32,992 nucleotides of DNA from Candidatus Marinimicrobia bacterium CG08_land_8_20_14_0_20_45_22 (GTDB lineage: Bacteria > Fidelibacterota > UBA2242), in the NCBI GenBank assembly GCA_002774355.1, contig PEYN01000119.1, forward strand, positions 1 through 32,992, in the 5' to 3' direction. The notes below the pieces were generated by a model. It saw only the letters and a list, made by a program, of their open reading frames with translations. It was not told the DNA's origin and made no database searches. Both the position numbers and the translations under genes were made by a program. Positions within the stretch are counted from its first letter, which is position 1; each line of letters starts with the position of its first letter. Positions 1-32,992 of the stretch are shown in pieces.

Positions 1-88
1 AGACCGTCTCTTCTTCGAGATGAACTTCCAGCGCCGGCAACCCTTCGGGCGGCTGGTAAATAATGATTTTGTCGTTGGTTTCTATCAT
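1..88 (-). CDS. RhuM-family protein, N-terminus only (runs off window)
   Basis: The ATG at 86-88 opens a frame that stays open to the window edge (29 codons). Its product begins MIETNDKIIIYQPPEG and continues with an LEVHLEEETV segment, the N-terminus typical of RhuM-family ('virulence RhuM') proteins. These are commonly found inside type I restriction-modification operons, and their biochemical role is not settled. The start follows the stop of the HsdM remnant with no gap, and a GGTGG-rich stretch upstream may serve as ribosome binding site. It is a close paralogue of the truncated copy at 189-482, matching it through most of the first 29 residues. Whether this copy is full length cannot be seen. 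Confidence 0.6.
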   Translation of the reverse strand, partial: MIETNDKIIIYQPPEGLPALEVHLEEETV

Positions 89-181
89 TTATTCACCACC
101 ATTTTCACAGTAAATGCCGTCGTCGCGCAGGACATTGCAGTAATTCCAGAGTTTCGATACTAATGAAGAAGCGTCGGTCAT
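89..181 (-). pseudogene. HsdM N-terminal remnant (type I restriction methyltransferase)
   Basis: The 30-residue frame starting at ATG 179-181 reads MTDASSLVSKLWNYCNVLRDDG, then unrelated residues and a stop. The KLWNYCNVLRDDG motif is the hallmark start of type I methyltransferase subunits (HsdM), which normally run to about 480-520 residues and continue with a GDYVEQLTYLLFLK-like stretch. Here similarity ends right after RDDG and none of the SAM-binding or NPPF catalytic region follows, so this is a decayed 5' end. It lies 7 nt after the truncated RhuM and abuts the second RhuM start. The identification rests on a short but very characteristic motif. Confidence 0.6.
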
Positions 182-188
182 AGTATTC

Positions 189-482
189 TCAATTGTTTTT
201 ATCAAATAATTTAACCACATGAATTTGACCAATTGTTGCATCTTTTGCAACAGTTGGATAATCTGAAGATAGTGCAAAATTTGCACATACTGAATCCTTC
301 CAGAGTTCACGTGTCTTAAAGATATTGCTGATATGTTTTATAATCATGCTTCGTTCGATACCGAAGAGGCGGAAAATCTGCTTCTGATTCAACCAGACAA
401 TTTCTTCTTTTAATCGCATTTCCAGCACCCGTAAGTCGTCGGGCGGCTGGTAGATGATGACCCGGTCATATTTTTCTATCAA
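189..482 (-). pseudogene. truncated RhuM-family protein
   Basis: A 97-residue product with the RhuM N-terminal pattern: an IIYQPPDD segment, a VWLNQKQIFRLFGIERS helix-turn-helix-like segment, then IIKHISNIFKTREL and SVCANFA. In the family this is followed by a DGKxY...YNLDxIIxVGYRV core and a total length near 330 residues. Here the sequence diverges from the family after about residue 70 and ends at residue 97. It is therefore either a truncated relic or a short stand-alone DNA-binding piece. It lies 11 nt after the membrane protein at 494-1015 and 7 nt before the HsdM remnant. Recognition of the family is fairly firm; the pseudogene status is inferred from length. Confidence 0.6.
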
Positions 483-493
483 CTATTCCCCTA

Positions 494-1015
494 TTAGCTT
501 GCTTTAATATTGCCTTCTTTTTTTCTTTTTTTTACGAATTTAATACTTTTGATACCGTAGTCTATAAGTATCATAATAGTTATGGAAAGTAAGAGAAATA
601 GTGCTGTAAGTAGTTCCTCCACTCCGTCAATAGTTCTTTTAGTTTTATCAGCCCAATCTTTCTTCCAATTATTGAATGATGTTTTATCTATAGATTTTTC
701 ATTAATGAGTGGTACGATTAGCCCTGAAAATTTGCTACCACTTCTACGTTCGCAAAGGTCTTCTACAGCCCTTGTAAATGCAAGTAACTCTCCTTTATGA
801 ATATTATCTATTTCAGCAGGATGACGTTTTGATACGCCAAAAAAATTCTCACCGAAAAAACCATCATTATACAAGATAGCAGCAATTGTAAAATCACCTT
901 GTCTCATATATAAAACCTTTGCATGATGTGAATCACTAGGGTAGCGGGTTTTTGATTTTCTAACTTGTCGATTGAATAGTGTCATTTCGTCGAAGTTCAA
1001 TTCCCTATATGTCAT
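494..1015 (-). CDS. small membrane-anchored protein of unknown function
   Basis: 173 residues, family not recognised. The ATG at 1013-1015 is preceded by a strong AGGAG with 5-nt spacing, so it is very probably expressed. Residues 1 to about 125 are soluble and include a YMRQGDFTIAAILYNDGFFG segment and a GVSKRHPAEIDNIHKGELLAF segment, resembling small proteins that carry a 'GVAKR.P.D' motif in phage and defence neighbourhoods. One transmembrane helix follows (TALFLLLSITIMILI, near residues 136-155), then a very basic tail (KFVKKRKKEGNIK). That predicts single-pass anchoring with a positive cytoplasmic end. It sits among type I restriction relics, so a defence-related role is conceivable but unproven. 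The following gene begins 11 nt further on. Confidence 0.6.
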   Translation of the reverse strand: MTYRELNFDEMTLFNRQVRKSKTRYPSDSHHAKVLYMRQGDFTIAAILYNDGFFGENFFGVSKRHPAEIDNIHKGELLAFTRAVEDLCERRSGSKFSGLIVPLINEKSIDKTSFNNWKKDWADKTKRTIDGVEELLTALFLLLSITIMILIDYGIKSIKFVKKRKKEGNIKAS

Positions 1016-1126
1016 GTTTACTCCTAAATCACTATGTTTCTCTGTAAATCAAGATAGTTCATACTATTTTGTATTGAAGTACCTTAGACCTTCTTATTCT
1101 TACCGGTAAACAAATGGTTTAATAAA

Positions 1127-1342
1127 TTACCTTGAATTTTTCTTCTCCCCCTTGATCCATTCCAGCAACTTCTCGGCCGGCTCCATCTGTTGAATCTTTA
1201 TAAGCCTGATGTAATTCCTCTTCCTCTTATTTGCTTTCATTCCTCGCTTAATTACATGCCAATTACATGACGATTGATCATAAATAACGCCATATATTGT
1301 GTATACCATCTCGCTCTGTCTATATATCGTTGCTCTTTGCAT
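1127..1342 (-). pseudogene. small ORF ending in an HsdS-like C-terminal tail
   Basis: 71 residues from ATG 1340-1342, without a good ribosome binding site. The last 19 residues (MEPAEKLLEWIKGEKKNSR) match the usual end of type I specificity subunits, xxEPAxxLLERIRAEKxK, which also ends the fragment at 2818-3072. The first 50 residues match nothing I recognise. I read it as a second HsdS 3' end fused to unrelated sequence after a deletion. It begins 42 nt after the AlbA_2 gene. A genuine small protein cannot be excluded. Confidence 0.35.
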
Positions 1343-1384
1343 TTAACTAATCATCCCGATTATATACCTGATACATAAAAGATG

Positions 1385-2824
1385 TCATGCCCAATAAGGA
1401 ATATATTTTCGTTTATTGGATTTGTTCTCAGGATCCGCAACTTTGATAAATTTTGATTTCAAAGTATCACTTATTATTCTTGAAGCAGTTGGATAATTCT
1501 GCTCCTTAATTCCGAATCGTTCGCGCAAAGTGGCATTTGACATGAAATTCCTGGATACCCATCTCAAGCAACAATGCTGGTAGCAAGCTCTTATTTTTGA
1601 ATTTTTATCCATCTCTCTAAATTCCTTCGATGCAAATAGAGTAACCCGAGTAAATTGTTCTTCAGTGTGAAACTCAGGCGAAGGAAGCTGATAAGTTTCA
1701 ATTGCAACAATTGCACGGTCGATACCGCTACCTCTTTCTTCACAGATATTCATCCGTCTCATGAGTGATGCCAGAACTTCATTCCGTGATCTCGGAGCAT
1801 GGTCAATGAAACGATCCGTATCTATTAATGACTTTCCGGGATTAGTAAATTCAATCCGGTTCTTAAAGATTTCGATCATTGGTCCGCTTCCGGTTACTGA
1901 AAAGTTCTGATGAATAATTGCGTTAGCAACAAATTCACGGATTGCTACTTTTGGATAGAGAGTCCTGTCAACACGGAGGGCGTCTTTAATAATTTCGTTC
2001 GTCGGTAATTGATCGCATATCCAATTTACCAAACCCTCAAAGCCCACGGCATATCCTATCTTGCCGGGTTGTTCTTTAAAAGCGTTAAGACGGGAATCAT
2101 CCTTATAAAATATTACTCGGACACATTTCCGATTAAGTGACCCAAAATAGGATATATTCTTAGCGAACAATATCGCACCAAGGTTTGTGATATTAAAACC
2201 GTCGCCGGATTTAAAAATGATTTTTTCTTCTATCAAATTTTCTAAAATACCATTTCGGTTATCGGGCAAGGGCAATTTCAGCAATTCAAATAATCCCGGA
2301 TAATCTATCTTTGACAGTACTTCATCCGATGATTGATTCTCAAGCGCAATACCGGATTCAAAAGAAGAGAGTTTTTTCTTACTCCAAATCTTGCGCTCTT
2401 TTTCCGGATAGTTCGCAAGTAGTTGCTTTGTTTCACCTACTCGGATATATGCAGTCCTGCTGAAATTGACGGGTGTATTAATAGTTGCATCAACTCTAAA
2501 CAACACTACTGATTTTCCGTCATAATCATAATCGAAAATGCGAAAATCAACACGGGGAGACAGCAATCTTGCTAACCATGGTTCTAAGTCTTCATTACCT
2601 TTGCCTTTTGCATGTCTGGGCTTGAATGTAGTCCCAATCATTTCACGTGTTTTATCATCAATACCAAATACCAGATAACCAAATTCTTTATCATGTAAAC
2701 AAGCGCCATTACTGAGCGCTGAGAGGTATTCTCCAATTATCTGAGGTTCGGCATTATCGACTTTAAACTCAATCCATTCAAGTTCTCCACAACCACGTAA
2801 TTCATCAATTAATTGCCTTAACAT
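1385..2824 (-). CDS. AlbA_2 / GHKL-like ATP-binding protein of a restriction island
   Basis: 479 residues, apparently intact. The N-terminus (about 1-135) is an AlbA_2/Schlafen-like domain beginning with the acidic ELEWIEFK stretch (residues 14-21) and including the YLVFGIDDKT strand. The C-terminal half carries a GHKL/HATPase_c_4-type ATP-binding region, with REFVANAIIHQNF at 296-308 (E297, N301) and EERGSGIDR at 362-370. A likely winged-helix segment follows near 420-465. Proteins of this build are often annotated as ATP-binding proteins or putative transcriptional regulators and commonly ride in type I restriction operons; their activity is not established. The ATG at 2822-2824 overlaps the stop of the HsdS fragment by 7 nt, indicating translational coupling to the former hsdS. 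Confidence 0.85.
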   Translation of the reverse strand: MLRQLIDELRGCGELEWIEFKVDNAEPQIIGEYLSALSNGACLHDKEFGYLVFGIDDKTREMIGTTFKPRHAKGKGNEDLEPWLARLLSPRVDFRIFDYDYDGKSVVLFRVDATINTPVNFSRTAYIRVGETKQLLANYPEKERKIWSKKKLSSFESGIALENQSSDEVLSKIDYPGLFELLKLPLPDNRNGILENLIEEKIIFKSGDGFNITNLGAILFAKNISYFGSLNRKCVRVIFYKDDSRLNAFKEQPGKIGYAVGFEGLVNWICDQLPTNEIIKDALRVDRTLYPKVAIREFVANAIIHQNFSVTGSGPMIEIFKNRIEFTNPGKSLIDTDRFIDHAPRSRNEVLASLMRRMNICEERGSGIDRAIVAIETYQLPSPEFHTEEQFTRVTLFASKEFREMDKNSKIRACYQHCCLRWVSRNFMSNATLRERFGIKEQNYPTASRIISDTLKSKFIKVADPENKSNKRKYIPYWA

Positions 2825-3072
2825 TTTTTCTTCTCCGCTCTTATTCTCTCCAGCAACTTCTCTACCGGCTCATCGTTCGGGTCTTGCTGTACCAGTTTTC
2901 CCTCGAACGCCCGCTTCTGGATGCTCTGCCGCAGGCGCTCGGCCTGCTTAAGAGAAGTCTCGACTGTCTTCTCCATCTCATCCGCAACCGACAAGCGCCA
3001 CTCAACTTCGAAGATTATTTGTTGTTGTTCAGGGGAAAATTGCAAATTTGTAGTCGAACCGACATCACTCAT
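2818..3072 (-). pseudogene. HsdS C-terminal fragment (type I specificity subunit)
   Basis: 84 residues that match only the last conserved part of type I specificity subunits: PEQQQIIFEVEWRLSVADE, EKTVETSLKQAERLRQS, the KRAFEGKLV motif and the terminal LLERIRAEKKK. HsdS is normally about 400-600 residues with two target-recognition domains; both are missing. The frame closes at a stop at 3097-3099, so nothing of the 5' part remains in frame. The long central helix alone cannot give DNA specificity. It overlaps the AlbA_2 start, keeping the arrangement of an intact hsdS-cargo operon. I infer a 5' deletion that removed most of hsdS and probably other genes between it and 3394. Confidence 0.75.
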
Positions 3073-3393
3073 AGAAAACCTGATCTTATAACTCTTTTAA
3101 ACATGCCATTTATCGTACATTTAAAAATGCAATCCCAAAGTAATGAAAAATGTCATCAGAGCCAACGAATTTATTTGTGGGACGAATAAGAAATGGAATC
3201 TGCCCGCCGCCGGCGGCTCACTCAGGCGCCCGACCATCCGACCGCGTTTGCTTTCCCCGAAGGAACATACCTGAAGGGACTCGTCTGTCGGACAGAATGA
3301 AATAACAACCGACGATGTTGGATATCTCCGGAATATCTATATTAAAAAAATTCGAAAGGGATTTTCTGGTTTGTTCAAAACCATTGATGGACT
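3073..3393. other. noncoding junction with GC-rich palindromic patch
   Basis: No gene is seen in these 321 bases between the HsdS fragment and the EIIA gene. Around 3194-3296 the base composition rises sharply compared with the AT-rich flanks. This stretch contains two perfect short palindromes, GCCGCCGGCGGC near 3198 and TCTGTCGGACAGA near 3284, plus a TTCC..GGAA stem. It does not fold into a recognisable tRNA cloverleaf. It marks the border between the restriction island and the ATPase operon and may be a mobile-repeat remnant or a folded 3' end. No function can be assigned. Confidence 0.35.
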
Positions 3394-3849
3394 TTAACCC
3401 TCCATCGCGCGAACGATTTCCAGAGCGGATTCGGCAGAGTCGACGGAAACCATCTTCGATCGAAATTCCGATGATAGATTCATACGGGCGATTAACGCCA
3501 GAACCTGTACGTTGACGCTGGTTTCATTTTCAGCGGCAAGCAACAAAAAAAACAGATGAGAAGGCTTGCCATCGGCGGACTGAAAGTCAATGCCTGTTTT
3601 AGAAATTCCAAGCGCAAGAGCGACACCATTGACGGCATTTGTGCGAGCGTGAGGAATCGCCAGACCACTTTCCAACCCCGTGCTTCCAAGGTCTTCGCGA
3701 TCCAGCAACGCTTTGAGCGCTTTTTTCCGGTCTTTCACCTTGCCAGTTTTTACAGCGAGGTCAAGTAATTCTTCGATAATTCCTTCTTTATCGGAGTGTT
3801 TTAAAGACAAGACGATTGTTTCCGTGCTTAAAAGATTCGAGATTTGCAT
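3394..3849 (-). CDS. PTS EIIA (PtsN/fructose-type) domain protein
   Basis: 151 residues, a single EIIA domain of the mannitol/fructose/nitrogen (PtsN) class. The phospho-accepting histidine is H67 in the GLAIPHART motif, and the family pattern LLDREDLGSTGLESGLAIPH precedes it. AAENETSVNVQVLALIARM matches the C-terminal half. Such proteins accept phosphate from HPr or NPr and usually act as regulators when no transporter subunits are fused or adjacent; none are here. The ATG at 3847-3849 has AGAAGGA with 7-nt spacing. It lies 38 nt after the Usp gene at the end of the V-ATPase operon, so control linked to energy or carbon state is an attractive inference. Confidence 0.85.
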   Translation of the reverse strand: MQISNLLSTETIVLSLKHSDKEGIIEELLDLAVKTGKVKDRKKALKALLDREDLGSTGLESGLAIPHARTNAVNGVALALGISKTGIDFQSADGKPSHLFFLLLAAENETSVNVQVLALIARMNLSSEFRSKMVSVDSAESALEIVRAMEG

Positions 3850-3887
3850 ATATTAATCCTTCTCCCAACAACATCCATAAACTATTT

Positions 3888-4382
3888 TCATATTATTGAA
3901 TTATAAACCTGTTCGACGAATGGCGCATTTTTTACGACAAGCACCGAACAGGGGGCTTTTCGAAAAATGATTCCCGCTTCATCATGAAAAGCGTCCGAAC
4001 TGGTAAGAATAGGTTCCAGTTCACCCATAACAAACAAATTGGCTTCCCATTCTTTGATTTTCTGAACGGCAAGTACATGAACAGCGCCTTTTAAAAGTTC
4101 GGTCTCGATACTGACCCCTTTCCGTTCGCCCAGATCCTTGACATGTTTCAGATAACGCCTGCCGTCTTCTTCCAAATCGCGCTCGTAATCCATTTCTTCA
4201 ACTTTCACAAAAATGCGCGCCTTTGACAATTGCTTGAGCAGATTTGTGTTGACGATGTAAATCGCCTTGATCTGCGCGTGGGTTATTTTAGAAAGCACAA
4301 TGGCATATTTCGCCGCCAAGACACACCCTTCCGATCCATCCAGGTAAACAAGAATTCTATTGATGGGTACTATCGGAAGCAT
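3888..4382 (-). CDS. universal stress protein (UspA family)
   Basis: 164 residues with the UspA fold pattern: an N-terminal NRILVYLDGSEGC strand-loop (8-20), a central helix-rich part, IKEWEANLFVMGE and a final CSVLVVKNAP strand. The usual ATP-binding signature G-x2-G-x9-G(S/T) after the VMG strand is not present; instead the sequence reads MGELEPILTSSDAFHDEAG. This copy may therefore not bind ATP like the UspFG/MJ0577 type. It starts 5 nt after the V-ATPase subunit D stop and is surely in the same transcript. Usp genes next to transporters or ATPases often serve as regulators, but that role here is inference. Confidence 0.85.
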   Translation of the reverse strand: MLPIVPINRILVYLDGSEGCVLAAKYAIVLSKITHAQIKAIYIVNTNLLKQLSKARIFVKVEEMDYERDLEEDGRRYLKHVKDLGERKGVSIETELLKGAVHVLAVQKIKEWEANLFVMGELEPILTSSDAFHDEAGIIFRKAPCSVLVVKNAPFVEQVYNSII

Positions 4383-4387
4383 CTGCG

Positions 4388-5017
4388 TTATCCTTTCTGT
4401 TTTTCCAGTCGTTCTTTGACTAATTTCAGCGTTGCGAATGTTCCTCTTTCACTTTCTTCCAAAGAATCCTCAATGAATTTAATGGAATTTTGATAATCTG
4501 GGATAACAATTTTTTCGAGCGCATTCGTTCGACGAACGGTTTTACGAACTTCTTGGGCGAGTCTCAACAAAGAGACACGCAATTCAGCCAACTTTGCCAT
4601 ATCCGATAAAATCTTTTTAAAACGTTGTATCGCTTCATCGATCCAGAATGAAGTTGCTCCAGGGCTATAATAAGGCGACTCATCGATGAATTCCACATCG
4701 ACTTTTGGGATGGCAACGCCCATGACTTTTAGTATATGGATATCAATATCAGATTGAATTCGAATCGCACTCGCCAGTGATTTTACTTCATTCTTTCCCA
4801 TCGTCAGCACAGCTTTTTGAAGGGCGTCAAACGCGCGTCTAAATTCCTGCTCCATTTTATTGTGAGCTTCGATTGTATCGTCAACTAACGCCATCAATTC
4901 GACAACCAAAACCTGCCGTTTTTGTTCAAGCAGATCGTAACCTTCCTGCGAAAATGTCAAATCGCGTTTCAATCGCAGAAGATTACTTTTGGTCGGAACG
5001 ATCTTAGTTGTCGGCAT
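4388..5017 (-). CDS. atpD: V/A-type ATPase subunit D
   Basis: 209 residues, the normal length for the central-stalk subunit D, which forms the rotating shaft inside the A3B3 head. The family start is clear ([21 protein letters not shown]), followed by two long helices, and the C-terminal helix contains [20 protein letters not shown], the typical RRVNALE motif. The ATG at 5015-5017 overlaps the end of subunit B by 14 nt and has no clear Shine-Dalgarno sequence, so translation is probably coupled. It is the last structural ATPase gene of the operon. Confidence 0.93.
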
Positions 5018-6449
5018 AAGGATTGGTCATTCGTTTTGATTTATTGTTCGAGCTATGATAATATTTGTCCGCTTCATCGTCGCTGACTCTATGAAGTTCC
5101 TCGCGTGGAAGAATAGAAAGTATTTTCCAACCAATGTCCAAAGTATCTTCTATTGACCTCTCTTCATCCTCTTTTTGAGAGAGAAATTGAGATTCGAATG
5201 CCTCACCGAATTTAAGATAAGTGTTATCCAATGGCGTCAATTCTTCCTCGCCGATAACCGAAGCGAGAGATCGGACGTCTTTCACCTTTGCGTAGGCGGC
5301 GAATAATTGACTGGCAAGATGCGCATGGTCTTCGCGCGTCATCCCGGGTCCAATGCCGTCTTTCATCAATCGGGAAAGCGACGGAAGCACCGAAATGGGC
5401 GGATAAATTCCTTTCTGAAATAAGTCGCGTTCCAAGACGATTTGCCCTTCCGTGATATAACCAGTCAGATCGGGAATCGGATGCGAAATATCATCATTCG
5501 GCATTGAAAGAATCGGAACCTGTGTGATCGAGCCGGTTGCGTTTTCGACGATTCCAGCGCGTTCGTACAAACTCGAAAGATCCGAGTACAAGTAGCCCGG
5601 ATAACTTTTTCGGGATGGAATTTCACCTCGGGCAATCGAAATCTCTCTCAGCGCTTCACAGTAATTCGTAATGTCCGTCAGAATAACGAGAACATGCATA
5701 TTTTCCTTGAAAGCAAGATACTCCGCCATTGTCAATGCGGTGCGCGGCGTTATCAACCGTTCAACCGACGGCGCATCGGCTAATGACAGAAACAGAACAA
5801 CATTTTCCAGGACGCCGGTCTCTTTGAAATTATCAATAAAATAACGCGCAACGTCATGTTTGACTCCCATCGCCGCAAAGACGATAGCAAAAGAAACATC
5901 CTCGCCGACAATCTTCGCCTGACGAACAATCTGCGCGGTGACGCGGTTATGAGAAATTCCCGGGCCGGAAAAGATTGGCAGTTTCTGTCCTCTGACCAAA
6001 GTCATCATTCCATCAATCGCCGAGATTCCTGTCTGAATAAATTTTGTCGGATAAGTTCTTGCAGTTGGATTGATTGGCGCACCATTTACGTCCCAACGTT
6101 CCTCAGCGATCGGTTCCGGAGAACCGTCAATCGGTCTTCCGAGTCCGTCGAAGACTCTGCCGAGCATTTCTTTTGAAACAGGAAGTCGGAGTGGTTCACC
6201 TTTGAATCGAACTGTCGTTTCAGCAAGCGTCAGCCCAGATGTCCCTTCAAACACCTGAATCACAGCGGCGTGGTCGTTGGCTTCGAGTACCTGACCGATG
6301 CGTTTTTCGCCATGATCAGTCTTGATCTCGACTAACTCGTTGTAGCCGACATTGTGAATATTTTCGACGAAGACCAGTGGTCCAACCACCTGCTGAATAC
6401 CCTGATATTCACGGAACTTGGTTAAGTCTTCTGTTTGTTTATTGTTCAT
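5004..6449 (-). CDS. atpB: V/A-type ATPase subunit B (non-catalytic)
   Basis: 481 residues, the non-catalytic nucleotide-binding subunit of the V1/A1 head. It has the B-type replacement of the P-loop, [10 protein letters not shown] (about residues 160-169), where the catalytic subunit has GxxxxGKT. Other family signatures are [41 protein letters not shown] and [11 protein letters not shown]. The C-terminal about 25 residues are polar and lysine/asparagine-rich. It lies 39 nt downstream of subunit A and overlaps subunit D. Standard family length. Confidence 0.95.
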
Positions 6450-6488
6450 TCAAATATTTCCCTTATTGAAATCATAGGCACTCCGGAA

Positions 6489-8255
6489 TTAAAAACTCAG
6501 TTTCCCGAGTCCGCTCATTTCATCTTTCATATTTTCGAGAAGTTCGTCCAACTTTTCCGTTTCTTCATTTGTAATGTTAAATTTCATCTTCGCAATATCA
6601 GCGGCCGCTTTCGTACGTCTGATTTTAATGAGAGTCGAACCTTTTTTGATCGCCTCCACGCCAAGTTCGTAATAAGTCACTATGATTCTCAGCATTTTCG
6701 CCTGTTTTTGAACCGTCGAGTACATATCGATCTTGTCGTAAGCTGACTGCTGAAGGAAGACGTTTTTAAACAGGTTACAGACTTCGAGAATAATTCTCTG
6801 AGAATCCGGAAGCACATCCGCACCAACCAATTTGACAACCTGCTGAAGTTTGGCTTCGCGCTGAAGCAGATCAAGGATTTTTTTACGCAATTCCGCCCAG
6901 TCCTTATCGGCATTTTTTTGCCACCACGGTGTGATGTCTTCGACATATTCTGAATAAGAGTCCACCCATGAAATTGCCGGATAATGGCGTGAATTCGCGA
7001 GGTCTCTGTCCAAAGCCCAGAAAGTGCGAACAAACCGTTTCGTATGTTGTGTCACAGGCTCAGAAAAGTCGCCACCAGGAGGCGAGATCGCGCCGACGAT
7101 TGTCACAGAACCGATCTGATCATTCAACGCTTCGACTAAACCGGCGCGTTCATAAAATTCGGCAAGTCTCGTTGGCAAATATGCCGGAAATCCTTCCTCT
7201 GCCGGCATTTCTTCCATGCGTCCGGAAAGTTCGCGCAAGGCTTCCGCCCATCGCGAAGTCGAATCCGCCATGATCGCCACATGATACCCCATATCGCGAT
7301 AATATTCTGCAATCGTGATTCCAGTGTAAATCGACGCTTCACGCGCCGCAACCGGCATATTAGAAGTATTCGCAATAAGAACGGTACGTTCCATTAACGG
7401 TCTCTCGGTATGCGGATCGATCAATTTGGGAAATTCATTCAAAACATCGGTCATTTCGTTGCCGCGCTCACCGCAACCGATATAAACGACAATATCGGCG
7501 TCTGACCACTTCGCTATTTGGTGTTCAACCATCGTTTTGCCGGTTCCAAATCCGCCCGGAATGGCGACGGTTCCCCCTTTGGCAACGGGAAACAAAGTAT
7601 CGATTACGCGTTGACCGGTAATCATCGGCAGATCAGATGGAAGCCGATTTTTCACAGGTCGGCCTTGTCTTACCGGCCATCTCTGAAATAATTGCAATGA
7701 CTTTTCGCCGTCACTCGTTTGAATCCGGCAAATATCTGCATCGACGGTGTATTCACCTTCGGGAGCGATTTGAACAATCTTGCCGGAAATCGTAGGCGGA
7801 ACGAGAATACGATGCTCAATCCGCTCGGTTTCTTGAACCTTGCCGATCGTCTGACCGCCGACAATGTCAACACCCGCTTCAACGGTCGGAACGAACTTCC
7901 ATTTTTTCTGGCGATTCAGTGAGGGAACCCGTACTCCTTTATGAATATACTGATCAGACAGTTTTTTGATTTCGCTCAATGGACGCTGAACGCCATCGAA
8001 AATTGAACCAATCAGCCCAGGACCTAACTCTAAGGAAAGTGGCATTCCTGAACCATAAACCGATGCGCCCGGCGTCAATTCCGTCGTATCCTCATAAACC
8101 TGAATCGTAATCTGATCACCTTTTAACCTGACAATTTCGCCGATGAGCCGGTCTTCACCCACTTCGACCAATTCAAGCATCTGAGCGTGCGTTACGTCTT
8201 TTGCGTGAATCACCGGACCCAGCACCCGGTTGACTTTACCAATAACTTCGAACAC
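6489..8255 (-). CDS. atpA: V/A-type ATPase catalytic subunit A
   Basis: 588 residues, the catalytic subunit of the rotary ATPase. The Walker A loop GGFGTGKT lies near residues 233-240, followed by [17 protein letters not shown] and the [14 protein letters not shown] segment. The subunit A-specific non-homologous insert (about 115-200, with [13 protein letters not shown]) is present. The start is a GTG at 8253-8255 placed directly after the TGA of subunit E; the AAAGGAG that serves it lies inside the last codons of subunit E, so the two genes are tightly coupled. No catalytic residue appears lost. Confidence 0.96.
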
Positions 8256-8903
8256 TCATTTCTCCTTTAAATCGGTTTCCACAAATTCTTTCATGACCGT
8301 CCACTGAAGTTCGTCGAAAACGCGTTGTAACCGCACGGACAGACGATTGTCAAATCGCACCCTTCCGTCTTCGGTTGTTAAAATGACACCCGAATCGGCT
8401 AATGAATCTGAAGTAACAATCAACCGAACTTTCTTCTCGTTTGTTCTTAAACTTTCATCGACGATGGATTCCAGAAAATCGACCGTCAACAATTTCCGTT
8501 CCAGATCGCCTGCGAGAATTTGAACAATGTCAGACCCGAGTCCGAGGATTCCATCAAGTATCAATTTTTTAAAAAAATTCGCATACTCTTCGCCGTGACG
8601 AAATTCTTCTAATCGGTCTGCCACCTGTTGAAGAATCTCGGAAAGAAGCACATTCTGATTCTTTAACGCCAGTTTCTTGACCTCCAAATGCACGCCGGAT
8701 AAAATCCGCTTTCGTATAGCAGACGACTGCTGTTCTGCTTTTCTAATGATCTCCGAACGAATTCTGTCAGCCTCGATTTTCGCTTTATTGCGGACATCTT
8801 CGGTTTCTTTAGCAGATTGAGCAAGAATTGCATCAACTTCTTCCTGCGATTCCTGCCGGATATCCCGAATCATCATGGCGAGAGATGATTGCTCGTCTGT
8901 CAT
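8256..8903 (-). CDS. atpE: V/A-type ATPase subunit E (peripheral stalk)
   Basis: 215 residues. The first about 100 residues form a long charged coiled coil (DIRQESQEEVDAILAQSAKE, then NKAKIEADRIRSEIIRKAEQ), followed by a globular C-terminal domain with GVILTTEDGRVRFDNRLSVR, the signature of subunit E. This subunit pairs with G/H to make the peripheral stalk that holds the A3B3 head. ATG at about 8903 is preceded by AAAGGAG at good distance. It directly abuts subunit A and follows subunit F by 9 nt. Confidence 0.9.
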   Translation of the reverse strand: MTDEQSSLAMMIRDIRQESQEEVDAILAQSAKETEDVRNKAKIEADRIRSEIIRKAEQQSSAIRKRILSGVHLEVKKLALKNQNVLLSEILQQVADRLEEFRHGEEYANFFKKLILDGILGLGSDIVQILAGDLERKLLTVDFLESIVDESLRTNEKKVRLIVTSDSLADSGVILTTEDGRVRFDNRLSVRLQRVFDELQWTVMKEFVETDLKEK

Positions 8904-8912
8904 AATTCTCCT

Positions 8913-9218
8913 TTAAACATGAACGCCTACTGCATTTCGGATGACGTCGCGAATAGTGCTTCTTTCTTCCTGAACACCGTACCGATCTGGAATTTCGACA
9001 ATCAACGGAACCGGCATCTTGTAAAAATACCGATCAACATCCGCCCGGATTCCGTCAGCAATCCGCTCGGTTATCAAAATCACGCCGACGCTCGATTTTT
9101 GAACGGCGTTTTCAAGACTCTGACGCGCCTGTTCGGATGTGTGAACGATCTCGCCGTCGATTCCGACCAGATGAAATCCCAAGACCGTTTCTTCATCACC
9201 AATCACGAAAAATTTCAA
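8913..9218 (-). CDS. atpF: V/A-type ATPase subunit F
   Basis: 101 residues, the small central-stalk subunit F. The start KFFVIGDEETVLGFHLVGID and the later SSVGVILITERIAD and PLIVEIPDRYG segments are diagnostic. Length is normal for the family (about 100). It lies between subunit K (16 nt upstream) and subunit E (9 nt downstream). It should bind the lower part of subunit D and link the shaft to the membrane rotor. Confidence 0.92.
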   Translation of the reverse strand: MKFFVIGDEETVLGFHLVGIDGEIVHTSEQARQSLENAVQKSSVGVILITERIADGIRADVDRYFYKMPVPLIVEIPDRYGVQEERSTIRDVIRNAVGVHV

Positions 9219-9234
9219 AATATCTCCGGTAGAA

Positions 9235-9618
9235 TTATATTTTCCCGAGAATCATGATGGCGATGATCAAACCGTAAATCGCGATACCTTCCGCCAAACC
9301 GACGAAAATCAATGCGCGTCCGGCTAATTCCGGCCGCTCGCCGATCGCACCCATCGCCGCCGCGCCGACATATCCAACGGCCAAACCTCCAGCCAATGAG
9401 CCAATTCCGACAGCAAACGCCGCCGTGATGAATCCCCATTTGGTTGAAATGTCAGATTTCTCAGGCGCAACATTCTGAACATTTTCGGAAACCGGTTGAA
9501 CGGCTTCTTTTGTCTGAGCTATTGCGTTTAAAACCAATAAAGACGTAGCCGAAATCGCGATCATTCCCAGCACGATGCTGAAGGCGATGACTTTCTTTGC
9601 AAGTTTCGATTTACCCAT
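9235..9618 (-). CDS. atpK: V/A-type ATPase subunit K (rotor ring) with N-terminal extension
   Basis: 127 residues. The core is a two-helix rotor hairpin: helix 1 about residues 61-92 (GFITAAFAVGIGSLAGGLAV), a GERPELAG loop, and helix 2 about 101-125 (RALIFVGLAEGIAIYGLIIA). E110 is the ion-binding carboxylate. Helix 1 carries no glutamine, so the Gln-type sodium ligand of some rings is not visible; proton coupling is more likely, but this is inference. Residues 9-32 form an additional hydrophobic stretch ending in NAIAQT, then a polar Q/E/N-rich linker to residue 58; it may be a cleaved leader or a third helix. An AAGGAGG stands 10 nt before the ATG, the strongest ribosome site of the operon, fitting the high copy number of this subunit. 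Confidence 0.92.
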   Translation of the reverse strand: MGKSKLAKKVIAFSIVLGMIAISATSLLVLNAIAQTKEAVQPVSENVQNVAPEKSDISTKWGFITAAFAVGIGSLAGGLAVGYVGAAAMGAIGERPELAGRALIFVGLAEGIAIYGLIIAIMILGKI

Positions 9619-9659
9619 TCTTTTATTTCCTCCTTAACAAAATATTTTTATGTGTTGGT

Positions 9660-11624
9660 TTATTTGAATTCAAATTCCTTCCGAATCGGAATATATTCAG
9701 AATTTGTCAATCGGAAAAAGCGTCCAAAAAATTCATAAAATTCCAATCTAACGGCTTGAATCGTCACAACGAGGCCTTCCAATCCGATGATCAGAATATT
9801 GCCGAAAATCTGAATTAACGCGCTTGCCGTTACGCTACTTACTGAATCCGAAAGTGAAAACACCGCCATAAACAAGCCGACGTGCGCGAGTCCGAACGCC
9901 GCGACACGGATGTACGAAACGGTATTCGCCAGAAAGCCCAGTCCGATGTCCAGCATTTCGACAATACCACCCATCACGCTTATCGCAACTCCTTCCGGGA
10001 AGATTTTTTTCCCTTTGAGCAGGTGAACGATCGGCTCCTGCATGAACAACAAAATACCGGACGCAGTCATCAAAATCGGAATCAGCACGGGTATCGCGTT
10101 ACTCGTTTCGGACTGGAGCGCACGTGTTACCAGAACAATGCCGCACCAGTAAAGCAAACCGCTGAGCAAGCCCGCTTTATTGAAAATACAACCCAAAATA
10201 TCGTGTGAAATAATCCCGTTGATAATGTTGATGATAATCGAAAAAGTGATCATCCCGATACCGAAATAGATGACGACTTTGAAAAGTGTTCCAATCGACT
10301 CGATCGGTTTCAGCCAGATCGCCGGCAAAACGGTTTCCAATCCAAAGATACTGCCAAATAAAAATCCAAAACCGATGCTCGCAACTCCGGCATACAACAC
10401 GAGTAATCCGGCTTGCTTGATGAATTCTTTCTTCCCTGTAAACGCCATCAGTCCGCCCAGCAAAGCTAAAATTAATCCGTGTCCGACGTCGCCGAACATC
10501 ATCCCAAACATCAGAAGAAAACTGATACCCAGAAACGGCGTCGGATCGATGGTTTTGTAAACCGGAAGGCCATAAGCAGTTGTTAAAAGTTCGAAAGGTT
10601 TAAAAAATCCTGGATTGTTCAATTTTACGGGTACATCGATTTTACCGTCTTTGACTGACCCAACCTTCTCTGCCGGCGTTTCGGTGATGACGCAATGGTT
10701 GTGCGTCGCCTTTTTAATGTCAGATTTGAACGATTTGCGTTCGTTGTACGGCAACCAACCGGCGAGCAGATACGTTTTGTCGGTTTTTCTAAAATAGTCA
10801 ACGATTTTTTCAGTCAGTTTTTCGTGTCGGACGCGATAAAGCGCGGCTCTCAGAAAATCCTGATGACTTTCGGCGATTCTTCGAAGATGCAACTCGATCT
10901 CTGTCACCTGTTTCGTGGCGCTTTCAATCTCCTCGTCAATATGTTCGAGCAAATCTTCCCTAAAGGCAACGGTCTCCGATTCCGCTTGCAACACCTGAAA
11001 ACCCACTTCTTTTAAAGCGACTTTAAGAGAATCGGAATCACGCTTGAGAACGATCGACAGAATCGACGTCATGCCTTTGACTGTTCCGAGAGGAATCAAG
11101 ACATGAAGCGTCGTTTGAAGTTTTTCTTCCAACAATTTAAAATTTCGTTCCGGAATCTGCCCTGCTTCAAATGTAAGATATGAATATCGTCCCTGGCTTT
11201 TCAGCGCAAGGCTGAGTTTAGGAAAGTTTCCCGTCCGCGTTTTGATTTCGCGCAATCCCTGCAGTTTCTTTAGAGCCGTCTCATAAGTTTTATTAATCTC
11301 CTGAAATTCTCTCTCGATCTCCTCGATTTTGCGGTCGAGATCGCTCCAATTGCCTTCAATTGGAGTTACGCCGACCAGCTGATCGGACAATCCCAGAAAT
11401 TTTACCAGCGATTCGATTTTTTCGCGACGTTGTCGGACTTCTAAAGAAATTTCCTTACCATTAGACTGTCCAAGTTCTCCCGCCCATTCGTCTATATCCG
11501 CGGCATCCGCAATCTGTATCGAGCCGTTCTGAATGACGCATTCAGCGACTTTTTCAACATCCCAACCGGAAAACAAAACACTGATCTGAATCATTCTCTC
11601 AGGAGTAAACATCCCTATCATCAC
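9660..11624 (-). CDS. atpI: V/A-type ATPase subunit I (membrane stator)
   Basis: 654 residues. The N-terminal half (to about residue 350) is the soluble, coiled-coil-rich arm; the C-terminal half is the membrane domain with about seven or eight helices, starting at DPTPFLGISFLLMFGMMFGD. The conserved SYIRVAAFGLAHVGL and AVRLEFYEFFGRFF segments hold the arginines that face the rotor ring. Length is normal for the family. Its start overlaps the stop of subunit C by 4 nt, and subunit K follows 41 nt downstream. With the ring it forms the ion path. Confidence 0.93.
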   Translation of the reverse strand: MMIGMFTPERMIQISVLFSGWDVEKVAECVIQNGSIQIADAADIDEWAGELGQSNGKEISLEVRQRREKIESLVKFLGLSDQLVGVTPIEGNWSDLDRKIEEIEREFQEINKTYETALKKLQGLREIKTRTGNFPKLSLALKSQGRYSYLTFEAGQIPERNFKLLEEKLQTTLHVLIPLGTVKGMTSILSIVLKRDSDSLKVALKEVGFQVLQAESETVAFREDLLEHIDEEIESATKQVTEIELHLRRIAESHQDFLRAALYRVRHEKLTEKIVDYFRKTDKTYLLAGWLPYNERKSFKSDIKKATHNHCVITETPAEKVGSVKDGKIDVPVKLNNPGFFKPFELLTTAYGLPVYKTIDPTPFLGISFLLMFGMMFGDVGHGLILALLGGLMAFTGKKEFIKQAGLLVLYAGVASIGFGFLFGSIFGLETVLPAIWLKPIESIGTLFKVVIYFGIGMITFSIIINIINGIISHDILGCIFNKAGLLSGLLYWCGIVLVTRALQSETSNAIPVLIPILMTASGILLFMQEPIVHLLKGKKIFPEGVAISVMGGIVEMLDIGLGFLANTVSYIRVAAFGLAHVGLFMAVFSLSDSVSSVTASALIQIFGNILIIGLEGLVVTIQAVRLEFYEFFGRFFRLTNSEYIPIRKEFEFK

Positions 11625-12652
11625 CTCACCAAAAGCGATTCGGTTTCTTCCGGACTCAATTTGTAAGACTTCGCATTAAATATGGCTTTCAGGTTTCGCA
11701 TTTCATATTTAGCGAGATAATAATATCCAACCGTCGATCCAATGGAAAGCGGAAAGGAAAGAAACGCGCGATTGGCTTCGACGAAAAGCGCCTGATCGAG
11801 AATTTTTTCCAATGCGGAAAGCGACTGGATTTCTTCCAATTCGGTCGTTACTGGTAAAGTCACGCCAGGAAGAATGCGACTCAATCCTTCGCCGATAGAC
11901 CCAGTAGAAGTGATTTTTCGCATCTGATTTTTCGTCAAATGATAACCATGGGGAATTAACATCGACTCAAGTTCTGCCTGCTGGAGATGATAATATTTTT
12001 TTGCCCGCGCGATCCATCCCAGATTTTTAAGATCGATTTCTATCCCAACAATTCGCCGTACGATTTCCCGATCTGTCTTTGACATTTTCTCGGCCAGTTT
12101 CCATAATTCTAGATATAAAAACTTATCAATCGCAATTTCAAGATCGAACAATCTGGTTTTTGTGACCAGCGGCGTTAAAGCGCTTTTCAACGGTTCATAA
12201 AAAATCGTATCCTTCAGGATTTCAATAAATTGCTCCAAATCGAGAGCCTTCAATAAATCCGAATGTGGGAAATCAATCGTAATCTTTTCGGAGTAGAACG
12301 AGTCTGGTAGGGAAGTCTTGCTTTGCCATGACCGAAGAATATCTTTGAGTTTCTCGCCGTCGTAATTAAGAACGAGCGCGGCTAAAAATATTTGCACAGA
12401 GTTCCGGCTGATTTTCATGAGTTTCAGGAATTGCCTAATCTCCTCGAAGTAAAGTTCTTTTTCGACGGATTCGATAGTTTGATTTTCTATTCGCCCCGTC
12501 ATTTCCTTATATCGGGTTCGCGAAAGAATTAGAATCGATTCGTACAAATCTTTCGCTTCGCACAGATTCGAATAATCGGCTTCGGAAAGCAATGAAGCGC
12601 GTTTGGTTCTAACCTTTGCGTTGATAAAAGCGTATGACTGAACAGAGTTCAT
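11621..12652 (-). CDS. atpC: V/A-type ATPase subunit C (AC39 family)
   Basis: 343 residues, the all-helical adaptor that connects the central shaft to the rotor ring. The N-terminus SYAFINAKVRTKRASLL and the C-terminal YYYLAKYEMRNLKAIFNAKS are typical of the family (pattern YxxxKxxExxNLR). The ATG overlaps the TGA of the preceding G/H subunit (ATGA type) and its own stop overlaps the subunit I start, so translation is coupled on both sides. Sequence similarity in this family is weak in the middle, but position and both termini agree. Confidence 0.88.
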   Translation of the reverse strand: MNSVQSYAFINAKVRTKRASLLSEADYSNLCEAKDLYESILILSRTRYKEMTGRIENQTIESVEKELYFEEIRQFLKLMKISRNSVQIFLAALVLNYDGEKLKDILRSWQSKTSLPDSFYSEKITIDFPHSDLLKALDLEQFIEILKDTIFYEPLKSALTPLVTKTRLFDLEIAIDKFLYLELWKLAEKMSKTDREIVRRIVGIEIDLKNLGWIARAKKYYHLQQAELESMLIPHGYHLTKNQMRKITSTGSIGEGLSRILPGVTLPVTTELEEIQSLSALEKILDQALFVEANRAFLSFPLSIGSTVGYYYLAKYEMRNLKAIFNAKSYKLSPEETESLLVR

Positions 12653-12975
12653 TTGATCTGAATAACCTCGTCAACGACCGCTCTATAAAGTTTATCCGCC
12701 GCATTCGCGACCCGTGATTTCATCCGGTTAAATGCTTGATTGGATTCCTCTTCCATCTTGGCCAATTTTAATGTTTTCTCTTCCTCTGCGGATTTTTCGG
12801 CGCGGCGAATAATTTCTTCCGATCCCGAAAGAGCGTTTTGACGGGTCAACTCGATTAGACGTCGGGCTTCATCCTTCGATTTTTTCAGATCAATGTTCGC
12901 CTTTTGCTGAACAGAAACGATCTGCTCGCGCGCTTTTTTCTCTTCTTCAAGTATTTCCTCAACGACCTCTTTCAC
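12649..12975 (-). CDS. atpH: V/A-type ATPase subunit G/H (peripheral stalk coiled coil)
   Basis: 108 residues if read from the GTG at 12973-12975, which has GAGG 5 nt upstream. An in-frame GTG at 13087-13089 would add 38 residues, but these do not look like a stalk helix and that codon has no ribosome binding site. The product is almost entirely a charged coiled coil (EEILEEEKKAREQIVSVQQK and onward), the normal size and build of subunit G/H, the partner of subunit E in the outer stalk. It is the first gene of the ATPase operon and overlaps subunit C by 4 nt. The identification relies on position plus coiled-coil character. Confidence 0.8.
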   Translation of the reverse strand: MKEVVEEILEEEKKAREQIVSVQQKANIDLKKSKDEARRLIELTRQNALSGSEEIIRRAEKSAEEEKTLKLAKMEEESNQAFNRMKSRVANAADKLYRAVVDEVIQIK

Positions 12976-13311
12976 ATTTACCTCGTCTAAAACAAACCGC
13001 TCCTTCCGCGACTTCAGGGTACGAAAGGAAAAATTTGCATGTCCTATTCTTCTAACATCTATTTGTAATAGATCGGTCGGATCGAACACAGGCTACAATT
13101 CTGATCGAGACCGAATCTATATTCCATTCTTTTAAAAACCCGAAAACCTCCTCGGTTTTTATCGGGAAACAAATTTACTTTCAAAAAACAATCAACTATA
13201 CCATCAAACGCTAGCAATTTACGTCTGTTCTCGACAAAGTGCGTAATAATTCAAAGAAAAATTCTACTCCAAAATTTTGTAGCGGATTTTAAAAATAAAC
13301 AGAAGATGAAT
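12976..13311. other. leader region upstream of the V-ATPase operon
   Basis: About 335 bases between the stop of the small outer-membrane protein and the probable first ATPase start. It contains a terminator-like hairpin (13131-13166) and otherwise AT-rich sequence. I find no -35/-10 pair good enough to name as the operon promoter. A 22-codon reading frame directly after the hairpin is not convincing as a gene. Confidence 0.4.
13131..13166 (-). terminator. intrinsic terminator or attenuator before the V-ATPase operon
   Basis: On the minus strand a stem CCCGA..AAAACC / GGTTTTCGGG with small bulges is closed by a GAGGA loop and followed by TTTTT. It lies after the mutS-porV-omp genes and before the ATPase genes. 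The simplest role is to end the upstream transcript. The loop side contains AGGAGG, so pairing would also hide a potential ribosome site. If no promoter lies between it and 12975 it would act as an attenuator for the ATPase operon instead. Confidence 0.6.
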
Positions 13312-13881
13312 TTAGATCTGAACACCGATTCCCATACTGCCGGTAAATGAAAAACCATAAGAGTCTCGTGACTTTGTTTCATCGCCATAATAGCTTTTCC
13401 GATTCAATCGATAATAGTTTTCACCGACATCGACAAATAGAATCAGGTTAAATAAATTGGGAAAATCATACGTGTGAAGTTCTGTCCCGAATCCCACACC
13501 TAAAGCATATTCAGTGCGCACTTTTTTATCAATATTGGAGTATTCGTCCTGATATTGGTTAAAATATTTCTTGCCGCCAATGAGCCCATACAGCCGAATC
13601 GATTTGTTTTGTAAAATATTACGCTCCACCTGAAATCCAAAATCGTACTGAATTCTATCAGGTACATTAGATGTCACATCTCCTGTTTTTTCAGAATCAA
13701 AATAAAAATACCCGGCGGCTTTGAACGACCAGTTTTTGTTCATGTACAACTTATAGGTTAGCCCCGACCCGGAAAAGCCTGAAATCGATACGCCAAGTAA
13801 ATGGGAAAGCGAATCGACCTTGCATGGTTCACCCGCAAATGCCAGTGAAGTCACTACCAGAAAACAAAGAATTATCTTCAT
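13312..13881 (-). CDS. small outer-membrane beta-barrel-like protein
   Basis: 189 residues from the ATG at 13879-13881, which has GGGAGG 5 nt upstream; a TTG codon just before it would add one residue and is unlikely. A signal peptide is clear (KIILCFLVVTSLAFAGEP, cut after AFA). The rest alternates aromatic and polar residues in short strands separated by turns, such as SFKAAGYFYFD and RLYGLIGGKKYF, and ends in a GSMGIGVQI strand, as in 8-stranded porin-like barrels. The specific family is not recognised. It follows the PorV-like gene by 21 nt and ends at the hairpin 13131-13166. Outer-membrane location is predicted; function unknown. Confidence 0.65.
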   Translation of the reverse strand: MKIILCFLVVTSLAFAGEPCKVDSLSHLLGVSISGFSGSGLTYKLYMNKNWSFKAAGYFYFDSEKTGDVTSNVPDRIQYDFGFQVERNILQNKSIRLYGLIGGKKYFNQYQDEYSNIDKKVRTEYALGVGFGTELHTYDFPNLFNLILFVDVGENYYRLNRKSYYGDETKSRDSYGFSFTGSMGIGVQI

Positions 13882-13902
13882 CAATTCCTCCCAAATTTTA
13901 AA

Positions 13903-15120
13903 TCATGAAATTTTATCGAATACTTTTTTCATATTGGCAAAATGAATGACAATGCCAATTCTGTGCGATAATCCTAACTCGCTATGGGCCTGTCCCATCG
14001 CCAATCCATAATCAATCGATCCGATAGAAAGATTCAATCCCAAACCAATATGCGTTACTCCAAGGTCATCGCGTCCAAACCGCAGACAAATTCTTTCTTT
14101 TACTTCCGCTTCGATTCCAGCTCTGAACCGTCCGGAAAGTTTTCCAACTTGAAAATCGGTCTGATGCTGATCGCCGTCAATTCCGAGGTCAAGGCTCAAA
14201 GCAGGTTGGATTCGTAACGGGATTTTCGCCATTCGTAAATTATATGCGGTTCCGATTCGGAGAGTTGGCAAAGTCGTCTCTTTCACGCCGTCGTTCCAGA
14301 ATAAAAATGTCGTCGTGGCATCGGATAATGAAGCGCCGATCGTCCAATTTATTTTGGGACGATAAATAGCGGCAACATCTAACCCGATTCCATAGGCGTC
14401 AGCCGTTCCTAAAGATTTGTAAATTTGTTTAAACGTCGCTCCAATTAAAAGTTTATCGTTTTTCCGCTTGGCAATTGACACAAGCAAAGCGTTTTCGTTG
14501 GCGCCGAACGAGCCGATTTTCCCAAAATTCAATCGCTCGCCGGGATCGAGTTTGCCGTTTCTTTCCGTTCTATCCTCGTCGGGCGACTGATAATCCGGAT
14601 CGCCGGGCGAAAGCCCATCCGTACCCGCGTCGATCAACGCGCTTCGCGTGTCCGGAATATCATCGACGCTCAGACGAAAAAATCCCAATCCATAAGCAAA
14701 GCCTTTATGCGCAGGAGCCGCTAAAGAAATCTGATCGAAATTCAATACACCAGCAAATTCTTCAGAGTGAATGAACTGTCCGGACGTTTTCGTATTTTCA
14801 ACCAACGCCGCCGGGTTCCAATAAACCGCCGAAACCGCCTGCGGGCATGAAATCATCGCACCGCCGAGACTCAGTTCACGAACGCCCAATCCGATTTTCA
14901 GAAATTCGCCGGAATATTTCGTGTCCATTCCAAAAAGAGCGGAAAACGATGCCGTTCCCATCATTCCGATGAGAAAAAACCTGACCAACCAGCGCGGAAA
15001 TTTCCGAAAGGATTTACGATAATTTGTAATTAGAAATCGAACTATAGCATTAGAGCGGGAAGATCGAAGATTCGCCATGGAGAATTCGCAGAAAGAGAAT
15101 TTGAAATTTGAAATCTTCAT
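13903..15120 (-). CDS. PorV/PorQ-family outer-membrane protein
   Basis: Up to 405 residues. The mature part begins near KYSGEFLKIGLGVRELSLGG and continues AVYWNPAAL, the conserved start of PorV/PorQ (FadL-like barrel) proteins; PorV is the shuttle/anchor component of type IX secretion in Bacteroidota. A loop with NGKLDPGERL suggests a calcium-binding turn. The start is uncertain: the first about 35 codons lie in an AT-rich intergenic repeat, and the real signal peptide appears to be WLVRFFLIGMMGTASFSALFG (residues 44-64). A start at TTG 14986-14988 or nearby would be more natural. The gene begins 7 nt after mutS. PorV-like function in secretion is plausible but family members vary. Confidence 0.75.
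   Translation of the reverse strand: MKISNFKFSFCEFSMANLRSSRSNAIVRFLITNYRKSFRKFPRWLVRFFLIGMMGTASFSALFGMDTKYSGEFLKIGLGVRELSLGGAMISCPQAVSAVYWNPAALVENTKTSGQFIHSEEFAGVLNFDQISLAAPAHKGFAYGLGFFRLSVDDIPDTRSALIDAGTDGLSPGDPDYQSPDEDRTERNGKLDPGERLNFGKIGSFGANENALLVSIAKRKNDKLLIGATFKQIYKSLGTADAYGIGLDVAAIYRPKINWTIGASLSDATTTFLFWNDGVKETTLPTLRIGTAYNLRMAKIPLRIQPALSLDLGIDGDQHQTDFQVGKLSGRFRAGIEAEVKERICLRFGRDDLGVTHIGLGLNLSIGSIDYGLAMGQAHSELGLSHRIGIVIHFANMKKVFDKIS
15066..15118. repeat. copy of AT-rich intergenic repeat inside the PorV N-terminal frame
   Basis: On the plus strand this stretch reads GAAGATTCGCCATGGAGAAT and then GAGAATTTGAAATTTGAAATC. It resembles the copy at 28488-28550 (GAAGATTCACTGGTGGAGAA). It lies between the mutS stop and the mature PorV sequence. 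The match is imperfect and was judged by eye. Confidence 0.4.
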
Positions 15121-15127
15121 CCTTACT

Positions 15128-17746
15128 TTAAACGCCGAATTGACGCTTGAGTTCGTCCAATTTTTGCAAAGCTTCCAGCGGCGTCAGGTTATCGACATCC
15201 ACTTCGATCAGCGCTTTCCGAAGTTCACTTTCCTGCACGTCAAAAAGCCCGAGCTGATTTTCATTTTTTGACACCAATTTTCGAAACTTCTCGTTCTCAG
15301 TCGGGAGTGTTCGCTCCGCGTCGCTCAGATTCAACAAAATTTCCTTCGCGCGAAAAATGACTTCGCGGGGAATTCCAGCCATTTGCGCTACGTGTATTCC
15401 GTAACTACGGTCGCAACCGCCCGGGACAATTTTTCGCAGGAAGATAACCCGATCGCCATATTCTTTAACGGCGACATTGTAATTTTTAATGCGTGGATGG
15501 AGCAATTCCAATTCGGTCAACTCATGGTAATGCGTTGCAAAAAGCGTTTTTGCGGCAACTTTCGGGTTTTCATGTAAATATTCCGTCACAGCCCATGCGA
15601 TCGACATTCCGTCGTAAGTCGAAGTGCCGCGACCGATTTCATCCAAAAGGATCAGCGACTGTGGCGTGACATTGTTAAGAATGTTCGCTGTCTCATTCAT
15701 CTCCATCAGAAAAGTCGATTCACCAGCGGCAAGATTGTCACTCGCGCCGACTCGCGTGAAAATTTTATCGACAATACCGATTCTCGCCGAAGAAGCTGGG
15801 ACAAAACTGCCGATTTGCGCCATCAATACAATGAGACCGACTTGCCGCAGATATGTCGATTTTCCTGCCATATTCGGCCCGGTGATGATCAGAATTTGGT
15901 CGTTCTGATTGTCGATCATTAGATCGTTGGCGATAAATTTCTCGCCCGGTGGAAGCAGAAATTCAACAACCGGATGGCGCCCATCTTTGATCTCAATCGA
16001 TGAACCTTCGTGAATTTCCGGTCGGGAATAATGCCGGTTGGCGGCGATATCCGCCAAACTGGAAACGATGTCAAATATCGCAATTACTTCCCCATCTTTC
16101 TGAATCGCCAATACTTCTTTCAAAATCGATAGCCGGATTTCCTGAAACAGATCATACTCAATCTGCGACATTCGTTCTTCTGCGTTGAGTAATTTTTCTT
16201 CGTATTCTTTGAGTTCCGGAGTGATAAATCGCTCGTTGTTGACCAGCGTTTGCTTCCGGATATAGGTTTCCGGAACTTTGTCAAGATTTGCCTTCGTAAC
16301 CTCGATATAATAACCAAAAACCTTGTTGTAGGCAACCTTTAGCGATGGAACACCCAGCCGCTCACGCTCGGTCGCCTGAAGCCGTGCAATCCATTCCTTT
16401 CCATGATGAACCAGATGCCGGTATTCATCGAGTTCTGCCGAAAATCCGTCTTTGATAAAACCACCTTCTCTGATAGAAAGCGACACATTTTCTTCTAAAA
16501 TAGCACGCTTGATCAATTCTACTACTGATGACAAAGGATTCAGGTTCTGCGCAAGCGATTCAAACGGCGTTTGTTCCAAAATGATGTTAAGCATGTCCGG
16601 TATCAATTCCAGTGTCGATCTGAGCGCATTCAATTCCCGTGCCGACGAGCGGTTGGCACTCAGTTTGGACATCAATCGCTCGATGTCACCCGCTTTGGAA
16701 AGCAAATTTCTGAGCCGTTCGCGTTTGTCGGAATTTTCCACGAAAAACTGGATCCAGTCCAACCGCTGGTTGATCTCATCAATATTCCTCAGCGGTCTTC
16801 TCAGCCAATGATGAAAAAGTCTGCTTCCCATCGACGTTTTGGTTTGGTCGAGCGTTTCGATCAATGAACCGCGCTTACCAAAATTTTGCATGGTCTGGAA
16901 AATTTCAAGATTCCGCTGTGTGAAATCATCGACCAACAGAACGTCGCTATCATTCCGCTGATGTATGCCGGTAACGTGGTTAAGATTATTATGATAATTT
17001 TGTTTCAGATATTGAATCACAGAACCAGCCGCGGAGACGCCAATGGTCGCCGATTGACAACCAAACCCTTTGAGCGACGGTGTTTGAAAATGACCGGTAA
17101 GCGTCTGAAACGCTGTTTCGTAAGCGTAAATCCAATCTTCGACGGGCGTAATTCTCAGCGTGATAGTCGAGAATAGATTTTTGACTTCTTTTTCAAGCGA
17201 TTCCGGGCAAATAATTTCCGATGGTTGAATGGCAAGAACTGATTCCTTCAATCGCGACGTCGGAATCTCGCTTAGGAAAAACTCGCCGGTCGATATATCA
17301 ATTGCGGAGATACCAGCATCTTTTTCGTCGAAAATCACCGAAAGCAGATAATTATTTTTCCCTTTTTCCAAAAACCGGTCGGACAGAGCGGTTCCGGGAG
17401 TTACCACTTCGATGACTTCGCGCTTGACAACACCTTTGGCGAGTTTTGGGTCTTCCACCTGTTCACATATTGCGACTTTCAGCCCGGCTTTCAAGAGTTT
17501 ATGCATGTACGATTCAAGCGCATGATGCGGAAATCCAGCTAATGGAACCGAAGACGCTTTGCCGTTTGCTCGTTTTGTCAGTGTAATATTCAGGATTTTT
17601 GCCGCGGTCTTAGCGTCTTCCTTGAACGTTTCATAGAAATCGCCCATCCGGAAAAGCACCAATGCATCGGGATACGTCGCTTTTACCGTCGCATACTGCC
17701 GCATGACAGGTGTCAGTTCATCGTGATGTAATTCTTTCTTGATCAT
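15128..17746 (-). CDS. mutS: DNA mismatch repair protein MutS
   Basis: 872 residues from ATG 17744-17746 (an in-frame TTG 21 nt upstream is a weaker alternative). It recognises mismatched bases and starts repair with MutL. The N-terminal mismatch-reading motif GDFYETF is present. The C-terminal ATPase has Walker A GPNMAGKST (about residues 621-629), Walker B in LILLDEIGRGTSTYDG, and ATHYHEL. NERFITPELKEYEEK marks the clamp/lever region. All key residues are kept and the length is that of MutS1. Its 3' end leads directly into the PorV-like gene, so the two probably share a transcript, an unexpected pairing of functions. Confidence 0.97.
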   Translation of the reverse strand: MIKKELHHDELTPVMRQYATVKATYPDALVLFRMGDFYETFKEDAKTAAKILNITLTKRANGKASSVPLAGFPHHALESYMHKLLKAGLKVAICEQVEDPKLAKGVVKREVIEVVTPGTALSDRFLEKGKNNYLLSVIFDEKDAGISAIDISTGEFFLSEIPTSRLKESVLAIQPSEIICPESLEKEVKNLFSTITLRITPVEDWIYAYETAFQTLTGHFQTPSLKGFGCQSATIGVSAAGSVIQYLKQNYHNNLNHVTGIHQRNDSDVLLVDDFTQRNLEIFQTMQNFGKRGSLIETLDQTKTSMGSRLFHHWLRRPLRNIDEINQRLDWIQFFVENSDKRERLRNLLSKAGDIERLMSKLSANRSSARELNALRSTLELIPDMLNIILEQTPFESLAQNLNPLSSVVELIKRAILEENVSLSIREGGFIKDGFSAELDEYRHLVHHGKEWIARLQATERERLGVPSLKVAYNKVFGYYIEVTKANLDKVPETYIRKQTLVNNERFITPELKEYEEKLLNAEERMSQIEYDLFQEIRLSILKEVLAIQKDGEVIAIFDIVSSLADIAANRHYSRPEIHEGSSIEIKDGRHPVVEFLLPPGEKFIANDLMIDNQNDQILIITGPNMAGKSTYLRQVGLIVLMAQIGSFVPASSARIGIVDKIFTRVGASDNLAAGESTFLMEMNETANILNNVTPQSLILLDEIGRGTSTYDGMSIAWAVTEYLHENPKVAAKTLFATHYHELTELELLHPRIKNYNVAVKEYGDRVIFLRKIVPGGCDRSYGIHVAQMAGIPREVIFRAKEILLNLSDAERTLPTENEKFRKLVSKNENQLGLFDVQESELRKALIEVDVDNLTPLEALQKLDELKRQFGV

Positions 17747-17785
17747 CGCTTCATCAACTCGCGACAAATATAACCATTAACTGAG

Positions 17786-17873
17786 AGAAATTGAAAGTTG
17801 AAAATTGGAGATTGAAAATTGTCTAAGCACACGATAATATGTAATTTTCAACTGACAATCTCCAGCATTCAAC
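17786..17873. repeat. AT-rich intergenic repeat in inverted arrangement
   Basis: The left arm (17786-17821) contains GTTGAAAATTGGAGATTG, and the right arm (17842-17873), read on the minus strand, contains GTTGAATGCTGGAGATTG followed by GTTGAAAATT. The two arms face each other around a 20-base spacer and could form an imperfect stem. Similar arms occur at 28488-28550 and 28700-28738. The element fills the gap between mutS and the PFOR terminator. Confidence 0.6.
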
Positions 17874-17874
17874 G

Positions 17875-17903
17875 AAAAAGGGCGATAAATCATCGCCCTT
17901 TCG
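17875..17903 (-). terminator. intrinsic terminator after pyruvate:ferredoxin oxidoreductase
   Basis: A perfect 10-bp stem AAAGGGCGAT / ATCGCCCTTT with a 5-base loop, followed on the minus strand by a T run. It begins about 22 nt after the PFOR stop. This ends the PFOR transcript and separates it from mutS. Confidence 0.9.
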
Positions 17904-17925
17904 TAGTTATTTCAATAAGGAAGAT

Positions 17926-21462
<3,537 letters not shown>

Positions 21463-21623
21463 TTAGCAAATATCATCAATATTCTCTCAATCAACGACTC
21501 CTAATGAGAAATTTCGGGATGAAAGTTACGATTTCTTTCCCAATAAATGCAAATTTCGCAGAAGGTTTAAAACGATTTTGCAGATAAAAATATCTTGATT
21601 ACGAACTTTTCTTTGAAGATACC

Positions 21624-21650
21624 CAAAAAGCGGAGCGTAATGCCCCGCTT
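21624..21650 (-). terminator. intrinsic terminator after phosphofructokinase
   Basis: On the minus strand the stem AAGCGGGGC / GCTCCGCTT (one G-T pair) closes an ATTAC loop and is followed by TTTTT. It lies about 25 nt after the phosphofructokinase stop and separates it from the PFOR gene. Confidence 0.9.
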
Positions 21651-21674
21651 CTGGTTCAGTATTTTACATTGAAA

Positions 21675-22865
21675 TTAGTGATTGTTGTCACTGGTCATGA
21701 TAAAGATCGATTTGCCATCAAAACTCTTGTACTGCGGACGCAAACGGTCTGGATTATAGTATTGTTCGATGTCAACATTCTTCTTAAAACTCGTGACAAC
21801 ATCCAACGGAATGTTTCCGTATATCCCATTTCTTATGTTGACCAATAAACCTGATTTTTTCTTGAGAATCAGATCAAGCGCGAGATTCCCGTAAACCATC
21901 GGTACGATTGAGTCCAGCGAGTCTGGATCGCCGCATCTTACTAAATAGCCAAGTTTCTGGCTGATGGATTCGATTTTTCTGCCTCTGTTATATTTTGGAG
22001 ATAACTCCTTCAACCTCTGGGCAACAACTTCGCCAATTCCACCGAGTTTCTTGTGCCCATACGCATCCTTATCATCCGATTGAAAAACCATCTGTTCTTG
22101 TTCGGCGATCATAGCGCCTTCTGAAACCAAAACGACTGAATAATGGCTTGGATTTGTGTACCGGTCTTCGACTAAAAGTTCTGTCAGTCGTTCCATCGAA
22201 AATTTATATTCCGGAATAACACATCGGTTAGCGGCGCCCGCCATCGTTGGAACGATCGCCGAAAATCCAGCATAACGGCCGAAAACTTCAATGACTAAAA
22301 AGCGTTCATGCGAACCGGCAGAAGTTCGAAGAGCGTGTGTCATTTCCAGCGTCCGAGTCACACAGGTGCTGAAACCGATGCAATAATCCGTTCCGGGTAC
22401 ATCATTATCCATTGTCTTTGGAATGCCAACGACCTTAAAACCGGTATTGTGAAGTGTCACGCCGTAGCTGAGCGTATCGTCACCGCCAATCGGTATCAAA
22501 TAATCGAGTCCTAGAAAATCCAAGTTTTTCAAGACATCGGGAGTCAAATCGTTGATCTTGTCGTTATATTTATCTTTCAGGTGTTCGGGAACGACGTCTT
22601 TCGCCACGTGGCTGGGACGAGTTCTCGACGAATGTAAAAACGTGCCGCCCGTACGACCGATTTTATTGACGATATTTTCGTCTAATTTCAGATAATTGGC
22701 ACTATTATCGGCGTCTTTATCACGAATAACGTCGATCAGCCCGGCCCAGCCCCTACGAATGCCGATGACTTCAAAACCTTCGTGAATAGCTCTCAGTGTA
22801 ACGGCGCGAATGGCAGGATTCAATCCCGGTACATCACCGCCGCCAGTTAAAATTCCAATTCTCAT
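21675..22865 (-). CDS. pfp: PPi-dependent-type 6-phosphofructokinase
   Basis: 396 residues of the phosphofructokinase A family, phosphorylating fructose 6-phosphate in glycolysis. The N-terminal phosphoryl-donor loop is GILTGGGDVPGLN. Two diagnostic positions indicate pyrophosphate rather than ATP: GGDD at 127-130 (an Asp where ATP enzymes have Gly) and PKTMDND at 149-155 (a Lys at 150 where ATP enzymes have Gly). TRTLEMTHALRTSAGSHERF and EVFGRYAGF are the substrate-binding segments. The enzyme would work reversibly and spare ATP, in line with the fermentative genes nearby. ATG is preceded by AAGGAG at 8-9 nt. Donor specificity is predicted from residues, not shown. Confidence 0.92.
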   Translation of the reverse strand: MRIGILTGGGDVPGLNPAIRAVTLRAIHEGFEVIGIRRGWAGLIDVIRDKDADNSANYLKLDENIVNKIGRTGGTFLHSSRTRPSHVAKDVVPEHLKDKYNDKINDLTPDVLKNLDFLGLDYLIPIGGDDTLSYGVTLHNTGFKVVGIPKTMDNDVPGTDYCIGFSTCVTRTLEMTHALRTSAGSHERFLVIEVFGRYAGFSAIVPTMAGAANRCVIPEYKFSMERLTELLVEDRYTNPSHYSVVLVSEGAMIAEQEQMVFQSDDKDAYGHKKLGGIGEVVAQRLKELSPKYNRGRKIESISQKLGYLVRCGDPDSLDSIVPMVYGNLALDLILKKKSGLLVNIRNGIYGNIPLDVVTSFKKNVDIEQYYNPDRLRPQYKSFDGKSIFIMTSDNNH

Positions 22866-22899
22866 TTCACTTACTCCTTACTTCAGTTACAGACGCGCA

Positions 22900-22928
22900 A
22901 AATTACTAATCTGAAAGTAAACTATCAA
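22900..22928 (-). promoter_or_regulatory. possible sigma-70 promoter for phosphofructokinase
   Basis: Minus-strand TTGATA, a 17-base spacer, then TAATTT, 35 nt upstream of the phosphofructokinase ATG. The -35 is good and the -10 only fair. Confidence 0.25.
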
Positions 22929-22959
22929 TCCAAAAGTCTCCACGATATAAAAATACCTC

Positions 22960-22988
22960 TTGTACTTTCTTGAAATTACCACTAAGAT
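22960..22988 (+). promoter_or_regulatory. possible sigma-70 promoter for the secreted-protein gene
   Basis: Plus-strand TTGTAC, a 17-base spacer, then TAAGAT, about 100 nt upstream of the ATG at 23088. Spacing is ideal and the boxes are fair; no second signal supports it. Confidence 0.3.
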
Positions 22989-23227
22989 TATTGCAAATAT
23001 GGATGTTTGATAACCGCAGTGAAGCCGTAAGACAATTGATCTTGTACCGATGAATCGATTTCTTAATCATCTTTAAGGATGAGAAATATGAAAACCGCAA
23101 CCGAATTTCTTGGGAAAATCTTCTATATCGATGTCTTGCTTCTGACTATGGTTTTTGCAAATGAACCGGTAAGACAGTTCACAACCGAAGATCACTGGAT
23201 AAAAGTACAGCCATAAGTGATATCTGG

Positions 23228-24118
23228 ATGGATTGCAACCGGATGAATGGCGTCTTCCGGAATAACGGCACATGGTTCTATGATAACGTATTGGGAGATT
23301 GGGGCTTGGAATGGCCAAAAGGTTCCGGACTCAGCCCGATTTTCGCGGCCGGCCAATTTCTCTGCGCCGAAATCGACGGCGAAGTCCGTGTCGCTGGCAC
23401 CCAACACTCCGCCACCGAATATCAGCCCGGCATGATCCTCTCGCCTGACCATCCCGATGATCCAAGCGATTCAAAATACAAGTGGTACGAATTACAAAGC
23501 AACGGAACCGGCGACTGGACAAATTGGCCGTCTGCCACCCAAGGCGCGCCTTTAGATGAAGATGGCAATCCACTTTTGATCGGTGACCAGACGATATTCA
23601 GTGTTTGGAACGATTGTAGAAATGATAAATATGGTTTTGATACGCTCTCATTAAACGCGGAACTCTATCAAACCGCATGGGCTTATGACCGCACCGATGC
23701 TTTTGGCGATATGATCTTTCTGAAATGGACGATCGCGAACAAAAGTGGAAAGACATGGGAAGATACGCACTTCGCGATTTGGGCAGATCCCGATGTCGGA
23801 AACGCCGGAGATGATTTAGCCGGTTGCGATTCAGCACTAAACATTGGGTTCTGCTATAACAAGAATAATGATGATCAAAATTATGGCGAGGCACCTCCGG
23901 CTGTCGGTTTTAAAATTTTACAAGGCCCCATCGTACCCTCCGCAGACGATACGACTTATCTTCCCGACGGAACAATAATACCAGATAAAAAAAGCATAAA
24001 AATGACAGCATTTTTAAGCCCGATAAAATACGACAGCCCTCAAGGAACGCCCGATAACGCACAGGATGTTTATTATCTCTTGCACGGTCAATGGCAGGAC
24101 GGTTCGAACATTACTTAA
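23228..24118 (+). CDS. open N-terminal segment of the broken secreted protein
   Basis: 296 residues from an internal ATG (IWMDCNRMNGVF) to the premature TAA. The true coding sense extends upstream of this ATG (STAISDIW), so 23228 is not a natural start: no signal peptide and no ribosome binding site. The segment has tryptophan- and glycine-rich extracellular character, with NGTWFYDNVLGDWGLEWPKG near its start. Confidence 0.45.
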   Translation: MDCNRMNGVFRNNGTWFYDNVLGDWGLEWPKGSGLSPIFAAGQFLCAEIDGEVRVAGTQHSATEYQPGMILSPDHPDDPSDSKYKWYELQSNGTGDWTNWPSATQGAPLDEDGNPLLIGDQTIFSVWNDCRNDKYGFDTLSLNAELYQTAWAYDRTDAFGDMIFLKWTIANKSGKTWEDTHFAIWADPDVGNAGDDLAGCDSALNIGFCYNKNNDDQNYGEAPPAVGFKILQGPIVPSADDTTYLPDGTIIPDKKSIKMTAFLSPIKYDSPQGTPDNAQDVYYLLHGQWQDGSNIT

Positions 24119-24160
24119 GGTGGCGATGGAACAGACCAATACAACCCACCGACGCATTAT

Positions 24161-26245
24161 ATGTTTTCCGGCGATCCCGAAACCTCAATAGGATGGTTGA
24201 ATACTCAGTGGCATGATCGTCGTATCTTTTTATCCAGCGGCCCATTCATATTGGAACCGTGGACAGATTCGGATGGTGACGGCGTTGCTGAATTCGGCGA
24301 GCCGGGCATTCAGGAAATTGTCGCTTGTGCTCTCGTTGCACGTGGACTGAATAACTTGAACAGTGTTACCAAACTCAAGCAAATCAGTCATCTTGTCCAA
24401 ATGGCTTATGACCACAATTATCAGTTAGGCGTTCCACCTAAATCTCCTAACGTAACCGTCAGTGAACTACCCAATGAAATTCTTCTCAGTTGGGACGGAA
24501 AATCAGAGTACAATTCTGATAGAAGCCCGTATGAATCGACCGACCCGCTTATAGCAATGGCATTTGGGGATACAGTTATCACAAGCGGCTACGTTACACA
24601 TGTCGTTGATGACTCAACCTACAATTTTTACCAGTATGTCCTCTACCAATATTCAGACGAGACTGGCAGTGATCCGGTCGAAGTAGATACGTGGAGCATT
24701 GGGAAAAAATACTCCTATAATCCGCATCAGGCGCGCTTTTTCAGAATTCTATGCAATAAAAATCCAAAAGTCGGAAACATCGACTATCAATTAGTCAATG
24801 GTAAAACATACCATTATGGCCTTGTTGCCGAGGTCTTTCTGAAAGACGGTAATCCGGAAGTAATATCGAGCCGACCAACGATTGTTTCCGTAACACCGCG
24901 ATACTCACCTGGCGTCAGATATGAGGCTTCCTTCAATGATACACTGGAAGTTAAGCATACGGTAACAGAAACCGGCAAAACGCCCAGCGATGGTACGACG
25001 ACTGTTTGGGTAGTTGATCCTTCCAAGATGACCGGATTGGATTATACGGTTTCCTTTAACTCAGATTTAACATGGAATTTAACTACTTCGAATGGCGATA
25101 CCGTTCTTGCTGACCAGACGAACCAGACCGGTAACAACGCTTACAATCTCACTGACGGTTTGATGGTGAAAATTGAAGGCGGCGAACCGGGGATAAATTT
25201 GAATATTCCCGGACCGTTTGGCGATATACCTGGTTTTAGTGGATTTGGAATTACCGGCGGTAACAAATGGTTTAGCTGGCCTGTAAACTGGGGACTTGAG
25301 ACCATGGGTGGATCCTTCGGAAACGGATTCATGTTCTTCGGAAGCGATGTGGAGCCTTCCGGGTATGTCGATGTTGAGATCCGCTTCGCTGGCATTGGCG
25401 CTTCAGGTTGGCCTCAGCCGGATTCAACTGCCGGCGCGTTAATGGTAGTCAGTAAAGCCGCCTATCCCGAAAGATGGCAGAAAGCCGTAGTCTATTGGGG
25501 ACCTGGTTATGATGTGCAATCGACATTAGGCGATGTACCATTTACAGTATGGGATACGGAAAGCATTCCTCCGCGTCAACTAAAGGTTGCCTTTGTCGAA
25601 GAGCCGCGTTCCGACCGCGATGGCGCCGCCAATCTCATCTGGGATATGGGTTGGGGCGACGATCATGTTTTTGGCGCTTATGGAGGTCGTGAATATTTAT
25701 TCATTCTGAATGAAACTTACGATGAGCAGTACACTGAGTATTTGAATGGCAACAAAGACGGCACCTATAATGGCGTCATGTATGTCGGCGGATGGGGAAT
25801 GAGATCTGCCAGCCGTCCTTTCTTACAGGATGCTTTCGAATTTCAAGTTTATGCCATCAATCCCAACTCGCCATATGATCTGTTCACATTCACGGCGCCA
25901 GCGGCGGCCATACCCACAACTGAATTTCTAAAAAAAGACATGAAGAAGATCAATGTCGTCCCAAATCCTTACTATGGTTTTAGTTCCGAGGATATCAACA
26001 GTAATGGCTACCGCGTCCGATTTACTTTTTTGCCGGAAAAATGTACGATAAAAATATTTACTATCGCCGGAACTATGGTTCGCAAGTTGGAAAAGAATGA
26101 TCCGACGACGCCATTTCTCGATTGGGATTTATTGAATTTCGGGGGAATGGCGGTTGCGAGCGGAGTTTACGTTTATCACGTCGATGCGCCGGGAATCGGC
26201 GAAAAGGTTGGTAAACTTGCAGTATTTCTTCCTAACCTTAAGTGA
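24161..26245 (+). CDS. open C-terminal segment of the broken secreted protein, with sorting domain
   Basis: 694 residues from an internal ATG (MFSGDPETSIGW) in the same frame as the preceding segment, separated only by the TAA at 24116-24118 and 14 codons. It holds the calcium-type loop DSDGDGVAEFGEPG, beta-rich middle domains, and the last about 100 residues with the secretion/FlgD-like Ig fold ending VYVYHVDAPGIGEKVGKLAV. No ribosome binding site marks the ATG, so separate translation is unlikely. Confidence 0.5.
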   Translation: MFSGDPETSIGWLNTQWHDRRIFLSSGPFILEPWTDSDGDGVAEFGEPGIQEIVACALVARGLNNLNSVTKLKQISHLVQMAYDHNYQLGVPPKSPNVTVSELPNEILLSWDGKSEYNSDRSPYESTDPLIAMAFGDTVITSGYVTHVVDDSTYNFYQYVLYQYSDETGSDPVEVDTWSIGKKYSYNPHQARFFRILCNKNPKVGNIDYQLVNGKTYHYGLVAEVFLKDGNPEVISSRPTIVSVTPRYSPGVRYEASFNDTLEVKHTVTETGKTPSDGTTTVWVVDPSKMTGLDYTVSFNSDLTWNLTTSNGDTVLADQTNQTGNNAYNLTDGLMVKIEGGEPGINLNIPGPFGDIPGFSGFGITGGNKWFSWPVNWGLETMGGSFGNGFMFFGSDVEPSGYVDVEIRFAGIGASGWPQPDSTAGALMVVSKAAYPERWQKAVVYWGPGYDVQSTLGDVPFTVWDTESIPPRQLKVAFVEEPRSDRDGAANLIWDMGWGDDHVFGAYGGREYLFILNETYDEQYTEYLNGNKDGTYNGVMYVGGWGMRSASRPFLQDAFEFQVYAINPNSPYDLFTFTAPAAAIPTTEFLKKDMKKINVVPNPYYGFSSEDINSNGYRVRFTFLPEKCTIKIFTIAGTMVRKLEKNDPTTPFLDWDLLNFGGMAVASGVYVYHVDAPGIGEKVGKLAVFLPNLK

Positions 26246-26314
26246 CGACTAACTCTGACTGGTTGTTCTTTTTTGTGTTCTGATTCTGCGTTTATCCGCG
26301 TTCAGTCGCGGCAA

Positions 26315-27217
26315 TTACTCGCTTAGTAAAATCGCGACCGCGATCGAGTTCAGTTTTTCTTCCGGTTTGTCCGAGCGCGAAAGCAGGATGATCGGTACCT
26401 TTGCACCGACGACTACGCCGCCGACTTTTGCGCCGACAAGCAATATCAGCGCCTTGATCAGCGCATTTCCGCAGGTCAGATTCGGCACCAGAAAAATATC
26501 CGTCTCTCCCGCGACTTTACTGACTAAGCCCTTTTTCTCGGCGGCATTCCGCGACAGCGCAACATCCATCGCGATCGGTCCTTCGACGATAGCGTCGCCG
26601 AATTCGCCCGCTTCGCCTAATTTTTGAAGTTCGGCCGCATCGACGGTTTCGAGAATCTTTGGATTGACATTTTCGATTGGACAAATGATCGATGCGTTAG
26701 GTCTTGGATTTTCCAATCGTTCCGCCACCCCGATGACATTTTTCAAAATCGCTTTCTTCGTTTCCAAATCCGGTTGGATGTTCAGTCCGCCGTCCGTCAA
26801 TAAAATAAGCCGCGGATACGCAGACGCCTCGGCAACTGTCACGTGACTCAGTACATCGTCTTTCCGCAGACCGGTTTCTTTGTTCAAAACGGCCTTCATG
26901 AGAATCGGCGTCGAAACGTGCCCTTTCATCAGGATTTCTGCTTTTCCTCCCCTGACCAATGCGACGGCGCGAGCGGCGACTTCTTCATCGCCTTCAACGT
27001 TCACGATATTTTCATTTTTGACCGCATAGCCGATCTGTTTGGCAATCGCTTTGATTTTGTCGGCATTACCAACCAACAAAGCATTCGCAATTCCGCGCTC
27101 ATCGACTTCTTTGATAGCGCTCAGCACGCTGAAATCATCCGCCATCGCCACCGATATTGTTTTTTTCCGTCTGAGGTTTTCGACCGCTTTAAATATTTCG
27201 TCAAATGTCCTGATCAT
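26315..27217 (-). CDS. ptb: phosphate butyryltransferase
   Basis: 300 residues of the phosphate acetyl/butyryltransferase family, butyryl type by length and sequence. It moves an acyl group between CoA and phosphate (butyryl-CoA to butyryl-phosphate). Typical segments are EILMKGHVSTPILMKAVLNK, GLRKDDVLSHV, LTDGGLNIQPDLETKK and DIFLVPNLTCGNALIKAL. The ATG has GGAG 5 nt upstream. It begins 15 nt after butyrate kinase, its partner in making ATP from acyl-CoA. The chain length used in vivo (butyryl, isobutyryl or others) cannot be told from sequence. Confidence 0.93.
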   Translation of the reverse strand: MIRTFDEIFKAVENLRRKKTISVAMADDFSVLSAIKEVDERGIANALLVGNADKIKAIAKQIGYAVKNENIVNVEGDEEVAARAVALVRGGKAEILMKGHVSTPILMKAVLNKETGLRKDDVLSHVTVAEASAYPRLILLTDGGLNIQPDLETKKAILKNVIGVAERLENPRPNASIICPIENVNPKILETVDAAELQKLGEAGEFGDAIVEGPIAMDVALSRNAAEKKGLVSKVAGETDIFLVPNLTCGNALIKALILLVGAKVGGVVVGAKVPIILLSRSDKPEEKLNSIAVAILLSE

Positions 27218-27232
27218 GATTTCTCCAAAAAT

Positions 27233-28312
27233 TTATTTTTCCTGCTTGTAGGTTTGAATTTCCTGAATTCCATCGATGGCTCGGAATCCGCCAGTCGCCA
27301 TCGCTTCCAATTCGTTTTCACCGGGATAGACGGAAATCTCAGCAAGAAAACCAACCCGCTCCCGAATCATCGCGATTATCTTTTCTGATCTTGCCAGTCC
27401 GCCGGTTATGATAATCCGATCGACTTTCCCTTTCAGAACCGTTGCGTAAGCGCCAATTTCTTTTGAAATCTGATAAATCATTGCCGTAAAAATCAGTCGG
27501 GCGTAATCATCGCCTTTTTCGATTCGGGACAAAACTTCGCGCACATCATTCGTCCCGAGATAAGCTTTCAGTCCGGCGTTCTTGGAGAATTTCGTGTAAA
27601 ATTCTTTCATTGTATATTTTCTGGATGTCGCCAGCCGAAGTAGTTGTTCCAAAGGCATAGAGCCGGCTCGTTCCGGCGAGAATGGCCCCATTCCCATCAA
27701 AGCGTCATTGCAATCGATGATATTGCCGTGATCAATCGCCGCAATCGTGATACCGCCGCCCAAATGCGCGATAACAAAATTGGATTCGCAGATCGATTTC
27801 CCGAGTTTTTCAGATTCTTTCCGAACGCAAGCGTTGACGTTCAGCGCATGAAGCCTGCTCCGACGGACAATTTCCGGCGTTCCCGAAATCCGCGCTTCCG
27901 GAATAAACTCATCGACGGTCACCGGATCGACGACAAATGCCGGAACGTTGTATTCTTTGGCAACTCCATCGGCAATCGAAGCACCGAGATTGCTCGCATG
28001 AATGGCGTATTTGCAGTTAATCGCATCATCCATCATCGCTTCATTGACCCGATAAATCCCACTTTTCAGTGGGCGCAATAATCCACCTCTGCCAACAACC
28101 GCAATCAAATCGTGTTCGTTTAGCCATTTTTTGAAAGTCCGATTGACGATCTCAATGCGAAGCGGCAGTTGTTCCTGAATATTCGGCATATTGCTGATGG
28201 CGGTTCCCGCGTGATCGATATTTTCAACAAAAACGGCGCCGTCTCGGTCAAAAAGTGCCAACTTGGTAGAAGTCGACCCGGGATTAATGACTAAAATTGC
28301 TTCTTTTTTCAC
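27233..28312 (-). CDS. buk: butyrate kinase
   Basis: 359 residues of the acetate/butyrate kinase (ASKHA) fold, making butyrate and ATP from butyryl-phosphate. The first phosphate-binding loop is VINPGSTSTKLALF, then VGRGGLLRPLKSGIYRVNE, FVIAHLGGGITIAAIDHG and RIIITGGLARSEKI. These and the length favour butyrate kinase over the about 400-residue acetate kinase. The start is GTG at 28310-28312 with AAGGA about 9 nt upstream. It precedes ptb in the same transcript, the reverse of the classical clostridial ptb-buk order. Confidence 0.93.
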   Translation of the reverse strand: MKKEAILVINPGSTSTKLALFDRDGAVFVENIDHAGTAISNMPNIQEQLPLRIEIVNRTFKKWLNEHDLIAVVGRGGLLRPLKSGIYRVNEAMMDDAINCKYAIHASNLGASIADGVAKEYNVPAFVVDPVTVDEFIPEARISGTPEIVRRSRLHALNVNACVRKESEKLGKSICESNFVIAHLGGGITIAAIDHGNIIDCNDALMGMGPFSPERAGSMPLEQLLRLATSRKYTMKEFYTKFSKNAGLKAYLGTNDVREVLSRIEKGDDYARLIFTAMIYQISKEIGAYATVLKGKVDRIIITGGLARSEKIIAMIRERVGFLAEISVYPGENELEAMATGGFRAIDGIQEIQTYKQEK

Positions 28313-28487
28313 TTTAAGATTCCTTCTGATGACAAATATTTATCTCGTGAATCGTAGAATTTCAAAGTTAGGATTTTACAAATTCAATGCCAGAGAGCCG
28401 AATTGAATTTTTCCGTCTGAATCGTTCAAAGGTCGGTAGCAATTCGCGAATGGTTTCTTAGAAATGAAAGAGTATTTTTCCTAAAAA

Positions 28488-28550
28488 GTTGAAAATTGAA
28501 GATTCACTGGTGGAGAATTGAAGAGTGAGGGCTGAAGATCGATAGTTAAA
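28488..28550 (+). repeat. AT-rich intergenic repeat arm (left)
   Basis: Contains GTTGAAAATTGAAGATTC, then GGTGGAGAATTGAAGAG and GGCTGAAGATCGATAGTT. It is related to the arm at 17786-17821 and to 15066-15118. It faces the inverted arm at 28700-28738 across about 150 bases. Confidence 0.55.
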
Positions 28551-28699
28551 AACTAAAAAATAAAAGTAACTTCAGAGGACGGTGATTTCGCAGAGAAAAT
28601 TCACTTTAAAACATTAATTGAAAAACGAGTCCAGAACACTGAATTTCAGATACCTATTGTTTCAACTTTTCTACCGCTTCCGTTTTCCCCACAATTATA

Positions 28700-28738
28700 A
28701 ATTTTCAACCTCCAACATTCAATTTTCAATTTCTCCCC
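28700..28738 (-). repeat. AT-rich intergenic repeat arm (right, inverted)
   Basis: Read on the minus strand it contains GAAATTGAAAATTGAATG and then TTGGAGGTTGAAAATT. It shares the TTGAATG-TGGAG-TTG core with the right arm at 17842-17873, and both right arms are in the inverted orientation. Confidence 0.55.
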
Positions 28739-28787
28739 AGAATTCTCCTTTGGCATTTCATTGTGGGTTGACTAAATTCTTACGCCC

Positions 28788-29546
28788 ATGAGAGAGAATG
28801 TATATTTCGTTTCTGATGTCCACCTCCGGTTAAAGGAGTCTGTTTCCGAAACGATCAAAAAGCAACGGCTCTTCGGTTTATTCGATGAGATTATGCGCCA
28901 AAATGCTTCACTTTGGATTGTCGGTGACTTGTTCGACTTTTGGTTCGAATATAAACACGTCATTCCGCGTCAGTTCTTTTCGGTATTAAGGAAACTACAG
29001 GAAATGACCCAATCGGGTTGCGAAATTCACATCCTCGGCGGAAACCACGACTATTGGTTAGGCAGTTTTATTTCCAACGAGATCGGGTTGAAAATCCATC
29101 CAAGTCCTATTGCTTATTCCATCGGCGGCAAGTCGTTTTTCATCACACATGCTGACGGAATTCTCAAAAGAGATCGCTGGTACAGGGTGATGCGATGGAT
29201 ATTCCGTAATCCGGTGACCATTGCCTTGTTCCGGATGATTCACCCGGGATTAGCGTTTGGATTGGCGGCGAAAATTTCCCAAAAAAGCCGACACTTTTCA
29301 ATGCGTGATATCGAACTCGAAACACAGGAACGCTCAGAATTAATACTTTACGGGCAGGAACGGCTGAAAGAATCTTACGACTATGTCATCACCGGCCATT
29401 TCCACCTACCAACCTTTTATTTAGAAGGTGAAAAAAAGATTGTCAATCTTGGCGACTGGATGAAATATTTTACATTTGGGCACTTCGATGGTCAGGATTT
29501 CCGTCTCTGCTACTGGAAATGTGAAGATTCTCAGCCAATAAAGTAA
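28788..29546 (+). CDS. lpxH: UDP-2,3-diacylglucosamine pyrophosphohydrolase (LpxH)
   Basis: 252 residues of the calcineurin-like metallophosphoesterase family, cleaving UDP-2,3-diacylglucosamine to lipid X in lipid A synthesis at the inner membrane face. The metal ligands are visible in order: D10 and H12 (SDVHL), D47 (GDLFDFW), N86/H87 (GGNHDYW), H121 (THAD), H204 and H206 (TGHFH). Length is near the 240-residue norm. No Shine-Dalgarno sequence is seen before the ATG. It indicates an LPS-making cell. The neighbouring plus-strand genes have their own promoter, so it may be transcribed alone. Confidence 0.9.
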   Translation: MRENVYFVSDVHLRLKESVSETIKKQRLFGLFDEIMRQNASLWIVGDLFDFWFEYKHVIPRQFFSVLRKLQEMTQSGCEIHILGGNHDYWLGSFISNEIGLKIHPSPIAYSIGGKSFFITHADGILKRDRWYRVMRWIFRNPVTIALFRMIHPGLAFGLAAKISQKSRHFSMRDIELETQERSELILYGQERLKESYDYVITGHFHLPTFYLEGEKKIVNLGDWMKYFTFGHFDGQDFRLCYWKCEDSQPIK

Positions 29547-29565
29547 CAAAATGAAAAATTTTTGC

Positions 29566-29594
29566 TTGACATATCGGATCGAAAATTCTAATAT
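29566..29594 (+). promoter_or_regulatory. near-consensus sigma-70 promoter
   Basis: TTGACA (29566-29571), a 17-base spacer and TAATAT (29589-29594). The predicted transcript start near 29601 lies about 20 nt before the ATG at 29623. Its position rules out the in-frame ATG at 29551 as the start of the next gene. Confidence 0.75.
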
Positions 29595-29622
29595 CAAGCG
29601 GACAAATAGAAAAGAAACAAAT

Positions 29623-30717
29623 ATGAAACCACTCATCAGAACCAGCCTTATCGCTTTCACTCTCGCTTTTGCCTCATGTAGTTCAAAAGTTGCGACAATC
29701 ACAACCAAAGACATCGAACAGTTGCGCGTCGATTATAACAAGGGCAAGATTCAAACGATGGACGACCTGATTGCCATTTATAAAGACCCGACGCAACCAA
29801 TCGAGACGCGCATTGCCGCTATGCAAGCGCTCGCGCAAACTAAGCATCCGGATGCCCTGAAAATTATGTACGATTTCATGAATCAGAGCATCGGTCTGAA
29901 TTACGCGCTTCTGACGGCGACTTCCAATGCACTTGTCGAGAATCCGACGCCGGAAAATATAAAGGCGATGGTCAACGGCATCGTTCAGGCACAAAAACGG
30001 TACAGCGAATACCGCACCCATGTCTTCTCTAAACTCGAAACGGTAAAAGCCGAGATCAAAGTCGAGCAGATTCTAAATCTGTATGCGGCGGAAAAAGAGA
30101 ATTACATGCTGATGCAGGAATCTTTGACGAAAGTTATGGGATCGCTTGGAGACGACAAAGTCGTCCCAATTCTTATCGCCATCGCCAAAGACAATAGCGT
30201 TAAAATTTCTATCCGTTCTCTTGCTCTCGAACTACTTGGGAAGAAAACGCATCCATTAGTCACTCAGACATTTATCGAAATGCTTGGCGATCCGGAAACA
30301 CAACTACAGGTTCGCGACTTTGCGTTTAAAGCTATCGCTGACGTCAAAGAATCACGCGTCCTGCTGGCGCTTCTCGAAACTTTTAATAAAAGCCACGAAG
30401 AATACCTAAACTTGCTGGAAGCGTTAATGAAAGCGCTGGGCGATTATAATGATCCTGCTGTCGTTCCAACACTGATTGAAATCGCTAAGGATACCGAATT
30501 CCCGATGACGATTCGCAAAGATGCTCTCACCGCATTGATTAAATTCAAAGATCCGAAGGTTTTCGAAAAACTTTTACCGATGTTCGAAAATCCGAATAAT
30601 TTTGTCCTGTTCGACCAGATGACGACAATGGCGACGCAGATAGGCGGAACCGCTCCGCTCAATAAACTTCGACTGACTGCATTGAAAGCCCAACAAAACG
30701 CTCAGGTGACCCAATGA
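29623..30717 (+). CDS. HEAT-repeat lipoprotein of unknown function
   Basis: 364 residues from ATG 29623; an upstream in-frame ATG at 29551 would place the promoter inside the gene and hide the signal peptide. The N-terminus is a lipoprotein signal (KPLIRTSLIAFTLAFASC) with lipobox FASC and C19 as the lipidated residue. The rest is built of helical HEAT-like repeats of about 35-40 residues, with recurring VVPILIAIAKD, VVPTLIEIAKD and KFKDPKVFEKLLPMF segments and repeated RxxALxAL helices. Such scaffolds bind partner proteins; no catalytic site is seen. Its stop overlaps the start of the next gene (ATGA), so the two are coupled. Location is likely periplasmic, anchored to a membrane. Confidence 0.75.
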   Translation: MKPLIRTSLIAFTLAFASCSSKVATITTKDIEQLRVDYNKGKIQTMDDLIAIYKDPTQPIETRIAAMQALAQTKHPDALKIMYDFMNQSIGLNYALLTATSNALVENPTPENIKAMVNGIVQAQKRYSEYRTHVFSKLETVKAEIKVEQILNLYAAEKENYMLMQESLTKVMGSLGDDKVVPILIAIAKDNSVKISIRSLALELLGKKTHPLVTQTFIEMLGDPETQLQVRDFAFKAIADVKESRVLLALLETFNKSHEEYLNLLEALMKALGDYNDPAVVPTLIEIAKDTEFPMTIRKDALTALIKFKDPKVFEKLLPMFENPNNFVLFDQMTTMATQIGGTAPLNKLRLTALKAQQNAQVTQ

Positions 30718-31433
30718 AAACACATCGTATCTTTACTGTCGCTTTCATTCTGCTCTTTTTGGTTGCATCCCGCGATCTATTCGCACAGGCAATGTCCAAA
30801 AGCGCGCTTCAGAAGAAATTTTTTGAAACGGATATGACGATCGACCAGTTACGAAAAGAATTAGCCGAAATCCGAAAACAAATTCACGAATTGGAAATCA
30901 CGGCTTCGGTTCCGTCCATCCGCAAGGAAATCAACAAAATGATCCAATTGCCGGAAATGAAACATGAAATTCTGCTTAACAACGGCACGATCGTCAAAGG
31001 TAAAATCGTTTACGAGGATTTCGACAAGATTGTCGTTCAGACACAAATTGGCGAGTTAACACTTTCTAAAAAAGAGATCAAAGTTACGCGCGAAGCCGAA
31101 CGACCCCAGGCAAAATGCGTCGTAGTAGGACCAATTACCGAGAAGATTTACGATAACATGCGCGTTTACACCGGACAATTGAAGAATGAAGGCATTCGCC
31201 GAGCAGACTTCCCGAAAATCATCTTCTATTTATACGACGAGAAAACCAACTTAGTAGCCACAGACTCCATGATCGTTCCCGGAACTTACCACATGTTTCT
31301 CAGCGGCGTTCAAACGGATGCTACTATCGAACCCGGTCAGACATTTCCGTTTGAATGCAGTGTCAGCTTTCACGAAAAAGCACCCATCAGCTACTATATC
31401 AAGAAAATTAGTTGGGAAGAATTCGATCGATAG
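30714..31433 (+). CDS. periplasmic coiled-coil protein of unknown function
   Basis: 239 residues. A signal peptide is clear (HRIFTVAFILLFLVASRDLFAQA, quoted in part: FILLFLVASRDLFAQA). Residues about 30-70 form a charged coiled coil (DQLRKELAEIRKQIHELEI), then a short beta domain with ILLNNGTIVKGKIVYEDFDK, which resembles small Sm-like/SH3-like strands seen in surface proteins. The C-terminal about 110 residues (KCVVVGPITEKIYDNMRVYT onward) look like an FxLYD-type immunoglobulin-like domain. Family assignment is tentative. It overlaps the HEAT lipoprotein by 4 nt and probably works with it in the envelope. Confidence 0.7.
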   Translation: MKTHRIFTVAFILLFLVASRDLFAQAMSKSALQKKFFETDMTIDQLRKELAEIRKQIHELEITASVPSIRKEINKMIQLPEMKHEILLNNGTIVKGKIVYEDFDKIVVQTQIGELTLSKKEIKVTREAERPQAKCVVVGPITEKIYDNMRVYTGQLKNEGIRRADFPKIIFYLYDEKTNLVATDSMIVPGTYHMFLSGVQTDATIEPGQTFPFECSVSFHEKAPISYYIKKISWEEFDR

Positions 31434-31448
31434 GTTAAAGACGGCTCA

Positions 31449-32366
31449 TCAAGTCAGCAAATCCCGAACATTCGACAATGGGATACTCTTCTCAATCGTC
31501 TCAAGATAATTCGTACTCAGATCAATATATCGGTTTATAACCGGATGTTTCTGCGCATCATATATCACTTTAACTTCTGGATGTAGCGGATTTTCCTTGC
31601 GGGTTTTAACAACCTTAGCAATTTCTCCAGAATTCAACTGAACATACAATCCGATCGGGTAAATGGAAATATAATCAATGAGAGCTTTCACTAAAAGCGA
31701 AGAGTAGGACGTTCCTTTCTGCAAAATGATTTGTTTGATGCCAATGGGTGGCACGAGTGCATCGCGGTGACAGCGAGGATGTATCATCGCTTCATAGGTG
31801 TCTATCATGGAAATTATCCGAGATTCTGGCAACAACTCATCTCCAAGCAAATGACCGGGATAACCGCGACCATTATCTTTTTCGTGATGCTGTAGAACAA
31901 TTTTAGCCAAATATTTTTGCGAGGCGTCCGATCTTAAAATCGCCTCTGCGCCCAACGCGGAATGGTCTCTGAATTTTTGGATCTCATACTGAGTCAAATA
32001 TTTTTCGTCTTTTCTGAGAATTTCTTGCGCCACTTTTGCGCTACCAATATCATGAATTAACGCGGCAGCGCATAACCTGATCTGTTCATCCGTAGAGTAT
32101 TTCAATCCTTTGGCAAGAAACGTTGAAAAAACTGCAACATTGACTGCATGCGAAATCGTGAGATCTTCGATGTCGAAATAATGAACGGCAAGCGAAGTCA
32201 AACCGGTTGATTCGTCGATATTTTTCACGATCTCTTCGGATAATTCAAAAAGTTCACCTACCTGAAATCTATCGGAAGTCCGAAGCATATTTTGGCGAGT
32301 TTCGATATATTCTAGCGCTTTTTTATACAGCACTTTCGGATTTCGCGTTTGTTCGGTAAGCATCAT
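31449..32366 (-). CDS. HD-GYP domain protein (cyclic-di-GMP phosphodiesterase type)
   Basis: 305 residues. Residues about 60-240 form an HD-GYP domain with metal ligands H73, H105-D106 (ALIHDIG), H135 (RDHSALGA) and H160-H161-E162 leading into GRGYP (166-170). The family's HHExxDGxGYP appears here as HHEKDNGRGYP, with Asn in place of Asp, a known variation. The expected activity is breakdown of cyclic di-GMP. There is no receiver, PAS or membrane domain, only a helical N-terminus of about 60 residues and a C-terminal extension of about 80 residues. It lies 19 nt after the PEPCK gene and is probably co-transcribed. It converges on the gene ending at 31433. Confidence 0.82.
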   Translation of the reverse strand: MMLTEQTRNPKVLYKKALEYIETRQNMLRTSDRFQVGELFELSEEIVKNIDESTGLTSLAVHYFDIEDLTISHAVNVAVFSTFLAKGLKYSTDEQIRLCAAALIHDIGSAKVAQEILRKDEKYLTQYEIQKFRDHSALGAEAILRSDASQKYLAKIVLQHHEKDNGRGYPGHLLGDELLPESRIISMIDTYEAMIHPRCHRDALVPPIGIKQIILQKGTSYSSLLVKALIDYISIYPIGLYVQLNSGEIAKVVKTRKENPLHPEVKVIYDAQKHPVINRYIDLSTNYLETIEKSIPLSNVRDLLT

Positions 32367-32385
32367 ATTCCCTCAGGAAACTGAA

Positions 32386-32992
32386 TTAATTTAGTCTTGA
32401 TAAAAAATCGAATGGATTAATGATATCCTTTGAATATTTTTCCTTCGCCAAGCGTAAACTGGCTCGCTGTTTTCCGAACCAGTTTAAAAACTCTTTCGGT
32501 GCGGCTTCTTCCAGAAAACCTTTTTCCAAACGATCTAATTTTGCTAAAAGTTTATCGATCCGAATTGAAAATTGATTCTCGTACTGTTCCCGTGAATAAT
32601 CTTTATTCAATGTCGCTTGAAAGAGATTCCGGATGTCCTCATATTTCGGGATAAAACCGATTGGCGTTTCGATGGCTTCATAATCTCCGTGAACGCGACC
32701 TTCCGCCCAGAGAATCCAGACTTTTTTATCAATTTTATCATTCAGGTATTCGCCGGATTGATCTTTCAGAAAATAGTTCGTTGAGAAAATCAGCGGCGTT
32801 TTTTTCATTCGACGTCCAAATGCCAGATGGTTTTCGATATATTTTCCCAATGGAACGACAATGAAATCCAGATTGGCCATCGGCGAATGCGCGCGCTGTC
32901 CTTCTTTTCCAAGAGTTGCCGCTGTGGTTTCGGACTCCAAAGTCGCGCCAATAAAAACGCCGTGTTCCCAGTTGAATGATTGATAAACAGGA
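32386..32992 (-). CDS. pckG: phosphoenolpyruvate carboxykinase (GTP), C-terminal part (runs off window)
   Basis: The frame is open to the window end; 201 residues are visible, the C-terminal third of a roughly 600-residue enzyme that interconverts oxaloacetate and PEP with GTP/GDP. The diagnostic run FNWEHGVFIGATLESETTAA corresponds to the GTP-PEPCK nucleotide-binding region, and STNYFLKDQSGEYLNDKI to the FNVNWFRKDENGKFLWPGF segment. TPIGFIPK is also family-typical. In the central positions the sequence departs from well-studied enzymes (no WPGFGEN), but this also holds for divergent bacterial forms. A TTG at 32938-32940 is internal, not a start. In an anaerobe it may run in the carboxylating direction. 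Confidence 0.8.
   Translation of the reverse strand, partial: PVYQSFNWEHGVFIGATLESETTAATLGKEGQRAHSPMANLDFIVVPLGKYIENHLAFGRRMKKTPLIFSTNYFLKDQSGEYLNDKIDKKVWILWAEGRVHGDYEAIETPIGFIPKYEDIRNLFQATLNKDYSREQYENQFSIRIDKLLAKLDRLEKGFLEEAAPKEFLNWFGKQRASLRLAKEKYSKDIINPFDFLSRLN

Follow-up and report, generated by a model that had tools for sequence, protein, structure and literature searches.

The window, the whole 32,992-nucleotide stretch of DNA that was analyzed, is contig C119 of a MAG (G000; 2.63 Mb in 213 contigs, 97% complete) from an uncultured Neomarinimicrobiota (SAR406) bacterium. A twice-broken reading frame is located between a phosphofructokinase-like gene and a phosphate butyryltransferase-like gene. 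As read from the sequence, the gene spans 3158 nt from ATG 23088 to the stop codon at 26243–26245, which is one nucleotide short of a multiple of three (3n-1). The initial frame terminates at TAA 23212–23214. The mature frame is already open well before ATG 23228, stays open up to TAA 24116–24118 and reopens from 24119 to 26242. Inspection, and alignment to the N-termini of homologues in genomes G001 and G006, shows that a signal peptide is present. The nearest named relative is in a Candidatus Neomarinimicrobiota MAG (JAGNGI010000072.1). The features of the locus are as follows.

21675–22865, minus strand: phosphofructokinase-like gene, syntenic neighbour in G001 (L042)
23088–23177, plus strand: 5′ piece with the start codon and signal peptide (MKTATEFLGKIFYIDVLLLTMVFA-NEPVRQ) in frame 1, from a gap-free alignment with the G001 N-terminus (MKTIIKSVGKIFWIDVLFLTIVFA-NEPAKQ)
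23178–23184, plus strand: lesion 1, a net -1 frame change, likeliest place of the indel from the BLOSUM crossover and DNA alignment
23185–24115, plus strand: coding piece A, read in the downstream frame and covering the first third of the mature protein, with 81% aa identity to G001:C241 and 64% to G006
24116–24118, plus strand: lesion 2, an in-frame TAA aligned with a Glu codon of G001, G006, G001:C72 and G016
24119–26245, plus strand: coding piece B, the middle of the protein and its C-terminal part as far as the natural stop at 26243–26245, matching G006 with 66% identity over 709 aa
24545–25926, plus strand: middle segment, by identity comparison without orthology to the G001 gene at this locus
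25934–26221, plus strand: C-terminal domain with weak similarity to FlgD and to the C-termini of the T9SS proteins PorZ/PorU
26315–27217, minus strand: phosphate butyryltransferase-like gene, syntenic neighbour in G001 (L039)

G001 is the comparison genome of the same genus, and two of its contigs, C241 and C136 (loci L042 and L039), cover the locus. C241 matches the window from position 22272, in the phosphofructokinase gene, to 24544, and C136 matches from 25927 through the phosphate butyryltransferase gene and further. The two contigs overlap inside the gene by 280 bp with 98.9% identity. The G001 orthologue at this locus has a frame that is uninterrupted across both lesion sites. In addition, both open pieces of the window gene can be aligned over their full length with uninterrupted frames of about 1045–1077 aa in G006, G016, G017, G021 and several G001 paralogues, and this alignment to intact relatives exceeds chance.

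The original prediction placed two lesions in this gene, and both are present in the sequence at sites that G001 reads through. The second was described as a TAA codon in otherwise intact sequence, which is borne out: the frame is open on both sides, and the codon in register with 24116–24118 is Glu in G001, G006, G001:C72 and G016 and another sense codon in other relatives. The first had been proposed as the loss of one nucleotide in the A run at 23201–23204. The net -1 change agrees with the 3n-1 span, but the position does not hold. The BLOSUM frame crossover against G001 is best at 23181–23184 (best scores of 225 and 223 over 23178–23184), whereas position 23199 scores 209, and in the DNA alignment to L042 the gap falls directly after CAG 23175–23177. 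The residues encoded by the downstream frame ahead of the A run, H-N-R-R-S-L-D-K-S, align with S-N-G-K-M-L-E-K-S of G001. The two share the motif N-x-x-x-L-[DE]-K-S, and the Leu and Lys residues (L-x-K) are also found in five more relatives. The comparison of frames with G001 thus rules out an indel in the A run and puts it about 20 nt upstream.

The gene encodes a member of a secreted-protein family of about 1050 aa. Its members have a signal peptide, a long body for which mostly strands are predicted, and a C-terminal domain of about 95 aa. The body of family members has no Pfam match above cut-off. The C-terminal domain of the window gene matches NF052228 with an E-value of 3.5e-6, which is below the cut-off, and weak matches among family members are to the PorZ C-terminus (7 of 10) and to TIGR04183 (5 of 10). 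None of the scanned members has a sorting-domain model above the curated cut-off, the nearest being weak CHU_C, TIGR04183 and PorZ matches. No sequence relative was found in the PDB. An AlphaFold model of the G006 homologue has a mean pLDDT of 52, and its top PDB match, PorZ, has a TM score of 0.10–0.13 and is not interpretable. The family resembles type IX secretion cargo (Por_Secre_tail PF18962 / TIGR04183, PorV) in its signal peptide, its PorZ/PorU-like C-terminal domain and its PorV-like operon neighbour, but differs in that all of its sorting-domain matches are below cut-off. The MAG encodes an intact PorU-like sortase (NF033707, 749.8 bits against a cut-off of 420, in a 1168-aa open frame) and about 61 Por_Secre_tail domains, thus the secretion route itself looks present.

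The usual operon order is TonB-receptor gene, family gene and PorV-like gene, and is found in G006, G001:C40, G017, G021 and G016. Domain content was tested on the G006 copies, where the TonB-dependent receptor carries a carboxypeptidase-regulatory domain and the third gene is PorV-like. The arrangement is similar to SusC/SusD-like pairs, as the family gene in these five cases directly follows a CarboxypepD_reg / Plug / TonB-receptor gene. However the partner is not SusD by sequence, a PorV-like gene comes next, and the window copy has neither neighbour: it is a solitary paralogue without an adjacent TonB-receptor or PorV-like gene. The closest TonB-receptor and PorV-like genes of the MAG have identities of only 37% and 39% to the G006 operon partners, compared with 84% and 72% in G001, and no close relatives of the G001:C40-type partners were found in G000, which is a draft MAG. 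What emerges is a so far unnamed family of secreted proteins in Neomarinimicrobiota whose operon context (TonB-receptor / PorV-like) is conserved and whose copies seem to exchange segments. Another genome of the phylum has several family copies on a single contig, spread over about 25 kb (G055:C1, positions 37107–61463), and a genome search shows a TonB-receptor-like frame with two internal stop codons (TGA and TAA) at G000:C158:22923-23729.

The apparent exchange of segments concerns the middle of the window gene. Outside of this region identity to the G001 copy is 81% in the N-terminal third and about 78–95% near the C-terminus. The middle segment (window 24545–25926, compared with L042 2272–3456 and L039 1–453) displays only 18–47% identity to the G001 copy and mostly 54–81% to G006, and the middle of the G001 copy resembles the G001 operonic paralogues. 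That the middle third differs in type between same-genus copies at the same locus suggests a segment exchange, and replacement between paralogues is the simplest reading of the mosaic. This reading is independent of the lesions.

Both coding pieces are under strong purifying selection (omega about 0.1–0.2 against G001). Piece A compared with G001 has a dN of 0.12 and a dS of about 0.95, giving an omega of 0.13. Omega is 0.06 for piece B against G006, where dS is saturated, and 0.2 for the C-terminal part against G001. Seven intact neighbouring genes compared with G001 have values of 0.02–0.18, a range to which piece A and the C-terminal part come close. In a three-species codon model the omega of the window branch (0.14) is not different from that elsewhere (0.10; 2*delta lnL of about 0.4), and no faster protein evolution was found on this branch. 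Two lesions in 3.1 kb correspond to about 0.005 (0.003–0.007) neutral substitutions per site since inactivation, with a 95% upper bound of about 0.02, assuming an indel-to-substitution ratio of 0.05–0.2. The dS to G001 is about 0.6–1.1, where the figure is approximate for several pairs because the optimiser kept t at its start value of 1.00. The age of inactivation is therefore small beside the divergence from G001, and given the strong selection on both pieces the inactivation, if real, is very young.

These properties are those of a young bacterial pseudogene: there are few lesions, coding constraint is still visible, and the frame is broken where the orthologue of the same locus is intact. 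Most pseudogenes in Salmonella have one small lesion or a few, and premature stops are frequent among them (PMC2916853). The window gene is like the young Salmonella pseudogenes (Kuo & Ochman 2010, PMC2916853) in its few small lesions, its intact same-locus sister orthologue and its accessory function, but differs in that it is known from a MAG consensus alone. It is probably an ordinary pseudogene, very recently inactivated in the lineage (or dominant strain) that the MAG represents. Of the readings offered in the original prediction, that of a very young pseudogene is supported by the intact syntenic orthologue in the same genus, the strong purifying selection, the lack of rate acceleration and the presence of only two lesions.

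The proposed course of events starts from a solitary paralogue of what may be a family of C-terminal-sorting-domain proteins. One inactivating change would be a 1-nt frameshift directly after the signal peptide, and the other a Glu-to-stop substitution 0.9 kb downstream. Either one by itself would abolish the full-length product, since the frameshift stops translation about 41 codons in and the downstream pieces are without a signal peptide. The gene may have become dispensable once its TonB-receptor and PorV-like partners were lost, and may now be drifting toward deletion. That dispensability followed loss of the partners is held with moderate confidence, the loss being read from their absence from the draft MAG. 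A possible, if doubtful, refinement of the pseudogene reading, rather than a full rival to it, is that the population is polymorphic, with both intact and broken alleles present, and that the MAG happens to capture a broken strain. The very young age is consistent with this, as are the three differences in the 280-bp overlap of the G001 contigs inside the gene.

The main rival is that one or both lesions are consensus errors, from low coverage, mixed strains or uncorrected long reads, and that the gene is intact in the organism. Assembly errors produce false pseudogenes, and published work shows many such calls to be artefacts (PMC11017572). The source is a MAG in 213 contigs, and the coding pieces are without other decay. 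An audit that set about 670 kb of the MAG against about 1.07 Mb of G001 and covered 137 orthologue pairs with 49,449 codons shows nominally more interrupted genes in G000, with about six credible cases including the window gene, than in G001, with two, out of about 140. The other cases in G000 are as follows.

L075:19353 (G000:C18): Por_Secre_tail secreted protein interrupted by a single in-frame stop
L220:7154 (G000:C57): related Por_Secre_tail secreted protein with a single in-frame stop
L092 (G000): N6-DNA methylase, interrupted
L084 (G000): Na/Pi cotransporter, interrupted
L058 (G000): sugar-nucleotide/glycerophosphotransferase (nucleotidyl/glycerophospho-transferase), interrupted

Three further candidates (L147, L144 and L118) were left out of the count, as they look non-coding or seem to differ in their start sites. 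All of the approximately five other broken genes are accessory and no housekeeping gene is broken among the 137 pairs, a small sample. Random consensus errors should strike housekeeping genes as well, thus the distribution favours real gene loss. Also against an error, the lesions comprise a base substitution and an indel that is outside of any long homopolymer, and there are two of them here but one in each of the other interrupted genes. The last point is not decisive alone, since the audit background rate gives about five double-lesion genes expected by chance in a 2.6-Mb genome. Consensus error is on this evidence an unlikely explanation, although it carries more weight than the other rivals.

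One of these is the phase-variable switching at the A run that the original prediction had offered, here taken as slipped-strand mispairing that turns the gene on and off. The gene probably encodes a surface protein and a run of four A does exist at 23201–23204, but a contingency tract would have to be longer. The frame change (crossover 23178–23184) is about 20 nt upstream of it and not inside a long simple repeat, which leaves switching at the run unsupported, and the downstream TAA, which such switching could not cure, keeps the gene off in any frame. Phase variation is thus highly improbable. Equally so is programmed recoding, in which frameshifting after the signal peptide and readthrough of TAA would give a full-length protein. 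The frames flanking both sites are indeed conserved as protein; however the relatives all have a continuous frame and a sense codon, neither lesion feature occurs in any of them, and no known RNA family was found in the region by Rfam. Recoding was rejected. Somewhat less remote, but still very unlikely, is that the locus represents a solitary mosaic copy within a multigene family of surface proteins that swap their middle segments between paralogues by cassette-like gene conversion, silent broken copies serving as a sequence reservoir; if so, the broken gene would keep a donor role. For annotation, the pseudogene reading means that the locus should be entered as a probable recent pseudogene (or marked for a consensus-error re-check) and not as a phase-variable locus.

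At the start of the window, positions 1–3300 on the minus strand are an accessory island with short leftover frames. The frame at 192–482 has no Pfam match and looks RhuM-like. The minus-strand frames at 2821–3072 and 1130–1342, also without a Pfam match, are taken here to resemble the tails of restriction specificity subunits. They end nearly alike, with EKLLE-R/W-I-R/K-A/G-EKK. A gene with SLFN/AlbA_2 and RecG-C-type ATP-binding regions at 1385–2824 on the minus strand is flanked by the leftover frames.
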